Shown here: positions 1 through 64,000 of the stretch, in pieces
Position numbering within the stretch: position 1 is the stretch's first letter
How the letters are laid out: each line of letters opens with the position of its first letter
Source of the DNA: Enterococcus wangshanyuanii
GTDB taxonomy: Bacteria > Bacillota > Bacilli > Lactobacillales > Enterococcaceae
Assembly (NCBI RefSeq): GCF_002197645.1
Contig: NZ_CP021874.1
Span: forward strand, 186,001 to 250,000
Length of the DNA stretch: 64,000 bases
Direction: 5' to 3'
Made by a program: the position numbers and the translations under genes
Notes under the pieces: model-generated
What the model was told of the DNA's origin: nothing
Databases searched by the model: none
Seen by the model: the letters and a program-made list of their open reading frames with translations, nothing else

Positions 1-474
1 GTGATTTTCGTAATGAACAAAGGTCATATCGTGCAAAGCGGCACGCCAGTGGATATTTATGATGAGCCGATCAATCATTTTGTTGCAGATTTTGTAGGTG
101 AAAGCAATATCGTCAATGGTACGATGATCGAAGATAATCTTGTTGAGTTTGTTGGCAAACGCTTTGAATGTGTCGATGGCGGGATGCGTAAAAATGAACC
201 AGTAGAAATCGTGTTGCGTCCAGAAGATTTGACGATCACAAGCGCGGACAAAGGAAAATTAGTCGTAATGGTTGATACGCAGCTTTTTCGTGGTGTTCAT
301 TATGAAATCATTTGCCATGACGAAGACCATAATGAGTGGATGGTTCATTCGACAAGAAAAGCAGTGGAGGGCGCAAAAGTGGGGTTGTTTTTTGAGCCTG
401 AAGATATTCATGTCATGCGTTTCAATGAATCGGAAGAAGATTTCGATGCTCGTTTAGAAAGCTACGAAGAATAG
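1..474 (+). CDS. potA: Spermidine/putrescine ABC transporter ATP-binding protein PotA, C-terminal part (5' end outside window)
   Basis: This is the last 157 codons of PotA, the ATPase that powers polyamine import through PotB/PotC. The Walker A and signature motifs lie upstream of the window. What remains is the end of the nucleotide-binding domain (an [12 protein letters not shown] stretch, then [18 protein letters not shown]) followed by the TOBE-type regulatory domain found at the C-terminus of PotA/MalK-type ATPases (around LRPEDLTI). The first base of the window happens to be a GTG, but this is an internal codon, not the start. The gene is followed after 11 bases by potB, and the order potA-potB-potC-potD with overlapping ends indicates one operon. 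Confidence 0.93.
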
Positions 475-485
475 GGGGAAGAATA

Positions 486-1298
486 ATGAAAACAATGCGT
501 CGGATCTATTCGATTCCTTATGCGATGTGGCTGCTTTTGTTTGTGATCACGCCTGTTTTGATGATCATTTATCAATCTTTTTTTGATATGAATGGACAGT
601 TCACATTGGAAAATTACCGAACGTATTTTACATCAGGCACGTATTTAAGCATGACGTTGAATTCAGTTTGGTATGCGTTTTTGATCACCTTATTTACGTT
701 GTTGATCAGCTATCCGACCGCCTATTTTTTGACGAAGTTAAAACATAAACAATTATGGTTGATGCTGGTTATTTTGCCGACATGGGTCAATCTTTTGCTG
801 AAGGCTTATGCATTTATTGGCATTTTTAGTATTCATGGAAGTATTAATCAGTTTCTAGGCTTTGTGGGTGTGGGTCCGTATCAAATTTTGTTTACTGATT
901 TTAGTTTTTTATTTGTTGCAACGTATATCGAAATTCCATTTATGATCTTACCGATCTTCAATGCACTTGAGGAAATGAATCCTTCATTGATCAGCGCTAG
1001 CCGTGATTTAGGTGCGAGCAGTGTTCAAACTTTTCAACGGGTGATTTTTCCCTTATCTTTGAATGGAGTTAAAAGTGGGGTGCAGGCAGTATTTATTCCA
1101 TCACTTTCTTTATTCATGTTGACTCGTTTGATTGGCGGCAATCGTGTGATCACATTAGGAACGGCGATCGAAGAGCATTTTATGGTGACGCAAAATTGGG
1201 GCATGGGTTCAACGATCGGTGTGATCTTGATCGTTGCGATGTTTTTTGTGATGCTTTTGACAGGTGAGAAGAAGAAAAAAGGGCGGGTGAAAGAATGA
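486..1298 (+). CDS. potB: Spermidine/putrescine ABC transporter permease PotB
   Basis: Membrane permease of the polyamine importer, 270 aa, with six predicted hydrophobic segments. The binding-protein-dependent transport motif (EAA loop) is visible as EEMNPSLISASRDLGASSVQTF around residues 160-180, where the permease contacts PotA. A good ribosome binding site (AGGGGGAAGA) precedes the ATG. Its 3' end overlaps the potC start by 4 bases (ATGA), suggesting translational coupling. PotB and PotC form the heterodimeric channel in the cytoplasmic membrane. Confidence 0.95.
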   Translation: MKTMRRIYSIPYAMWLLLFVITPVLMIIYQSFFDMNGQFTLENYRTYFTSGTYLSMTLNSVWYAFLITLFTLLISYPTAYFLTKLKHKQLWLMLVILPTWVNLLLKAYAFIGIFSIHGSINQFLGFVGVGPYQILFTDFSFLFVATYIEIPFMILPIFNALEEMNPSLISASRDLGASSVQTFQRVIFPLSLNGVKSGVQAVFIPSLSLFMLTRLIGGNRVITLGTAIEEHFMVTQNWGMGSTIGVILIVAMFFVMLLTGEKKKKGRVKE

Positions 1299-2131
1299 CA
1301 AAGAAAAAATTCAAATGGTCTTATCTGTATTTGATCGTTGTTTTTGCTTTATTATATGCACCGATCTTTTATTTGATTTTTTACTCGTTCAATGACACAG
1401 ATACGATGAATCAGTTTACTGGATTCACTTTGGATAATTATAAAGCGGTCTTCGAGGATACTCGTTTACTGATCATCGTACTGAATACCTTTTTACTGGC
1501 GTTTTTATCTGCTTTACTAGCAACGATCATCGGCACATTCGGTGCGATGGGAATTTATTATACACGACGACGCAAAACGAGAACGACATTGATGAGCTTC
1601 AATAATATCTTGTTAGTTTCTCCAGACGTAATCATTGGTGCTAGTTTTTTGATTTTCTTTACAGCAGTCGGATTTATTAGTTTGGGTTTTGCCAGCGTAT
1701 TATTGTCACATATTGCCTTTAGTATTCCAATCGTTGTACTGATGGTTTTACCGAAACTGCAGGAAATGAACGACTCGATGGTGGATGCTGCAAGAGACCT
1801 AGGAGCAAATAATATCCAAGTGATCAAAAATATTATATTACCATTTTTGTCACCAGGGATCATTGCCGGCTATTTTATGGCTTTTACGTATTCATTGGAT
1901 GATTTTGCAGTGACATTTTTTGTCACTGGAAATGGGTTTTCAACGTTGTCTGTTGAAATCTATTCCCGTGCCAGACAAGGGATCAGCCTAGAAATCAATG
2001 CGTTGAGTGCCCTTGTTTTTATTTTCTCTATGATTCTTGTGATCGGCTATTACTTTATTAGTCAGGATAATCTGCCAAAAAGAATGCGTAAAATGCGTCG
2101 GGAGCAAAGTGAGGTGGCTAAGCTCAAATGA
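1295..2131 (+). CDS. potC: Spermidine/putrescine ABC transporter permease PotC
   Basis: Second permease subunit of the polyamine importer, 278 aa, with six hydrophobic segments and the EAA-type loop LQEMNDSMVDAARDLGANN around residues 155-175. The start overlaps potB and the end overlaps potD, each by 4 bases. The C-terminal tail is short and basic (KRMRKMRREQ), as expected for a cytoplasmic end. Length is normal for the family. Confidence 0.95.
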   Translation: MTKKKFKWSYLYLIVVFALLYAPIFYLIFYSFNDTDTMNQFTGFTLDNYKAVFEDTRLLIIVLNTFLLAFLSALLATIIGTFGAMGIYYTRRRKTRTTLMSFNNILLVSPDVIIGASFLIFFTAVGFISLGFASVLLSHIAFSIPIVVLMVLPKLQEMNDSMVDAARDLGANNIQVIKNIILPFLSPGIIAGYFMAFTYSLDDFAVTFFVTGNGFSTLSVEIYSRARQGISLEINALSALVFIFSMILVIGYYFISQDNLPKRMRKMRREQSEVAKLK

Positions 2132-3201
2132 GAAAACTACAATCCTTGTTTATTGGGATATTAGCAATCATTTTGATTTTGTTTTTTGGCGTACGTCAAC
2201 TTGAAAAATCAAGCGGCATGGCTGGAGCAGATACCCTAACAATCTACAATTGGGGCGATTATATTGACCCTGATCTTATACGCGCATTTGAAAAAGAGTC
2301 AGGCTATAAGGTCAACTATGAAACCTTCGATTCAAATGAAGCGATGTTCACAAAAATTCAACAAGGTGGAACGGCTTATGACATTACGATTCCTTCTGAA
2401 TATATGATTCAAAAAATGATGAAGGAAAAAATGCTGTTGCCGATCGACCATACGAAGCTTAAAGGGCTAAACAATATCGATACGCGTTTTTTAGATCAAG
2501 AGTTTGATCCGCAGAATAAATACTCGATCCCCTATTTCTGGGGAACATTGGGGATCATTTACAATGACAAGTTTATTGATGGTAACAAAGTCAAGCATTG
2601 GGATGATTTGTGGCGGCCGGAATTAAAAGATAATGTGATGCTGATCGATGGCGCCAGAGAAGTTATCGGTCTGTCACTCAATAGTCTTGGCTATTCTTTA
2701 AATAGCAAGAATAATCAGGAGTTACGCGAAGCGACAGATAAATTGAATAAGCTGACAACGAATGTCAAAGCGATCGTTGCAGATGAAATCAAGATGTACA
2801 TGATCAATGAAGAAAGTGCGGCAGCAGTGACATTCTCTGGTGAAGCAGCAGAAATGCTGGATAACAATGAACATCTGCATTATGTGATTCCTTCAGAAGG
2901 CTCGAACTTATGGTTTGATAATATCGTGATTCCTAAAACGGCTAAAAATGTCAAAGGTTCATACGAATTCATCAACTTCATGCTAAGACCAGAAAATGCA
3001 GCACAAAATGCAGAGTATATCGGTTATTCTACCCCAAATAAAGAAGCGAAGAAGCTTTTACCTAAAGAGATTTCTGGTGACGAACAGTTTTATCCAAGTG
3101 ATGAAGTGATTAAACACTTGGAAGTCTATGAGGATTTGGGTGCGGAATATCTTGGGATTTATAATGATCTATTTTTGGAATTTAAGATGTATCGGAAGTA
3201 G
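2128..3201 (+). CDS. potD: Spermidine/putrescine-binding protein PotD
   Basis: Extracellular polyamine-binding protein, 357 aa. After an N-terminal hydrophobic segment (residues 4-22) comes the conserved opening TLTIYNWGDYIDPDLI, then the bacterial solute-binding fold with PYFWGTLGIIYND and SGEAAEMLDNNE. There is no lipobox cysteine, so this copy is probably tethered by an uncleaved signal anchor or released, not lipid-anchored as many Gram-positive binding proteins are. It is the last gene of the operon and overlaps potC by 4 bases. Confidence 0.93.
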   Translation: MRKLQSLFIGILAIILILFFGVRQLEKSSGMAGADTLTIYNWGDYIDPDLIRAFEKESGYKVNYETFDSNEAMFTKIQQGGTAYDITIPSEYMIQKMMKEKMLLPIDHTKLKGLNNIDTRFLDQEFDPQNKYSIPYFWGTLGIIYNDKFIDGNKVKHWDDLWRPELKDNVMLIDGAREVIGLSLNSLGYSLNSKNNQELREATDKLNKLTTNVKAIVADEIKMYMINEESAAAVTFSGEAAEMLDNNEHLHYVIPSEGSNLWFDNIVIPKTAKNVKGSYEFINFMLRPENAAQNAEYIGYSTPNKEAKKLLPKEISGDEQFYPSDEVIKHLEVYEDLGAEYLGIYNDLFLEFKMYRK

Positions 3202-3280
3202 GGTGAAAACTCAGTAAGATTGATTTTAAGTCAACAAAATTCGAAGTAAAAAACATCTTTTTTATTTTCGGTTTTCTACT

Positions 3281-3307
3281 AAAAGCGGCAATTTTGTCGC
3301 TTTTTTT
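3281..3307 (+). terminator. Rho-independent terminator after potD
   Basis: AAAAGCG and CGCTTTT arms are followed by a run of T at 3302-3307. It sits 80 bases after the potD stop. I see nothing else recognisable between it and the next gene at 3575 beyond AT-rich sequence. Confidence 0.7.
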
Positions 3308-3574
3308 GTGTGTGATAAAAAATGCTAATAGTTTAAAAGAAATCATTTGATGAGATGATTTAATATTATCTGAGATGTCAGAATCAAACCATAGGTGATA
3401 TATGATAGTCATGTTTATAGTGAATTCCCTAGAGTTTACTATTTTTATTGTGCTGATATAATGTAAGAAGCAAATGATTTTTCTTATCCAAATCTTGCAG
3501 ACGATTTCGCAACAAACTGTATTTACGAAAAATTAAGACTAGGCTGACAGCACTTGAAAAGGAGTGAAAGTAGG

Positions 3575-4051
3575 TTGGACTATAAAATTGAAAAAATGGA
3601 TGAATTAAATTTAGTTGGAAAAGTTGAAAGACAACATGTTAATAATGTAAAGGTGGATAAATTTTGGGAACGGTGTGAGAAAGACGGTACACTAAAGGTC
3701 TTACTAAATCATTCAACGTCCATTAATAAAGAATATTTTGGCATTGCTGATGGCTCATCATATGATGGTGATAGTTACCTCTATTACATTGCTACACCTT
3801 TTTGTGGTAAGACAATTCCCAGAGGCTTTATCACAAAAAGACTTCCTTCGAGCTTATGGATCAAGTTTGATTGCTCTGATGTTGGTAATGAAGATGTGAT
3901 TAGTCAGGAGCTTTGGACTAAGATATATTCTGATTTTTTCCCCACATCTATATATGAGCCGGCTGAATACCAACTAGAGGTGTACTCAAATGGAGAAACA
4001 GAAAAAGGGCCTGAGATTTGGATTGCAGTTAAGCAGAAAGAAAGTATTTAA
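3575..4051 (+). CDS. GyrI-like (AraC effector-binding) small-molecule-binding domain protein
   Basis: About 158 aa, a stand-alone ligand-binding domain of the GyrI/AraC_E_bind family, with no DNA-binding domain attached. The family pattern is clear: an opening like MDYKIEKMDELNLVGKVER, a central FWERCEK..GTLKVLL segment, YYIATPFCGKTIPRGF, SSLWIKFDC, then ELWTKIYSDFFPTSIYEPA and a closing EIWIAVKQK strand. These proteins bind hydrophobic cations or other small ligands in a cleft. I place the start at the TTG at 3575, preceded by AAGGAGTG at good spacing; the in-frame TTG at 3554 has no Shine-Dalgarno. It stands alone between potD and the SorC gene, so its partner is unknown. Confidence 0.75.
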   Translation: MDYKIEKMDELNLVGKVERQHVNNVKVDKFWERCEKDGTLKVLLNHSTSINKEYFGIADGSSYDGDSYLYYIATPFCGKTIPRGFITKRLPSSLWIKFDCSDVGNEDVISQELWTKIYSDFFPTSIYEPAEYQLEVYSNGETEKGPEIWIAVKQKESI

Positions 4052-4304
4052 TCCTTTGAACAAAAGTAACGCTTTACTTTTTTAGACTAGAAAGACCGCT
4101 ATAGGTGAGACTAGAAATCTAACTTGTAGAGTCTTTTTTGTAAATCTTGCACTGAAAAAAATTTGAGTTATTCCTTCGTTGGAAAAGCGAGAATCATCTT
4201 TCCAAAGAAACGTCTTAATTACTAGCTTCTTTTATAATGTTGATTATAGCTTTATATTGAAGAGCTTCGTTCTTTATATAATATATATGTAGCTATTATT
4301 TTTC

Positions 4305-4349
4305 AGAACATTTTCTTACGAAGATATTTTGTTTTCGTAAGAATGTTCT
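4305..4349. promoter_or_regulatory. Large inverted repeat with TTACGAA/TTCGTAA half-sites upstream of the SorC-type regulator gene
   Basis: The arms at 4305-4322 (AGAACATT..CTTACGAA) and 4334-4349 (TTCGTAAGAATGTTCT) are complementary apart from two extra bases in the left arm. The inner halves TTACGAA and TTCGTAA are the same heptamers found at 6365-6392 and 7295-7321 in front of the other genes of this locus. An operator for one of the two local regulators is the simplest reading. The rest of the 375-base gap between 4052 and 4427 is AT-rich, with a weak hairpin around 4106-4138 that may end the preceding gene. Confidence 0.55.
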
Positions 4350-4426
4350 TTTAGTTTCTTATTAGTTGTCGAAGTGCTAAAATAAATTATGAGAATGAAC
4401 AGATCATCTACTTTTAGGAGAAGACT

Positions 4427-5391
4427 ATGAATAAAAAAAAAGAAAATTATTAGCCAAAATTGCGTATCTTTACTATGTGGAGAATAGGACACAAGCTGAA
4501 ATATCAAAAATGTTGAATATTTATCGAACAACGATCAGTCGAATGCTAGCACAAGCAAAAAAAGAAGGAATTGTAAAAATAGATATTATTGGGTTTGATA
4601 CAGAGCTTTTTGCATTAGAAGAATATTTCAAAAAGAAATACAATCTGCATCAAGTGGATATTTCTACAAGTAATTCTACTGATTCTGAAAGTGAAAAAAA
4701 TGACGCTCTGGCACATGCAGCGGCAAACTTTGTAGGAAACTTTATTGCGGATAATCAAATAATTGGGATTTCATGGGGATCTACTTTAAGTAAAATGATT
4801 GAAAAGTTAGAAAATCGTTATGCAGAGAATACACTTTTTTGTCCATTAGCTGGTGGTCCTAGCCACATCAATTCAAAGTATCATGTAAATACTTTGGTTT
4901 ATGAAATAGCAAGAAAATGTCACGGAAAAAGTTCGTTTGTGAATGCGACAGTCGTTCAAGAAAATGAAAAGGTAACACAAGGTATACTCCAATCAAACAT
5001 TTTTAAAGATGTCTTAGGTTACTGGGAGCATTTAGATGTGGCCATAGTTGGCGTAGGTGGCAATTTAGATGAAAGTGATAGTCAGTGGCGCGATTTATTG
5101 ACTACAAAAGATTATCAAATGTTAGAGAAGGAACATGCTGTTGGAGAATGTTGTTGTCGCTTTTTTGATAGAGAAGGTACACCCATTTACAATGAACTTC
5201 AACGTCGTACAATTGGACTTTCATTGGAAAAAATAGCTGAGGTGCCTAAATCTATTGCTATTGCAAGAGGAGATCAAAAGGTTCAAGCACTTCTAGCTAT
5301 GATACGAAAAAAATATGTAAATTGTATTGTTAGTGACCGTGAAACGATTATAAGTATTCTGCATCTGGATAATGATTATACCTTTAAATGA
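4427..5391 (+). CDS. SorC/DeoR-type sugar-binding transcriptional regulator with a frameshifted 5' end
   Basis: The body reads as a SorC-family regulator: an N-terminal helix-turn-helix (RTQAEISKMLNIYRTTISRML) and a sugar-phosphate-binding domain (WGSTLSKMIE, VGVGGNL, GECCCRFFDREG, GLSLEKIAEVPKSIAIARG). A strong Shine-Dalgarno (TAGGAGAAG) and ATG at 4427 are out of frame with it: ATG AAT is followed by nine A (4433-4441), and that frame stops at a TAG at 4451. One extra A, or a -1 slip of the ribosome on the A run, gives MNKKKRKLLAKIAYLYYVENRT, which matches the usual start of this family. Without a slip only the GTG at 4477 could initiate, and it lacks a ribosome binding site and about 17 residues. 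So the gene is off, phase-variable or slippage-dependent, or the base is a sequencing error. Confidence 0.75.
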
Positions 5392-5399
5392 TACTGCTT

Positions 5400-5452
5400 G
5401 TTAACGATTAGAAAATTGCTGTGAAAGCAAAACTAATCGTTAACGTTTTCTT
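5400..5452 (+). terminator. Hairpin terminator after the SorC-type gene
   Basis: A perfect 12-bp inverted repeat, GTTAACGATTAG (5400-5411) and CTAATCGTTAAC (5433-5444), with a second small stem (TTGCT/AGCAA) inside the loop, followed by GTTTTCTT. It begins 9 bases after the stop codon. Confidence 0.65.
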
Positions 5453-5536
5453 ATAGTAAATTATGGTCAGTTAGTGGTTCAATTTTTGCGTCTAGATGCT
5501 GAAATAGAAAGTTAATAAAAATATCCGCTTTTTATG

Positions 5537-6313
5537 TTAATGGACATGGCACAAAATTTGGTGTTCGTCAAAGATATCTTTAAAGTAATCTAGCTCTTCT
5601 GTATGGAGTTGAGGAATGTCTTGCATTTTATACTCACGATCAAGAAAGGCGTACTTTTTTTCGCCAAATTGATGGAAGGGTAATAGTTCAACTTCCGTGA
5701 TACCCATTTGATTAAAAAGCTTTGCAAATGCTTCTGCATTTTTGGGTCCATCATTAAAATTAGGGATGATCGGTACTCTAACTATTAAGGCAGAATGTTC
5801 TTTTAAGGCACAAGCTAAATTATTTAAGATTGGATTTAAGGAAACACCCGTCCCTTTTTTGTGTTGTTCATCATCATGATGTTTGACATCAAAATATAAC
5901 AGATCAACTTGCTCAATATATTTTTTGAAGAGTTCTTCTTTGGCAAATCCTGTCGTTTCACTAGCAGTATGAATGCCTTTTTCTTTTAAACGACGCAGCA
6001 ATTCTGTTGCAAACTCTGCTTGGTAAAGTACCTCTCCACCAGATAATGTTACGCCGCCACCCGACTCTTGATAAAAAGGTTCATCTTTCATTACTTCTAT
6101 GATAATTTCATCTAGGGATTTGTAATCACCGACGGTTGTATAGTCCTTTTTTTGTGTATCCCATATTTTTTCGGGTTTTCCATATTGTGATTCAGGATTT
6201 GAACATCAAAAACAATTTAAGGGACAGCCTTTGAAAAAAACGACCGTTCGGATTCCTGGACCATCATGAATGCTGAATTTTTGAATATTAAAGATGCAAG
6301 CTGTATCTACCAT
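5537..6313 (-). pseudogene. Glycyl-radical-enzyme activating enzyme (radical SAM, PflA/PflC type) with an in-frame TGA
   Basis: Read from the ATG at 6313 (Shine-Dalgarno AAAGGAG just upstream), the frame gives [20 protein letters not shown], then a [19 protein letters not shown] stretch, and continues openly to 5537, 258 codons in all. This is a complete PflA/PflC-type activase that uses SAM and a [4Fe-4S] cluster to install the glycyl radical. The family motif is CxxxCxWC; here the Trp codon TGG is TGA (6208-6206). A single G-to-A change explains it. Only an N-terminally truncated piece from the ATG at 6091, lacking the cluster cysteines, can be translated normally. The downstream part is well conserved (GGGVTLSGGE, LLPFHQFGEKKY), so the lesion is recent, read through, or a sequencing error. 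It is divergent from the DeoR regulator and presumably served the enzyme at 7343. Confidence 0.85.
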
Positions 6314-6364
6314 AACTAAACTCCTTTCTTCTATTTCGCCTTTATCTTAACAGAAATATATACA

Positions 6365-6392
6365 TTCGTAAATAATAATAGTTACGTACGAA
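6365..6392. promoter_or_regulatory. Operator-like inverted repeat between activase and DeoR regulator genes
   Basis: TTCGTAA at 6365-6371 faces GTACGAA at 6386-6392. On the minus strand the site overlaps a plausible promoter for the activase (TTTACG, 17 bases, TAAGAT with an upstream TG). The same heptamers occur at 7295-7321 and 4305-4349. This fits a repressor site controlling the divergent pair. Confidence 0.5.
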
Positions 6393-6455
6393 GATTGTGG
6401 AGTCTTGGAATATTGTTGAAAGTACAAAAATATGGTAATCTGAAAAGGAGAGAGG

Positions 6456-7208
6456 ATGAGTTTAGTGTCAAGAGAAGAAGAAATTATTTCAATCGTAAGT
6501 CAAAATAAAAAAATAGAAGTCAATGAACTTTCAGAACGTTTGAATGTTTCAAAAGTAACGATCAGGAAAGACTTAGATAAGCTTGAAGCAAGAGGCCTTT
6601 TGCACCGCCAACACGGGTATGCCTTGCTCAATAATATGGATGATATTAATTATCGCTTAGCTCAAAACTACGATTTGAAAAGAAAAATAGCCCTGGAAGC
6701 GAGTAAAATCATAAAGGATGGAGAAGTTGTCATGATTGAATCTGGCTCGACCTGTGCGCTATTAGCAGAGGAACTAGCCTTTAATCGAAACGACATTACA
6801 ATTATTACTAATTCTTGTTTTATTGCGTCTTACATTAGGAAAGCTGAATCAGTGAAAGTCATCTTGATTGGTGGCGAGTACCAAAAAGAATCCCAAGTAA
6901 ATGTTGGGCCGCTTGTAAAGAAAGTCATCAGTGAATTTTTTGTAGACAAACTATTTGTTGGTATTGATGGTTTTGATAAAAAACGCGGGTTTACAGGAAG
7001 TGATATCACTCGGTGTGATACGTCTAGAACATTAGCCACAGCTGCGAATCAAACAATTGTGTTAACTGATTCAAGTAAGTTCAAACAAAAGGGTGTAGTT
7101 TCTGAGTTTGGTTTTGATGAGGTTAGTAAAGTATTTACAGATTCATGTGTAGGAGAAAATGAGTTGGCTTTTTTAAGAAAAAAGAATATCGAGATTGTCA
7201 CTGTTTAA
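6456..7208 (+). CDS. DeoR-family transcriptional regulator
   Basis: 250 aa. The N-terminal DeoR helix-turn-helix is clear (REEEIISIVSQNKKIEVNELSERLNVSKVTIRKDLDKLEARGLLHRQHG), followed by the DeoR sensor domain with MIESGSTCALLAEEL, TNSCFIASYI, GGEYQKES and FVGIDGFDKKRGFTGSD. Such regulators sense phosphorylated sugars and usually repress their neighbours. The start ATG has GGAG 5 bases upstream. It lies between the activase gene (divergent) and the glycyl radical enzyme gene (downstream), so those are its likely targets through the TTCGTAA-type sites. Confidence 0.88.
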   Translation: MSLVSREEEIISIVSQNKKIEVNELSERLNVSKVTIRKDLDKLEARGLLHRQHGYALLNNMDDINYRLAQNYDLKRKIALEASKIIKDGEVVMIESGSTCALLAEELAFNRNDITIITNSCFIASYIRKAESVKVILIGGEYQKESQVNVGPLVKKVISEFFVDKLFVGIDGFDKKRGFTGSDITRCDTSRTLATAANQTIVLTDSSKFKQKGVVSEFGFDEVSKVFTDSCVGENELAFLRKKNIEIVTV

Positions 7209-7238
7209 ATATTGCACGTTTGTGCAATATTTTTTTTG
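7208..7238 (+). terminator. Terminator after the DeoR regulator
   Basis: AATATTGCAC and GTGCAATATT form a perfect 10-bp stem with loop GTTT, followed by seven or more T. The stem begins inside the stop codon. The downstream enzyme operon therefore needs its own promoter. Confidence 0.85.
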
Positions 7239-7294
7239 TTTCTGATTCACTGGTTTAGATGTTGACCCAGATTATTTAACTATGATACGATTGT

Positions 7295-7321
7295 TTCGTA
7301 AGAAAGGGAAAAAGTTACGAA
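7295..7321. promoter_or_regulatory. Operator-like inverted repeat in front of the glycyl radical enzyme operon
   Basis: A perfect 7-bp inverted repeat, TTCGTAA (7295-7301) and TTACGAA (7315-7321), separated by 13 bases, lies 21 bases before the gene start and just after a possible promoter (TTGACC at 7262, TATGAT near 7281). The arrangement suits a repressor acting on promoter clearance. Confidence 0.55.
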
Positions 7322-7342
7322 TGAAAAACAGGAGGAGTTATC

Positions 7343-9784
7343 ATGAGTATCCAAGTGAAAGAAAGAGCCAATGTTGAAAATCAGCCATATTTTGGAAAGT
7401 TGACCAGTCGCATGAACGAATATCGTGAGTCAGTGCTAAATAAAAAACCGTATATTTGTGCAGAGCGTGCATTGTTGGTAACAGAGTCATACAAAGAACA
7501 TCAAAATCAACCCAATGTGATGAAACGTGCTTATATGTTAAAAAATATTTTAGAAAAAATGTCGATTTACATTGAAGATGAAACCATGATTGTTGGTAAT
7601 CAGGCAGCTTCTAATAAAGATGCGCCTATTTTTCCTGAATACACGTTAGAGTTTGTGTTAAATGAATTAGACCTATTCGAAAAACGCGACGGTGATGTGT
7701 TTTATATCACTGAAAAAACAAAAGATGATTTACGTTCGATTGCTTCTTTTTGGGATAACAACAATTTAAGAGCAAAAGCAGGTGCTTTGCTGCCCGATGA
7801 AGTTTCTGTATTCATGGAAACTGGATTTTTCGGAATGGAAGGAAAAATGAATTCTGGCGATGCCCACTTAGCGGTAGATTATCAGCAAGTACTAGAAATA
7901 GGGTTAGAGGGATACAGGGAGCGTACATTAAAGGAAAAAGCAAACCTAGATCTAACAGTACCTGAAAGTATTGATAAATACCAGTTTTATAACGCTATTT
8001 TGATTGTTTTGGATGCAGTTAAAGCATACGCAGAACGATTTTCTGCTTTGGCAAAAGAAATGGCTGAAACAGCTGACCCTGAAAGAAAAGCGGAACTGTT
8101 GGAGATTAGCCGTATCTGTCAAAAAGTGCCCAATCGACCAGCGGAAACCTTTATTGAGGCTATTCAGTCGGTTTGGTTTATTCAATTGATTTTGCAAATT
8201 GAATCAAATGGTCATTCATTGTCCTATGGTCGCTTTGATCAATATATGTACCCTTACTTGAAAAATGATTTGGCTAACGGAACGATCACAGAAGATGATG
8301 CTGTTGAGCTGTTAACTAATCTTTGGATTAAAACGTTGACGATCAATAAGGTTCGTAGTCAATCTCATACTTTTAGTAGTGCAGGAAGCCCTCTGTATCA
8401 AAATGTAACTATTGGTGGACAAACTAGAGATAAGAAAGATGCAGTCAATGACCTATCGTATCTTGTCTTGCGTAGCGTTGCTCAAACAAAATTGCCTCAA
8501 CCGAACTTAAGTGTTCGTTATCATTCAGGACTTGACAGTCAATTTATGAATGAATGTATTGAAGTGATGAAGTTAGGTTTTGGTATGCCAGCCTTTAATA
8601 ATGATGAGATCATTATTCCTTCATTTCTTAAAATTGGAGTCACAGAAGAAGATGCTTATAATTATAGTGCGATCGGCTGTGTGGAGACGGCTGTTCCGGG
8701 TAAATGGGGGTATCGTTGTACAGGGATGAGTTACATGAACTTTCCCAAAATTTTAATGATCGCGATGAACGATGGGATCGATCCAGTTTCAGGAAAACGC
8801 TTCGTGCAAGGTTATGGTCATTTCACAAACATGCACTCTTTTGAAGAGCTGCAAGATGTCTGGGATAAAACAGTGCGTGAATTAACTCGCATGAGTGTCA
8901 TCGTAGAAAATGCCATTGATTTAGGGCTTGAACGTGATGTGCCAGATATCTTATGTTCTGCACTGACCGAAGACTGTATTGGACGTGGTAAAACACTGAA
9001 GGAAGGTGGAGCCGTGTATGATTTCATTTCAGGCCTTCAAGTTGGGATCGCCAATTTGGCTGATTCGTTGGCGGCGATCAAACAACTTGTTTTTGAAGAA
9101 AAAAAAGTGACACAAGCTGAACTTTGGGAAGCACTAATGACAGATTATGAAAGTGAACGCAGCAAAGAAATCCAGCAGATGATTCTTCAAGACGTACCGA
9201 AATATGGAAATGATGATGATTACGCAGACCAATTAGTAACGAAAGCTTATGACAGCTATATTGAGGAAGTTAAAAAATACCCAAATACACGTTTCGGGCG
9301 TGGGCCAATTGGTGGATTGCGTTATTCAGGGACCTCATCCATTTCTGCGAATGTCGGACAGGGAAAAGGAACGATGGCAACACCAGATGGACGTAATGCA
9401 TGGGTTCCATTAGCCGAAGGGTGCTCACCATCACATAATATGGATAAAAATGGACCGACTTCGGTATTGAAATCTGTTTCTAAACTAAGAACAGATGAAA
9501 TTATTGGCGGAGTCTTATTAAACCAAAAAGTTAATCCGCAAATGTTAGCAAAAGAAGAAGACAAACAAAAATTGATTATGTTACTTCGTACGTTTTTCAA
9601 TAAATTGCATGGGTATCATATTCAGTATAACGTCGTTTCTCGTGAAACCTTGATTGATGCTCAAAAACATCCAGAAAAACACCGAGATTTGATCGTTCGA
9701 GTGGCCGGATATTCTGCCTTCTTTAACGCGCTATCAAAAGCTACGCAGGACGATATTATTGAACGGACAGAACATGTATTATAA
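7343..9784 (+). CDS. Glycyl radical enzyme of the PflD/dehydratase type
   Basis: 813 aa, a full-length glycyl radical enzyme. The catalytic cysteine is Cys446 in SAIGCVETAVPG, with the adjacent glutamate (GCVE) typical of dehydratase-like members and unlike the CC pair of true pyruvate formate-lyase. The glycyl radical loop is RVAGYSAFF near the C-terminus, radical Gly789. Neighbours are a fructose-6-phosphate-aldolase-like transaldolase and a glycerol dehydrogenase, the same set as E. coli pflD/talC/gldA and a pneumococcal cluster. As I recall, enzymes with this neighbourhood were recently assigned to radical ring opening of 1,5-anhydroglucitol 6-phosphate, giving 1-deoxyfructose 6-phosphate; that substrate is inference here. 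Start: ATG with AGGAGG. It can only work if an activase is available, and the neighbouring one carries a TGA. Confidence 0.9.
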   Translation: MSIQVKERANVENQPYFGKLTSRMNEYRESVLNKKPYICAERALLVTESYKEHQNQPNVMKRAYMLKNILEKMSIYIEDETMIVGNQAASNKDAPIFPEYTLEFVLNELDLFEKRDGDVFYITEKTKDDLRSIASFWDNNNLRAKAGALLPDEVSVFMETGFFGMEGKMNSGDAHLAVDYQQVLEIGLEGYRERTLKEKANLDLTVPESIDKYQFYNAILIVLDAVKAYAERFSALAKEMAETADPERKAELLEISRICQKVPNRPAETFIEAIQSVWFIQLILQIESNGHSLSYGRFDQYMYPYLKNDLANGTITEDDAVELLTNLWIKTLTINKVRSQSHTFSSAGSPLYQNVTIGGQTRDKKDAVNDLSYLVLRSVAQTKLPQPNLSVRYHSGLDSQFMNECIEVMKLGFGMPAFNNDEIIIPSFLKIGVTEEDAYNYSAIGCVETAVPGKWGYRCTGMSYMNFPKILMIAMNDGIDPVSGKRFVQGYGHFTNMHSFEELQDVWDKTVRELTRMSVIVENAIDLGLERDVPDILCSALTEDCIGRGKTLKEGGAVYDFISGLQVGIANLADSLAAIKQLVFEEKKVTQAELWEALMTDYESERSKEIQQMILQDVPKYGNDDDYADQLVTKAYDSYIEEVKKYPNTRFGRGPIGGLRYSGTSSISANVGQGKGTMATPDGRNAWVPLAEGCSPSHNMDKNGPTSVLKSVSKLRTDEIIGGVLLNQKVNPQMLAKEEDKQKLIMLLRTFFNKLHGYHIQYNVVSRETLIDAQKHPEKHRDLIVRVAGYSAFFNALSKATQDDIIERTEHVL

Positions 9785-9869
9785 ATAAATTTTATCTAAG
9801 AGGGAAACCTCTCAGATAGTGACCTGTTAAGAGTAGAACATTTTAAACCTAGAAAGCGGAGTGCAGACC

Positions 9870-10550
9870 ATGGAATTTATGTTAGATACAGCCAATATTG
9901 AAGAGATCAAACAGTATGAAAAAATAATCGCTTTAGCAGGAGTGACTTCCAATCCGACAATTGTTAAAAAGGAAGGAGATATTGATTTCTTTGCACACAT
10001 GAAAAAAATTCGTGGCATTATCGGCATGGAAAAATCGCTTCATGTTCAAGTTGTTGCAACAAGCTATGAAGGAATGCTAAAAGATGCAGAAATGATTTTG
10101 GCTAAAATTGATTCAAATGTTTTTATCAAAGTACCTGTCAGTGAAATTGGTTTAAAAGCAATCAAAGAATTGAAACACAGAGGCGTAAATGTTACTGCGA
10201 CAGCTATTTATACTAAATTTCAAGCTTATCTTGCGATTGCAGCAGGAGCAGATTATATTGCTCCATATTTTAATCGAATGGAAAATTTAAACATTGATCC
10301 TAGAGAAGCGATCCATGAAATGGCACAGGAAATTGCACGCACAAATAGCCAAACAAAAATCTTAGCGGCTAGTTTTAAAAATGTCGGACAAGTCAATGCA
10401 GCACTTGAAAACGGCGCGCAAGCTGCAACGATGGGTGTTGATATTATTAAACAAGCATTTGATATGCCAGCGATTGAAAAGGCAGTTATGGATTTCACTG
10501 CTGATTGGGAAGCTACTTTTGGAGAAAAAGCAACGATTGCTTCACTTTAA
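9870..10550 (+). CDS. fsa: Fructose-6-phosphate aldolase-like transaldolase (FSA/TalC family)
   Basis: 226 aa, the size of single-domain FSA/TalC enzymes. The family signature is present: an opening MEFMLDTANIEEIK, GVTSNPTIV, the Schiff-base lysine Lys87 in NVFIKVPVSEIGLKAIK, GVNVTATAIYT and AASFKNVGQV. It cleaves or forms fructose-6-phosphate-like sugars into a three-carbon ketone and glyceraldehyde 3-phosphate. In this operon it may split a 1-deoxyketose phosphate made by the glycyl radical enzyme, releasing hydroxyacetone for the next enzyme (inference). I use the ATG at 9870, not the GTG at 9861, because GCGGAG lies at proper spacing. A small hairpin (9794-9817) lies between it and the upstream gene, without a T run, so transcription probably continues. 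Confidence 0.88.
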   Translation: MEFMLDTANIEEIKQYEKIIALAGVTSNPTIVKKEGDIDFFAHMKKIRGIIGMEKSLHVQVVATSYEGMLKDAEMILAKIDSNVFIKVPVSEIGLKAIKELKHRGVNVTATAIYTKFQAYLAIAAGADYIAPYFNRMENLNIDPREAIHEMAQEIARTNSQTKILAASFKNVGQVNAALENGAQAATMGVDIIKQAFDMPAIEKAVMDFTADWEATFGEKATIASL

Positions 10551-10581
10551 GTTCATTTAAATAATTTTAGGAGGTTTATGT

Positions 10582-11679
10582 ATGGAAAAAATATTTGCAA
10601 GCCCATCGAAATATGTTCAAGGAAAAAATGTATTGGTGACAGGAATTTCACATATTAAAAATTTAGGTAACAAGGCTCTTTTACTTTGTGATGATATTGT
10701 TTGGGAAATTGTTGGAGAAGAGTTTGATAACAATTTAAAAAAAGAAGGAATGGTCGTTACACGTATTGCCTTTGGTGGTGAAGCATCTACAAGTGAAATC
10801 GATCGTGTGAGCGAGATCGGCAAATCGAATCATTGTGAGCTTATTATCGGTTTAGGAGGAGGCAAAACAATTGATGCGGCTAAAGCAATTAGTGATAAGC
10901 TAGAATTGCCTGTTGCTGTAGTTCCAACAATTGCTTCTACAGACGCTCCTACATCCGCTTTATCGGTCATTTATTCGGATGAAGGTGTCTTTGAGCGATA
11001 TCTGTTTTATAAAAAAAATCCAGAGTTAGTCTTGGTAGATACAGCCGTTGTATCAAAAGCACCAAGCAGACTTTTAGCTTCAGGAATTGCTGATGCACTG
11101 GCTACATGGGTTGAAGGACGCTCAATTATTGAAGCACATGGTAAAACGATGGGTGGTGCAGCGCCTACATTGGCAGCAGAAGCAATTGCTACTAAATGTG
11201 AAGAGATTTTATTCTCAAATGGATTACAAGCTATACAAGCTTGCCGTGCTAAAGTAGTGACACCTGCCTTAGAAGCAGTTGTTGAAGCAAATACATTATT
11301 GAGTGGCATTGGATTCGAAAGTTGCGGACTTGCTGCTGCTCACGCGATTCATAATGGTTTTACAGCATTACATGGCGATATTCACAGCCTAACTCATGGT
11401 GAGAAAGTTGCCTATGGGACATTAACACAATTGATTTTGGAAAATAGACCTAAAATAATTCTAGATAAATTTATCTCATTTTACCAAGCGCTTGATCTAC
11501 CTACAACGCTAGCCGATCTCAAGCTTGAAAACATTTCTTATGAAGAATTGTTGAAAGTTGGAAAACTAGCTACTCAAGAAGGGGAAACAATTCATCAAAT
11601 GGCAGCTGATTTTTCAGCAGATGATGTGACAGATGCATTATTTGCGGTAGATGCGTATGTACGCTCTTTAAGTTGCTGA
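10582..11679 (+). CDS. gldA: Glycerol dehydrogenase, zinc-dependent (GldA family)
   Basis: 365 aa, an iron/zinc-type polyol dehydrogenase. The NAD-binding GGGK motif is at residues 92-95 ([15 protein letters not shown]). The metal ligands expected from bacterial glycerol dehydrogenases are all there: Asp171 in GIADALATW, His254 in [10 protein letters not shown] and His272 in [11 protein letters not shown]. It interconverts glycerol with dihydroxyacetone, or hydroxyacetone with 1,2-propanediol, using NAD(H), which would re-oxidise NADH in this anaerobic pathway. The start has AGGAGG upstream. It closes the operon begun at 7343. Confidence 0.92.
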
Positions 11680-11701
11680 AAATGTATAATGATAGGGTAC
11701 T

Positions 11702-11775
11702 AAAGAAGTAATTTAAATTACTTCTTTCAGGATCATAGATGAAAAGGAGCTTGCAATCAAACCAGCTCCTTTTTT
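11702..11775 (+). terminator. Palindrome and terminator after gldA
   Basis: A perfect 26-bp palindrome (11702-11727, AAAGAAGTAATTT and its complement) is followed by a classical terminator with AAAAGGAGCT (11742-11751) and AGCTCCTTTTTT (11764-11775). The second hairpin is the likely end of the 7343-11679 operon. Confidence 0.8.
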
Positions 11776-12276
11776 GCTATGCTTTGTGTCAAATTGAAAC
11801 AAAAACGATAGGTCTGTTATTGTGAAGTTATTTTAGGTGCACTGTACTCATTGCCTGTACTTGAAACCATCTGTCTAAGCGAGTCGCAATTTCTTTGGTT
11901 CTTGCGTCAGTTTCAAGATTGATGATTTTTAAAGAGTAAACACTATGTTTTTACGAGTTTGAATTATATTCTTTTGTACATTATCTATTGAAAAAATAAG
12001 GAATTTAGTGGAGAAGATGTCAAATAGTGATAAGTAAAAAATTTTCAGTTTTTGATTGAAACTCGTTATAGACTGTGCAATAAACGGTATCATCCTTAGT
12101 TGATGGAAAAGCAGCTGATCATTTATCAGGGCTTTCTGTATCTGTCTTTGAATCAAAAATTGTCATCACAGTAATTCTAATGATTGATATATTTCAGATA
12201 AGGATAATAATTTACTATAACCAATGAAAAAAATTGAAGAACTTTTGTGAAATAATAAACTTTTTTTTAAAATCCC
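11776..12276. other. Gene-free stretch with a possible gene remnant on the minus strand
   Basis: No intact gene is seen. On the minus strand from about 11949 to 11828 a frame reads KIINLETDARTKEIATRL, then DRWFQVQAMSTVHLK and a stop. Its composition looks like real protein, but no start or upstream continuation exists because an in-frame stop precedes it. It may be the tail of a decayed gene. I do not recognise the family. The remainder is AT-rich with no clear structure. Confidence 0.3.
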
Positions 12277-12307
12277 TTGACCTGAAGTTCACTTTAAGGA
12301 GTAGAAT
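12277..12307 (+). promoter_or_regulatory. MerR-type promoter with 19-bp spacer
   Basis: TTGACC (12277-12282) and TAGAAT (12302-12307) are separated by 19 bases, two more than the normal spacing. The spacer holds an imperfect dyad, CCTGAAGT and ACTTTAAGG. MerR-family activators act on exactly this geometry by untwisting the DNA. The promoter drives the DXS-like gene at 12332. Confidence 0.7.
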
Positions 12308-12331
12308 GAACTCAGAAAAAGGAGGAGTTTT

Positions 12332-14086
12332 ATGTTATTAGAAACCATACAACAACCAAGCGATCTAAAAAAATTGTCTCATCAGGAACTGCAAACCTTG
12401 GCAAATGAAGCCAGAATAGTATTATTAGGTAAAATCAGTTATCATGGCGGGCATAATGGCCCGAATCTTGGCATGGTTGAAATGACGGTCGCTTTGCATC
12501 ACGTTTTTAATTCACCGGTCGATCAGCTTATTTTCGACGTATCGCATCAAACATACATTCATAAGATGTTGACAGGACGGGCAGAAGCATTTCTTTCACC
12601 TGAACACTATGATGATGTTTCAGGCTATACAAACCCGAAAGAAAGCGAACATGACTTATTTACGATTGGACATACTTCCACGTCCCTTTCATTAGCGAAT
12701 GGCGTAGCAAAAGCTCGTGATTTGAAGAATGAAACCAACAATGTGATCGCCGTGATCGGTGATGGTTCTCTTTCCGGAGGGTTGGCTTATGAAGGCTTGA
12801 ATAATATTGTTGAGCAGGGGACAAACACGATTGTGATCGTAAATGATAATGATCAATCTATCGCAGAAAATTTTGGCGGCGTCTATAGAAATCTAAAGGA
12901 ACTGCGTGAAACAAATGGACAGGCCAAAAACAATTTCTTTAGAGCTCTTGGCTTCGAGTATCATTACCTTGAGGAAGGAAACGATGTGGCAGCATTGATC
13001 GAGCTATTTGAGGCAGTTAAAGATAAAAAGACGCCTGTTTTACTTCATATCCATACAATCAAAGGAAAAGGCTTTAAGTTCGCGGAAGAAAATAGGGAAA
13101 AATTCCATGCTGGTGGTCCATTTAGTTTAACGACCGGTGACTACCTTGCCTCTGGAAGTCAAGAGGAGACATATGGTTCGATCACAACCGATTTTCTAAT
13201 GGGAAAAATGCAGACTGACCCGAAAATTGTCGCAGTCAATGCAGGGACTCCGATGATACTTTTCAGTAAAGAACAGCGTGAAAAAGTTGGGAACCAATTT
13301 GTGGATGTTGGCATTGCCGAAGAACATGCGGCAACCATGACAGCTGGACTTGCCAAAAATGGAGCAAAACCAATCTGGGCAGTATTCTCCACGTTCATGC
13401 AACGAAGCTACGATCAAATTTCCCATGATCTGGCGTTGAATGATTTACCTGGAACAATTTTAGTGTATGGCGCTTCAGTAAATGGGATGAACGATGAAAG
13501 CCATCTGGGTATTTTTGATATCCCGTTTTTAAGTCATATTCCAAACGTCATCTATTTAGCACCAACAACGAAAGAAGAATATTTAGCGATGCTGGATTGG
13601 TCGATTGAGCAAACAGACCATCCAGTGGCAATCCGTGTCCCGGTTGGAGCTGTTAAAGAAACAGGAATAAAAGATCAAACGGATTACACTCAATATTTCA
13701 AAAGTCAAGTCACAAAAGAGGGTTCTCAAGTTGCTCTTTTAGGGCTGGGTAACTTTTATTCTTTAGCGGAAGATATAGCATTTGACCTGGAAACAAAACA
13801 TAATATCAATGCTACTATCATCAACCCTAAATTTATTTCTGGTCTTGATACAGCATTGCTTGATCGATTGGAAGAAAAGCATGAGCTTGTGGTTACACTT
13901 GAGGACGGTGTGATTGATGGAGGTTATGGGCAAACTGTAGCTGGATATCTAGGCAATAAAGACCTAAAAATTCAAAATTATGGCTTAGAAAAACTATTTC
14001 ATGATCGCTACTCTGTATCAAAGCTACTTGTTGAAAACGGGCTTACAAAAGAGAACATTATTAAAAATATTCTTAATAGTTTATGA
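12332..14086 (+). CDS. DXS-like thiamine-diphosphate enzyme (1-deoxy-D-xylulose-5-phosphate synthase family paralogue)
   Basis: 584 aa, a transketolase-fold protein closest in pattern to DXS but somewhat shorter than the usual roughly 620 aa. Seen: GGHNGPNLGMVEMTVALHHV, FDVSHQTYIHKMLTGR, the thiamine diphosphate motif GDGSLSGGLAYEGLNN through NDNDQSI, and the conserved glutamate region DVGIAEEHAATMTAGLA. DXS condenses pyruvate with glyceraldehyde 3-phosphate. Enterococci make isoprenoids by the mevalonate route, so this is probably not a MEP-pathway enzyme; a role in a cofactor or deoxy-sugar pathway is possible but unproven. It is a single-gene unit behind a MerR-type promoter, with AGGAGG before the ATG. 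Confidence 0.72.
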   Translation: MLLETIQQPSDLKKLSHQELQTLANEARIVLLGKISYHGGHNGPNLGMVEMTVALHHVFNSPVDQLIFDVSHQTYIHKMLTGRAEAFLSPEHYDDVSGYTNPKESEHDLFTIGHTSTSLSLANGVAKARDLKNETNNVIAVIGDGSLSGGLAYEGLNNIVEQGTNTIVIVNDNDQSIAENFGGVYRNLKELRETNGQAKNNFFRALGFEYHYLEEGNDVAALIELFEAVKDKKTPVLLHIHTIKGKGFKFAEENREKFHAGGPFSLTTGDYLASGSQEETYGSITTDFLMGKMQTDPKIVAVNAGTPMILFSKEQREKVGNQFVDVGIAEEHAATMTAGLAKNGAKPIWAVFSTFMQRSYDQISHDLALNDLPGTILVYGASVNGMNDESHLGIFDIPFLSHIPNVIYLAPTTKEEYLAMLDWSIEQTDHPVAIRVPVGAVKETGIKDQTDYTQYFKSQVTKEGSQVALLGLGNFYSLAEDIAFDLETKHNINATIINPKFISGLDTALLDRLEEKHELVVTLEDGVIDGGYGQTVAGYLGNKDLKIQNYGLEKLFHDRYSVSKLLVENGLTKENIIKNILNSL

Positions 14087-14088
14087 AG

Positions 14089-14130
14089 AAAAAACTCATA
14101 TGTCCTTTGAACAGGATGCATGAGTTTTTT
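14089..14130 (+). terminator. Terminator after the DXS-like gene
   Basis: AAAAAACTCAT and ATGAGTTTTTT pair around a 20-base loop, starting just after the stop codon. The T run makes it a normal intrinsic terminator. Confidence 0.85.
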
Positions 14131-14467
14131 ATTAAGAAGCGTAAAAAATGATATGTTTAGTATTAATCATGAATTTTTTGAGAAATTTTACGAAACTTTG
14201 AGTCAAGTACGAGATTTTAACACATACTTATGGTAAAATAAATTCAACTTATGGAAGCTTTAAATCGATCTTTAGAACAAAGGTAGGTGGCTATATGAAA
14301 GTATGTGGCAAGAAGCCAGCTAAAAGGCTGATTTGTTGAAACTACTGACAAAAATGGTACTGATTTAAGCGTCAAGAAATAAGAAAGTAATAGCGAATAA
14401 AGTAAGAGCAGATCCTATCCGAAAAGAAGGACTGAATCTTAGCAGTTTACGAGAGGAACTAAAGTGA
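14131..14467 (+). other. Leader region upstream of the secreted hydrolase gene
   Basis: About 340 bases without a gene. From roughly 14255 the sequence is less AT-rich and holds several short stem-capable segments (GGTAGGTGG, CAGC-loop-GCTG near 14318-14331, GGACTGAATC near 14428). It could be a structured 5' leader, since cell-wall hydrolase genes in Gram-positives often have one, but I cannot match it to a known riboswitch class. Confidence 0.3.
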
Positions 14468-15796
14468 ATGAAAAGAAAAATCCTATCATTCCAGATGATT
14501 GTTGCGCTCCTTAGTGTGAATTTGATTCCAGTCGCAAGTTATGCGGATGAATTAAGCCAGTCAGAATCAGGTACGATTGAGGATAGCTCAACGACTGAAA
14601 CGACTGAAAGTTCTTCTACAGAAGAAACATCCACATCGACATCAGATTCTTCAACATCTGGAACCGAAACAAGTACGACAGAATCGAATGAAACTGGCAC
14701 GACCGATTCTTCAGTGGCACCACAGCCGCCTGTAGTTAGCCCAGAACCTGTGCAGCCACAGCCGCCAGTAGAGCCCGCTGTACCAGCAGCACCGGAGGAA
14801 GAGGTAGTAGTTGACCAAGTACCCGTAGTAACGGACAATGGATTGACTGTTCAACCAAATCAAGAAATTTCTGTAGTGAAAAATGAACCAACTGAAAACT
14901 TTATTCGCCGTATCGGTGAAAAAGCACGAGCAGTTGGACAAAAAAATGACTTATATGCTTCTGTTATGATTGCTCAAGCAATTTTAGAGACAGGTGCAGG
15001 CGGCAGCCAATTAAGTCAACAGCCTTACCACAATTTATTTGGTATCAAGGGAGAGTATAAAGGTGAGAGTATCGTTTTCTCTACTCAAGAGGATGACGGT
15101 TCGGGTAACCTATATACGATCGATGCTGCATTTAAACAATACCCTAGCTATAAAGAATCCTTTGAAGATTATGCTAAATTGATGAAAGAAGGCATTGATT
15201 CTAATCCAGAGATTTATTCTGGCACTTGGAAAAAGAATGCCGTAACATATCAAGAAGCAACGAAATCTCTGACAGGTGTTTATGCGACAGATACTAGCTA
15301 TGATCAAAAATTGAATGCGTTCATTGAAGAGTATAATTTGACTGAGTATGACAAAGCTCAGCCTTCTCAAACAGCTTCTGGAATGATCATTGCAGATACA
15401 CATCCTGATAGTGATTTTGAAGATTATACTGGGGAAACTTTCCCAGGTTCCGAAGCCTATGCAGAGGGGAATTGTACCCAATATGTCTATAATCGTATCG
15501 TCCAATTGGATGGTTCAGTAGAAACGACGATGGGCAACGGAATGGATTGGGGCGCTACTGGTAAGGCTAATGGCTACGAAGTCACAAACAAGCCTAAAGC
15601 CGGTACAGCTGTCAGCTTCCAACCTGGTGTAGCTGGAGCAGATGGAACCTATGGACATGTAGCATTTGTTGAGCATGTGTATGAGGATGGTTCTATTCTG
15701 ATTTCAGAAATGAACGCCGCTGGTTTAGGCGTAGTTTCTTTCCGAGTGATCGATCAAAACACAGCCAATACACTTGCATATGTAACACCAAAATAA
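14468..15796 (+). CDS. Secreted peptidoglycan hydrolase with GH73-type glucosaminidase and CHAP domains
   Basis: 442 aa. A signal peptide (residues 1-26, ending VASYADE) is followed by a Ser/Thr/Glu-rich then Pro/Val-rich low-complexity linker (about 27-130). A glucosaminidase (GH73/LYZ2-like) domain occupies about 145-300, with the expected acidic residue in AQAILETGAGGS (Glu174) and NLFGIKGEYKG. A C-terminal CHAP amidase/endopeptidase domain covers about 320-442, with Cys336 in GNCTQYVYNRI and the histidine in YGHVAFVEHV. The protein should cut both glycan strands and stem peptides of the cell wall. It stands alone with its own terminator. There is no LysM or sortase signal, so retention must be non-covalent. 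Confidence 0.88.
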   Translation: MKRKILSFQMIVALLSVNLIPVASYADELSQSESGTIEDSSTTETTESSSTEETSTSTSDSSTSGTETSTTESNETGTTDSSVAPQPPVVSPEPVQPQPPVEPAVPAAPEEEVVVDQVPVVTDNGLTVQPNQEISVVKNEPTENFIRRIGEKARAVGQKNDLYASVMIAQAILETGAGGSQLSQQPYHNLFGIKGEYKGESIVFSTQEDDGSGNLYTIDAAFKQYPSYKESFEDYAKLMKEGIDSNPEIYSGTWKKNAVTYQEATKSLTGVYATDTSYDQKLNAFIEEYNLTEYDKAQPSQTASGMIIADTHPDSDFEDYTGETFPGSEAYAEGNCTQYVYNRIVQLDGSVETTMGNGMDWGATGKANGYEVTNKPKAGTAVSFQPGVAGADGTYGHVAFVEHVYEDGSILISEMNAAGLGVVSFRVIDQNTANTLAYVTPK

Positions 15797-15799
15797 ATC

Positions 15800-15849
15800 A
15801 AAACAGTAACAGCTCTCTTTAAAATCAAGAGTAGGTGTTACTGTTTTTT
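15800..15849 (+). terminator. Terminator after the GH73/CHAP gene
   Basis: AAAACAGTAACA (15800-15811) pairs with TGTTACTGTTTTTT (15836-15849), with a T run at the end. Confidence 0.85.
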
Positions 15850-15931
15850 ATATTAACTCTTTCTTAATGTTTCTATAGAAAATCAAAATAAATTAGGCAC
15901 ACTTTCTTCAAATCTTCTGGTTATTATAAGG

Positions 15932-16036
15932 ACATACCCAATTAACAAACCCAAACAAAACACTTTTTCATTTTTTACTCCTCAAGTAAAAAAGAACTCC
16001 TTTCCGCTCGGTCACCCAGCCGAGCGGTCTTTTATT
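15932..16036 (+). ncRNA. Candidate small regulatory RNA with exposed CU-rich anti-Shine-Dalgarno motifs
   Basis: The gap 15850-16213 ends a transcription unit that has no gene in it. After a possible -10 (TATTAT, 15922-15927) come ACCCAA-type repeats (15935-15953), a perfect 9-bp hairpin TTTTTTACT/AGTAAAAAA (15971-15979 and 15985-15993) whose loop is CCTCA, a single-stranded ACTCCTTTCC, and a strong GC-rich terminator CCGCTCGG/CCGAGCGG (16004-16027) followed by TCTTTTATTT. Loop and linker could pair with GGAGG ribosome binding sites, as in known trans-acting Gram-positive RNAs. A clear -35 is not seen. The hydrolase terminator lies upstream, so this second terminator needs its own transcript. 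Confidence 0.5.
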
Positions 16037-16213
16037 TAGCGTGAATGACTCTTCTTATTAAGTTAATAGAATCATTTAAGCCTAATCGATTTTACAAATG
16101 AATAGGGGTTATGCTTATTTTGTATTTCCAATGCGAAATTATATCGATATAATATAGACATACTTTGTACCTTGTTGTTGGTTATCTCGAATAAAATTTG
16201 AAGGAGATTGGTG

Positions 16214-17047
16214 ATGAAAAATAAAATTGCGTTATTGGCAGACATCCACGGAAACTTGACAGCTTTAGAATCAGTTTTGGAGGATTGCAAGCGTAAAGAA
16301 GTAGCTGACTATTGGATATTGGGGGATCTTTTTTTGCCAGGACCAGGCGGAATAGAGATTTTAAAGAAATTAAGAGAAGTTGCTCCAAGTGCTTGGATAA
16401 AGGGAAACTGGGATGATTGTTTTTTAGAGGTGATCGATAAAAAAATCGATCTTAAAGATTCCACTGATGTATATGTGGGAATGTTAGCTAGCAATATCTT
16501 TCCACAGCTCAATCAAGAAGATATTGATTTCCTTAGGAACATGCCGATGCAGCAAATAAAGAAAATAGCTGGTTTAACCGTTAGTTTAACGCATAATCTG
16601 CCGGAGGTAAATTATGGCGGTCAATTACACGCCAGTTCTAAACAATCTGAATTTGATAAATTATTTTCTACTGAAAGTGATATTGCAGTCTATGCTCATA
16701 TACATCATCAAACGTTACGATATAGTTCCGAAGACCAAATTATCATAAATCCAGGATCGATCGGACAACCTTTTAATAGCTGGAAAAATTTTAAATATGA
16801 TAGAAGAGCGCACTATGCACTTTTAGAGTTAGAAGATGGCTGTCTTGTGAATGTGGATTTTAGAAGAGTAACTTATGATACAGAGACGGAGATCAAACGA
16901 TCACAAGAGGTGAATCTACCGTTTTATTCATTATATGAAGAGATGATCTATTCTGGCAAAACATATACCCATGATCAGGTTGTATTAGAAGAATTGATTC
17001 AAAAAAATAATTATAGAGAAAAGTTAAAAAATTTTTTAACATGCTGA
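16214..17047 (+). CDS. Calcineurin-like metallophosphoesterase
   Basis: About 277 aa. The metallophosphoesterase motifs appear in order: LLADIHGN (Asp, His), WILGDLFLPGPG (GD), IKGNWDD (GNxD/H), SLTHNLPE and YAHIHHQ, ending in INPGSIGQPFN. These ligate two metal ions in the YfcE/DUF2436-like bacterial enzymes. The substrate is unknown. I choose the ATG at 16214, with AAGGAG 7 bases upstream, over in-frame GTG (16211) and TTG (16208). It forms a single-gene unit between the candidate small RNA and the convergent opuA operon. Confidence 0.82.
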   Translation: MKNKIALLADIHGNLTALESVLEDCKRKEVADYWILGDLFLPGPGGIEILKKLREVAPSAWIKGNWDDCFLEVIDKKIDLKDSTDVYVGMLASNIFPQLNQEDIDFLRNMPMQQIKKIAGLTVSLTHNLPEVNYGGQLHASSKQSEFDKLFSTESDIAVYAHIHHQTLRYSSEDQIIINPGSIGQPFNSWKNFKYDRRAHYALLELEDGCLVNVDFRRVTYDTETEIKRSQEVNLPFYSLYEEMIYSGKTYTHDQVVLEELIQKNNYREKLKNFLTC

Positions 17048-17139
17048 TTTGAACGCAAAAATTCAGAGTGGTTAAGATGATAGATAAGCGAGAGCTATTG
17101 GAAATTTAGGATTTCTGAATAGATTATGTTAAAGAACAC

Positions 17140-17170
17140 AAAAAAAGCAGCTCATCGAGCTGCTTTTTTT
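17140..17170. terminator. Bidirectional terminator between phosphoesterase and opuA operon
   Basis: AAAAAAAGCAGCT and AGCTGCTTTTTTT form a stem with A and T runs on either side, so it can stop transcription from both strands between the two convergent units. Confidence 0.85.
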
Positions 17171-17177
17171 GTTGTCC

Positions 17178-18893
17178 TTATTTCATCCAATTAGCTACTT
17201 CATCTGAATGGGTATCAACCCACTCGCGAGCAGCTTGCTCTGGATCAGTTCCATTGTTGATCGCCAACATGACAGATTCCATATCTTCTTTGGTCCAATG
17301 GAAGTTTTTCAAAATATTGTAGGCTTCAGGGTTTTCTTTTTCTAAGCCTTTTCTAGCCATTGTATGAATGGTTTCTTCGGTTCCCATCGTTCCTTTAGGA
17401 TCTTCTAAATATTTCAAATCATATTTAGCAAACATCCAATGAGGGGACCAGCCAGTAATAACAATTTCTTCTTTGTTTTTGATTGCTTGACCTAAGGCAA
17501 CAGTCATGGCACCAGATGAAGAGGTTTCGACAGTCCAGTCAGCTAAATTACTGTAAGCTTTCTGAGTTTTTTCAGCTGCAGAAACAACTCCTGCTCCAGG
17601 TTCGATCCCTGTGATTTTTTTGCCAGCTTGATCTGTTAAATCTTCAATCGAATCAACATCCATATAGGCTGGAACAACGATCCCCAGCTGGGCGCCTTTT
17701 AAGTTTTCACCTAAATCATCGACTTTAGATTTATATTGTTTATATTGTTCACCGTGAGTACCGGGCAGCCAAGCGGCAACCATAGCATCCGTTTCACCTT
17801 TTGAAACGGATTCCCACATGATCGCATTATCTAAAGGTGTCAATGAAACGTTGTAGCCAGCATCTTTTAATACTTCGCCAATGACATGAGTGGAAGCAAC
17901 TTCTGTATCCCATTCAACATAAGACAATGCAATTTTTTTATCTTCATTCTTCGCTGAGGTAAACAGGGAAGGGACAGCGACTGCTCCGATAAGTAAAACA
18001 ACAATAGCGACGATACCGCCAATTTTTTGTTTTTTGGTAACCGTTGATTTAGTAGGTGCTGTTTTTTTCTTGTTCAAATTTTGAGTAAAACGATCGATGA
18101 TGATCGCTAAAATAACTAATGCAACACCATTAACAAAGCCATTTCCGACTTGCGCTCTTTGCAGTGCAGATAAAACTCCACGACCTAAACCAGGCGCTCC
18201 GATCATTGAAGCAATCACGACCATTGATAATGCTAGCATCGTTGTTTGGTTGACACCAGCCATAATGGTACTTTTAGCTAATGGTAATTCTAATTTGAAT
18301 AGTTTTTGCCAGCCTGTACTACCAAATGAATCAGAAGCTTCAACTAATTCTTTCGGTACTTGGCGAATACCAAGGTTCGTAAAACGAACAGTTGGCGGCA
18401 AAGCAAAAATGACAGAAGCAAATACTCCGGGCACCATTCCGATTCCAAAGAAAGCAACAGCTGGAATCAAATAGACGAATCCAGGCATTGTTTGCATGAA
18501 ATCCAAAATAGGTGTAATCACGCTTTGCGCTTTATTACTTTTGGCCATTAAGATCCCCAGAGGTACACCAATGATGATCGAAACAATACTAGAAAGTAAT
18601 ACTAATGTCAACGTGCTCATAAGATCATTCCACAAATTTTGATTATAAATGAATAGTAGACCGATCAGCGTAAAAAGACTTAATCCAATTTTTTTATTAG
18701 AAATAAGAAAGGCTATAATCGTTAGGACTGCAATAAAAAGTAGCGGTGGTATTGCTACAAGAAGGGATGTGACAGCATCCATCAAACTTTGTCCTGTGGA
18801 TTGGAAAAAGCTAAATAATCCAGAAAAGGTATTTGTCATCCATTCAGTGATCGTTTCGACCCAGTCAGCTACGGGTAATTGATAATTACTCAT
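17178..18893 (-). CDS. opuAB: Glycine betaine/carnitine ABC transporter permease fused to substrate-binding domain (OpuABC/BusB type)
   Basis: 571 aa, a fusion typical of lactic acid bacteria. Residues 1 to about 285 form the permease, with several transmembrane segments and the ATPase-contact loop around [21 protein letters not shown]. After another membrane segment (about 292-312) the C-terminal half is an extracytoplasmic OpuAC-like betaine-binding domain ([53 protein letters not shown]). The conserved tryptophans that cage quaternary amines are present. It overlaps the ATPase gene by 8 bases and forms the OpuA/BusAB osmoprotectant importer with it. Confidence 0.93.
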
Positions 18894-20076
18894 TGATGGT
18901 CACCTCAGTTTCTGCCAGTGCTTCAAGAACGCTGCCTCGAATAACAACACCTAGCAATTTATTATTATCAGTTACTGCAACTGGAGTAGGGGAGTCATAG
19001 ATGATCGGTAAGATATCATTGACTAACATATCTTTATCGATGGTTGTGATATCCGTATCAACGAAATCAGTCAATGGAAGCCCAGCTTTTCTTGCTTCTA
19101 AGGCACGCTCTGCACGAACGACGCCTTTTAATTGACGTTTTTTATCTACGGCCATCAGCATACTGACTTCCTCTTGACGCATCCGAGTCAAAGCCACTGT
19201 TGGTCCATCGATTGCGATATTTGTTGTAAGAGCTGGTACCATGATATTTTGTGCGGTCAAAACTTTTGAACGATCGACATCTTCAACAAATGTACGAACG
19301 TAATCATTGGCTGGATTGGTTAAAATTTCCTCTCCAGTACCAATTTGCATGATTTGTCCATCTTTCATCAAAGCAATTCGGTCACCAATACGTAAAGCCT
19401 CATTTAAATCATGAGTAATGAAAATAATCGTTTTCTTCACATTTTCTTGTAGATCAACTAGCTCATCTTGCATTTCACGACGGATCAATGGATCGAGAGC
19501 TGAAAATGCTTCATCCATCAATAGGATTTCTGGATCATTGGCTAAGGCTCTAGCTAAACCGACCCGCTGCTGCATCCCGCCAGATAATTGGTTAGGGTAT
19601 TGATCTTTAAAGGCTAACAAACTAGAATTTTCCAACGCTTTTTCAGCTTTGGCTGTGCGTTCTTCTTTAGGAACACCACGAACTTCTAGACCATATTCTG
19701 TGTTTTCTAGAATCGTGCGGTGAGGGAAGAGACCAAAGTTTTGAAAGACCATGCTCATTTTATTTCGACGAACTTCTCTTAAATCTTCTTTGTCTAATTT
19801 CGCGATATCTTGATCATCGATAAAGATATTACCAGAAGTTGGCTCGATCAAACGATTCAATAATCGAATCAACGTAGATTTTCCACTGCCGGAAAGTCCC
19901 ATGATCACAAAAATTTCTCCTTCTTCCACTTCAAAATTGACATCGTACACCCCAACGGTCGCACCTGTCTTTTTCAAAATTTCTGTTTTTGACTTATTCT
20001 CCTTGATCATATCCAATGCTTGCTTGGACTTTTTACCAAATATTTTTGTTAAATGTGACACTTTTACCTTGGGCAA
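18886..20076 (-). CDS. opuAA: Glycine betaine ABC transporter ATP-binding protein (OpuAA/BusA type)
   Basis: About 397 aa. It has Walker [10 protein letters not shown], signature [15 protein letters not shown], Walker [14 protein letters not shown] and the His switch FITHD, followed by two C-terminal CBS domains (about 270-397) that in OpuA sense ionic strength and, in lactic acid bacteria, c-di-AMP. The start is the TTG at 20076 (protein beginning [14 protein letters not shown]), preceded by AAGGAGGA at good spacing. The 23 extra codons upstream run into the structured leader and have no ribosome binding site. First gene of opuA, expressed from a BusR-controlled promoter about 350 bases upstream. 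Confidence 0.92.
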
Positions 20077-20106
20077 AACAAAATTCCTCCTTAAATTAAA
20101 AGCGGA

Positions 20107-20220
20107 ATGAGCCCGTCTAGTCTCGACTAGAAAATAGGAAAACATGACTGAGGCGCTCTTTGCCTCATTCAGGTTTTATCTTTTTCTCGAGAGACTGGCT
20201 CATACAGCTGGATAACAATA
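20107..20220 (-). promoter_or_regulatory. Structured RNA domain A of a tandem pair in the opuA leader
   Basis: On either strand the segment folds into one long hairpin. The outer stem is ATGAGCC (20107-20113) with GGCTCAT (20197-20203). After a 5-base one-sided bulge, AGTCTC (20119-20124) pairs with GAGACT (20191-20196). The apical stem TGAGGC/GCCTCA (20149-20154, 20162-20167) has a 7-base loop. Unpaired GAAAATAGGAAA and TTTATCTTTTT and the flank CAGCTGGATAACAAT are shared with domain B. It ends about 10 bases upstream of the opuAA ribosome binding site. Confidence 0.6.
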
Positions 20221-20229
20221 GATGCAGAA

Positions 20230-20340
20230 CAAATCGCTTAATCCTGTAGAAAATTAGGAAATTAGCTATGAGGTGCTTTCTACCTCATAGACAATTTATC
20301 TATTTTCCTAAGGATTGATTTGTGCAGCTAGATAATAATT
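20230..20340 (-). promoter_or_regulatory. Structured RNA domain B of a tandem pair in the opuA leader
   Basis: Same architecture as domain A with different stem bases: outer CAAATC/GATTTG (20230-20235, 20317-20322), a 4-base bulge, AATCCT/AGGATT (20240-20245, 20311-20316), and the apical stem TATGAGGT/ACCTCATA (20267-20274, 20282-20289). Stem sequences differ but pairing is kept, while the unpaired segments and the flank CAGCTAGATAATAAT are conserved. This is the pattern expected of functional RNA. It lies 5' of domain A in the transcript. Confidence 0.6.
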
Positions 20341-20422
20341 AGGATATACATAGATGGTTATCCATCATTTATCTTCTATTTTTTATTCATTCATGAAAAG
20401 AAAAGCATTTCTTTTCTGAAAA

Positions 20423-20465
20423 AAAGTGACCATTTTAGGTTAACATCGTGTAGTCACTTTGTCAA
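20423..20465 (-). promoter_or_regulatory. BusR operator overlapping the opuA promoter
   Basis: AAAGTGAC (20423-20430) and GTCACTTT (20453-20460) form a perfect inverted repeat with a 22-base spacer, which to my memory resembles the widely spaced half-sites of BusR in Lactococcus and Streptococcus. On the minus strand the -35 TTGACA (20465-20460) overlaps one half-site, and a weak -10 (TAACCT, 20442-20437) lies between the halves, so bound BusR would block RNA polymerase. Confidence 0.7.
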
Positions 20466-20497
20466 ATCGCTGATAATTCTAATGAGAAAACAGAAAG

Positions 20498-20535
20498 AGA
20501 CCATGTACTAAACCAGAAAAGGTCGTACATGGTCT
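20498..20535 (-). terminator. Terminator after busR
   Basis: AGACCATGTAC (20498-20508) and GTACATGGTCT (20525-20535) form a perfect 11-bp stem; on the minus strand it is followed by CTTTCTGTTTT. It separates the ABC-F/busR unit from the opuA promoter. Confidence 0.75.
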
Positions 20536-20562
20536 TTTAAAATTTGATGAAAACTCTAGAAG

Positions 20563-21204
20563 TCATAAATTCGGATAAAAGAAATTTTGGACACGCTGCA
20601 ATGTGGACTCATGTCCGACAAAGTAAATCGTGTCTCCTGCTTCTAATTTCGCATAGGGGCCAGGGGAGACAAGTAGCTCTTCGCCGTGTTTGATGGCAAT
20701 AACCGTAGCCGAAGTACTTTGCCATAAATTTAATTCACTGATGGTCATATCAAGATGCATTGCTTCTTCTGTTAATGTAAAGGTAACAGGGTTTAAAGGA
20801 TTGAAGGAGTCAAAACGTTTAGTTTGATCAACTAGTTTATCCAAAATTTCAGAAAAATAGCTCAGTTCTTCTTTTTGTTTTTGTACACTATTTATCAAAT
20901 CTTCTTTCAGATTGTGGATCGATTGAACATCTTGATACTGTTCAACGAAGACTTTGGCTTTTTCTATTGAATGAACATAAAAACCACTGCCATGTTTTGC
21001 TTTGACGATTTCTAAATCAACTAAAACACTGATCGCTTTTCGAGCAGTTTCAGGAGACACGCTATATTTGTTTGCAAGGGTAGAACGAGCGTGAAGTTTA
21101 TCGCCAACTGACAGCCTTTGTTCAGCAATTTGTGCGGCTACATCAACAGCGATCTGCTGGTATTTAGGTTTTGTGACATTCATACGTTTGGAAACCATAC
21201 TCAT
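20563..21204 (-). CDS. busR: c-di-AMP-responsive GntR-type repressor BusR
   Basis: 213 aa. It has an N-terminal GntR winged helix (YQQIAVDVAAQIAEQRLSVGDKLHARSTLANKYSVSPETARKAISVL..KHGSGFYV), a central coiled-coil region (about 95-135) and a C-terminal RCK_C (TrkA-C) domain (FTLTEEAMHLDMTISELNLW through GDTIYFVGHESTLQRV). This architecture is that of BusR, which binds c-di-AMP through RCK_C and represses the betaine transporter, tying turgor to second-messenger level. It lies just upstream of opuA, whose promoter carries a BusR-like site. It starts 7 bases after the ABC-F gene ends, so the two are probably co-transcribed. Confidence 0.92.
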   Translation of the reverse strand: MSMVSKRMNVTKPKYQQIAVDVAAQIAEQRLSVGDKLHARSTLANKYSVSPETARKAISVLVDLEIVKAKHGSGFYVHSIEKAKVFVEQYQDVQSIHNLKEDLINSVQKQKEELSYFSEILDKLVDQTKRFDSFNPLNPVTFTLTEEAMHLDMTISELNLWQSTSATVIAIKHGEELLVSPGPYAKLEAGDTIYFVGHESTLQRVQNFFYPNL

Positions 21205-21211
21205 CTACCTT

Positions 21212-23155
21212 TCATTCGTTCATTTCTTCGAATTCTTCTAGCTCTAAACTGAGGTTTTCCCAGTCATTCAGTAATGTTTCTTGCTGTGTACGCTGAGTTT
21301 CCAACTCGTCATTTAGTGCCATCAGTTTTACATGGTCATCAACAAGAGCTGGATCGTTCATTGATTGCTCCAGTTCGTTGATAGATGTTTCTAATGAGGT
21401 GAGTGTTTCCTCGATTTGAGTGATTTTTCGTTTTAAGTTGCGCAGAAGTTTTTGCTGTTCTTTATTTTGATAAAAATCATTTTTAGGTTTGACTGTTTCG
21501 ATCGGTTTAGTTGCTTGTTCACCTAATAGTTCGGCTAATTCTTCTTCTTCTTTTTTCTTTTCTACGTAGTAATCATAATCGCCCAAGTAAAGCTTACTGC
21601 CGTTTTCAGAAAGTTCGATGACTTTTGTAGCAATTCGATTGATGAAATAACGGTCATGGGAAACGAATAAAAGCGTTCCTTCATAATCAATCAAAGCATT
21701 TTCAAGAACTTCTTTATTATCAATATCTAAATGGTTGGTCGGTTCATCGAGAATCAAAAAGTTTTCTTTGTTCATCGATAATTTAGCTAAAGCAACGCGA
21801 GCTTTTTCACCACCGCTTAATAGCGGGATCGTTTTTTCAACGTCGTTGCCACTGAACAAGAAGCTGCCTAAAACACTTCTGATTTCTTTTTCTGGAGTGG
21901 TAGGATGTTCGTCCCAAAGTTCTGCCAAAACCGTTTTTGTTCCATGCAGTTCAGCTTGTTCTTGATCATAATAGCCGATTTGTACATTGGTTCCCAGTGT
22001 TGCTTCGCCTTTAATGAATGGGATATGACCGATGATCGATTTTAGTAACGTTGATTTTCCAATACCATTTGGTCCGACTAAAGCAATGGCTTCTTGGCGG
22101 CGGACATCCAGCGAAACTGGTTCAGATAAAATTCGTGAGTCATAACCGATTGCTGCTTCTTCAACCTGAAGCACGACATTTCCTGATACTTTTTCTATAT
22201 CAAAAAGAAAATTAGCTGATTTTTCATCGCCTTGAGGTCGATCTAACCGTTCCATTTTTTCTAAGGTTTTTCGACGGCTTTGTGCCCGTTTCGTTGTAGA
22301 GGCTCTGACCAAGTTGCGTGCGACAAAATCTTCCAGTTTGTTTATTTCAGCTTGTTGCTTCTCGTAGGCTTTCCATTCACTTGTTAGTTGTTCGGCTTTT
22401 AAATCTAAATACTTGGAATAGTTACCTTTATAATAGCGCATTTTATGACGGCTGATTTCATAGACTTCGTTGACGACTTTATCAAGAAAATAACGGTCAT
22501 GAGAAACGATCAAAAGAGCGCCTGAATAGCTTGGCAGATAATTTTCCAGCCAAGAGAGAGTATCGATATCTAAATGGTTCGTTGGTTCATCCAAAATTAA
22601 AATATCTGGTTTTTGTAGTAACATTCGGGCTAAAGCTAAACGTGTTTTTTGTCCTCCAGATAAAGTGCTGATGGGTTTTTCATAGAAATCCTCCTGAAAG
22701 CCGAATCCATGCAAAACAGAGCGGATTTCATTCTCGTAGCCATATCCATTTTGTTCAGCAAAGTCGTGTTGTAGGCGATCATATTCTTTCATTACAGATT
22801 CATAATTGACAGCATCCGGTAAAAGTTCACTGATGATCAGCTCCAATTCCCGCATACGTTTTTCCATTGTGATAACAGCAGAAAATGCTTCTAGCATTTC
22901 AGCCCAAACTGTTTTATCAGAGGTTAAACCAGTGTCTTGAGCAAGGTAGCCAAGACTGGCCGTTTTATTTTTAGCGATCGTCCCTGCATCAGGAGCGTCG
23001 ATTCCAGCGATTATTTTTAATAATGTTGATTTTCCAGCACCATTGCGGCCGACTAATGCGATTCGGCTATTCGTGCTGATTTCCATTTGTATATTTTCAA
23101 ACAAAGTTTCCGCGCCAAAATAACGGGCGATTTGATTTGCTTGGAGTAAAATCAT
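21212..23155 (-). CDS. ABC-F family ATPase (YdiF/Uup-like ribosome-associated protein)
   Basis: 647 aa with two ATPase modules and no membrane segments. Walker A GRNGAGKST and GPNGIGKST, signatures LSGGQKTRLALARML and LSGGEKARVALAKLS, and ILDEPTNHLDID twice are all seen. The linker (about 240-300) is long and charged, and a C-terminal coiled coil (about 560-647, EQQKLLRNLKRKITQIEETL) is present as in YdiF/Uup. ABC-F proteins bind the ribosomal E site; this one is probably a housekeeping member, not a resistance determinant, though that cannot be told from sequence alone. It heads the unit that includes busR. Confidence 0.88.
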   Translation of the reverse strand: MILLQANQIARYFGAETLFENIQMEISTNSRIALVGRNGAGKSTLLKIIAGIDAPDAGTIAKNKTASLGYLAQDTGLTSDKTVWAEMLEAFSAVITMEKRMRELELIISELLPDAVNYESVMKEYDRLQHDFAEQNGYGYENEIRSVLHGFGFQEDFYEKPISTLSGGQKTRLALARMLLQKPDILILDEPTNHLDIDTLSWLENYLPSYSGALLIVSHDRYFLDKVVNEVYEISRHKMRYYKGNYSKYLDLKAEQLTSEWKAYEKQQAEINKLEDFVARNLVRASTTKRAQSRRKTLEKMERLDRPQGDEKSANFLFDIEKVSGNVVLQVEEAAIGYDSRILSEPVSLDVRRQEAIALVGPNGIGKSTLLKSIIGHIPFIKGEATLGTNVQIGYYDQEQAELHGTKTVLAELWDEHPTTPEKEIRSVLGSFLFSGNDVEKTIPLLSGGEKARVALAKLSMNKENFLILDEPTNHLDIDNKEVLENALIDYEGTLLFVSHDRYFINRIATKVIELSENGSKLYLGDYDYYVEKKKEEEELAELLGEQATKPIETVKPKNDFYQNKEQQKLLRNLKRKITQIEETLTSLETSINELEQSMNDPALVDDHVKLMALNDELETQRTQQETLLNDWENLSLELEEFEEMNE

Positions 23156-23372
23156 GGGGCATCCTCATTTCTATTTGAATGTCTTTAGTGTAGCATAGTT
23201 TAAGGTAAAATAGCACCTATACTGCCGACTGTTCAACAAAAGTCATCTTGGGAAATTAGAAAAGATTGAAGAAATTCTTTTTTCGTGAGCTGTAAGATTG
23301 CTTTTTGATGAGAATAACTGCTATTATGAGAGATGGATGTTTGTCTATATTTAGAATATTGGAGGTACAATT

Positions 23373-24029
23373 GTGAAAGACCAAATTATTCCAAAAGCAA
23401 CGGCACGACGCCTTCCCCTATATTATCGTTATTTGAGAATCCTGCATGATGCAGGCAAAAACAAAGTTTCTTCAACAGAATTGAGTGAAGCGGTTCAAGT
23501 AGATAGCGCAACGATTCGTCGCGATTTTTCTTATTTCGGTGAATTAGGCAAGCGTGGCTACGGGTATGATGTGGAGAATTTAATGAATTTCTTCGCTAAA
23601 ACATTGAATGATGATGAACTTACTAATGTCGCTTTGATCGGTGTTGGTAATTTAGGTAGTGCATTACTTAAGTATAAATTCCATCAAAGCAATAGTATTC
23701 GTGTAAGTTGCGCATTTGATGTTAATGAAAACATTGTTGGACGTATCGTTGACGGTATTCCTGTTTATCCGATGAGTGATATGATGGAGCAGATTCGTGT
23801 TCAACAAATCGAAGTCGCTATTTTGACTTTGCCTGCTCGAAAAGCGCAGGAAGTTGTTAACCAATTAGCAGATGCAGGAGTCAAAGGAATCCTGAACTTT
23901 ACTGCAGCTCGTTTAGTAGCACCATCTGATGTGTTGATTCAAAATGTTGATTTGACGAATGAACTACAAACGTTGATTTACTTCTTGCATCATGACAATG
24001 AATTGATCGATACAGAGATAGAAGAATAG
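23373..24029 (+). CDS. rex: Redox-sensing transcriptional repressor Rex
   Basis: 218 aa. The N-terminal winged helix ([59 protein letters not shown]) and the Rossmann fold with GVGNLGSAL are typical of Rex, which senses NADH/NAD+ and represses fermentation and respiration genes. The start is GTG with GGAGGT upstream. Single-gene unit with its own terminator. Confidence 0.96.
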
Positions 24030-24035
24030 AAGAAT

Positions 24036-24087
24036 AAAATACCTAAGGCTGTATACACGATGTGATACGGAACCTTAGGTATTTTTT
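24036..24087. terminator. Terminator shared by rex and the convergent CPBP gene
   Basis: AAAATACCTAAGG and CCTTAGGTATTTTTT form a long stem with A and T tracts on the two sides. It overlaps the last codon of the CPBP gene. Confidence 0.85.
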
Positions 24088-24766
24088 ATTTAGGTAGTTC
24101 AATATTTGCATAATGTAGAATCAATTGAGCGACTACAACTAGTGTGTTCATTCCGCAATGGGCAAGGATCGATGTCCAAATCTTTCCAGTCATTTTATAT
24201 AAAATGGCAAAAAAGAATCCCATGAAAAAGTAAACAAAGAAATGACCATCTTGATGCACGATCGAGAACAATGCTGAACTGATCGCTGCAGCTATCCAAA
24301 AGCCTGTATAACTTTCTGCAAGACCGATCATAGAACGGCGGAAAACAAATTCTTCCATAATAGGACCGCCAATGGTCGTAGCTAATATAAATAGCGGGTT
24401 AGCCAAAATAATAGCAATGATATTTTGAGTATTTTGTGAGCTCGGTTGTTCACCTGTGATTGCTGTTTCAATGCTGAAAACAATCGCTTGAATGATCATC
24501 GCAAGAAAAATCCCGCTGATCCCTAAAAGCAAAGTGAACACAGGAGAGGTCAATTTTGCTTCGTTTTCAGTAATCGTAGCAGCTGTTTTTCGATTCTTGA
24601 AATACAACCAAATCATCACTACTGCGCCAAGAATATAAGTAACAGTTGTCCCGATGATCACTAGATCTGAAGAAAAGGGTGCAAAGACATAAGGTGAAAA
24701 AAAGACCAGTAAATAAAGTAAAATCGTAATGATACTTAATTTTTTGATCGATAAGTTTTTAAGCAT
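24086..24766 (-). CDS. CPBP family intramembrane glutamic endopeptidase (CAAX/Abi type)
   Basis: About 226 aa with seven or so hydrophobic segments. The family motifs are present: GGPIMEEFVFRRSM (EExxxR, motif 1), SALFSIVHQDG (motif 2 histidine) and FFMGFFFAILYKMTG followed by SILAHCGMNTLV (later histidine and asparagine). Bacterial members act in bacteriocin immunity, protein processing or signalling; the substrate is unknown. I use the ATG at 24766, as the TTG at 24778 directly abuts the GGAG. Confidence 0.85.
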   Translation of the reverse strand: MLKNLSIKKLSIITILLYLLVFFSPYVFAPFSSDLVIIGTTVTYILGAVVMIWLYFKNRKTAATITENEAKLTSPVFTLLLGISGIFLAMIIQAIVFSIETAITGEQPSSQNTQNIIAIILANPLFILATTIGGPIMEEFVFRRSMIGLAESYTGFWIAAAISSALFSIVHQDGHFFVYFFMGFFFAILYKMTGKIWTSILAHCGMNTLVVVAQLILHYANIELPK

Positions 24767-24855
24767 AAATAAATTCAACTCCTCTCAACTATAATAATGT
24801 AAAAAGTATATCATATCTTTTATATGAAGAAATGGATCAATTGAATGAAAGCAGA

Positions 24856-25035
24856 TCATTTACGATTATTGCGATAGCCTAATAAAAGAAAGATGAATAC
24901 AAAGAAAAAAGCTGCTTCCCATAACGTTGTTGTCCAATCAAAACGTCGACTAATCCCGAAAAAGAAATTTCCTACATTTGCAATGATCAAATAAAGCCCT
25001 GTCGCCAGCAGAGCGCCAATAATTCGTTGTTTCAT
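24856..25035 (-). CDS. Small membrane protein, 59 aa
   Basis: A short gene: ATG at 25035, stop TGA at 24858-24856. It starts MKQRIIGALLATGLYLIIAN and ends FLLLGYRNNRK. There are two hydrophobic segments (about residues 6-26 and 38-53) with a charged hairpin between them (GISRRFDW) and a basic tail, so both ends probably face the cytoplasm. GTGAGG precedes the ATG. It lies between the CPBP gene and groES and is divergent from groES. Function unknown. Confidence 0.6.
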   Translation of the reverse strand: MKQRIIGALLATGLYLIIANVGNFFFGISRRFDWTTTLWEAAFFFVFIFLLLGYRNNRK

Positions 25036-25172
25036 CTAAATCGCCTCACTTTCTTTTTTTTATTTTACCATGAAATCGTCTTAAACAAAAAATTGATTTA
25101 TCTGATTAGGAGGTCTTTTAAAAGAAGCCTAAAAAAGAGGGAAGAAATATTTTATAAAATTGACCAAAAGAC

Positions 25173-25240
25173 TTGCAAAGTAATAGCAAAATGAGTATTA
25201 TAAAAAGTGTAAGTTAGCACTCGACTTATAAGAGTGCTAA
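25173..25240 (+). promoter_or_regulatory. groESL promoter with CIRCE operator
   Basis: TTGCAA (25173-25178), 17 bases, TATTAT (25196-25201), followed by the CIRCE element TTAGCACTC-N9-GAGTGCTAA (25214-25240), a perfect match to the HrcA operator. Heat-shock control by HrcA is therefore expected. Confidence 0.95.
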
Positions 25241-25274
25241 AAAGATGATCAATTTTAGTATGGAGGGATTTATT

Positions 25275-25559
25275 GTGTTAAAACCATTAAGCGATCGCGT
25301 CATTATTGAAGTCGCGCAAGAAGAAGAAAAGACAGTAGGAGGCATTGTTTTAGCGTCTGCTGCTAAAGAAAAACCACAAACTGGAAAAGTCATCGCAGTA
25401 GGTGAAGGCCGTGTCTTAGATAACGGTACAAAAGTTCCTGCTGATGTTAAAGAAGGCGATGTAGTAATGTTTGAAAAATACGCCGGTACAGAAGTAAAAT
25501 ATGAAGGCAATGATTACCTGATCGTTTCTGGGAAAGATATTATTGCGATCGTTGAGTAA
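25275..25559 (+). CDS. groES: Co-chaperonin GroES
   Basis: 94 aa: [38 protein letters not shown] through a [19 protein letters not shown] ending. It caps the GroEL chamber as a heptamer. The start is the GTG at 25275 with GGAGGG 7 bases upstream; the ATG at 25245 would add a segment with no homology and lies close to the CIRCE element. Confidence 0.97.
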
Positions 25560-25594
25560 TTATTACATTAGTAAATAGAAAAAAATAATTTTGA

Positions 25595-27235
<1,641 letters not shown>

Positions 27236-27253
27236 TAAAAATCAAAAAAAGAG

Positions 27254-27294
27254 TGCGTGTCAAAAGTGATTTTACTTTTGGCACGCATTTTAAA
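27254..27294 (+). terminator. Terminator after groEL
   Basis: TGCGTGTCAAAAGT and ACTTTTGGCACGCA form a long stem with one G-T pair, followed by TTTTAAATTT. Confidence 0.75.
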
Positions 27295-27357
27295 TTTATG
27301 TGAAAATAGTAGAAACAGGTAGCTTCTCTGAATTGAACTTCTGTGTTGACTATTTTT

Positions 27358-28110
27358 CTAAAACCCAGTTAAAAAATATGGAACAATAATGAACTGCTGA
27401 ATCGCAGTCAAAACCAACAAATGAACGGGATAAAACCAATAAAAAAAATACTTCATTTGTCGTCCACGCTGCCCATTATAAAAATAAATCAACGGAAAAG
27501 CCATAATACCAAATAAACTATTTTGTAAAATTACTGCTCCGCCGAATAAACATTTAAGTAGTTTGTGATTTCTAAAAATATACAAGACCACAATCAATAA
27601 AACACCGATCCAGCCACCATAATCTGTATGTAGCCATTCAGCTGAAAAAATCCCACAAATAATAAGAATACCTGAAATAAGATACCCTTTGATCGAACGG
27701 CTTTGACACCGTCTTAAACCAGCTATAACGAGTAAACCGATCAATAAGGTAAAAAAGACATTCTGACTTTGCCAATCAAACCATTGTTTAGAAAAAGCAA
27801 GATCATAAGGAATTTCAGAAAGAAAAGCAAACAAAAGTAAACGTAAACCATAACGTGTAACATTTGACGTATGAATAAATCCTTGAACCAGCAAAAAACA
27901 AAATAAAGGAAAAGCTAGCCTGCCGATCATAATAAAAATAGGAAATAATACTTTCGTAGTTTCTGCCATTATAGAACTGTCTGTAGTATAAGGGACAGAA
28001 GAGGAAATATACAGATGAAATGAAATGATTTTTGCTGTATGATCCATCAACATTGAAATAATCGCCAGCCATTTCAATTGACTACCTGTAAAATAGGCTC
28101 TACTTTCCAA
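27358..28110 (-). CDS. TraX-family integral membrane protein
   Basis: 250 aa with about eight hydrophobic segments. The TraX family pattern is visible: a near N-terminal SQLKWLAIISMLMDHTAKII with the conserved MDH, then IGRLAFPLFCFLLVQGFIHTSN and LRLLLFAFLSEIPYDLAF. TraX was first described as the F-pilin acetylase; chromosomal Gram-positive relatives are probably membrane acyltransferases of unknown target. It is convergent with groEL and divergent from the recombinase segment. A candidate promoter at 28452-28480 reads towards it through the left inverted repeat. Confidence 0.82.
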   Translation of the reverse strand: MESRAYFTGSQLKWLAIISMLMDHTAKIISFHLYISSSVPYTTDSSIMAETTKVLFPIFIMIGRLAFPLFCFLLVQGFIHTSNVTRYGLRLLLFAFLSEIPYDLAFSKQWFDWQSQNVFFTLLIGLLVIAGLRRCQSRSIKGYLISGILIICGIFSAEWLHTDYGGWIGVLLIVVLYIFRNHKLLKCLFGGAVILQNSLFGIMAFPLIYFYNGQRGRQMKYFFYWFYPVHLLVLTAIQQFIIVPYFLTGF

Positions 28111-28339
28111 TAAGCCACCTCCGTATTGTAATATGTAAAGATATATTATTTTACCATAAAATTACATAAAGAAGTTTTTGGATTTTTAATGTTCGTTTAG
28201 ATTTTGGGGAGAGATAGACTGGTTAATATGAATGAAGGAAAACTAGGTAGGGTACTAGACAGATAGATTTGTATTTTATGTTTTTTATATAAAAGATAAA
28301 CAATATTTTTTATAAAAAGGATGAAATTTCTGTTTATAT

Positions 28340-28348
28340 TGTTATAAT
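28340..28348 (+). promoter_or_regulatory. Candidate extended -10 promoter reading into the invertible segment
   Basis: TG-T-TATAAT at 28340-28348, no good -35. It lies 27 bases outside the left inverted repeat and points towards the recombinase gene in the present orientation. The surrounding 28111-28374 is very AT-rich and holds no gene. Confidence 0.4.
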
Positions 28349-28374
28349 AAAGGTATATATGTATCAGATAAATT

Positions 28375-28402
28375 TTTCTTGAATGTATCAGGTATAAGAA
28401 AA
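28375..28402 (+). repeat. Left 28-bp inverted repeat flanking the recombinase gene
   Basis: Perfect complement of 29949-29976. The core reads TTTCTTGAATGTATCAGG, then TATAAGAAAA. Within it TTTCTT and AAGAAA form imperfect inverted arms around a central GTATCAGG-like spacer, the layout of a tyrosine recombinase core site. A partial copy (ATGTATCAG) lies just upstream at 28359-28367. Confidence 0.85.
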
Positions 28403-28451
28403 TATGAAACGGTTAATCAATAACGCACAAGTCAATTTCAACTACTAATTC

Positions 28452-28480
28452 ATTCTATCTTAAAAAAGATAAGCAGTCTA
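28452..28480 (-). promoter_or_regulatory. Candidate outward promoter inside the left end of the invertible segment
   Basis: On the minus strand TAGACT (28480-28475), 17 bases, TAGAAT (28457-28452). The spacer holds a TATCTT/AAGATA dyad that could be an operator. It now reads left, towards the TraX gene. After inversion it would read right, towards the regulator and surface-protein locus. Confidence 0.4.
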
Positions 28481-28664
28481 GATGAAAAAGATCATTTTTC
28501 TATCATATTTTTATGTAAATTGAGAAAAAAATGAGAAAAGATTCAAACAATTTGGTGTTAAAAAATTAAAAAACAAAGGTTTAGATGGTTATTGTTTTAT
28601 TTTTATTGAAATTAACTTACTCATACTTATTATTTTATCAAAAAAGAGATAGGCATATATTTTT

Positions 28665-28686
28665 AAGCCGTCAAATAAGCCGTCAA
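28665..28686 (+). repeat. Left pair of arm-type direct repeats
   Basis: AAGCCGTCAA occurs twice with a 12-base period (28665-28674 and 28677-28686), just before the recombinase start. A related pair is at 29888-29907. Candidate binding sites for the recombinase N-terminal domain. Confidence 0.6.
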
Positions 28687-28710
28687 TTTTTTTCAGAGAG
28701 GGTGTCGCAA

Positions 28711-29826
28711 GTGAGTAGAAAAGGTGAAAATATATATAAAAGGAAGGATGGTAGATGGGAAGGTAGATATATTAAAGCAAGAAACGAACAAGGAAAGATT
28801 ATATATGGCTATATCTATGGAAAAAAATATTCTTGTGTCAAGAAAAGACTTGCTGAGTTGAAAGTTCAATATTCTTTCACGCACAATAATCTCAGTTTAT
28901 ATAAAGGAAGTGTGGAAGATTGGTTAAATCATTGGTTGAATGTCGTGATGAAAAAGAGAATAAAGCAGTCGACTTACATAAGCTATCGTTTGCGGATCGA
29001 CAAATACATTCTTCCTGCTTTGGGAAATCGTGCATTAGTACAACTAAAAAGTCGTGAAATAGAGGAATTCGTTAATTATCTGATTCAATTGGACTTATCA
29101 TCTTCAACCATTCATTCAATAGTGACTGTGTTAAAAAGTGCATTGGGAAGAGCATACATTGAGAATTGCATTTTAGTAAATCCATGTAAAAATCTCTCAT
29201 TATCTTCCACAACTACTAATGAGATATCTGCATTAAGTTTGGCTGAACAAGAGAAAATAGAAGCGATTGCATTAAAAGAGAAAGGAAGCTCTGCAGTTAT
29301 TTTAGCTCTATATACAGGCTTAAGAATTGGTGAAATAAGTGGACTTCAATGGAATGATATTGATTTTGAAAAGAACATTATACACATTAGACGAACATTG
29401 TATAGAATTCCTAGTGTGACAAATAAGAAAAAGACTGAGGTTATTTTGGCAGAGCCCAAAACAAAAAGCTCTAAACGGTTGATTCCTTTAGCAGATAATT
29501 TGAAAAGCTACCTATTAAATAAAAAAAAAGAACGAACCTCTGAATATGTCATTTCTTGTAAGGGTAGCTATGCTGAACCAAGGGTGATCAGCTACCGTTT
29601 TCGAAAAACCATAGAAGAAGCCGGGATCAAATCGATTCATTTCCATGTTTTAAGGCACACTTTTGCAACAAGATGTGTGGAACGCGGTATCGATATTGCG
29701 ACTTTAAGTAAGCTTTTGGGACATGCGTCAATCAAGTTGACCTTAGATACCTATACAGATTCACTGTGGGAAAATAGAAGAGAAGCTGTTTCCATACTAG
29801 ATAAACAATTACAGGAGTTACTTTAA
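28711..29826 (+). CDS. Tyrosine recombinase/integrase (candidate DNA invertase)
   Basis: 371 aa from the GTG at 28711 (protein MSRKGENIYKRKDGRWEGRYI), preceded by GAGAGGG; the 42 codons upstream overlap the arm repeats and are hydrophobic, so are unlikely to be used. It has an AP2-like arm-binding N-terminal domain as in Tn916-type integrases, a SAM-like core-binding domain (about 65-150), then the catalytic domain with Arg in LYTGLRIGEISGL, Lys in EPKTKSSKRLIPL, HVLRHTFATR, LGHASIKLTLDTY and the nucleophile Tyr. All six catalytic residues appear present. No excisionase, relaxase or phage gene accompanies it. The gene sits between perfect inverted repeats, which argues for inversion, not excision. 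Confidence 0.85.
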   Translation: MSRKGENIYKRKDGRWEGRYIKARNEQGKIIYGYIYGKKYSCVKKRLAELKVQYSFTHNNLSLYKGSVEDWLNHWLNVVMKKRIKQSTYISYRLRIDKYILPALGNRALVQLKSREIEEFVNYLIQLDLSSSTIHSIVTVLKSALGRAYIENCILVNPCKNLSLSSTTTNEISALSLAEQEKIEAIALKEKGSSAVILALYTGLRIGEISGLQWNDIDFEKNIIHIRRTLYRIPSVTNKKKTEVILAEPKTKSSKRLIPLADNLKSYLLNKKKERTSEYVISCKGSYAEPRVISYRFRKTIEEAGIKSIHFHVLRHTFATRCVERGIDIATLSKLLGHASIKLTLDTYTDSLWENRREAVSILDKQLQELL

Positions 29827-29866
29827 AAAAAGAAGCTAACAAAGATACTTTGTTAGCTTCTTTTTC
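29827..29866 (+). terminator. Terminator after the recombinase gene
   Basis: AGAAGCTAACAAAG and its near-complement TTTGTTAGCTTCT form a long stem immediately after the stop, followed by TTTTTC. It insulates the right side from recombinase transcription. Confidence 0.85.
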
Positions 29867-29887
29867 TATGCAGGAAATTCATTTTTT

Positions 29888-29907
29888 AGCCGTCATAAAA
29901 TGGTCAA
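29888..29907 (+). repeat. Right arm-type repeats
   Basis: AGCCGTCA at 29888-29895 and a degenerate copy (TGGTCAA, 29901-29907) 12 bases later, in the same direction as the left pair. The surrounding bases (T run, AGCCGTCA, GTCAATT, TTTTTTCA) align with 28660-28694. A further GCCGTC lies outside the right repeat at 30015-30020. Confidence 0.5.
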
Positions 29908-29948
29908 TTGATTTTTTCAAGTGTATAGCAATAAGACCTGACAGTGAT

Positions 29949-29976
29949 TTTTCTTATACCTGATACATTCAAGAAA
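29949..29976 (-). repeat. Right 28-bp inverted repeat flanking the recombinase gene
   Basis: Perfect inverted copy of 28375-28402. It lies 196 bases upstream of the regulator gene at 30172, and the sequence between is AT-rich leader with no other gene. Confidence 0.85.
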
Positions 29977-30171
29977 TTAATTTAAGCCAAATATTTATTA
30001 TAAAATCAAAATTTGCCGTCGATATAAATTCATTCGACCACTAATGAATTCACTTATCGTTATTATAATCGCAAATCAATTTTTTCTAAACTTTAAGGCT
30101 TCAAATTTAAAAGAAATATTGTTTAAAAGAAAAAAGTAAATCAACAAATGATGGTGAGGAGGCTTCGGGAA

Positions 30172-30894
30172 ATGTACACAATCGGCTACATTTCATTAAA
30201 TGGGGAGTTAAGTGAAAAGTACAAAGAATTTCTTCATATGTTTCAATGCGACATTCAATTAATAGAAAAAGAAACGATTGATCAGTTCCTTCAAGGAAAT
30301 GCTGAACCAATTAAACGACTAGATACATTAATTATCGAGGATATTGATTTTTCTAGTATCAATTGGATTTGCGGATTGATTATGGAGATACGAAGACAAA
30401 CAGATTTACCATTGTGGATTCTTACGTCTGTCAATGAATCCAATAAAACCAATCGTATTGTATATCTACAATTGGGCGCTGACGGAATCATTGATTATAA
30501 CAAGGATCTAGATGAGTCAATATTAACTGTGAAGAACCTAATAAAACGTTTTAAAGAACCTCAGACACAAATAAGCACACCAAAAAATTCTCTCATTCGA
30601 GGTGTAAAAGATTTTCAATTAAATCCACAAAACTTGAGTGTTTGTTTAGAAGACGGCAAGGAAGTAAATCTAACGAAATTAGAATTTCTTACGATTGAAT
30701 ATTTACATAAACATGCACGTAAAACAATGACATATGAAGAAATCTATCAAAACGTATGGAATGATACCTATGGAAACAGAAAGTATCGGGTTTCTAATTT
30801 AGTCTTTCATTTAAGAAAAAAAATCGAGCACGATATCGAAAAACCACAGTACATCAAAACAATTCGTTCGAAGGGTTATATGTTATACATTTAA
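30172..30894 (+). CDS. Orphan winged-helix regulator with pseudo-receiver domain
   Basis: About 240 aa. The N-terminal half has a receiver-like alpha/beta pattern (YTIGYISLNGELSEKYKEFL, DTLIIEDIDFSSINWICGLI, LPLWILTSV, YLQLGADGIIDYN), but no clear phospho-acceptor acidic pocket, so it is probably phosphorylation-independent. The C-terminal half is an OmpR/PhoB winged helix (VNLTKLEFLTIEYLHKHARKTMTYEEIYQNVWND through YIKTIRSKGYMLYI). No histidine kinase gene is nearby. I use the ATG at 30172, with GAGGAGG upstream; the ATG at 30148 has no ribosome binding site. It is the first gene between the invertible segment and the surface-protein operon, and so the probable local activator. Confidence 0.85.
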   Translation: MYTIGYISLNGELSEKYKEFLHMFQCDIQLIEKETIDQFLQGNAEPIKRLDTLIIEDIDFSSINWICGLIMEIRRQTDLPLWILTSVNESNKTNRIVYLQLGADGIIDYNKDLDESILTVKNLIKRFKEPQTQISTPKNSLIRGVKDFQLNPQNLSVCLEDGKEVNLTKLEFLTIEYLHKHARKTMTYEEIYQNVWNDTYGNRKYRVSNLVFHLRKKIEHDIEKPQYIKTIRSKGYMLYI

Positions 30895-31008
30895 AGAATT
30901 TGAAAACAATTCATCTAATTAGTAATTAGACTGGGAATCGGCAAAAGATACATCCTAGTTGTGATAAAACCAATCATTTGATTTTAGTTAGAAATAGGAG
31001 GTAAAGAC

Positions 31009-31056
31009 ATGCATATTAGGATTTCAGTCAATAGGATAATTTGCGAAACTGGATAG
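31009..31056 (+). CDS. Possible 15-aa leader peptide upstream of the adhesin gene
   Basis: ATAGGAGG followed at good spacing by ATG at 31009 opens a 15-codon frame (MHIRISVNRIICETG) ending in TAG. The ribosome binding site is better than that of many real genes here. It may be a leader peptide, or a relic left in the 5' region of the adhesin. No homology can be judged at this size. Confidence 0.3.
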   Translation: MHIRISVNRIICETG

Positions 31057-31150
31057 AAGCAAATGCGAGGAGAAGTGGATACTCGTTACTTCTGGAGAGG
31101 AGGGAGCAAAAAGGTTTCGTCAAAAAGCATAAATTTAGGAGGAAAAAGAA

Positions 31151-32482
31151 TTGAAAAAAACACACGTATTGAAAAAAAGTTTGTTTGCTTTAGCAGCAAC
31201 AGCGACACTAGGAGCGGTGGTATTAACAGTACCAACACCAATTTCAGGAAGTCCGGTAGTAGCATACGCGGCAGAAGAAACTGCGGAAGTATCAACAATT
31301 GCCGAATTTGAAGCAGCGTTACAAAATCCTGCAGTTACAGTTATCAATGTAAATCAAAGTATCCAATTCAGAAAAAATATCACAAATATTCCAAATCGTG
31401 ATCTAACGATCAATGGTAATGCGGATAAAGGTGTTGTGATCAACTCAGCACACAATTCTATCTATGGTAAACAAAATACTAAAGGCACAAATCTTGTGAC
31501 GATCACAAACTCAAATATTGTTGGTGCTGACAGTGACGGACGTTTCTTCACCGGAGGATCTGGTAACGGACCTTCAAGCTATGGATGGGATGTTCTAGCA
31601 AAAGATGTCACTTATACTGGTGCTCGTTTTGTTCACCTTAGTGAAGGGAAATTAACATTTGACGGAACAAACAATATCACGACTCGCGCAGAAAATGCTT
31701 GGGTTCACGATTTAGAATTTAAAGCAGGTTCAACATATAACGGAATCGCTGCTAACAAAGATCACGGACAATTCTCAGCATTCTACTTTAACGGAGCGTT
31801 GATCAAAGGAAAAGCAACTGGTGAAGCAATCATCGGTGACAATGCAAAAGTCAATGTAAAAATTGGTCCTCAAAGTGATGTGAACTACTACTATCCAGTA
31901 TTTTACGATAAAGTTCAAAAAGTTGATGTAGGTGCAAATGCTACTCTTGATGTTGATGCAGCAGGTGTTGCATTCCAATTTATTCCACGTGCAGATTACG
32001 TGAATAAAGTACCAACATTTAACTTAGCAGAAGGAAGTTCAGTTCACTTGAACGGCCGTGGCGGAGGAAACTACGCAACGATGAAACTTCAATATTACGG
32101 ATCAGAAGTAAATGTTTCTGAAGGCGCTGAATTAGTTGTAACTGGTAACAGCAAAAAAGCAGTTGTTGAAAGTGAGTATAAAGGCGCGGTAATCAACCTT
32201 AACGCTCCTGCTAATTTTGAAATTACAAACAAAAAACCAAATTCAAAATTATTCTATTCAACAAACACAACAATCAATGCTACTGATGTCAGCGAAATCG
32301 CAACATGGTCTCAAACTGGCGGAGAATATGAATACAAACCTGTCTATTTAGATGGCGGAAACTTCTCAGTTAACTTCGGTAAGATTTGTAACAGTAACAC
32401 ATTATCAACAACAGGAGATATTTCACCAAACTTCAGACTTGAAAATTATGGAAAAATTTCTCTAGTTGGTGGCGGAATCTAA
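31151..32482 (+). CDS. Secreted pectate-lyase-like (beta-helix) adhesin-type protein
   Basis: 443 aa. A signal peptide (residues 1-40, KKSLFALAATATLGAVVL, cleavage near VVAYAAEE) is followed by a region rich in short beta strands with repeated Asn/Gly/Val, typical of a right-handed beta helix: VTVINVNQSIQFRKNI, RDLTINGNADKGVVINS, DVTYTGARFVHLSEG and EVNVSEGAELVVTG. This matches the pectate-lyase-like adhesive domain found in WxL clusters. There is no sortase signal or evident WxL pair, so attachment must be indirect. Start: TTG with AGGAGG 6 bases upstream. Large secretion load and own terminators suggest strong expression. Confidence 0.75.
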   Translation: MKKTHVLKKSLFALAATATLGAVVLTVPTPISGSPVVAYAAEETAEVSTIAEFEAALQNPAVTVINVNQSIQFRKNITNIPNRDLTINGNADKGVVINSAHNSIYGKQNTKGTNLVTITNSNIVGADSDGRFFTGGSGNGPSSYGWDVLAKDVTYTGARFVHLSEGKLTFDGTNNITTRAENAWVHDLEFKAGSTYNGIAANKDHGQFSAFYFNGALIKGKATGEAIIGDNAKVNVKIGPQSDVNYYYPVFYDKVQKVDVGANATLDVDAAGVAFQFIPRADYVNKVPTFNLAEGSSVHLNGRGGGNYATMKLQYYGSEVNVSEGAELVVTGNSKKAVVESEYKGAVINLNAPANFEITNKKPNSKLFYSTNTTINATDVSEIATWSQTGGEYEYKPVYLDGGNFSVNFGKICNSNTLSTTGDISPNFRLENYGKISLVGGGI

Positions 32483-32494
32483 TTGGTCATTCAC

Positions 32495-32534
32495 TTGGCT
32501 GGCAAAAATAATGCCAATTAATTAGCCGTTTTTT
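32495..32534 (+). terminator. Hairpin with T run after the adhesin gene
   Basis: Nested stems GGCT/AGCC (32497-32500, 32524-32527) and TGGC/GCCA (32500-32503, 32513-32516), followed by GTTTTTTG. A probable, possibly leaky terminator. Confidence 0.55.
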
Positions 32535-32535
32535 G

Positions 32536-32610
32536 TTGGGGGGAACTTTCCGAACGACAAATTTTAGAAACAAAACGATTTAATTTGTCTCTTTGCGAAA
32601 GTTTCCCCAA
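32536..32610. repeat. Long imperfect inverted repeat between adhesin and WxL operon
   Basis: TTGGGGGGAACTTTC (32536-32550) pairs with GAAAGTTTCCCCAA (32597-32610), and GACAAATT (32556-32563) with AATTTGTC (32582-32589). The GC-rich base of the stem is unusual in this AT-rich region. It may protect the adhesin mRNA 3' end, or be a regulator site for the downstream operon. Confidence 0.6.
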
Positions 32611-32687
32611 CCTTGGTTTTTATTGAGCGAATCAAATCAAAAAGGTGCGTGAGTTGACTTAGTATATTTTGGTGAGGAGGTGGAAAA

Positions 32688-35141
32688 TTGAAAAAAATGA
32701 AACGAAGAATTTCTTTTATTATTGCTGCTTGTTTGGTTTTAGTTTGTGCTGGTTATATTGCTTCGGGAACGAATGAAAAAATTTCAGCTGCACCAGCAAA
32801 CTACAATGATATTTTATTAGCACCTGATGTGAATATTGTCGGTAGCTCAGGAACAGTATCTGAAATCCCGGGTGACTATGGGACGATGTTCAAATTGACC
32901 AAAGATACTAGCTATGAAGTGAAGGGCTTAAAAGATCCTGTCAACGATGTATTAGTGAAAACTGGTAGTGGCATCGATGACCCTAATGCTTCTAAAATAT
33001 TTAGATTTAGCCCAGATAACGTTGCAGAGGAAAAAAGTGTTTTAGTAAAAAATGCGGGACTTTACAACGGAAGAAGCATTGATTTAAAGCTAGTTATTGA
33101 TCAAATGTCACTTACGAAAAATGCAAACACTGGGAAATATCCCTATATGAACTTCATTGCTGTGAACTATAATGATCGGGACAAAGCAGATGATACAGCC
33201 AACGTAGCAATTAAGACGTGGGGAGCAATGTTTCTAATGCTTGGAAGCTCCAACAGAAGTGCTTCTGACTATTATGATACTTATGCCATTGGGGACAAAG
33301 TTCAATATCATTATGAATTTTATGACCATGAAACAAGCTTACCCATTGACTTTCAGGGAACGTGGAACTTTAACAATATCAATGGATTAAAAGCTGTTAC
33401 TACAGACTTTGATGATGATTTTAAAAAGCTCTATGTATTAGAAGACACGTGGATTGGCTATTTAAAGGATACACCAGCTGTAGGGAAGCTTGAGCTTTAT
33501 GGAACCAATTCGACGACGAACAGCCCAAGGAGTTTGCTGACTCAGCTATTCTCTGGACGTACATTCAACACAAGTATGGAACGTAGAGCTGCAACTACTA
33601 GTACAAATCCAGCGGCAATGGCAGTTATGTACGGGACTCAATCACTTGCGAGGATCGCTCCTGCTTCACCGATTGTTTACGGTATAAAAAATGAAGCAAA
33701 GCATACAGATACAGAGAATTATTTAGATCTTAAGTACTCCATTTTACAAACAATCCCTGATAATAAAGTTGAAAACAGAGACAACTCGTTTAAATTGGAA
33801 ACAGAGGTACCAAGTATCTATGATATCGATCTTTCTAAAGTGAAAGTACTTGAATATGGGACAGATACGGACTGGACAGGATTGTTTACTGTTGAAAAAG
33901 CTCCAGGAAACTCTAGTAAGCTCATTTTAACAGCCAACCTTTCAGATGCGGCATCTGCTGAAAATTTTAATGGAAAAGTTTTTGACATAAAGATTACGGC
34001 AAAGCCAAATGCGTCATTTAGTTTTGATAAGGCGAATGATTTATACGGTTATAAAGACAGTGGTGACGATAACGGTTACATGACATTTGAACTTGGTGGA
34101 CCTAAAACAAATGCATACTATACGTATAATACTGTCAACGGGAATGTATTAAGTGATACTTTAGAATCTAAAATAATCTCAGGGCAAACAATGTCTAAAG
34201 TTCTTTACGAAGGGAAACCTGATGCGGATCCCAAACAAAATATCAAAGTGCCGTTAGGAACAAACTTTACAACTGATTATCCGGATCCTGGAACATCATT
34301 TTTAGATAATATTCGAGTAGATACAGATAATCCTATTGATAAACCTGTAGCAGTTACTTATAAGCAACCATTGCCGAATACTTCGACTCTTGGGGAAGTC
34401 ACCTTGACCTTGACATTAACAACAGCTAAAGGTGTAACCAAAGATGTTCCTGTAAAAGTGACCATCGCTCCTACAATTGCCGAATTACGGGTTAAGTACA
34501 AAATCAACGGCAGTTACATGACCGATAAATATCCTGATTATGTCGATACGACTCAAATGATTGGAGATCCAATCAATTTGAAAAATATCAAATCAGTCAC
34601 GGATACGATTCAGGCCATTAAAGATGCTGGTTATGAACAAACCAATGCACCGGTCGAAGAATTTGTCCTTTCAGCAAGCGGTAATACGGTGGAATATGAA
34701 TTTGAAGGTAGACTATTTTTATCTTCAACACCAACTAAGCTAAACTTTGGGATCGAAGAAGTCAGCTATAAGGCAATTCGTGTAAACGAAGCAACACTTG
34801 ATAAAGCGTTGATCATTACAGATACAAGAGCCAGTAAACAAAAATGGACCCTTCAAGCTAAAGTAACGCAGGATTTCACTTTAACAGATACAGATGGTTC
34901 AAAAAAAGTTATTCCTAACATCTTGAGATATAACGATGGAACGGAGAATGAAAAGAGTTTCTTGTTGGATACTGCGCAGGATTTATTGACGGATACTCAT
35001 ACGACAAGTAATGAGTTTGATGTAAGTGGAACCTGGAATCCGAAAGGTAAAGGGTTCAAATTAGATGTACCTGCGGATACAGTGAAGAAATTTGGTAAAT
35101 ATCAAGCGACAATCGAATTTACAGTTGGAGAAACCCCGTAA
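32688..35141 (+). CDS. Large WxL-type surface protein
   Basis: 817 aa. It has a signal peptide (residues 1-34), then a long extracellular region without recognised repeats, and a C-terminal WxL-like domain beginning around GRLFLSSTPTKLNFGIEEVSY. The first motif is present (KWTLQAKV). The second, normally a TWxL near the end, is replaced by TIEFTVGETP. Such large proteins usually head WxL operons and are thought to bind peptidoglycan or partner proteins at the cell surface. Start: TTG with GGAGGTGG upstream. The next gene follows after 22 bases. Confidence 0.8.
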   Translation: MKKMKRRISFIIAACLVLVCAGYIASGTNEKISAAPANYNDILLAPDVNIVGSSGTVSEIPGDYGTMFKLTKDTSYEVKGLKDPVNDVLVKTGSGIDDPNASKIFRFSPDNVAEEKSVLVKNAGLYNGRSIDLKLVIDQMSLTKNANTGKYPYMNFIAVNYNDRDKADDTANVAIKTWGAMFLMLGSSNRSASDYYDTYAIGDKVQYHYEFYDHETSLPIDFQGTWNFNNINGLKAVTTDFDDDFKKLYVLEDTWIGYLKDTPAVGKLELYGTNSTTNSPRSLLTQLFSGRTFNTSMERRAATTSTNPAAMAVMYGTQSLARIAPASPIVYGIKNEAKHTDTENYLDLKYSILQTIPDNKVENRDNSFKLETEVPSIYDIDLSKVKVLEYGTDTDWTGLFTVEKAPGNSSKLILTANLSDAASAENFNGKVFDIKITAKPNASFSFDKANDLYGYKDSGDDNGYMTFELGGPKTNAYYTYNTVNGNVLSDTLESKIISGQTMSKVLYEGKPDADPKQNIKVPLGTNFTTDYPDPGTSFLDNIRVDTDNPIDKPVAVTYKQPLPNTSTLGEVTLTLTLTTAKGVTKDVPVKVTIAPTIAELRVKYKINGSYMTDKYPDYVDTTQMIGDPINLKNIKSVTDTIQAIKDAGYEQTNAPVEEFVLSASGNTVEYEFEGRLFLSSTPTKLNFGIEEVSYKAIRVNEATLDKALIITDTRASKQKWTLQAKVTQDFTLTDTDGSKKVIPNILRYNDGTENEKSFLLDTAQDLLTDTHTTSNEFDVSGTWNPKGKGFKLDVPADTVKKFGKYQATIEFTVGETP

Positions 35142-35163
35142 AAATTAAAGGAGAGACAAGCAC

Positions 35164-35502
35164 ATGACAGTAAAAAAAATGCGAGCAACTATTGTTCTAC
35201 TTTCCCTTGTTTTTATAGGTAGTTTCTTCATGCTGAAACCAGTAATGGTATATGGAGCAGAGGCTTCTGTGAAGACGAACGGAGAAATAGTTTTTACAGA
35301 GGAGAGTACGCCTCCAACATCTGAAACAACATCGTCTAGTGAAGAACCGACAAAAAAGCCGGCAGGAAAATATCCATCTACAGGAGAATTGATTCAAAAA
35401 AGCCTATCGGTTAGCGGAATTGCTGTTCTTATTTTTGCACTAGGTTTTTATCTAGTCAAAAGAAAACGAGAAGCTGCCAGAAAGGAAGGGTCTGATCAAT
35501 GA
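35164..35502 (+). CDS. Small sortase-type surface protein with YPSTG in place of LPxTG
   Basis: 112 aa. Signal peptide (1-32), a short Ser/Thr/Glu-rich stalk (45-66), then KYPSTGE (70-75), a hydrophobic segment (82-97) and a basic tail (KRKREAARK). This is the standard cell-wall sorting layout, but the motif leucine is tyrosine. Small LPxTG proteins are a usual part of WxL operons. It may be a poor substrate for the housekeeping sortase, be served by another sortase, or act as a membrane anchor. It overlaps the next gene by 4 bases. Confidence 0.8.
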   Translation: MTVKKMRATIVLLSLVFIGSFFMLKPVMVYGAEASVKTNGEIVFTEESTPPTSETTSSSEEPTKKPAGKYPSTGELIQKSLSVSGIAVLIFALGFYLVKRKREAARKEGSDQ

Positions 35503-36299
35503 AAAGAATGAGCTTACTGATGACTGCTTTTCTTGGTACTGTTCTCTTTTTTTCAGCTCAAATGGAACAAGCTCATGCAGAAGCTTCACGCAAAAGCGGA
35601 GCAGAAATCGGTTTGAGTCAATTTAAGGAAGAAGATTCTATTATTCGTGATCCTGAAAATCCTGATATAGAGGTCGATCCAGGCGAAACACCGCAAACGG
35701 ATGGTGATTTACGAATCGATTTTGTTCCAAAGCTAAATTTCAGCACAGTAAAAATAAGTAAAGAAGCAGCGGTTTATCCGATCAATGCACAACTGTTTCA
35801 CGGCGAAACTGGAGCGAGAGGAAATTTTATTCAAGTTTCCGATTATCGTGACAATCATTCAGGTTGGACATTACAGGTAAGACAAGAGGAACAATTTAAG
35901 CATGCAACGAAGGTTGGAGCTGAGCTAAAGGGAGCAGTGATTTCTTTTGACCAAGCTTGGACAAACTCGACTAAAGATGCATCTTTATCACCGTCAGTTT
36001 CCAAAGAAGTTATTCATATGAGTAACATTGGAGACACGTATAATCTTGCACAAGCACAGGACGAAAAAGGTTCTGGGACTTGGAGCATCATATTTGGCGC
36101 ATCAGCAGAAAATAAAAATGGGCGTCAAAATTCATTAGAACTGAGAAAGGATTCTTCAGGAAAGACGATTGAAGATCCAATCTTTAAAAAACCTGTGTAT
36201 AGTAATCAAGCGATTACACTAACTGTCCCTAAAGAGACAGAAAAAGAAGCAGGTGCTTACTCAACGGTGTTAACTTGGATATTAGCCGAGTTACCATAA
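35499..36299 (+). CDS. WxL domain surface protein
   Basis: 266 aa, the normal size of compact WxL proteins. Signal peptide (1-27, ending QAHAEA), a short acidic linker, then the WxL domain with both motifs: GWTLQVRQEE in the middle and TWILAELP at the very C-terminus. WxL domains attach non-covalently to peptidoglycan or to DUF916-type partners on the cell surface. It is translationally coupled to the gene before it. Confidence 0.93.
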   Translation: MKRMSLLMTAFLGTVLFFSAQMEQAHAEASRKSGAEIGLSQFKEEDSIIRDPENPDIEVDPGETPQTDGDLRIDFVPKLNFSTVKISKEAAVYPINAQLFHGETGARGNFIQVSDYRDNHSGWTLQVRQEEQFKHATKVGAELKGAVISFDQAWTNSTKDASLSPSVSKEVIHMSNIGDTYNLAQAQDEKGSGTWSIIFGASAENKNGRQNSLELRKDSSGKTIEDPIFKKPVYSNQAITLTVPKETEKEAGAYSTVLTWILAELP

Positions 36300-36328
36300 A
36301 TATACACAAAAACTAGGAGGAAATACAA

Positions 36329-37129
36329 ATGAAATTAACACACAAATTAGCTGGTACAGCTTTACTAGCAACATTGGCAGTAGTAGCAGCAGGACCGGCA
36401 ACTAAAGCGGCAGATCCAAACAAACCAGGTGTTGGTGAAGGAGAAATCGAATTCACAAGTAAAACGTATGAAACATACGATACTTCTGGTGTTGTACCAC
36501 CTAACACAGATAGCCAATCAACAAGAGATACTGACAGCACTGCATTATTAGATGGAGAATTTTTAGTACAAGGTATGTCTAAACTAGTCTTCAATTCACA
36601 AGCAGCAACAACTGGTGCAGTAACTTCATGGGCGAAACCAACAACAGCTAACCCATCTACAGCAGCTGACCACGTGCCAGCACGTGCTAACTGGGTTCAA
36701 TTCAAAGATGACCGTCAAACAGATGATCACACATACGAATTGACTGCAAAAATCACTAAAAACTTCCAATTCAATGATACAGCAAAAGGTAAAGTAAGAA
36801 ACATTACTGGTGCTGAAATCACTTATGGTAACCCAGTTTTAGTTGCTGATGCAGAAAATGAATCTTTAAAACCAAGTTCTACAGGAATCAAAACAGCTGT
36901 AGTAAACGAAACAACACCAGCTGCTGTATTTACAAATACAGATGGTACTGAAGCTAACGGATCTAAAGGTCGCGGACGTTATGCCGTTTACTTTGGTGAT
37001 GTGGATGATCCAGCTAAAAAAGCAGAAGAATCTGTTAAATTAGAAATCCCAGCAAACCAAGCACAAGAAATCATGAATGGTAAATATGTTGCTGAAATCA
37101 CTTGGACACTTTCAGAAACACCATTATAA
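36329..37129 (+). CDS. WxL domain surface protein
   Basis: 266 aa. Signal peptide (1-28, GPATKAADP), a Thr/Asp-rich linker, then a WxL domain. The C-terminal motif TWTLSETP is intact; the first motif reads YELTAKI, with Trp replaced by Tyr. AGGAGG precedes the ATG. It is 29 bases behind the previous WxL gene. The coding sequence uses many favoured codons (GCA, ACA, CCA), suggesting high expression, and is followed by a strong hairpin at 37182. Confidence 0.92.
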   Translation: MKLTHKLAGTALLATLAVVAAGPATKAADPNKPGVGEGEIEFTSKTYETYDTSGVVPPNTDSQSTRDTDSTALLDGEFLVQGMSKLVFNSQAATTGAVTSWAKPTTANPSTAADHVPARANWVQFKDDRQTDDHTYELTAKITKNFQFNDTAKGKVRNITGAEITYGNPVLVADAENESLKPSSTGIKTAVVNETTPAAVFTNTDGTEANGSKGRGRYAVYFGDVDDPAKKAEESVKLEIPANQAQEIMNGKYVAEITWTLSETPL

Positions 37130-37181
37130 GTTGAAATCAACAATTTAGGCTGGAACAGAAGCAGCACACTCTAAGAACAAC

Positions 37182-37223
37182 TTTCGATCAATCAGCTGAT
37201 CACGGTCAGCTGATTGATCGAAA
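37182..37223 (+). terminator. Strong hairpin after the second compact WxL gene
   Basis: TTTCGATCAATCAGCTGA (37182-37199) and its exact complement (37206-37223) form an 18-bp stem with a 6-base loop. No T run follows directly, though a second small stem (GGGAGC/GCTCCC) comes next near 37229-37246. It may stabilise the upstream mRNA or attenuate the downstream genes. Confidence 0.55.
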
Positions 37224-37387
37224 TATATGGGAGCTGCTTTTGCTCCCGCCATTTATTTCATAAGCACAGTAGTTTAGAGAAGTAACAATAATCAGGAAGT
37301 ATTTGTAACTAATTTTAACTATAGAAGTTGAGCATTTTTAGTCTTGGCTTATTGTAGTGATAGGACGAGAAAGGACAATCAAATCAA

Positions 37388-38461
37388 ATGAAAAAAAGAA
37401 TCAGCTTATGCCTAATGATAGGATTATACATAGTATCGTTGTTTGGCTTTGCCCTGCCTGCACATGCTGAAAAGCAGTTTGCCTATGAATCGATCATGCC
37501 GGAAAATCAACAAGGAGATGTGCAGTACTTCAATTTACGGATGAATCCAGGTCAAAAACAAACCGTTCAAATCATGCTTACAAACCGGGCAGATGAAGAA
37601 CAAACGATCACGATTGGATTGAATGGCGCTAAAACCAACTCAAACGGTGTGTTAGAATATGGCCCCTCTTCAATTAAAAATGATGCTTCACTTAAATATG
37701 ACTTCAAAGATATTGTAAAAGGCCCGACCGAAGTAACATTGGGACCAAAAGAAACTGCCCCTTTGAATTTAGACATAACAATGCCGGAAGCCGGTTATGA
37801 TGGTAAAATCGTTGGCGGAATTTATATGAAATCAAAACCAAGCAAAAAAGAGGAAGAAGAAAAGAAAAAAGCGACAGGTGTGATCAACGAATATGCCTTT
37901 GTAGTAGGGATGGTTTTGCAAGAAACAGATACAGCGATTACACCAGAATTAAAGCTGAATAGTGTCTCAGCAGGGTTATCAAATTACCGTAATAGTATTT
38001 TTGCCAACTTTTCGAATATTTCAGCAGATTTTGTCAGCGGAATGACTGTTGAAATGGAAGTGACGAAGAAAGGGTCAGAAGCTGTTCTTTACGACACTAA
38101 GCGTGCGGACATGCGTATGGCTCCCAACTCACTGATCGATTTTCCCTTAGAGATGAATGGTGATCAGATGGAACCCGGTGATTATAAAGCTCATATTCTG
38201 GTTACAAGCGGAGATAAAAAATGGACATGGGATAAAGACTTCAAAATCACAAAAGAAGATGCAGACAAATACAATGCGCAAGATGTGACGCTGATCCAAG
38301 AACGAGGAATCGATTGGAAGCTGATTGCGATGATCGCAGGCGGCGTATTTATTGCCTTCTTAGCAATTTTCTTCACTGTTAGAACAATGAATAATAAGAA
38401 GAAAACAAAGAAAAAAGGCAGCAAAAAGGGAGCAAAAAAGAAAAGAAAGAAGAGCAGCTAA
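37388..38461 (+). CDS. WxL-interacting protein with DUF916 and DUF3324 domains
   Basis: 357 aa. It has a signal peptide (1-27, PAHAEKQF), then DUF916 (about 30-150: FAYESIMPENQQGDVQYFNLRMNPGQKQTVQIMLTN, IGLNGAKTN) and DUF3324 (about 165-290: INEYAFVVGMVLQETDTAI, SNISADFVSGMTVEMEV, PGDYKAHILV). A transmembrane segment (about 314-334) and a Lys-rich cytoplasmic tail follow. In known WxL systems these two domains bind peptidoglycan and WxL partners, so the protein is the membrane base of the complex. Confidence 0.92.
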   Translation: MKKRISLCLMIGLYIVSLFGFALPAHAEKQFAYESIMPENQQGDVQYFNLRMNPGQKQTVQIMLTNRADEEQTITIGLNGAKTNSNGVLEYGPSSIKNDASLKYDFKDIVKGPTEVTLGPKETAPLNLDITMPEAGYDGKIVGGIYMKSKPSKKEEEEKKKATGVINEYAFVVGMVLQETDTAITPELKLNSVSAGLSNYRNSIFANFSNISADFVSGMTVEMEVTKKGSEAVLYDTKRADMRMAPNSLIDFPLEMNGDQMEPGDYKAHILVTSGDKKWTWDKDFKITKEDADKYNAQDVTLIQERGIDWKLIAMIAGGVFIAFLAIFFTVRTMNNKKKTKKKGSKKGAKKKRKKSS

Positions 38462-38482
38462 ATAAGAAAGGGGATCAGTAAT

Positions 38483-39151
38483 ATGGTTCTGTTAGATTGG
38501 TTTTTTATAGGGTTGCTTTCTTTAGCTATGCTTTGCTTTATGTTTGTATTATTTTGCTTATTTTACTTCTTTGCTACGAAAAAGGAATTAAAAAAGAGCC
38601 AGTGGAGAAGGCGACCAAAAAATAAGATGAAACGAAAAAGATGGGTGCGCGAACGACGGCTGCTTGTCAGTCGTCAAAAACGTTACTTTAGAAATTCATT
38701 GATTTTTTTAGCTGTCATGCTTTTATCAGCCGGTTCTGCTGCGTACGCTAGATACTATCAATTGACGAATTTGACGTCAGATGATGCGAAAGTAGTTGTT
38801 CAAGGCTATTTATTGACAGAAGATTTGGAACAAAAGCTTACGACCATCAAAGAAGGCGGCAGTATCGAGAAAGTCTACCCTCAGTTTCAAGAAGTAAGTT
38901 CATTATTGGTCACCTATGGCAATCGACCAGTTTCAGCAGGACTATCGGAAGAAGGCTCCAAGTTATTGACTCGTTATTATGTTTCGATGAAAGATGTTGG
39001 GATGAACTTATCGACTTTGACACAAGAACAATTAGCCAATAAGGAAATACTCGAAAGTTATCTGAAAGATATAAGTAAAATCAAAGAACGACGAAAAGCT
39101 GTTTTTACTTACTTTAAAGTCAATGAGTCGGCACTGAAACAGAAAAACTAG
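38483..39151 (+). CDS. Membrane protein of unknown function in the WxL locus
   Basis: 222 aa. It has an N-terminal hydrophobic segment (about 5-30), a strongly basic cytoplasmic stretch (KKELKKSQWRRRPKNKMKRK onward), a second hydrophobic segment (about 71-90), then an extracellular helical, acidic domain (about 90-222) with no motif I recognise. The preceding gene ends 21 bases upstream, and GAAAGGGG precedes the ATG. Its place between the WxL-binding protein and the signal peptidases suggests a membrane scaffold. Not assigned. Confidence 0.6.
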   Translation: MVLLDWFFIGLLSLAMLCFMFVLFCLFYFFATKKELKKSQWRRRPKNKMKRKRWVRERRLLVSRQKRYFRNSLIFLAVMLLSAGSAAYARYYQLTNLTSDDAKVVVQGYLLTEDLEQKLTTIKEGGSIEKVYPQFQEVSSLLVTYGNRPVSAGLSEEGSKLLTRYYVSMKDVGMNLSTLTQEQLANKEILESYLKDISKIKERRKAVFTYFKVNESALKQKN

Positions 39152-39161
39152 GAGACTCGAC

Positions 39162-39917
39162 ATGGAACAAAAGGCTAAAGCTAAGAACCATAAAAAACGT
39201 AAAAAGATAAGAACACAGACAGCGAAAAACATGGAAAGAAAAAGTCGTAAGCCGCAAAAAACAACTGCTAAGACACGAGTGAACTCTGCAGCAAAAAAGA
39301 AACATTCTTCATCCAAAACAATAAATAGAAAAAAAGGGAAACGAAAAAAAGCGAGTCAGAAAAGAAAAAGAAGTGAGCAAAGACGCCAAGTGTACAAAGA
39401 AATTGGTATCAGCTTTTTCCTATTGATGAGTCTTTTTTTTCTATTGCAATGGCTTTTCTTTAGCTTGCCGACAGTTAATGGTTATGGGATGACTGCTACA
39501 TTGAATGACGGCGATCGGCTATTTGTCAGTAAGCACGCGAAGATCAAGCGGTTCGATATGATTTATTTTAAAAATCCTGTAACTAATCAGTTGACGGTCC
39601 GGCGGGTCATTGGTCTACCTGGAGAAGAAATCACTTATGAAGAAGATCAATTGATAATCGATCAAAAGTTCGTTGTTGAACGATTTTTGGTGAATGAGCA
39701 AAACGAAGCAAAAGCAGAGGATCGCTTATTAACTGAAAATTTTTCTTTAGCTTCCTTGACAGGGTCTAGAGCTTTACCAAAGGGCAGCTATTTTGTTTTG
39801 GGCGATAATCGGCATTACGCAGCGGATAGTCGTCAGTTTGGCTGGATCGATGAAGAAAATATTATTGGTGTTGTGAAAACAAGGCTTTTGCCACTGCATA
39901 ACATGACGCAATTTTAA
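39162..39917 (+). CDS. Catalytically dead signal peptidase I paralogue
   Basis: 251 aa. A very Lys/Arg-rich N-terminal cytoplasmic stretch (1-78) precedes one transmembrane segment (83-101) and the S26 fold. The fold is clear (VNGYGMTATLNDGDRLFVSK, VRRVIGLPGEEI, GDNRHYAADSRQFGWI), but both catalytic residues are changed: the Ser of the SMxPTL box is Gly109 and the Lys of the KRVIG box is Arg147. The proline of the Ser box is also lost. It is therefore expected to have no peptidase activity. An intact paralogue follows 36 bases later. S. aureus has a similar dead/active SpsA/SpsB pair. Confidence 0.85.
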   Translation: MEQKAKAKNHKKRKKIRTQTAKNMERKSRKPQKTTAKTRVNSAAKKKHSSSKTINRKKGKRKKASQKRKRSEQRRQVYKEIGISFFLLMSLFFLLQWLFFSLPTVNGYGMTATLNDGDRLFVSKHAKIKRFDMIYFKNPVTNQLTVRRVIGLPGEEITYEEDQLIIDQKFVVERFLVNEQNEAKAEDRLLTENFSLASLTGSRALPKGSYFVLGDNRHYAADSRQFGWIDEENIIGVVKTRLLPLHNMTQF

Positions 39918-39953
39918 TCAGACAAACAAGGTTTTACAATAGGAGGAACCGCT

Positions 39954-40622
39954 GTGGCAATCAATCAAATGCAGACACAGAGACCTAGAAAAGGGCAATC
40001 TACGATCAAAAAGCGTCAACAATTTTCAACTAGAAAGCGCCAAAAAAATAAAAAAGTATCGGAGCGGGAAACTAAAAAGAGACTGATCCTTCGTGAAGGA
40101 CTCCTGCTTTTTTTTGTAGGCCTTTGTATTCTCGGCTTGTTACAAATCAAAACACATCGAGTTGACGGACGTTCGATGCTGCCTACGCTGCAAAATAATG
40201 ATCGAATCATGGTGAGAAAAAATCGATCACCGAACCGCTACGATTTGATTACTTTTGATCCGGAAATACCAGAGGAATCCAGTTATGTTAAGCGGGTGAT
40301 CGGTATACCGGGAGATCAGCTTTGGACCGATCAAACAAGTGTGTATTTAAGACCAAAACAGGCAGGCGTGTGGAATGATGTAAATGATCAATTAACGGCT
40401 CTTCAGTTGCCTGACAGCACATTAAAGCTGACTGTGAGTGCTGAAGTAGCTCGGAAATTACGCGATATTTCAGTGATTCCGGAAGGTAGTTACTTTGTTT
40501 TAGGCGATAATCGGGATGCCTCAAAAGACAGCCGCCACTTTGGATTGGTCGAAGCAGAACAAATTGAAGGAACGGTAGTTTACCGGTTTTTTCCCTTTTC
40601 GCGAGTAGGACGCATAAATTGA
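39954..40622 (+). CDS. Signal peptidase I
   Basis: 222 aa. A basic N-terminal region (10-46), a transmembrane segment (48-65), then the S26 motifs with catalytic Ser74 in VDGRSMLPTLQNNDRIMV and Lys113 in YVKRVIGIPGDQ, and GDNRDASKDSRHFG. This paralogue is complete and should cut signal peptides, perhaps those of the WxL-locus proteins. The start is a GTG with AGGAGG upstream. Confidence 0.9.
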   Translation: MAINQMQTQRPRKGQSTIKKRQQFSTRKRQKNKKVSERETKKRLILREGLLLFFVGLCILGLLQIKTHRVDGRSMLPTLQNNDRIMVRKNRSPNRYDLITFDPEIPEESSYVKRVIGIPGDQLWTDQTSVYLRPKQAGVWNDVNDQLTALQLPDSTLKLTVSAEVARKLRDISVIPEGSYFVLGDNRDASKDSRHFGLVEAEQIEGTVVYRFFPFSRVGRIN

Positions 40623-40655
40623 AAAAGAGATTGAATATCTAGGAGGAAACGCAGT

Positions 40656-43259
40656 ATGAAGTATAAAGAATGGATCAAACATAAGGGCTGGGCATTTTTA
40701 TTGAGCATTCTTTTACCGATCGGCATTATGGGCTTTGTTTATTTTCTTCTAGGAATTTATCCAGGCAGCGAGAAAACGATTTTAGCTAGTGATGCTTTAT
40801 CGCAAACGTCTAATTTTTTTGCCAGTTTTAACAATGCTTTACATGGAAAACAGAGCTTTTTATATACGTGGTACGGTTCATTAGGGCTGAATTATTGGTC
40901 CTTTATGGCGTACTATATCAATGGCATTTTTAGTCCACTTGTTTATTTTTTTGATAACAGTCAAATACCGGACGCGTTATATATGATTCTTTTACTGAAA
41001 TTCGGTGCGATCGGCGGAACATTTTGGGTAATGAGTGACCGTATTTTCAAAATCCCCCAATGGAGCAAATTGATTTTGAGTGTCAGTTTTGCCTTAAGCG
41101 GATTTTGTGTTGCTTATTCTCCGCAGCAAATGTGGCTGGACGGGCTGATTTATTTACCGTTAGTTATTTTAGGGATTCACCGCTTGATGGATGAAAGAAA
41201 ACCGGCATTATTGTTTATTAGTTATTTACTCTTGTTTTTATCAAACTTTTACATGGCTTTCATGATCGGTGTCTTTTCTTTTCTATATGTATTTTGTCGA
41301 TTTATATTAGCACCGCAAATGTACAAAAAGTCGTTGATCACCTATTTGATCACTTCACTTTTAGCAGGCGGAGCTTCAATGGTCACTATTTTACCTACCT
41401 TGCTTGATTTGAAAAACAATGGGGAAAGCTTAACTAAATTAAGTCGTTTGTTTACAAATGATACAGGGATCTGGGACATTCCGGTTAAAACTATGGTTGG
41501 TGTCTATGATACTAGTAAATACGGCAGTGCGCCGTTTCTGTATTTTGGTTTATTAGGAACGATTTTTTGTCTTTTCTATTTTGTTAGTCCAAAAATAAAA
41601 TTGAAAAATAAACTCGTATACGGCAGTCTTTTTTTACTGTTGATCGCCAGTGTTTATATTGAGCCCATGAATCTATTTTGGCACGGATTCCATGCGCCAA
41701 ATATGTTTTTATTCCGTTTTAGCTTTTTATTTTCTTTTTTAGGCTTACTTCTAGCAGGCTTCGGACTGGAAAAAGTGACGAAAGAAGACGGCAATCGCAT
41801 ACTAAATATCGTTTTAGGTATCATTTTTCTTTATGTGTTGATTGTTTTCTTCGCAAATCGTAAACGGTACGATTTCTTAGATAAAAATGCTGTACTGGCT
41901 AGTGTGGTTTTTTTGATTGTTTACTTGCTGATTTTGTTGCTGAAAGATCGCTTTAAATCAAAGCAAGCGGTTTGGCTGCTGTTTTTAGTTGCTGTCTTCA
42001 TCGGTGAAATGACACTGAATGCTCAAAAATTAGTCGAAGGAATTGCAAGTGAGTGGCGTTATCCGGAACGAGTTGCCTACACTCAAAACTATGAAGATGT
42101 GCATCAATTAGTAGAATGGACCAAAGAGCAAAATGATACTTTATACCGCTTAGGCAATCTCAATAGTAGCTCAAGAAATGAAAGTTTTATTCATGGCTAT
42201 AGCGGTGTTTCGATGTTTTCATCGATCCGAAACCGTCACTCTTCGATGTATATGAATGAGTTGGGTTTTCGTTCAACAGGAACCAATTTGACGATCCAAT
42301 ATATCAATAACACGTTAGTGATGGATTCCTTGTTGGGAATCAAATACAATTTAGCGCAAAATGATCCTGATAAATTTGGCTTTACTCTTAAGAAAAAAGT
42401 CGGTAAATACGGCGTGTATGAAAATGAATTTGCTTTGCCTCTGGGTATGCTGACGGATAAAGGTATCTACAAAAAAGATGGGGTAAAAAATCAAACAGAG
42501 TTATTGCAATATTTATCTGGCGAAACGGATTCGTTCTTTTATTTTTCAGAAATCAAAACGCTCAAAGAAGAAAATGTTCAAGTCGAAGATCATGATTCTG
42601 TCTTATTTTACTCAAAAACAGTGCCTAATAAATTGCGGACATTAACTTATTCAGTCGATGTTCCTGCACGCTCGCAAGCCTATCTTAGCTTATACGGTCA
42701 GGGAACTGAAGTTGATGTCAAAATGAAAGTCAATGGCGTTGAAAGCTGGGCTGGTTTGGAAGGAACGGGGCAATATTATAATTTAGGGTACTATGATAAA
42801 GCTGAAACAGTAGAGGTCGAAGTAAGTTTCACAGGCGATCGGGTGGTCCATTTAGTGAGACCAAATGCGATGTTTATCAACGTTGATACGTTTAAAGAGG
42901 CGATTCAAAAGGTAAAGGAAAAAGAAGTTGCTTTTAAAACAGATGGACGTACCGCAGAGGCTAAGGTGAATTTAGATAAAGAACAAGTAGTCTTGACAAC
43001 GATTCCTTATGACAAGGGCTGGCAAGCTTACATTGATGGAGAAAAAGTGGCTATTCCAACCTTCAAAGATGCTTTTCTTGCGTTGCCAGTTGCCAAAGGC
43101 AGCCACACGATCAAGTTTGTTTTTGTTCCTCAAGGGCTTAAATTAGGAGCGATTCTTTTTGTCAGTTGTATTCTTCTTTTTATTTTCTATAACTGGTATC
43201 TAACAAGAAGGCAAAAACAAAGCGTAATAGTAATTGAGAATGGAGGGTACTATGACTAA
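40656..43259 (+). CDS. yfhO: YfhO-family polytopic membrane protein
   Basis: 867 aa with about 12-13 transmembrane segments, a large extracellular domain before the last (about 450-830), and the YfhO pattern near the N-terminus (ILASDALSQTSNFFASFNNALHGKQSFLYTWYGSLGLNYW) and LSGFCVAYSPQQMWLDGLIYLPL. The conserved aspartate lies in the first extracellular loop, as in GT-C glycosyltransferases. YfhO homologues decorate teichoic acids or glycolipids with sugars at the outer face. A final domain has YDKGWQAYIDGEKVAIP. AGGAGG precedes the ATG, and the stop overlaps the next gene by 8 bases. Confidence 0.88.
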   Translation: MKYKEWIKHKGWAFLLSILLPIGIMGFVYFLLGIYPGSEKTILASDALSQTSNFFASFNNALHGKQSFLYTWYGSLGLNYWSFMAYYINGIFSPLVYFFDNSQIPDALYMILLLKFGAIGGTFWVMSDRIFKIPQWSKLILSVSFALSGFCVAYSPQQMWLDGLIYLPLVILGIHRLMDERKPALLFISYLLLFLSNFYMAFMIGVFSFLYVFCRFILAPQMYKKSLITYLITSLLAGGASMVTILPTLLDLKNNGESLTKLSRLFTNDTGIWDIPVKTMVGVYDTSKYGSAPFLYFGLLGTIFCLFYFVSPKIKLKNKLVYGSLFLLLIASVYIEPMNLFWHGFHAPNMFLFRFSFLFSFLGLLLAGFGLEKVTKEDGNRILNIVLGIIFLYVLIVFFANRKRYDFLDKNAVLASVVFLIVYLLILLLKDRFKSKQAVWLLFLVAVFIGEMTLNAQKLVEGIASEWRYPERVAYTQNYEDVHQLVEWTKEQNDTLYRLGNLNSSSRNESFIHGYSGVSMFSSIRNRHSSMYMNELGFRSTGTNLTIQYINNTLVMDSLLGIKYNLAQNDPDKFGFTLKKKVGKYGVYENEFALPLGMLTDKGIYKKDGVKNQTELLQYLSGETDSFFYFSEIKTLKEENVQVEDHDSVLFYSKTVPNKLRTLTYSVDVPARSQAYLSLYGQGTEVDVKMKVNGVESWAGLEGTGQYYNLGYYDKAETVEVEVSFTGDRVVHLVRPNAMFINVDTFKEAIQKVKEKEVAFKTDGRTAEAKVNLDKEQVVLTTIPYDKGWQAYIDGEKVAIPTFKDAFLALPVAKGSHTIKFVFVPQGLKLGAILFVSCILLFIFYNWYLTRRQKQSVIVIENGGYYD

Positions 43260-44223
43260 GAAACCAATAAAAGTGTTACTGTTGTTCCTACTTCTTGTTT
43301 TTAGTGGTTGTTCAGCTAAACTAGCGGATAAAAAGGAATCCTTTGAAGGAAAAGGCATCGACTATACGATTCAGCTACCGAGTACATGGGAAACAGTAAC
43401 AGATTTCAAAGTAAAATACAGTAACGAAGCAGTGTTTGGTGCACAAGATACCAAAAGCAACTCAACGTTGGTCGTGATGAGTGAAAGAAAAGAAGCTATT
43501 ACTCTTGACGAAGGTTTTGGCAAGCGGATGCGAAAGGAACTGAAAGAACAGTATAACTATGAAAAAGAATCTGAAATTTTTATGAAAGAATTTAAGGTTG
43601 GTAAATATAAAGGATATAAATATACCTTAGATACAATGTTTGAAAAACGGTCAACTTGGCTGCATCTATACTATATTGAAACAGCGCACGGGCTTCTTCA
43701 ACTGAATTATTATTCTGCAAATGATGGTGGTCATGAAAAAAGAGCGGAGATTATTGATGAATCGGCACGCTCTGTAAAAGAAGTCAGCGATTCAGGAAAT
43801 GACACTTCTGCTGAAACTGATGAAGTGGTTTTTGAAAACGAAACGCTCTCGATCCATTTAACTGGTGTGATGAATTTAAATGGGGAAGACAACAAAAAAT
43901 TACTTGCGTTACGCTATACAGTTAAAAATATCGGTGAACAAGAGATAACAGCTAAAGTTTGGGATGAAGCCATCCAGGTAACTCAAAATGGTCAAACCTT
44001 AACTGAAGGCAAACTGCCAAAAGAAAACACGATATTGGATATTCCTAAATTGATCGAGCAAAAAAGTGAAGCAATTACGATTGGAGCAAGTGCAGAAAGT
44101 GTATCTTTATACGAGCTGGAGGATACAAGTGAAGTGACCTTAGTGCCTTCTAAAGAACGTTTTCCAGAGGCCGATGAGATTCCGATCATCATAACGACTG
44201 CAGCTGAGGAAGGAGATAAATGA
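43252..44223 (+). CDS. Lipoprotein, possibly DUF5067-type
   Basis: About 323 aa. Signal peptide with lipobox LVFSGCSA (lipid Cys near residue 18). The first half resembles a small PsbP/DUF-like beta domain (GIDYTIQLPSTWETVTDFKVKYSNEAVFG), the second an Ig-like domain of the DUF5067 type (VVFENETLSIHLTGVMNLNGEDNKKLLALRYTVKNIGEQEITAKVWDEAIQV). I start at the ATG at 43252 with TGGAGGG upstream; the earlier ATG at 43234 lacks one. It is coupled to yfhO and to the next lipoprotein gene. Confidence 0.75.
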   Translation: MTKKPIKVLLLFLLLVFSGCSAKLADKKESFEGKGIDYTIQLPSTWETVTDFKVKYSNEAVFGAQDTKSNSTLVVMSERKEAITLDEGFGKRMRKELKEQYNYEKESEIFMKEFKVGKYKGYKYTLDTMFEKRSTWLHLYYIETAHGLLQLNYYSANDGGHEKRAEIIDESARSVKEVSDSGNDTSAETDEVVFENETLSIHLTGVMNLNGEDNKKLLALRYTVKNIGEQEITAKVWDEAIQVTQNGQTLTEGKLPKENTILDIPKLIEQKSEAITIGASAESVSLYELEDTSEVTLVPSKERFPEADEIPIIITTAAEEGDK

Positions 44224-44960
44224 TGAAACAAAGAAACTACTTGTTTTTGCTTGCTCTATTTATCTGCCTTTTACCAGTTTCAGGCTGCTCAGGTAAAAAT
44301 AATGCTGCTAAGGTTGAGCATCAGCAACTGATTTGGCACGAGCAGCAAGAGAAGCCTTTTGGAACCTTTGATTATCCAGAAATTTCAGAGGATGAGGCCT
44401 TAGATTTACTGAAAAATAAATTTGAGGTGAAGATACCTGCAATCATTCAACAGACAAAAAAGTTGTTTGATGAACAGATCATTACCGCTGATCTCGAAAT
44501 AAAAAAAGCAGAGTATTCACTGTATGCGTCTGGAAATGACCTGTTAGTTCGAGGGTATTACCCTGTGTTTAAAGGAGAAGAATTAGTTGTTTTTGCGTTA
44601 GTCGACCTGAAATATTCGTTTGATAAAGAGCAAAAAGAGGTTCGGTTAGTTTCGCAAAGCTTGGCTCTGTCAAATTATGGACAAGAAGAGGCGTTTCCCA
44701 AAGATAATTTCGATGAATTACTGCTTGAAGTGGCTCAAATTATTGATATCTCAAAGGATACAGCTGATTTAGCCATCCAAAATTTTGAGAAAGATTACAA
44801 AGAAGTCGATAAACGACCGGCTTCAAAAACAGTTGTCGTCTACGGAAATGATGAAGAAGCAGAGGAAAAGAAACTAGTTTCTCAAACCTTACGAGTTGGA
44901 TTTAATGAGAAAAGAGAATTTAGAGAAATTCATGCGGCAATCGTCGACTATACAGAATAA
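44220..44960 (+). CDS. Lipoprotein of unknown function
   Basis: 246 aa with lipobox LLPVSGCSG (Cys near residue 23), then a mixed alpha/beta domain with no recognised motif (EDEALDLLKNKFEVKIPAIIQQ, YSLYASGNDLLVRGYYPVF, QTLRVGFNEKREFREIHAAIVDYTE). The start codon overlaps the stop of the gene before it (ATGA). It is co-expressed with the surface locus. Function unknown. Confidence 0.65.
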   Translation: MMKQRNYLFLLALFICLLPVSGCSGKNNAAKVEHQQLIWHEQQEKPFGTFDYPEISEDEALDLLKNKFEVKIPAIIQQTKKLFDEQIITADLEIKKAEYSLYASGNDLLVRGYYPVFKGEELVVFALVDLKYSFDKEQKEVRLVSQSLALSNYGQEEAFPKDNFDELLLEVAQIIDISKDTADLAIQNFEKDYKEVDKRPASKTVVVYGNDEEAEEKKLVSQTLRVGFNEKREFREIHAAIVDYTE

Positions 44961-45009
44961 AAGAACGATTCGTTAGATAAGCGATTCAAGTGAAAAGAGG
45001 TGAAACAGG

Positions 45010-46674
45010 ATAAAGAAAGAACGCAATCGGCAGCGGATGCTCCTATTTATAGTGTTTCTGCTGTTAAGTATCATACCGCTGCTGTTTACTCATATAGGAA
45101 AAGAAGTCATGTATCGCGGAGATGACCTTTATTTTCATCTCAATCGAATCGAAGGATTAGCTTTGGGTATAAGAAATGGAGATTTTATTCCTAAAATCAA
45201 TCATTTTTTTCTTTATGGTATGGGCTATGGCTCACCCATTTTTTATTCAGATATTTTCCTTTATCCTGCCAGCCTACTTAGGATCTTAGGGCTGTCAATC
45301 AGCAACAGCTATATTATTTTCTTGATCGGTATAAACTTTATGACGTATTTAATTGCTTATTATAGTTTTCTTTTTTATAAAAAAGTTCCTTTTCAAGCGT
45401 TTCTGTTTGCTGTTTTATATGGAACAGCTTCTTATCGTTTAAGTGATTTGACGGAAAGGGCTGCTGTGGGAGAAGTATTGGCTTTAGCGTTTATACCGTT
45501 GGCATTTGTCGGTGTGTGGTCTATTTTTGAAGGAGAAAGTGATAAATTCTATCTTTTATCTCTGGGAATGGCAGCGTTGATTTTGAGTCATGTGTTGAGT
45601 GCTTTTATATTTAGTCTATTTATTTTGGTCTATTTACTATTCAATATCCGTCATGTGATCGGTGAAAAAACAAGAACAGTCGCTTTTTTTAAAGCAGCTG
45701 GACTAACGATAGTATTATGTTTAGGTTTTCTTGTCCCATTGGCTGAACAAGTCGCAGAGCAATCTTTCACGTTTCAAACAAGCCAAGTAGCACAGCTCAG
45801 TCAAGAAGTTGGATCGATCGGCGACTATTTGAACATTGCTATTCGAAATAGCGGGTTTAATAATTTAGGACTGTTGATGATTGGACTACTGATTTTCCTA
45901 GCACTAAATTATAGTCGATTTTCTAAACAAGCTAGACGCTTGCTTATAATGACAGGTCTATTTTTATTTGTTTCAACGAGCTTCTTTCCACATAGATTAC
46001 TAGATCATACAGTGATGAACGCGATCCAATTTCCTTGGCGCTTATTTTCGATCGTTACCTTTTGTGTCTGCTGGCTATTTGCAGAAAACTATTCATTGAT
46101 CGTAAAAAATGAGCATGGGAGAAAATTACTTTCATATAGCGCTATAGCAATAGCTCTGATGCTGGTGTTCACTCATAGTCTTTTTGTGGCAGATACTGAC
46201 CGATTGGTTTCAAGAGATCAAATCGAGCAGCTGCCTTCAGCATTTTTAGGCTGGGGGAATGAATATATCCCATCAGGTACTGATTTTCAGGAAGTGATTC
46301 AAGCACCTAAAACGATCCGCAATAGTAAGGGAATCACACTGGAGAATGTTACCTTTGATTATGGCGCGATCGACTTGGCTTATCAGATAGATGAAAAAGA
46401 CTCAAAAGAAGCGATCGTTTTTCCTTTTATTTATTATAAGGGCTACCAAGCAAAAGTGAATGGAAAGATGATGGAAGTTTACAATAGTCCGACTTTTCCA
46501 GGCCTTAGTGAATTACGTTTGAGCGGAAAAGGAACTGTCCATTTAGCTTATTATTGGACAAGACTTCAATTATTGTCAGCCACTATTTCAGTGGGAAGCT
46601 GGCTGCTTCTAGTCGTCTGGCTATTAAGACAGAACAAAAAGAAACAGAAGATAGTAAATGAAAAAGACGAATGA
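45010..46674 (+). CDS. Polytopic membrane protein, GT-C/YfhO-like; start codon uncertain (ATA)
   Basis: About 545-554 aa with roughly 11 hydrophobic segments and a C-terminal extracellular domain (about 420-510). MYRGDDLYFHLNRIEGLALGIRNGDFIPKI and YGMGYGSPIFYSDIFLYPA resemble GT-C-fold sugar transferases, with acidic residues in the first outer loop. The good Shine-Dalgarno (AAAAGAGG, 44993-45000) lies 9 bases before an in-frame ATA at 45010 that opens IKKERNRQRMLLFIVF, a natural basic N-terminus. The first ATG is at 45037, with no ribosome binding site. Either ATA is used or an ATG was lost. It ends the surface locus. Confidence 0.7.
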   Translation: MKKERNRQRMLLFIVFLLLSIIPLLFTHIGKEVMYRGDDLYFHLNRIEGLALGIRNGDFIPKINHFFLYGMGYGSPIFYSDIFLYPASLLRILGLSISNSYIIFLIGINFMTYLIAYYSFLFYKKVPFQAFLFAVLYGTASYRLSDLTERAAVGEVLALAFIPLAFVGVWSIFEGESDKFYLLSLGMAALILSHVLSAFIFSLFILVYLLFNIRHVIGEKTRTVAFFKAAGLTIVLCLGFLVPLAEQVAEQSFTFQTSQVAQLSQEVGSIGDYLNIAIRNSGFNNLGLLMIGLLIFLALNYSRFSKQARRLLIMTGLFLFVSTSFFPHRLLDHTVMNAIQFPWRLFSIVTFCVCWLFAENYSLIVKNEHGRKLLSYSAIAIALMLVFTHSLFVADTDRLVSRDQIEQLPSAFLGWGNEYIPSGTDFQEVIQAPKTIRNSKGITLENVTFDYGAIDLAYQIDEKDSKEAIVFPFIYYKGYQAKVNGKMMEVYNSPTFPGLSELRLSGKGTVHLAYYWTRLQLLSATISVGSWLLLVVWLLRQNKKKQKIVNEKDE

Positions 46675-46799
46675 TCGAAAGAGCTATGTTGACTACGGAA
46701 AAGGTAATCAGCATGGTTTTTTTATTGTGCTTTATGTTCTATAGGAAATGATGTATAAAATGAAAAAATAAAAATCAAAATATATAATAGGTTTCTTTA

Positions 46800-46808
46800 T
46801 GCTATAAT
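46800..46808 (+). promoter_or_regulatory. Extended -10 promoter for the HAD phosphatase gene
   Basis: TG-C-TATAAT at 46800-46808, 69 bases before the start codon. No convincing -35 is seen. It marks the return from the surface locus to ordinary genes. Confidence 0.5.
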
Positions 46809-46877
46809 TTACGCTAGGAGTATAAAATGTTAACTCGATTTATTAAAAGAGAAAAACGAAGTAGGAGTGAACGATCA

Positions 46878-47729
46878 ATGAATGTTATTTTTTGTGATAT
46901 AGATGGTACGTTTCAGGAAATGGGGCAAGAAATTCCGCAGGTCAATTTTGATGCAATATATGCCCTTCAAAAACAAGGAGATCATTTTGTGTTTATCAGC
47001 GGTCGTGGCTATGCGCAATTAGAAGAGCTAATAAATCAGCTGGATAGTGAATGTGATATGATTTTCAGCAATGGTGGTGGCCACAAATTAGTCGGTCAGC
47101 CAGTTGAGTACAATCATTGCTTGTCTTTGGATGAATGTAAAAAAGCGATTACGATTTTAGAAGAACGCAATATTTTTTATCATCTCCATACAAATGAAGG
47201 AATCATTTTAAAACCAGTTGAGAATTATGAAGAAAATATTTTAGCTTTAAGAGAAAAACTTGCGCCAATGGGAGATATTGGAAAGCAAATCATGGACTTC
47301 AAAGAAAATTTCTTTAAAACGGAATGTTATCATGTAGAGGATCCGTTGGCTTATTTAGTGGAGCATCCTGAGGTGAAAGTAATGAAGATCGAACTGATGG
47401 AGGCTAGTGATGCCGAACATGAGAAGTTACGCAGATTATTGGGGAGTGACACAGCATATGTCTTTTCTTCATTTACGCAGTGTCTAGAAGTGGTCGATCC
47501 AAAAAGCAGCAAAGGTTATGCAATCAAAGAATTTATGAATGCTTATCCAGAGGCAGTCAGCTATGGTATTGGCGATGGCGAAAATGATTTGGCGATGCTG
47601 GAAGCCGTTGATGTTTCACTTGCGGTCGGTAATGCGTTAGATATCGTTAAAGCACAATGCGACCGAGTGATCGGTGATTGCGCTGATGGAGGCGTTGGAA
47701 AATTTATTTTTGCAGAATTAATAAAATAA
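46878..47729 (+). CDS. HAD superfamily hydrolase, Cof type
   Basis: About 283 aa. HAD motif I is at the start (MNVIFCDIDGT), motif II in FVFISGRGYAQLEELINQL, a lysine region follows with DPKSSKGYAIKEFM, and motif IV in YGIGDGENDLAMLEAVDVSLAVGNA. Cof-type enzymes dephosphorylate sugar phosphates, flavin or pyridoxal phosphates; the substrate is not predictable. The start is the ATG at 46878 with AGGAGTG; the 17 codons upstream are basic and have no ribosome binding site. Confidence 0.9.
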   Translation: MNVIFCDIDGTFQEMGQEIPQVNFDAIYALQKQGDHFVFISGRGYAQLEELINQLDSECDMIFSNGGGHKLVGQPVEYNHCLSLDECKKAITILEERNIFYHLHTNEGIILKPVENYEENILALREKLAPMGDIGKQIMDFKENFFKTECYHVEDPLAYLVEHPEVKVMKIELMEASDAEHEKLRRLLGSDTAYVFSSFTQCLEVVDPKSSKGYAIKEFMNAYPEAVSYGIGDGENDLAMLEAVDVSLAVGNALDIVKAQCDRVIGDCADGGVGKFIFAELIK

Positions 47730-47757
47730 ACAGTTCATGTTGGTAAAAGGAGAACGA

Positions 47758-48945
47758 ATGGAAAATATAAATGAACAGATTATTCGGGATCTTGATTATT
47801 ATAAATCAGGAATTCGACAGCTCTATCAAAGAAGCTATCAGATGTATCTATTTGGACTGATTGCAGTGATGCTTTTGACAGTTACAGGAATTGGTGTCTC
47901 AACTACTATTTTGAGAGGAATTTTAGTACTCGTTTTTGTAGGTGAAATTGCAGGCTTGCTGTATTTGCTTCGTTTTTTAAAGGAAGCTTCGTTTGAAAGT
48001 TATTTTAAAGAAATTCCGGAAAAATTGATCGAGGCGTTTCCAGTGATGCAGGAAAGTGCGCCGCAAGAAGACAATCAAGCCTATTATTTTTTAGATAGCC
48101 AGGGTGAATTGATCAAGTTAAATAAGAAAAATATTCGTAATTTCCCTTCCGCTATCAAGCAATATACATTACTCGTAGGTTTCAACTATGAAACAGATAA
48201 AGTTAGATTTGAGCAGCCGCTGCATTTTTATTACTATGATATTACGGCAATCACGCATTCTGACAGTTATAAAAAAGAAGTGTTGAAGAATACCAACTTC
48301 ATGGAAAAACGTCGGAAAAGAAGAATTCGTACATTGATTTTAACTTTGATTGGCATTGCTTTGGCAGGAGCTGTGGTGTATTTTGGTGCAAAAACTTATT
48401 TGAATGATAATGGCTCATCCATTTTTGAAAATCGTTTACGTGATGAGGCAGATTTCGATCAGGATGAACAAAAAACGACGATTCAGTCAATGGATCTATC
48501 AAGAGGGAATGAAACAATTCAGCTAACATTGCCTCAAGAACTCCATGATCAATCAGGCTATTTTATGGATATCGCTGATGAAAATGGCTATTCATATCAA
48601 TCGTTTATGAGTGAAGCGTATTTTATAGATGTTAGTATGATCGAGAAAGCGGCATACGATAGTTTTTCCGAGTATCTAAAAAAGGCCGCTCAAACGAGAA
48701 CTGAAGCTTCCGTCGATAAGAAAACAGAAAAAATACATGGGGATTTTTTTATTACTGAATATCGAGAAGAAGCAAAAGAAGACGCTGAACAAGGTCAAAT
48801 GATGGTTTACTATTTTGAATCAGAGGAAAATTACGGTTCGATCAGCTTGAGTTTTAAAGCTGCTGATCAGTTGAACTTACCCGATGATAGTGCATTGACC
48901 ATTCTACAAGAGCTTAAATTCGAGCGAAAAGAGAGCATACTATAG
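47758..48945 (+). CDS. Membrane protein of unknown function
   Basis: About 395 aa. Two hydrophobic segments (about 33-70) form a hairpin near the N-terminus, a cytoplasmic domain follows (about 75-190, ending TNFMEKRRKRRIRT), then a third transmembrane segment (about 194-213) and an extracellular domain (214-395) with alternating strands. No family recognised. The start is the ATG at 47758 with AAAGGAG; 28 bases separate it from the HAD gene, so they are probably co-transcribed. Confidence 0.6.
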   Translation: MENINEQIIRDLDYYKSGIRQLYQRSYQMYLFGLIAVMLLTVTGIGVSTTILRGILVLVFVGEIAGLLYLLRFLKEASFESYFKEIPEKLIEAFPVMQESAPQEDNQAYYFLDSQGELIKLNKKNIRNFPSAIKQYTLLVGFNYETDKVRFEQPLHFYYYDITAITHSDSYKKEVLKNTNFMEKRRKRRIRTLILTLIGIALAGAVVYFGAKTYLNDNGSSIFENRLRDEADFDQDEQKTTIQSMDLSRGNETIQLTLPQELHDQSGYFMDIADENGYSYQSFMSEAYFIDVSMIEKAAYDSFSEYLKKAAQTRTEASVDKKTEKIHGDFFITEYREEAKEDAEQGQMMVYYFESEENYGSISLSFKAADQLNLPDDSALTILQELKFERKESIL

Positions 48946-48950
48946 AAGGA

Positions 48951-48998
48951 ATGAGGTTGAAGCCTGACTAACCATGTCAGGTTTCAACCTCATTTTTT
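48951..48998 (+). terminator. Terminator after the 47758 gene
   Basis: ATGAGGTTGAA and TTCAACCTCATTTTTTT form a long stem (with CCTGAC/GTCAGG inside) ending in a T run. Confidence 0.9.
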
Positions 48999-49043
48999 TA
49001 GTTAAGTTACTTTGGAGCTAATTTTCTATTTTTTTACTCAAAT

Positions 49044-49802
49044 CTATTTTGTGAATTGCTGGATGATCTGATTCAATGTGTCGGCAGCTGTATCACCAAC
49101 CCGATCATTGTAATAAGCAGCAAAACGTTCATCACCAACATACATTTGACCTAGTCCTTTGTGCATTTCAACAGAATAGTTAGGAGAAGTGATCATCAGC
49201 CATTCTCTGTGTTTTGAGAAGGCAGTTTTTGCTTCGTCAGATTGATAGTCTTTGGTTTCTATAACTATTTTCAAAGCAGCAAACAGTTCTTTTTCAATAC
49301 GCTCCATTTTTTCAACATCTGCTTCGCTTAAATTTAGCCACTGCTTATTTGAAGCTTCTACCGTTTCTTCTCCGTATTTTTCACGGATTTCTTGTCCATA
49401 TCGTTCTTCATTTTCTTGTAATTTTTGTTGTTTAAAGCCAATAAATTTTTCTTTATCAGTCATGTCTATCTCTCCTTTTTGATAGTGGATCGTTTTTTCT
49501 ACAGTCAGGATCAGATGATCGATCATCGTGCGTTTTTCTAAAAGTTGCTCATAGTGTTGCTGTAATGCTTTTTGAGGATCATAATCAGGTTCATTTAGCA
49601 ACTTTTGGATATCCTCAAGCTTCATCTCTAGTGAGCGGTAAAAAAGAATCTGCTGAAGACGATCGATTTCTTTTGTGCCATATATACGATAACCGGAAGA
49701 ATTGATGCGCGCAGGTTTCAATAAGTCGATTTCGTCATAATAGCGTAGTGTTCGTGTGCTGATTCCGGATAATTCAGCCACTTTTTTGATTGTATATTCC
49801 AT
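49044..49802 (-). CDS. MerR-family regulator with TipAS-like ligand domain
   Basis: About 252 aa. It has a MerR winged helix (MEYTIKKVAELSGISTRTLRYYDEIDLLKPARINSSGYRIYGTKEIDRLQQILFYRSLEMKLEDI), a dimerising coiled coil (to about residue 110), then a C-terminal TipAS/antibiotic-recognition domain (DKEKFIGFKQQKLQENEERYGQEIREKYGEE through MYVGDERFAAYYND). TipAS domains bind thiopeptide or other cyclic antibiotics. I use the ATG at 49802 with AGGAGGG; the ATG at 49829 overlaps the promoter. The gene's own promoter has MerR geometry, so it is probably autoregulated. Confidence 0.88.
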   Translation of the reverse strand: MEYTIKKVAELSGISTRTLRYYDEIDLLKPARINSSGYRIYGTKEIDRLQQILFYRSLEMKLEDIQKLLNEPDYDPQKALQQHYEQLLEKRTMIDHLILTVEKTIHYQKGEIDMTDKEKFIGFKQQKLQENEERYGQEIREKYGEETVEASNKQWLNLSEADVEKMERIEKELFAALKIVIETKDYQSDEAKTAFSKHREWLMITSPNYSVEMHKGLGQMYVGDERFAAYYNDRVGDTAADTLNQIIQQFTK

Positions 49803-49824
49803 CTTTTTCCCTCCTGTGTAACTA

Positions 49825-49855
49825 AGCATAAACCTTTACTTAACGTGAAGGTCAA
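49825..49855 (-). promoter_or_regulatory. MerR-type promoter with 19-bp spacer in front of the TipAS-like gene
   Basis: On the minus strand TTGACC (49855-49850), 19 bases, TATGCT (49830-49825). The spacer holds a dyad, ACCTT-C-AC and GT-A-AAGGT, a typical MerR operator. Autoregulation is inferred. Confidence 0.7.
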
Positions 49856-49965
49856 GTCTTTTATTTACATTATCATATAAAATCTCTGATTTACAAATAG
49901 ACTGAGAAAGAGTAAAATTTATGTAAGGTTAATCAGACAACGATGGTTGAAAAGGAGCTGTAGAT

Positions 49966-50322
49966 ATGAAATTAATCGAAACACCAATGAATAAAAATTT
50001 GAATTTAGAATATTTTTATCCAAATATAACAAAATTTGTATTTGGTTCTAAAGCAATAAAGTTCTTTAAATTATATGCACTGGACCGAACACAGATCGTT
50101 TATGCGGATGCCTATGATAAAATCGACATCATCATGATCAATACGAAGAAAAAAATTGCAAAAGCGGAAGTTGATTTTGTGATCAAGAGACTTTTGAATG
50201 CGACGAGAGAGGATGTCGAAGTACATATCGGCGTAAAAAATAAAATGACAGAAGCGGGTTATTCTTTCAGTGCACCTAGAAAGGATATCATTGTGATCCA
50301 AAAATCAGTTTCTGCTGAGTAA
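49966..50322 (+). CDS. DUF1827 family protein
   Basis: 118 aa, no signal peptide or membrane segment. The sequence (MKLIETPMNKNLNLEYFYPNITKFVFGSKAIKFFKLYALDRTQIVYADAYDKIDIIM) matches the DUF1827 family of Lactobacillales as I remember it. It is divergent from the MerR gene. Function unknown. Confidence 0.75.
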   Translation: MKLIETPMNKNLNLEYFYPNITKFVFGSKAIKFFKLYALDRTQIVYADAYDKIDIIMINTKKKIAKAEVDFVIKRLLNATREDVEVHIGVKNKMTEAGYSFSAPRKDIIVIQKSVSAE

Positions 50323-50333
50323 ATGAAATCGAG

Positions 50334-50378
50334 AGCACCAAAAAGGGGATGACAAATGCTACCCGTTTTGGTGCTTTT
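50334..50378 (+). terminator. Terminator after the DUF1827 gene
   Basis: AGCACCAAAA and TTTTGGTGCT pair around a 22-base loop, followed by TTT. Confidence 0.75.
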
Positions 50379-50485
50379 ACTTTATTCGCTAACGAAAAAT
50401 CAGCTTACCACTTAAAATAGAAAAGCAGTAGGCTTTCGTTGTCATTTTTGTTAAAATAGAAGCACAATGAAAGGAAGAGTGAAAA

Positions 50486-50896
50486 TTGAAAGAGCTATTT
50501 CATAAATATAAAGAAGTCATTTCTTATTTAGTTTTTGGTGTGGCAACAACGATTGTCAATATTGCCGTATTTTTTATCTGTAAAGATCTGTTTGGTATTG
50601 ATTATAAAATCAGCAATACAATTGGCTGGTTTTTATCTGTCTTGTTTGCTTTTTTTACAAACAAGTATTTTGTTTTTGCCAGTCAGCATGTTAATTTGGG
50701 GGCATTTTTTAAAGAAATGCTGCTATTTTACTGGTATCGTATTTTATCGTTTGTGATTGATATGGCTTTGATGGTATTGATGATCGAGTGGCTGCATATC
50801 TCTGATTTTTGGGCTAAAATGGTCACGCAAGTTGTCGTGATCGTATTAAATTATTTCTTTAGCAAGTTTTTGATTTTTAATAAAAAAGCTTCTTAG
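50486..50896 (+). CDS. GtrA-family membrane protein
   Basis: 136 aa with four transmembrane segments: LVFGVATTIVNIAVFFICKDLF, ISNTIGWFLSVLFAFFTNKYFVF, FWYRILSF-like and MVTQVVVIVLNYFFSKFLIF. GtrA proteins are thought to flip or present lipid-linked sugars for polysaccharide modification. Start: TTG with AGGAAGAG upstream. Monocistronic. Confidence 0.88.
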   Translation: MKELFHKYKEVISYLVFGVATTIVNIAVFFICKDLFGIDYKISNTIGWFLSVLFAFFTNKYFVFASQHVNLGAFFKEMLLFYWYRILSFVIDMALMVLMIEWLHISDFWAKMVTQVVVIVLNYFFSKFLIFNKKAS

Positions 50897-50984
50897 GAAG
50901 TAAAACGAGTTTTTGGTTGAAACAATGAAGTTTTGTTATAATAAAGGATAGTGTTTTATAAAAAGTAAAGGATGGCATAGTGAA

Positions 50985-52457
50985 ATGAAACGAGTTTATA
51001 AAGATGATAGTTTAACGTTACATACAGATTTATATCAAATCAATATGATGCAAACATATTGGGAGTTAGGACGTGCAGATATCCATTCTGTTTTTGAATG
51101 CTATTTTCGAGAAATGCCGTTTAATCATGGCTATGCTATATTTGCCGGATTGGAGCGACTAGTCGATTATTTAGAGAATCTTACATTTTCTGACACAGAT
51201 ATTGCGTATCTTAGAGAAGTGGAGGAATATCCTGAAGATTTCCTAACTTACTTAAAAGAATTTGAATTTAAATGTACTGTTCGTTCTGCCTTGGAAGGCG
51301 ATCTAGTGTTCAATAATGAACCATTGATCCAGGTTGAAGGCCCCTTAGCTCAGTGCCAGTTGATCGAGACAGCTTTACTAAATATGGTCAACTTCCAAAC
51401 CTTGATCGCTACAAAAGCGGCTCGAATCAAGTCCGTGATCGGTGAAGATCCGTTGATGGAATTTGGCACACGCAGAGCTCAAGAGTTGGATGCGGCTATT
51501 TGGGGAACACGTGCGGCATTTATCGGCGGGGCAGATGCTACGAGCAATGTGCGCGCAGGCAAAATTTTTGGTATCCCTGTGAGTGGAACACATGCACATT
51601 CACTTGTTCAGTCTTATGGTAATGATTACGATGCCTTCACAGCTTACGCTCAAACGCACAAAGATTGTGTCTTTTTAGTCGATACGTATGATACTTTAAA
51701 ATCTGGCGTGCCAAGTGCGATTCGTGTAGCAAAAGAGATGGGCGATAAAATCAATTTCCTTGGTGTTCGTTTAGACAGCGGAGATATGGCCTACATCTCT
51801 AAACGCGTACGTGAACAGTTAGATGAAGCAGGTTTCACTGAGGCAAAAATTTATGCATCAAACGATCTGGACGAAAATACGATCTTGAGTTTAAAAATGC
51901 AAAAAGCTAAGATCGATGTTTGGGGTGTTGGAACCAAGCTGATCACAGCGTACGACCAGCCTGCATTAGGAGCGGTGTTCAAATTAGTGTCGATCGAAGA
52001 TAAAGACGGCAAGATGAAAGACACGATCAAGCTTTCAAGCAATGCAGAAAAGGTAACTACACCAGGGAAAAAACAAGTGTGGCGGATTACACGTAAATCA
52101 GATAAAAAATCTGAAGGCGACTATGTCACTTTATGGGACGAAGATCCGCGCGAACAGGAAGAAATTTACATGTTCCATCCAGTGCATACATTTATCAACA
52201 AGACAGTTAGAAATTTTGAAGCAAGAGCAGTCTTGCAGGATATTTTTGTTGAAGGAAAAAGAGTGTATGAATTACCGACATTAGAAGAAATCAAACACTA
52301 TGCTAAAGAGAATCTTGATTCATTATGGGAAGAATACAAACGAGATCTTAATCCGCAAAAATATCCAGTAGATCTATCGACAGAATGCTGGAATCATAAA
52401 ATGCGTCTACTTGAAAAAGTCCGTGTTGATGTAAAGGCACTGACAGAAAATAAATAA
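50985..52457 (+). CDS. pncB: Nicotinate phosphoribosyltransferase
   Basis: 490 aa. Seen: [20 protein letters not shown] at the start, then [30 protein letters not shown] and the phosphoribosyl region [17 protein letters not shown], with the active histidine in [11 protein letters not shown]. It makes nicotinate mononucleotide from nicotinate and PRPP for NAD salvage. The next gene, nadE, starts 16 bases later, so NAD synthesis genes are paired. An extended -10 (TGTTATAAT) lies about 45 bases upstream. Confidence 0.95.
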
Positions 52458-52473
52458 ATTGGAGGAATATTTT

Positions 52474-53301
52474 ATGGATTCTTTGCAAAAAGCGATCATC
52501 GAAGAATTAGGAGCTAAAGCTCAAATCGATCCTCAAGAAGAAATTCGTAAGAGTATCGATTTTATGAAAAGCTATCTATATAAGTACCCATTTTTAAAAA
52601 CGCTAGTGTTAGGAATCAGTGGTGGTCAAGACTCCAGCTTAGCCGGAAGATTGGCACAGCTCACAATGGAAGAAATGCGCATAGAAACCAAAGATGATTC
52701 TTATCAATTTATTGCTGTTCGTTTACCTTATGGCGAACAGGCAGATGAAGCAGACGCTAAAAAGGCATTGGATTTTATCAAACCAGATATTTCTTTGCGA
52801 GTAGATATCAAACCGGCAATCGATGCGAGCGTGGCTTCACTGAATGACACGGGGATTTCAATAAGCGATTTCAACAAAGGGAATATGAAAGCCCGTCAAC
52901 GGATGATCGTACAATATGCCATTGCAGGTGAAAAATCAGGCGCTGTAATAGGAACAGATCATGCTGCGGAAAATATTACTGGTTTTTACACGAAATATGG
53001 CGACGGTGGAGCAGATATCTTACCATTGTTCCGCTTGAACAAGCGACAAGGGAAAGCCCTATTAAAAGAATTAGGTGCGCCATCAGAACTGTATTTAAAA
53101 ATCCCAACTGCAGATTTAGAAGATGATAAGCCGTTAGTAGCAGATGAAGTCGCTTTAGGTGTGACTTACGATGACATCGATGACTATGTGGAAGGCAAAG
53201 AGGTTTCTGAAAAAGCAAAAGAGACGATAGAGAATTGGTATAAAAAGACGCAACACAAACGCCATATGCCAATTACGATTTTTGATGATTTTTGGAAATA
53301 A
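52474..53301 (+). CDS. nadE: NH3-dependent NAD+ synthetase
   Basis: About 275 aa. The P-loop [12 protein letters not shown] (residues about 48-59) of N-type ATP pyrophosphatases is present, then [46 protein letters not shown] and [19 protein letters not shown]. It amidates nicotinate adenine dinucleotide with ammonia; no glutaminase domain is attached. The start is the ATG at 52474 with GGAGG; the ATG at 52459 has none. Last gene of pncB-nadE. Confidence 0.96.
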
Positions 53302-53569
53302 TAGTGCATTGTAGTTTGTTTCGTGTTTGGTGCGAATCATAAGTGCACATGAAATCACTGAGAGATTCGCACCAAAAAATTGAGATAAATTGGCTATAAT
53401 TGCTCTTGTTCTCATGGAAATTTAATGTGAGAGGAGAATTTAAGGTGAATACTAGCAGATAGGTAATGTATTTCTGCTTTATTCACAGTCTAGCTCTGTT
53501 TAGAGCTAAAAGAAATACGTTTAACATTCGACTCATGAATTGTTAAACGTATTTATCTTATATTTATTT
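53302..53569. other. Structured gene-free region between nadE and the next gene
   Basis: A hairpin TGGTGCGAATC (53328-53338) with GATTCGCACCA (53364-53374) is not followed by a T run. After it come a TATAAT (53393-53398), an AGAGGAG ribosome site and a GTG frame of only five codons (MNTSR), then nested stems (GTATTTCT with AGAAATAC, and AGCTC/GAGCT). It could be a small RNA or a decayed gene. Confidence 0.35.
53513..53554. terminator. Terminator hairpin at the end of the 53570-54067 gene
   Basis: AAATACGTTTAACA (53513-53526) and TGTTAAACGTATTT (53541-53554) form a perfect 14-bp stem; on the minus strand it lies 16 bases after the gene and ends in TTT. It could serve both directions. Confidence 0.65.
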
Positions 53570-54067
53570 CTATGCCCCAGCTTCCCAAACATCAACAGTT
53601 TTGCTGATTGTAGAAGGCAAAACATATTTTTCTTGAGTACCGGGCATGCTATTATACGTATATTTGAATGTTACTTGAAAATCATTGAATTTATCAAAAT
53701 TAAAAGTCCCATTTGTATTCAAGACTTCGTTTTCTGAAATATCAACAAAAGAACTCTTCGCTTTATCATAGACTTTGAAAGAAACTTCTAGGTTAGAGTA
53801 ATCAACCTCATTTCCCTTTCGATCTTTCACACTTTTAACGAGATCTTTAGGTTTAAGTGTAGAAAGCCATTTGCCATTTTCGTGACTTCTACTATGGGAC
53901 ACTTCAGAGTATATTTCAATAGATGCTTGATCAACTGTCTCATACTGCAATTCACCATTCTCACCAACTATTATCCAACCGTAAGCGTAAGCATACAGAC
54001 CACCTAAACTACTAATTCCTGCTAATAACGTAATACCACACAACAAAATAACCATTTTCTTTTTCAT
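53570..54067 (-). CDS. Secreted or membrane-anchored protein of unknown function
   Basis: 165 aa. It has an N-terminal hydrophobic signal or anchor (6-28, VILLCGITLLAGISSLGGLYAYAYG), then an extracellular beta-rich domain (ENGELQYETVDQASIEIYSEVSHSRSHENGKWLSTLKPKDLVKSVKDRKG, VSFKVYDKAKSSFVDISENEV). No lipobox and no recognised family. AGGAG precedes the ATG, and an AT-rich promoter region lies upstream. It stands alone between two longer units. Confidence 0.6.
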   Translation of the reverse strand: MKKKMVILLCGITLLAGISSLGGLYAYAYGWIIVGENGELQYETVDQASIEIYSEVSHSRSHENGKWLSTLKPKDLVKSVKDRKGNEVDYSNLEVSFKVYDKAKSSFVDISENEVLNTNGTFNFDKFNDFQVTFKYTYNSMPGTQEKYVLPSTISKTVDVWEAGA

Positions 54068-54332
54068 AATTTTTTTGTCTCCTTTTCTATTCGATTTTAA
54101 TTATATCACAATAAATATGTTTTTTTATATAAAAAATATATAATAATTAGATTTATATGTATTAGTAGTTTGCTGGAGTACTTTTAAACATGTATTATTG
54201 GTTTGAGCAAGAGCCATTCTTGTTCAATTGATTAAAAAAAGTGTAAACTTAAAGCTATAACCAGTAATTATGATAAAAGTATTCTACAATTAATTGAGTA
54301 TAAACATCAGAGGAAAGTGAATTGGGTGGACT

Positions 54333-56801
54333 ATGAGAAATTTGTTCAAGAAAAAAAGAGATATCGATAACGAAACGTTTTTTTCATCAGAAGAAAAACA
54401 ACAAGGAGTAAGTACTGAAGATATACGAATTCCGGAGACGGTCAAAGGACTATCTGACCAAGAAGTCGAAGCACTCTATGCTGAGGGAAAATACAATAAG
54501 GAAACAGAAGATCTATCCAGAACAACGAAACAGATCATTTTGGATAATTCATTGACATTATTTAATTTCATCAATTTGTTTCTAGCAATCGCTGTTTTTG
54601 CTGTAGGATATCCTAAAAATGCGCTTTTTTTCTGGATCATCATCATCAATACGGCAATCGGTGTTTTTCAGGAAATTCATGCGAAACGAACGATCGACAA
54701 GCTATCGATCGTCAATAAAACAGAGGTTTTGACTTTAAGACAAGGACAATTAAAAAAGATTTTTCAAGATGACATTGTTTTAGGCGATGTTCTCGTTTTG
54801 ACATTGGGCAATCAAGTGCCATCTGACGGCATCGTTCTTCATGGAGATGGTATGGAAGTTGATGAATCGCTTTTAACGGGAGAGTCTGATAAGATCCTGA
54901 AAGGGAATGGAGACAAAATCATGAGCGGGAGCTTTATCACTTCTGGGTTAGGTTTTGTCAAAATCACAGCTGTAGGCGAAGACAATTTTGTTTCCAAGCT
55001 GTCTAAAGAAGCAAAAACAGAAAAAAAATCAACATCAGAGCTTATGAACTCCTTAAATCTTTTGATTAAAGGGCTGACTTTTGCAATCGTGCCTATTGGA
55101 GTATTGCTATTTTGGTCTCAATATCAGTCCACACACTCTTTCCCTAAAACAGTTTTAGGGGTATCGGGTGCGTTGATCAGTATGATTCCAGAAGGATTGA
55201 TGCTTTTAACCAGTGTGGCGTTTGCCGTAGGTGCAGCTAATTTAGCACGGAAGCAAACGCTGATACAACGCCTAGCGTGTATCGAAACACTAGCACGCGT
55301 GGATACAATTTGTTTGGACAAAACGGGGACAATTACCGATGGAACATTAACATTCAAGGAGCTGATCCCATTAGCTGGTTTTCCTGCTAGTGAAATCGAG
55401 CGCGCGATGAGTGAAATGATGGCTGGTCTATCCGATCAAAATGCAACGGCAAAAGTGCTGAGAAAAAGATTTCCACAGCAACAAGCAGAATGGGCAGTAA
55501 AAAAGGTCATGCCATTTTCTTCTGATCGGAAGTGGAGTGGGATTACATTTAATGAAAAAGGGACCTTTGTAATGGGCGCTCCTGAATTTATTTATTCGGA
55601 ACTGCCGAATGAGCTTCGTGAAAGGCTTGCACCTTACAATGAGCAAGGGGATCGAGTGTTGATTTTGATTCATTCTGATGCAGAGTTAACGGGGCCGATT
55701 TTACCAAATGAAAAAGAAACGGTAGCCATTTTTATTATTGCGGATACGTTACGGGAAAATGCAGCAGATACTTTCTCTTATTTTGCGAAACAGGATGTTA
55801 CTCTGAAGGTTATTTCTGGGGACAATCCAATCACAGTCTCTCAAATTGCCAAGCAAGCTGGAATTGCCGGAGCGGAACACTTTGTTGATATGAGTAAAGT
55901 ATCTGATTCTGAAAATTTTAATGAGCTGGTTGAAAAAACAACAGTTTTTGGTCGAGTAACACCGTATCAAAAAAGGGAATTGATTCAGGCTTTAAAAGAA
56001 AATGGTCATACGACGTGTATGACAGGTGATGGTGTAAACGATATTCTTTCTTTAAGAGAAGCAGATGTTAGTGTAGCAATGGCTAGCGGAAGCGATGCGG
56101 CTAGAGCTGTGTCAGATGTCGTGTTACTAAATTCAGATTTTAGTTCCATGATCCAAGTATTGAATGAAGGTCGTCGTGTGATCAATAATATTGAACGTGT
56201 GGCATCGATGTATATGGTCAAAACGATTTATTCTGCCATTCTTGCAGTGACGTTTATTTTCTTATTATTGCCGTATCCATTTGCTCCGTTACAGTTAACA
56301 CCGATCAATACACTAACTGTTGGAATTCCGTCCTTTATTTTAGCGTTAGAACCAAACTATCAACGGATCAAAGGGCATTTTTTAACTAACATTCTTAGAA
56401 TTTCCGTGCCGGGAGCGCTGACAGTTGTTTTTAATATTTTGATTTTGCAATTGGCAGGGATTTGGTTTGGTTTGCCTCATCAGGATGTTTCTACGATGTG
56501 TGTTCTGTTAACGGGATGTGTTGGCTTCCAGGTTCTTTTCAGAGCGGCGCGGCCTTTAGATTTGAAAAAGAAAATCATGATTGGACTGTTGATTGCAGCA
56601 TTCTTAGTTTGTTTCTTGATTTTCGGAGAATTTTTCATGCTGACCTCCTTATTTACAAAAAACGTATTCTTTTACTTACCGCTTGTTTTAGGTAGCCGTT
56701 CGATCTTTAATTATATTTCATTGGTGATGACCCGAGTGGTTTATGAAGTAGAGAAGAGAAAAGAAAACAGAAAAATAAAAAAGAAAAAACGTGTGATTTA
56801 A
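54333..56801 (+). CDS. P-type cation-transporting ATPase, CtpE/Exp7-like
   Basis: 822 aa. The P-type ATPase motifs are clear: TGES in the actuator domain (about 186-189), PEGL in TM4 (MIPEGLMLL), the phosphorylated aspartate in CLDKTGTITDG (about residue 329), TGDGVNDILSLREADVSVAMASGSDAARA in the hinge, and six C-terminal transmembrane segments. No N-terminal metal-binding domain. PEGL and the overall layout match CtpE of Mycobacterium and pneumococcal Exp7, for which calcium or another divalent cation has been proposed; the ion cannot be fixed here. A very basic tail (RKENRKIKKKKRVI) ends it. Confidence 0.85.
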   Translation: MRNLFKKKRDIDNETFFSSEEKQQGVSTEDIRIPETVKGLSDQEVEALYAEGKYNKETEDLSRTTKQIILDNSLTLFNFINLFLAIAVFAVGYPKNALFFWIIIINTAIGVFQEIHAKRTIDKLSIVNKTEVLTLRQGQLKKIFQDDIVLGDVLVLTLGNQVPSDGIVLHGDGMEVDESLLTGESDKILKGNGDKIMSGSFITSGLGFVKITAVGEDNFVSKLSKEAKTEKKSTSELMNSLNLLIKGLTFAIVPIGVLLFWSQYQSTHSFPKTVLGVSGALISMIPEGLMLLTSVAFAVGAANLARKQTLIQRLACIETLARVDTICLDKTGTITDGTLTFKELIPLAGFPASEIERAMSEMMAGLSDQNATAKVLRKRFPQQQAEWAVKKVMPFSSDRKWSGITFNEKGTFVMGAPEFIYSELPNELRERLAPYNEQGDRVLILIHSDAELTGPILPNEKETVAIFIIADTLRENAADTFSYFAKQDVTLKVISGDNPITVSQIAKQAGIAGAEHFVDMSKVSDSENFNELVEKTTVFGRVTPYQKRELIQALKENGHTTCMTGDGVNDILSLREADVSVAMASGSDAARAVSDVVLLNSDFSSMIQVLNEGRRVINNIERVASMYMVKTIYSAILAVTFIFLLLPYPFAPLQLTPINTLTVGIPSFILALEPNYQRIKGHFLTNILRISVPGALTVVFNILILQLAGIWFGLPHQDVSTMCVLLTGCVGFQVLFRAARPLDLKKKIMIGLLIAAFLVCFLIFGEFFMLTSLFTKNVFFYLPLVLGSRSIFNYISLVMTRVVYEVEKRKENRKIKKKKRVI

Positions 56802-56805
56802 ACTG

Positions 56806-56846
56806 AAAATAGTCTGGACGAGTCGAATGTCCAGACTATTTTTGTC
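56806..56846 (+). terminator. Terminator after the CtpE-like gene
   Basis: AAAATAGTCTGGAC and GTCCAGACTATTTTT pair with a 9-base loop and a T run. Confidence 0.88.
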
Positions 56847-56864
56847 TCTGATTCTAATAAAGAA

Positions 56865-56879
56865 TGACAATCATTTTCA
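56865..56879. promoter_or_regulatory. Fur-family operator upstream of the P1B ATPase gene
   Basis: TGACAAT-C-ATTTTCA is a 7-1-7 palindrome with two differences from the Fur consensus TGATAAT-N-ATTATCA. It lies 81 bases before the start codon. Fur, PerR and Zur sites share this frame; the sequence is closest to Fur. Confidence 0.55.
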
Positions 56880-56960
56880 TTTAAGACCTTTGGTTTTGTT
56901 CTCTCATCCTTTGAGGGTATCCTTGATTAAAAGAGATCTTTTGGGAAAGGCGTGCGTACA

Positions 56961-58751
56961 ATGAAACATTTGACTAAACTACTCATTACGGTCAGCACCG
57001 GAATACTGGCTTTATTATTTGAATTTATTTTTCATCAACCTTTATTTGCATTTGGCATTATTTTGATCACAGGTTCTATGATGGCATGTTCAATGCTGAT
57101 GGAAATGATCCGCACACTAAAGTCCGGGCGTTATGGAGTAGATATACTAGCTATCACAGCAATCGTCGCTACGTTAGCTGTCGGTGAATATTGGGCCAGC
57201 TTGATGATTCTGATCATGTTGACCGGTGGAGATTCCTTAGAAGATTATGCAGCGAAGCGGGCGAATAAAGAATTGAAGTCCTTGCTGGATCATTCTCCTC
57301 AAATAGCCCATCGTCTGCTTAATGATTCTTTATCCGATATACGTGTTGAACAGATTGAAATTGGTGATCAGCTAGTCGTAAAACCAGGAGAAATCATTCC
57401 AGTTGATGGGAAAATCTTAAGTGGAGAGTCTGCAGTGGATGAGGCTTCTTTGACGGGGGAGTCACGCCCGGTAAATAAAAGCCTCGGGGATTCTGTAATG
57501 TCCGGTTCTATCAATGGAGAAAGCTCTTTGACGATTCAGGCGGAAAAGACCGCTGCAGATAGTCAATACCAAATGATCGTGAAATTGGTGAAAGAATCTC
57601 AAACGCAACCTGCGCATTTTGTTCGGATGGCCGATCGTTACGCAGTGCCGTTTACCATTGCTGCTTACGTGATTGCCGGAGCTGCCTGGTTTTTTTCAAA
57701 GGATCCAACTAGATTTGCAGAAGTGCTGGTTGTTGCCTCACCATGTCCGTTGATTTTAGTTGCTCCGATTGCTTTAGTAGCCGGGATGAACCGTTCTAGC
57801 AGAAATGGAATCGTCATAAAAACGGGAACCTCTATAGAAAAAATAGCTGATGCAAAGACAGTCGCCTTTGATAAAACAGGAACGATCACTAAAGGAGAAC
57901 TTTCTGTCGCGCAAGTTGTTGCTTTAAGTTCTACTGCCGAGGATGAATTACTTGTTTTAGCAGCAAGTGCTGAACAAGAATCAAGTCATATTTTAGCACG
58001 ATCGCTTGTTAAGTATGCATCAAAGAATCACAGCTTGAAAAAAGTTTCAAGTCTTGAGGAAACAACGGGTGCTGGTGTTAAGGCTGTTATTGAAGGAAAC
58101 ACGATTCTTGTGGGGAAGCCGTCTTTTGTAACAAATGATATAATAGAGGATATCCCCGAGCAAACGGCCGTCTACGTTTCTAAGGATGACCACTATTTAG
58201 GGTATATTACCTTTACTGATAGTGTTAGACCAGAAGCTAAGCAAACGATGAGCCAACTTCGAAAGCTTCAAATCAGTCATTTATTGATGTTGACTGGAGA
58301 TCATCAGAAAATTGCCGAAGAGATCGCGTCAGAAGTCGGCATTACAGAAGTTCACTCAGAGTGTTTACCGCAAGATAAAATTGAGGTACTGAAAAGACTA
58401 CCAGAATCCAGCCGCCCGGTGATCATGGTAGGTGATGGTGTCAATGATGCACCTTCATTAGCCGTAGCGGATATCGGAATCGCTATGGGAGCTCATGGGT
58501 CAAGTGCTGCAAGTGAGACAGCGGATGCGGTTATTTTAAAAGATGATTTAGAAAAGGTCAGTAAGGCTGTTAAAATATCAAAAGATACAATGAAAATTGC
58601 AAAGCAATCTGTATTGATCGGTATTGCTATTTGTACAATTTTGATGCTGATTGCTAGTACTGGTGTGATTCCAGCCTTATTTGGGGCAGTATTGCAGGAA
58701 GTGGTAGATACGGTGTCGATACTTTCCTCATTAAGAGCGAGAAATGATTGA
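56961..58751 (+). CDS. Heavy-metal-transporting P1B-type ATPase with SPC motif
   Basis: About 596 aa with no N-terminal metal-binding domain. It has the TGES actuator motif (SLTGESRPV), ASPCPLILVAPIAL in the metal-transport helix (SPC, not CPC), the phosphorylated Asp304 in FDKTGTITKG, and MVGDGVNDAPSLAVADIGIAMG. The SPC motif points to the P1B-4-like group, which exports iron, cobalt or zinc. The final helix has LQEVVDTVSILSSLRA in place of HEGxT, so the ion is open. A Fur-like box upstream favours iron efflux. The start is the ATG at 56961; the GTG at 56952 abuts the AAAGG. Confidence 0.85.
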   Translation: MKHLTKLLITVSTGILALLFEFIFHQPLFAFGIILITGSMMACSMLMEMIRTLKSGRYGVDILAITAIVATLAVGEYWASLMILIMLTGGDSLEDYAAKRANKELKSLLDHSPQIAHRLLNDSLSDIRVEQIEIGDQLVVKPGEIIPVDGKILSGESAVDEASLTGESRPVNKSLGDSVMSGSINGESSLTIQAEKTAADSQYQMIVKLVKESQTQPAHFVRMADRYAVPFTIAAYVIAGAAWFFSKDPTRFAEVLVVASPCPLILVAPIALVAGMNRSSRNGIVIKTGTSIEKIADAKTVAFDKTGTITKGELSVAQVVALSSTAEDELLVLAASAEQESSHILARSLVKYASKNHSLKKVSSLEETTGAGVKAVIEGNTILVGKPSFVTNDIIEDIPEQTAVYVSKDDHYLGYITFTDSVRPEAKQTMSQLRKLQISHLLMLTGDHQKIAEEIASEVGITEVHSECLPQDKIEVLKRLPESSRPVIMVGDGVNDAPSLAVADIGIAMGAHGSSAASETADAVILKDDLEKVSKAVKISKDTMKIAKQSVLIGIAICTILMLIASTGVIPALFGAVLQEVVDTVSILSSLRARND

Positions 58752-58893
58752 GTTAGGAATGATTAGTTGCCTTGCACGTTTTAAGTTGTTAAAATATAGC
58801 TATAGATAAAGCGTGTTATCTAATTTCAGTAACAAGACTTGAATAGACTGTTATCAAATGTCAGTAGTGCTTGTTAGATGAGGAGGAACAAAG

Positions 58894-59166
58894 ATGAACG
58901 GTAGTAAGATCGATGGAAAAAAGGTAACAGAAGAAATGCTTTTAGATAAGGGGTATCGTAAATACTCGGGAGAAAAACTAGATATTTACTATAGTAAGGA
59001 TATTTGTGCTCACATTGGTAATTGTGTTCGCGGCAATCCCGATGTTTTTGAAGTAGGTCGTCGTCCTTGGATCATTGCTGATAACGGCGGCGTAGAAGAT
59101 GATATTCAGGTAATCAATACTTGCCCAAGTGGTGCATTAAAGTATATTCGAAAGGATGGAAAATAA
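58894..59166 (+). CDS. Small (4Fe-4S) mono-cluster protein, YjdI-like
   Basis: 90 aa. The family pattern is YSGEKLDIYYSKDICAHIGNCVRGNPDVFEVGRRPWI, then VINTCPSGALKYI, with three cysteines in the order C..C..C for an iron-sulphur cluster. E. coli yjdI is likewise followed by a small acetyltransferase, yjdJ, as here. GAGGAGG precedes the ATG. Function unknown. Confidence 0.85.
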   Translation: MNGSKIDGKKVTEEMLLDKGYRKYSGEKLDIYYSKDICAHIGNCVRGNPDVFEVGRRPWIIADNGGVEDDIQVINTCPSGALKYIRKDGK

Positions 59167-59168
59167 GG

Positions 59169-59444
59169 ATGGAAATCAAAGAAGAAACAGGACGTTTTGC
59201 TTTATATAATGATGAAAACCAAGAAATTGGCGAAATGACTTGGTCGGATGCCGGTACTGAAATGATGATCATTGACCACACATTTGTCGATCCAGCATAT
59301 AGAGGTCAAAAGCTGGCTGAAAAACTGGTATATCAAGGAGTAGAAAAGGCACGCCGTGAAGGGAAGAAAATTATTCCCTTATGTCCATTTGCAAAAAAAG
59401 AATTTGATACAAAGCCGGAATATAAAGATGTCTTAAGAGCGTAA
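59169..59444 (+). CDS. Small GNAT-like N-acetyltransferase, YjdJ-like
   Basis: 91 aa, a minimal GNAT domain: FALYNDENQEIGEMTWSDAG, MMIIDHTFVDPAYRGQKLAEKLV (the acetyl-CoA loop), and KIIPLCPFAKKEFDTKPEY. The start ATG at 59169 is two bases after the YjdI stop; the longer frame from 59121 overlaps YjdI and has no homology. Pair with yjdI is conserved between distant bacteria, so they probably act together. Confidence 0.85.
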   Translation: MEIKEETGRFALYNDENQEIGEMTWSDAGTEMMIIDHTFVDPAYRGQKLAEKLVYQGVEKARREGKKIIPLCPFAKKEFDTKPEYKDVLRA

Positions 59445-59633
59445 TAAAAAATAAGAGTTCTTCTGATGTTTAGGATTCATCAAGATTAAAAGTTTAGGAT
59501 GCAACTCACTGAGTGGTCTCCTAGATTTTTTTCCGACAAAAAGACAGAGCATTTTTCAATTTTAACTAGTATTTAAAAAAGAATTATGCTAAAGTATAAT
59601 AGATGTATTTTGTGAATAAGGGAGAATTAAACT

Positions 59634-59870
59634 ATGTATAATTTTATTTTAACACTTGTGGTCATTTTGTCAGTAGTGATGGTCATTGCTGTAATGATGC
59701 AACCAAGCAAACAAAATAGCGCAGCAAGTGCCTTTACAGGTGGAGCAGATAAACTTTTCGGCAAACAAAAAGCTCGTGGTTTTGAAGCTGTGATGCAAAG
59801 AGCGACAGCAGTGATTGGCGCTGTTTGGATGTTACTATTATTTGTCTTAGTATTATTATCATCAAAGTAA
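59634..59870 (+). CDS. secG: Preprotein translocase subunit SecG
   Basis: 78 aa with two transmembrane segments (about 3-19, 54-75) and the SecG centre MQPSKQNSAASAFTGGADKLFGKQKARGFEAVMQR. It is an accessory subunit of SecYEG. GGGAG precedes the ATG. The usual firmicute neighbours esterase, rnr and smpB follow. Confidence 0.95.
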   Translation: MYNFILTLVVILSVVMVIAVMMQPSKQNSAASAFTGGADKLFGKQKARGFEAVMQRATAVIGAVWMLLLFVLVLLSSK

Positions 59871-59878
59871 GACCTTTG

Positions 59879-59907
59879 AAGTCCCTCATTTACTGAGGGA
59901 CTTTTTT
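59879..59907 (+). terminator. Terminator after secG
   Basis: AAGTCCCTCA and TGAGGGACTT form a perfect 10-bp stem with a 5-base loop, followed by a T run. Confidence 0.9.
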
Positions 59908-60004
59908 ATATCCTTAAAAAGCAAAGGAAAAAAGTCAGAGACCTTTCTTTTCATAAGGTTTTCAGTCGATAATGTGCTAAAATGAGGATGAGGTGAATCA
60001 GAGA

Positions 60005-60769
60005 ATGAAAATAACAAATCTACCTAAACCATTATTTACCGAAAATGGTCCTCGTGCAGTTCTTCTATTGCACGCATATTCAGGAAGCAGCAATGACATG
60101 CGCATGCTTAGTCGTTATTTAGAAAAAGAAAATTACACGGTGTACTCACCGAATTTTTCAGGTCATGCAACGTTTGATCCTGAAAATATTTTGGAAAAAA
60201 CAACAGCAGATTGGCAGCAGGACACAATAAATGCTCTTCAATTTTTAAAAGAAAAAGGCTATTCGCAAATCGCTGTTTTTGGCCTTTCAATGGGCGGGAT
60301 TTTTGCGACAGCTGCATTAGCTGATCGATCAGAAGGTATCATCGGCGGAGGCTTTTTCTGCTCACCAATTTTTCCTGTCAAAAACAATGTACCTGAAAAT
60401 TTCGCTTTGTATGCAGAGCAAGTGCTAAAAGTTGCCGGTGTTCCAGAAGATGAGCGCATCGACCGCTTAACCAACATCAAGGCTGACTCTCACGAACAGT
60501 TAGCAGATATTGAACAGTTTTCCACTAAAACAGCTGAAAAATTGAATCAAGTACAGGTGCCATTTTTTATGGCTCAAGCTGGTAATGATGAAATGATCGA
60601 TGCGACAGGCGTCTATCAAAGCGCTAAAGCACTCACACAAACACGATTTACATTAAACTGGTACCCAAACGGTGGACATGCTGTAACGGTTGGGCCAGAA
60701 CATAAACAATTAGAACAAGACGTGGCAGCATTTTTAAACACATTGTCTTGGAATGAGGAGAACGAATGA
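60005..60769 (+). CDS. Carboxylesterase, alpha/beta hydrolase
   Basis: About 254 aa. The nucleophile elbow is GLSMGG (Ser95), preceded by [21 protein letters not shown] (oxyanion region), with acid and histidine late in [15 protein letters not shown] and [11 protein letters not shown]. It matches the monoacylglycerol lipase/Est30-like carboxylesterases that sit before rnr in firmicutes. The start is the ATG at 60005 with GAGGTG; its stop overlaps the rnr start by 4 bases. Confidence 0.88.
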
Positions 60770-63126
60770 CAAAACAAACAATCAAGGAGAAAATCCTGTT
60801 TTTCATGGAAAATCATAGCAAGAAAAGCTTTTCTATGGAAGAAATTGCGGAGGGACTTAAGCTACAAAAAAGTGCAGATTTTAAGCTGCTGGTTCAAACA
60901 GTCGCAGCAATGGAACGGGAAAAATCCGTAGAATTTACCAAAAAAGGCAAAATCAAGTTGCCGCAAAAGGATGTAACAGTCGAAGGTGTTTTTCGTGCGA
61001 ATGAACGCGGCTTTGGTTTTGTGACGATCGATCCGGAAGAAGCAGATGTCTATATTCCGAAAGAAGCAGTCAATTTTGCAATGGATGGGGACATTGTAGC
61101 GATCGATATTGTTCAAGCAGCTGATCCATTTTCTGATCGCGGAGCAGAAGGCAAAATCGTCGAAATCAGAACAAGAGCAATCACTCAAGTTGTAGGCGAA
61201 TTTATCGCTTATGATGAGAAGGAAGTCAGCGAAACGGATCTCTATGGCTATGCAATTCCAAAGGATAAAAAGATGACAGGGCTAACCTTTAATGTTGCGG
61301 CCCAAGGCATCAAACCTGTTGATGGCAGCATCGTGATCGTTGAAGTGACGCACTATCCTGAGAAAGAGTATCCAAGAAGCTTGGAAGGATTGGTCAAAAA
61401 AGTCGTTGGCCATAAAAATGATCCAGGCATGGATATTTTATCGATCGTTGTTGCTCATGGAATTCCGACAAGCTTTCCAGATACCGTTATTGATGAAGCT
61501 GACAAAGTACCAGATGCTATTTCGGAAGAAGATATCAAAGGCCGCAGAGATTTACGTGATCAAATGATCGTGACGATCGATGGAGAAGATGCTAAAGATT
61601 TAGATGATGCGGTAACGGTTCGTAAATTAGAGAATGGCAACTATTTCTTAGGTGTGCATATCGCTGATGTTTCTTACTACGTGACGGAAGGTAGCGAATT
61701 GGATATTGAAGCGTATGAGCGCGGTACAAGTGTTTATTTGACAGATCGTGTAGTACCGATGATTCCTCAACGATTATCCAATGGGATTTGTTCGTTGAAT
61801 CCCCATGTTCCTCGTCTAACGATGAGTTGTGAAATGGAGATCACGCCTGAAGGTCATGTAGTCAAACATGATATTTTTCAAAGTGTGATCCAAACGACAG
61901 AGCGCATGACCTATACATCAGTCAATGAGATTTTAGAGGAACAAAATCCTGAAACAATGGAGCGCTACAAAGAGTTAGTTCCTATGTTTAAGGAAATGGG
62001 TGAACTTCACCAAATACTTGAACAAATGCGGGAGACACGAGGAGCGATTTCATTTGAAGATCGTGAAGCTAAGGTATTGGTTGACGGGCAAGGTCATCCA
62101 CAAGACATCTTATTGCGAACACGTGGTGTTGGTGAACGTTTGATCGAGTCCTTCATGCTGGCTGCTAATGAAACAGTGGCGAAGCACTACCATGATCTTA
62201 AATTACCATTCATTTATCGGATCCATGAACAGCCGAAAGAAGAAAAGATGCAACGATTCTTCGATTTTGCAGCAGTCTTAGGAATTTTAGTTAAGGGAAC
62301 AAAAACAGATATCACACCAAAGGATCTTCAAAGAGTATTAGAGCAAGTGGCTGATAAACCTGAAGAAGCAGTCATCAATACAATGCTGTTGCGCAGTATG
62401 CAGCAAGCGCGTTACTCTGAGGATAATTATGGACACTATGGTCTAGCCGCCGAATATTATACGCATTTTACGTCACCGATCAGACGATATCCAGATTTGA
62501 TCGTTCATCGTTTGATCCGCAGTTATGAAGGAAATGTTTCTGAAAAACTAAAAGAAAAATGGGAACAACATTTACCTGATATCGCAGACCATAGTTCAAA
62601 GATGGAGCGACGTGCAGTTGAAGCGGAACGCGAAGTCGATGCAATGAAGAAAGCCGAGTTTATGGCTGATAAGATCGGTGAAGAATATGTCGGTGTAATC
62701 AGTTCTGTCACTCGTTTTGGTCTTTTTGTAGAATTGCCGAATACGATCGAAGGATTGATCCATGTCAACAATTTGAAGCAGGATTATTTCCATTATATCG
62801 AGAATCATATGGCTCTTGTGGGTGAACGTACGGGTATGACACTGAAAATCGGTCAAAAAGTCAAAGTCAAAGTCGATAAGGCTGATCCCGAAACAAGGGA
62901 AATCGATTTTGAGTTCTTAGAAGCGGAAGAAGTTGAACGAATTGAAGCGCCGAAGCAACAAAAACGTCAAGATGGACGTAAACGACGTGATGATCGTAAA
63001 AATCGGGAACGCGGTCGTGACAAGAAGCCGTTTACTCAAAAGAAAAACAAGAAAAAAGGTAAAAAGCCTTTCTATAAAGAAGTTGCCAAGAAAAAAGGCA
63101 AAGGGAAGAAACCGAAGAAAAAATAG
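60766..63126 (+). CDS. rnr: Ribonuclease R
   Basis: 786 aa. N-terminal helix-turn-helix and OB cold-shock domains ([26 protein letters not shown]), the RNB exonuclease domain ([15 protein letters not shown], with the metal-binding aspartates, and [18 protein letters not shown]), an S1 domain ([28 protein letters not shown]) and a Lys-rich tail (about 725-786). It degrades structured RNA and works in trans-translation with SmpB, whose gene follows after 17 bases. Confidence 0.97.
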
Positions 63127-63143
63127 AAATTGGAGGTACAGCT

Positions 63144-63608
63144 ATGCCAAAAGGAGAAGGCAAATTGATTGCCCAAAATCGAAAAGCTAGGCATGACTAT
63201 ACTGTTGTTGATACAATGGAAGCAGGAATGGTTTTACAAGGAACAGAAATCAAGTCGATTCGTAATAGCCGTATCAATTTAAAAGATGGGTTTGTACGTA
63301 TCAGAAACGGCGAAGCCTACCTACTCAATGTACACATCAGTCCGTATGAGCAGGGAAATATTTTTAATCATGATCCTTTGCGCACTAGAAAACTGTTATT
63401 GCATAAAAAGCAAATCGCAAAATTAATGACGGAAACGAAAAACACAGGAATCACAATTATTCCTTTAAAAGTTTACATTCGAAACGGCTATGCGAAAGTC
63501 TTGATCGGGCTGGCTAAAGGGAAAAAACAATATGACAAACGAGAAGACTTGAAACGCAAAGAAATCAATCGCGAAATCGATCGTACATTAAAAAATAATT
63601 TGCGATAA
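63144..63608 (+). CDS. smpB: SsrA-binding protein SmpB
   Basis: 154 aa, full length: [54 protein letters not shown], then [48 protein letters not shown]. It binds tmRNA to rescue stalled ribosomes. GGAGGT precedes the ATG. The ssrA gene itself is not in this window. Confidence 0.98.
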
Positions 63609-63668
63609 ATGATTAAATTTTTTGTTGTTTTTTGATGAAAAAAGTGCTTTTAAGTGGTTATTTTATTC

Positions 63669-63711
63669 TTTTTCGCATATTTCATTTCTTTGCTTTATCT
63701 TATGCGAAAAA
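63669..63711. repeat. Inverted repeat after smpB
   Basis: TTTTTCGCATA (63669-63679) and TATGCGAAAAA (63701-63711) are perfect complements around 21 bases. No T run follows. It is 60 bases past the smpB stop, so may end that transcript or mark a regulator site. A second weak hairpin (GATGA/TCATC followed by GTTTTTT) is at 63734-63753. The rest of 63609-63947 shows no gene. Confidence 0.4.
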
Positions 63712-63850
63712 TTTGATAGAGTGTAAGGGCACTGATGAGTTTTCATCGTTTTTTCAGTAACTCGTCTTCATGCCGTCAGATACCATTAAGACCCTATTCT
63801 TTTAATCTTTTGTCAGATCAAAAGATGTGTCTTATTTTCATAGATTTTTT

Positions 63851-63879
63851 TTGATATTATTCATCGATGGTGGTATGAT
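63851..63879 (+). promoter_or_regulatory. Promoter of the ATP synthase operon
   Basis: TTGATA (63851-63856), 17 bases, TATGAT (63874-63879). It lies 69 bases upstream of the atpB start. Confidence 0.6.
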
Positions 63880-63947
63880 ACGTGTGATTAAAACGAGAAG
63901 CACTTGATGCTTCTTACAAGGTTTGTTGGAAAAGAGGTGAAATAAGT

Positions 63948-64000
63948 TGGAAGAGAAGACACTACTCTTCAAAATTGGGCCGATTTGGTTTGATGGCACC
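63948..64000 (+). CDS. atpB: ATP synthase F0 subunit a (AtpB), N-terminal part only
   Basis: The window ends 17 codons into a frame starting with TTG: MEEKTLLFKIGPIWFDG, then T. This opening matches, as I recall, the start of AtpB from Enterococcus. AAAGAGGTGAAA precedes the start. It should be the first gene of the F1F0-ATPase operon. Confidence 0.75.

Follow-up and report, generated by a model that had tools for sequence, protein, structure and literature searches.

The segment 28375-29976 is very probably an invertible promoter module that carries its own tyrosine recombinase and that is aimed at a transcriptional regulator and a WxL surface operon. It lies in the window, by which we mean the whole stretch of 64,000 nucleotides analysed here, corresponding to C1:186001-250000 in a five-contig genome of 4.16 Mb. 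The segment (1.6 kb) consists of one recombinase gene surrounded by exact 28-nt inverted repeats. The left recombination site, IR-L (28375..28402, plus strand), displays a dyad, TTTCTT...AAGAAAA, around the spacer TGTATCAGG, and the right site, IR-R (29949..29976, minus strand), is its inverted copy. The two 28-nt arms are 100% complementary, and about 1.4e-7 exact inverted pairs of this length would be expected by chance in 64 kb. Even when up to three mismatches are allowed, the repeat occurs at two places only in the whole 4.16-Mb genome, and the segment is single-copy. The original prediction had described exact 28-bp inverted repeats, a recombinase as the sole gene between them, and no excisionase. 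This description holds: the other ORFs of at least 25 aa either overlap the recombinase gene or correspond to one 37-aa TTG frame over a terminator-like hairpin, and none clear of the recombinase has the usual size of an excisionase. Conserved elements that had not been part of the prediction are an outward promoter motif, GCCGTCA motifs and the terminator-like hairpin itself.

The recombinase ORF, as listed, extends from an in-frame ATG at 28585 to 29826. The likelier start is a GTG at 28711, preceded by GAGAGGG, giving a protein of 371 aa (28711..29826, plus strand). Directly 3' of the gene, the terminator-like hairpin (29824..29868, plus strand) has 21-nt arms, 95% complementary, and a 3-nt loop. 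The protein matches the Pfam families Phage_integrase (E 2.6e-29) and Phage_int_SAM_3 (E 3.2e-13). Across 48 relatives, R205, K250, R315, H338 and Y348 are invariant and H312 is nearly so. These are the catalytic residues, and the R-K-H-R-H/W-Y set of the lambda/Tn916/Tn1549 integrase class is complete, in agreement with the original claim of an intact enzyme. An AlphaFold2 model (mean pLDDT 87, pTM 0.66) starts with three strands and a helix, presumably the plan of an arm-binding domain. Residues 1-20 are by far the most conserved, with a mean majority frequency of 0.91; the corresponding values are 0.55 (residues 21-60), 0.47 (core-binding part) and 0.61 (catalytic part). The closest solved sequences and folds are those of the Tn1549 integrase, and full-length lambda Int can be aligned too. 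The three-domain plan, with its N-terminal sheet-helix domain, is thus shared with the integrases of Tn1549, Tn916 and lambda. However, these enzymes integrate and excise elements, whereas here the sites are inverted and there is no element.

This kinship nevertheless raises the idea of a degenerate integrative element, phage or Tn916/Tn1549-like, whose ends would be inverted by accident and which would no longer move or flip. Relatives of the recombinase do occur at 26-39% identity among the best 80 viral contigs and at 29-38% identity among the 15 phage records listed out of 127, and some family loci, enumerated below, score poorly for a site pair. However, the ends are inverted rather than direct, the segment has a single gene, and it contains neither cargo nor an ORF of excisionase size. 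Moreover, site spacers stay identical within pairs while species diverge, the neighbours are the same in all related loci, and sister modules do invert. A degenerate element is in our opinion most improbable.

On the right of the segment, the first gene of the controlled side encodes a winged-helix regulator (Trans_reg_C; 30148..30894, plus strand; probable start 30172). The surface operon (31151..38461, plus strand) encodes a pectate-lyase-like adhesin, a large WxL protein, an LPXTG protein of the EF2685/EF0750 family, a small WxL protein and a WxL-interacting protein, with a further ORF (36329-37129) between the last two. The divergent left neighbour is a TraX-family membrane protein (27358..28110, minus strand). 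Within the surface locus, 40656-43259 encodes a YfhO membrane protein with a below-cut-off match to a PgfM1-type glycosyltransferase, and the surface proteins of the locus may be glycosylated by its own products.

The relatives identified by sequence belong to Enterococcus species including E. termitis, E. caccae, E. moraviensis and E. ureilyticus. In 18/18 related loci fetched (recombinase identity 59-80%), the gene of the recombinase, that of the winged-helix regulator and the surface genes are arranged and oriented alike. In 11 of these loci, the divergent gene on the left encodes TraX; L139, among the other seven, lies near a contig end. The locus of E. crotali (L069/L151), one of the 18, has a broken recombinase frame and a 30-bp site pair that is still exact. 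A narrower set of 14 orthologous loci, window included, was defined by a recombinase identity of at least 64%. In this set, the two sites of a pair begin 326-347 nt ahead of the recombinase gene and 123-323 nt after it. Two apparent classes of site spacing (-340/+200 and -200/+340) were an artefact of contig orientation, the spacing being uniform once the loci were turned. The 9-nt spacers are the same within the site pair in 14/14 orthologs, whereas they agree between species in 46 of 182 comparisons, which suggests that the two sites of each locus evolve together.

Relatives of the recombinase, 6-13 per genome at E <= 1e-80, were found in 22/22 Enterococcus genomes examined; the window's own genome has 8, one locus being counted twice at the contig ends. 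We collected 154 recombinase units with their flanks and dropped 12 that shared 700 identical bp of the recombinase gene with another unit. The resulting 142 loci stem from the best 80 of at least 521 relatives and from stretches chosen among the matches listed. Orientation counts use 143 locus copies, L153 being added back. An inverted 28-nt site pair scoring at least 24/28 is present in 108 of the 142 non-redundant loci. When flanks of different loci were paired at random, 9/400 reached this score, and the sharing of sites between related loci probably accounts for some of these. A search within 600 bp left 24/142 loci below 22/28. Among these, L104 has an exact 32-bp pair beyond the searched distance, and L175, with GCCGTC motifs and a 14-nt pair, may have a site pair; in the other 22, no exact pair longer than 17 nt was found within 4 kb. 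The site-pair, GCCGTC and promoter counts given here are unrevised for the L104 and L175 pairs. In each of seven genomes, 4-10 site-flanked modules were among those fetched, and their cores are all distinct within a genome, bar one pair in G019. In the latter genome, L201 and L203, on two contigs, have the same 28-nt sites and could recombine with each other.

A homologue of the regulator adjoins the recombinase in 93 of the 143 locus copies; 49 copies are without it, and in one it is located elsewhere. The occurrence of site pairs scoring 24/28 or more follows this partition: they are found in 87/93 regulator-adjacent copies, in 19/29 loci that lack an adjacent regulator and have a right-hand gene in the same direction, and in 3/21 loci with no regulator and a right-hand ORF that is opposite or missing. 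The scanned downstream genes are mostly related to the cell surface or to export (WxL proteins, pectate-lyase-like adhesins, L-type lectins, GA/ChW proteins, pilins, SpaA). Exceptions are L129 (helicase-like), L084 (a DivIVA match below cut-off), L080 (a protein without a match) and L101 (an ABC transporter further downstream). E. raffinosus has one module ahead of accessory Sec genes and E. gilvus one ahead of a WxL cluster. Pilus tip genes in lactococcal-type genomes (L098/L104) carry the same kind of module, so that the switch is not confined to Enterococcus or to WxL loci.

These orientation data bear on the target of the module. The original prediction had left room for the TraX gene as the regulated partner. 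One may indeed envisage an inversion switch whose output would be this TraX-like left gene, or the recombinase itself, instead of the WxL operon: as sequenced, the promoter described below points at TraX, which shares its direction of transcription, TraX is a recurrent neighbour in the related loci (11/18), and a fixed promoter on the left would make expression of the recombinase orientation-dependent. However, over the 143 locus copies, the left-hand ORF is on the plus strand in 82, on the minus strand in 60 and missing in one, whereas the first right-hand ORF is directed away from the recombinase in 118. The partner that varies less is the regulator or surface operon on the right. The TraX alternative is weakened by these counts, and an output on the left is very unlikely.

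The promoter on which control of the right-hand genes would depend, P_inv (28452..28480, minus strand), is a motif made of a -35 element TAGACT (28475-28480), a 17-bp spacer and a -10 element TAGAAT (28452-28457). As sequenced, it is directed to the left, away from the operon; after inversion, it would be directed toward the regulator. The match is moderate in the window (TAGACT-17-TAGAAT, score 9.5) and the motif is kept in 14/14 orthologs. Scoring used a simple, unfitted weight matrix. Between the left site and the recombinase start, the minus strand scores 10.74 versus 7.92 for shuffled sequences and the plus strand 7.14 versus 8.00. The other compartments are flat, bar the minus strand outside the right site (8.21 versus 6.93). 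The -10 of the outward promoter is located a median of 52 nt inside the site. A pattern picked after inspection of the matrix-scan results (T[TAG]GACN, 16-18 bp, TANNNT) retrieves an outward minus-strand promoter motif on the 5' side of the recombinase in 92/108 site-flanked loci, including the window, where 7.2 are expected from shuffling. On the plus strand of the same region it occurs in 2/108 loci, and in six other combinations of compartment and strand in 1-11/108. Upstream of the 24 site-less recombinases, it is found 4 times on the minus strand and twice on the plus strand, for 1.7 expected each. As judged from this motif, the segment has the layout of an inverton, with a pair of inverted recombination sites around an outward promoter.

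Other promoter-like elements stand outside the segment. A fixed extended -10 element (TGTTATAAT; 28343..28348, plus strand) flanks IR-L and points into the recombinase as sequenced; its TGnTATAAT can be aligned in 13/14 orthologs. Beyond IR-R, a TATAAT element (30064..30069, plus strand), largely conserved in the alignment, is found ahead of the regulator. With such a -10-like element of its own outside the segment, the regulator may be partly independent of P_inv. Promoter-like elements that point left, immediately beyond the right site, occur in 11/108 loci versus 5.5 expected (TTTAGA-17-TATAAT in the window). They could serve the recombinase when the segment is flipped, contrary to the idea that flipping starves it. 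Finally, a conserved A+T-rich dyad upstream of P_inv (28493..28533, not assigned to a strand), read by eye in the alignment of the 14 orthologs, is a candidate site for the regulator or for an accessory factor.

Candidate arm-type sites were also recognized. Just 5' of the recombinase gene, two GCCGTC motifs are 12 bp apart (28667..28684, plus strand), and 3' of it GCCGTC is accompanied by TGGTCA (29889..29906, plus strand). Within 110 bp ahead of the recombinase, GCCGTC is present in 102/108 site-flanked loci versus 2/24 site-less ones, and within 260 bp behind it in 83/108 versus 1/24. In the reverse direction, the motif occurs in none of the 108 site-flanked loci ahead of the recombinase and in 3 behind it. 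The association of a constant motif and a constant N-terminus with private core sites and a variable core-binding domain suggests that universal arm sites are combined with private core sites across the module family. This idea leaves unexplained that the site-less recombinases have the same N-terminus.

Inversion itself was observed at sister modules. In the main contig, C1 (3,842,361 long), C1:1-40127 matches C1:3802241-3842360 with about 99.9% identity, few mismatches and some indels. This 40-kb match is probably an untrimmed circular overlap, and gene counts of this genome count the corresponding genes twice. Between the two end copies, a 1,560-bp segment, C1:18637-20196, is inverted. It carries a recombinase 51% identical to that of the window. 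Its sites are imperfect 28-bp repeats, TTTCTTATAACTTCTACTTGTAGGAAAA and TTTCGTATAACTTCTACTTATAAGAAAA in one copy, and their right halves are swapped in the other. This reciprocal exchange of site halves places the crossover inside TATAACTTCTACTT, which both sites share, and is the outcome predicted for conservative site-specific recombination. With a random join made during assembly, one would not expect both to be swapped. A second case, between two species, is the orthologous locus L163 (G001) and L187 (G017), where the flanks are in opposite order and the direction of the recombinase segment is kept; the flanks are 78-85% identical in long pieces, the recombinase segment 84%, and the breakpoints fall at the sites. 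Likewise, two GBS104-like pilus tip loci, L098 from a Streptococcaceae MAG and L104 from Lactococcus chungangensis, have flanks inverted relative to each other, the recombinase frame of L104 being split.

For the segment of the window, no inverted copy was found in its own genome or among the 18 related loci. This comparison of relatives, which had been proposed with the original prediction, goes against inversion of this particular segment. At one sister locus of the E. raffinosus megaplasmids, no inversion was seen among four strains, and at a second sister locus, well covered on the right side only, two strains agree. The predicted self-encoded switch for the right-hand surface locus is strongly supported by the site pairs of the family, by the promoter motif and by the inversions of sister modules, but not by any inverted form of the segment itself. 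One explanation would be an ancestral switch now locked in the sequenced orientation, with the regulator on its own fixed promoter. The uniform orientation of the related loci and the largely conserved TATAAT ahead of the regulator are in line with this view, and the broken frame in E. crotali indicates that locking can happen. However, in the window the recombinase frame is open with all catalytic residues, the 28-bp sites are exact and P_inv is conserved. In addition, the agreement of the sites inside each species implies that selection or exchange has continued. A locked switch is thus considered unlikely. More generally, the regulator-adjacent copies are in the orientation of the window in 91/93 cases and inverted in 2. 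The dominance of one orientation indicates that the ON state seldom occurs in the cultures that were sequenced, whether through biased recombination, selection, or a changed supply of recombinase after flipping.

Returning to a functional invertible module, the following mechanism may be proposed. The sequenced orientation would be the default OFF state, in which P_inv reads leftward and the terminator closes the recombinase gene. In this state, the recombinase would be made from the fixed left promoter. It would bind both 28-bp sites, and probably, by means of its conserved N-terminal domain, the GCCGTCA arm sites as well, and bring the two inverted sites into synapsis. Strand exchange inside the spacer would then flip the segment. 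In the flipped orientation, we infer that P_inv would read through IR-R into the gene of the regulator, at a distance of about 0.25 kb, and that the regulator would in turn activate the WxL surface operon. As the fixed left promoter would feed the recombinase in the OFF state only, the flip to ON may alter recombinase supply.

Several features of this module recall known switches. Hin is a serine recombinase acting with hix sites and an enhancer, and an outward promoter of its H segment drives the adjacent surface operon in one orientation. As in Salmonella Hin/fljBA, the recombinase gene is here enclosed in an invertible segment with an outward promoter. Unlike Hin, the enzyme is a three-domain tyrosine recombinase (Phage_integrase), present in several copies per genome with mostly private sites. 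Because the recombinase belongs to the tyrosine and not to the serine family, the module works like the Hin segment but is no member of the Hin family. In the fim switch, served by FimB and FimE, and in the tyrosine-invertase switches of Bacteroides, short inverted repeats allow promoter inversion at surface genes, and the recombinase genes are outside the invertible element. The type of recombinase is the same here, but its gene is inside the segment. One article reports that the Hin gene lies inside the segment that Hin inverts, that Bacteroides fragilis Mpi is a single serine master recombinase for at least thirteen regions, and that Clostridioides difficile RecV is a tyrosine recombinase inverting more than one regulatory switch (PMC5903667). 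The presence of many invertible promoters at surface loci of one genome is reminiscent of Mpi; unlike in that system, each module of the sampled genomes brings a recombinase of its own, and the cores are almost always distinct. Similarly, RecV acts on several switches, whereas each module here encloses its own recombinase.

The elr locus of E. faecalis resembles that of the window, being a surface operon of WxL, LPXTG and DUF916-type proteins with a positive regulator and poor expression in vitro (PMC4522977). Its regulator, ElrR, is Rgg-like (PMC4522977), whereas that of the window is of the winged-helix type. The available part of the same article describes no inversion at elr. A 2025 survey of gut invertons reports recombinase genes near invertons, and enterococci are absent from its main text (PMC11892184). 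No paper joining WxL loci and phase variation was found in the literature searched, as judged from titles and the beginnings of abstracts, a 2023 survey of programmed inversions being outside the scope of the search. The original remark that no description of the arrangement ahead of a WxL locus was known is in keeping with this search, and the modules are far broader than one locus.

It is tempting, although this goes well beyond the window, to imagine that enterococci possess an expanded, genus-wide set of private switches built on one recombinase template and biased by their arms toward OFF. This broad view is a tentative one. The template would perhaps combine a near-invariant arm-binding end and a universal GCCGTCA with a fast-evolving core-binding part and a private crossover site. 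With comparable reserve, asymmetric arms might bias an otherwise symmetric inversion, so that the loci would be mostly silent and would turn ON rarely and independently, resulting in combinatorial variation. If true, OFF-biased self-encoded invertible promoters would provide a direct and testable reason for the silence of WxL loci in the species that carry them, and enterococci would become a model for combinatorial surface phase variation. The roughly one hundred recombinases, each matched to sites that are mostly private, would then be at hand for studying how tyrosine recombinases change specificity, and the same set would be useful for understanding how arm sites bias the direction of inversion.

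Some further members of the family deserve mention. Twelve loci (L102, L105, L108, L109, L125, L130, L164, L172, L176, L188, L193 and L206) encode a family recombinase with an intact N-terminus and have neither site pair nor GCCGTC. Most of them are preceded by a gene of 403-420 aa and followed by a convergent one of about 500 aa, the latter being of the Mga type in L102, the only one scanned. These twelve recombinases are perhaps orphans acting in trans. On the E. raffinosus megaplasmids, the left flanks of L292 and of L294-L296 are about 99% identical and the recombinase segments only about 78%, as if the module had diverged or been replaced as a unit. Finally, a 41% relative with a 21-nt inverted pair (L298; E. 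faecalis LR962555.1) resides on a 73-kb plasmid typed as mobilizable, so that modules may travel between species.
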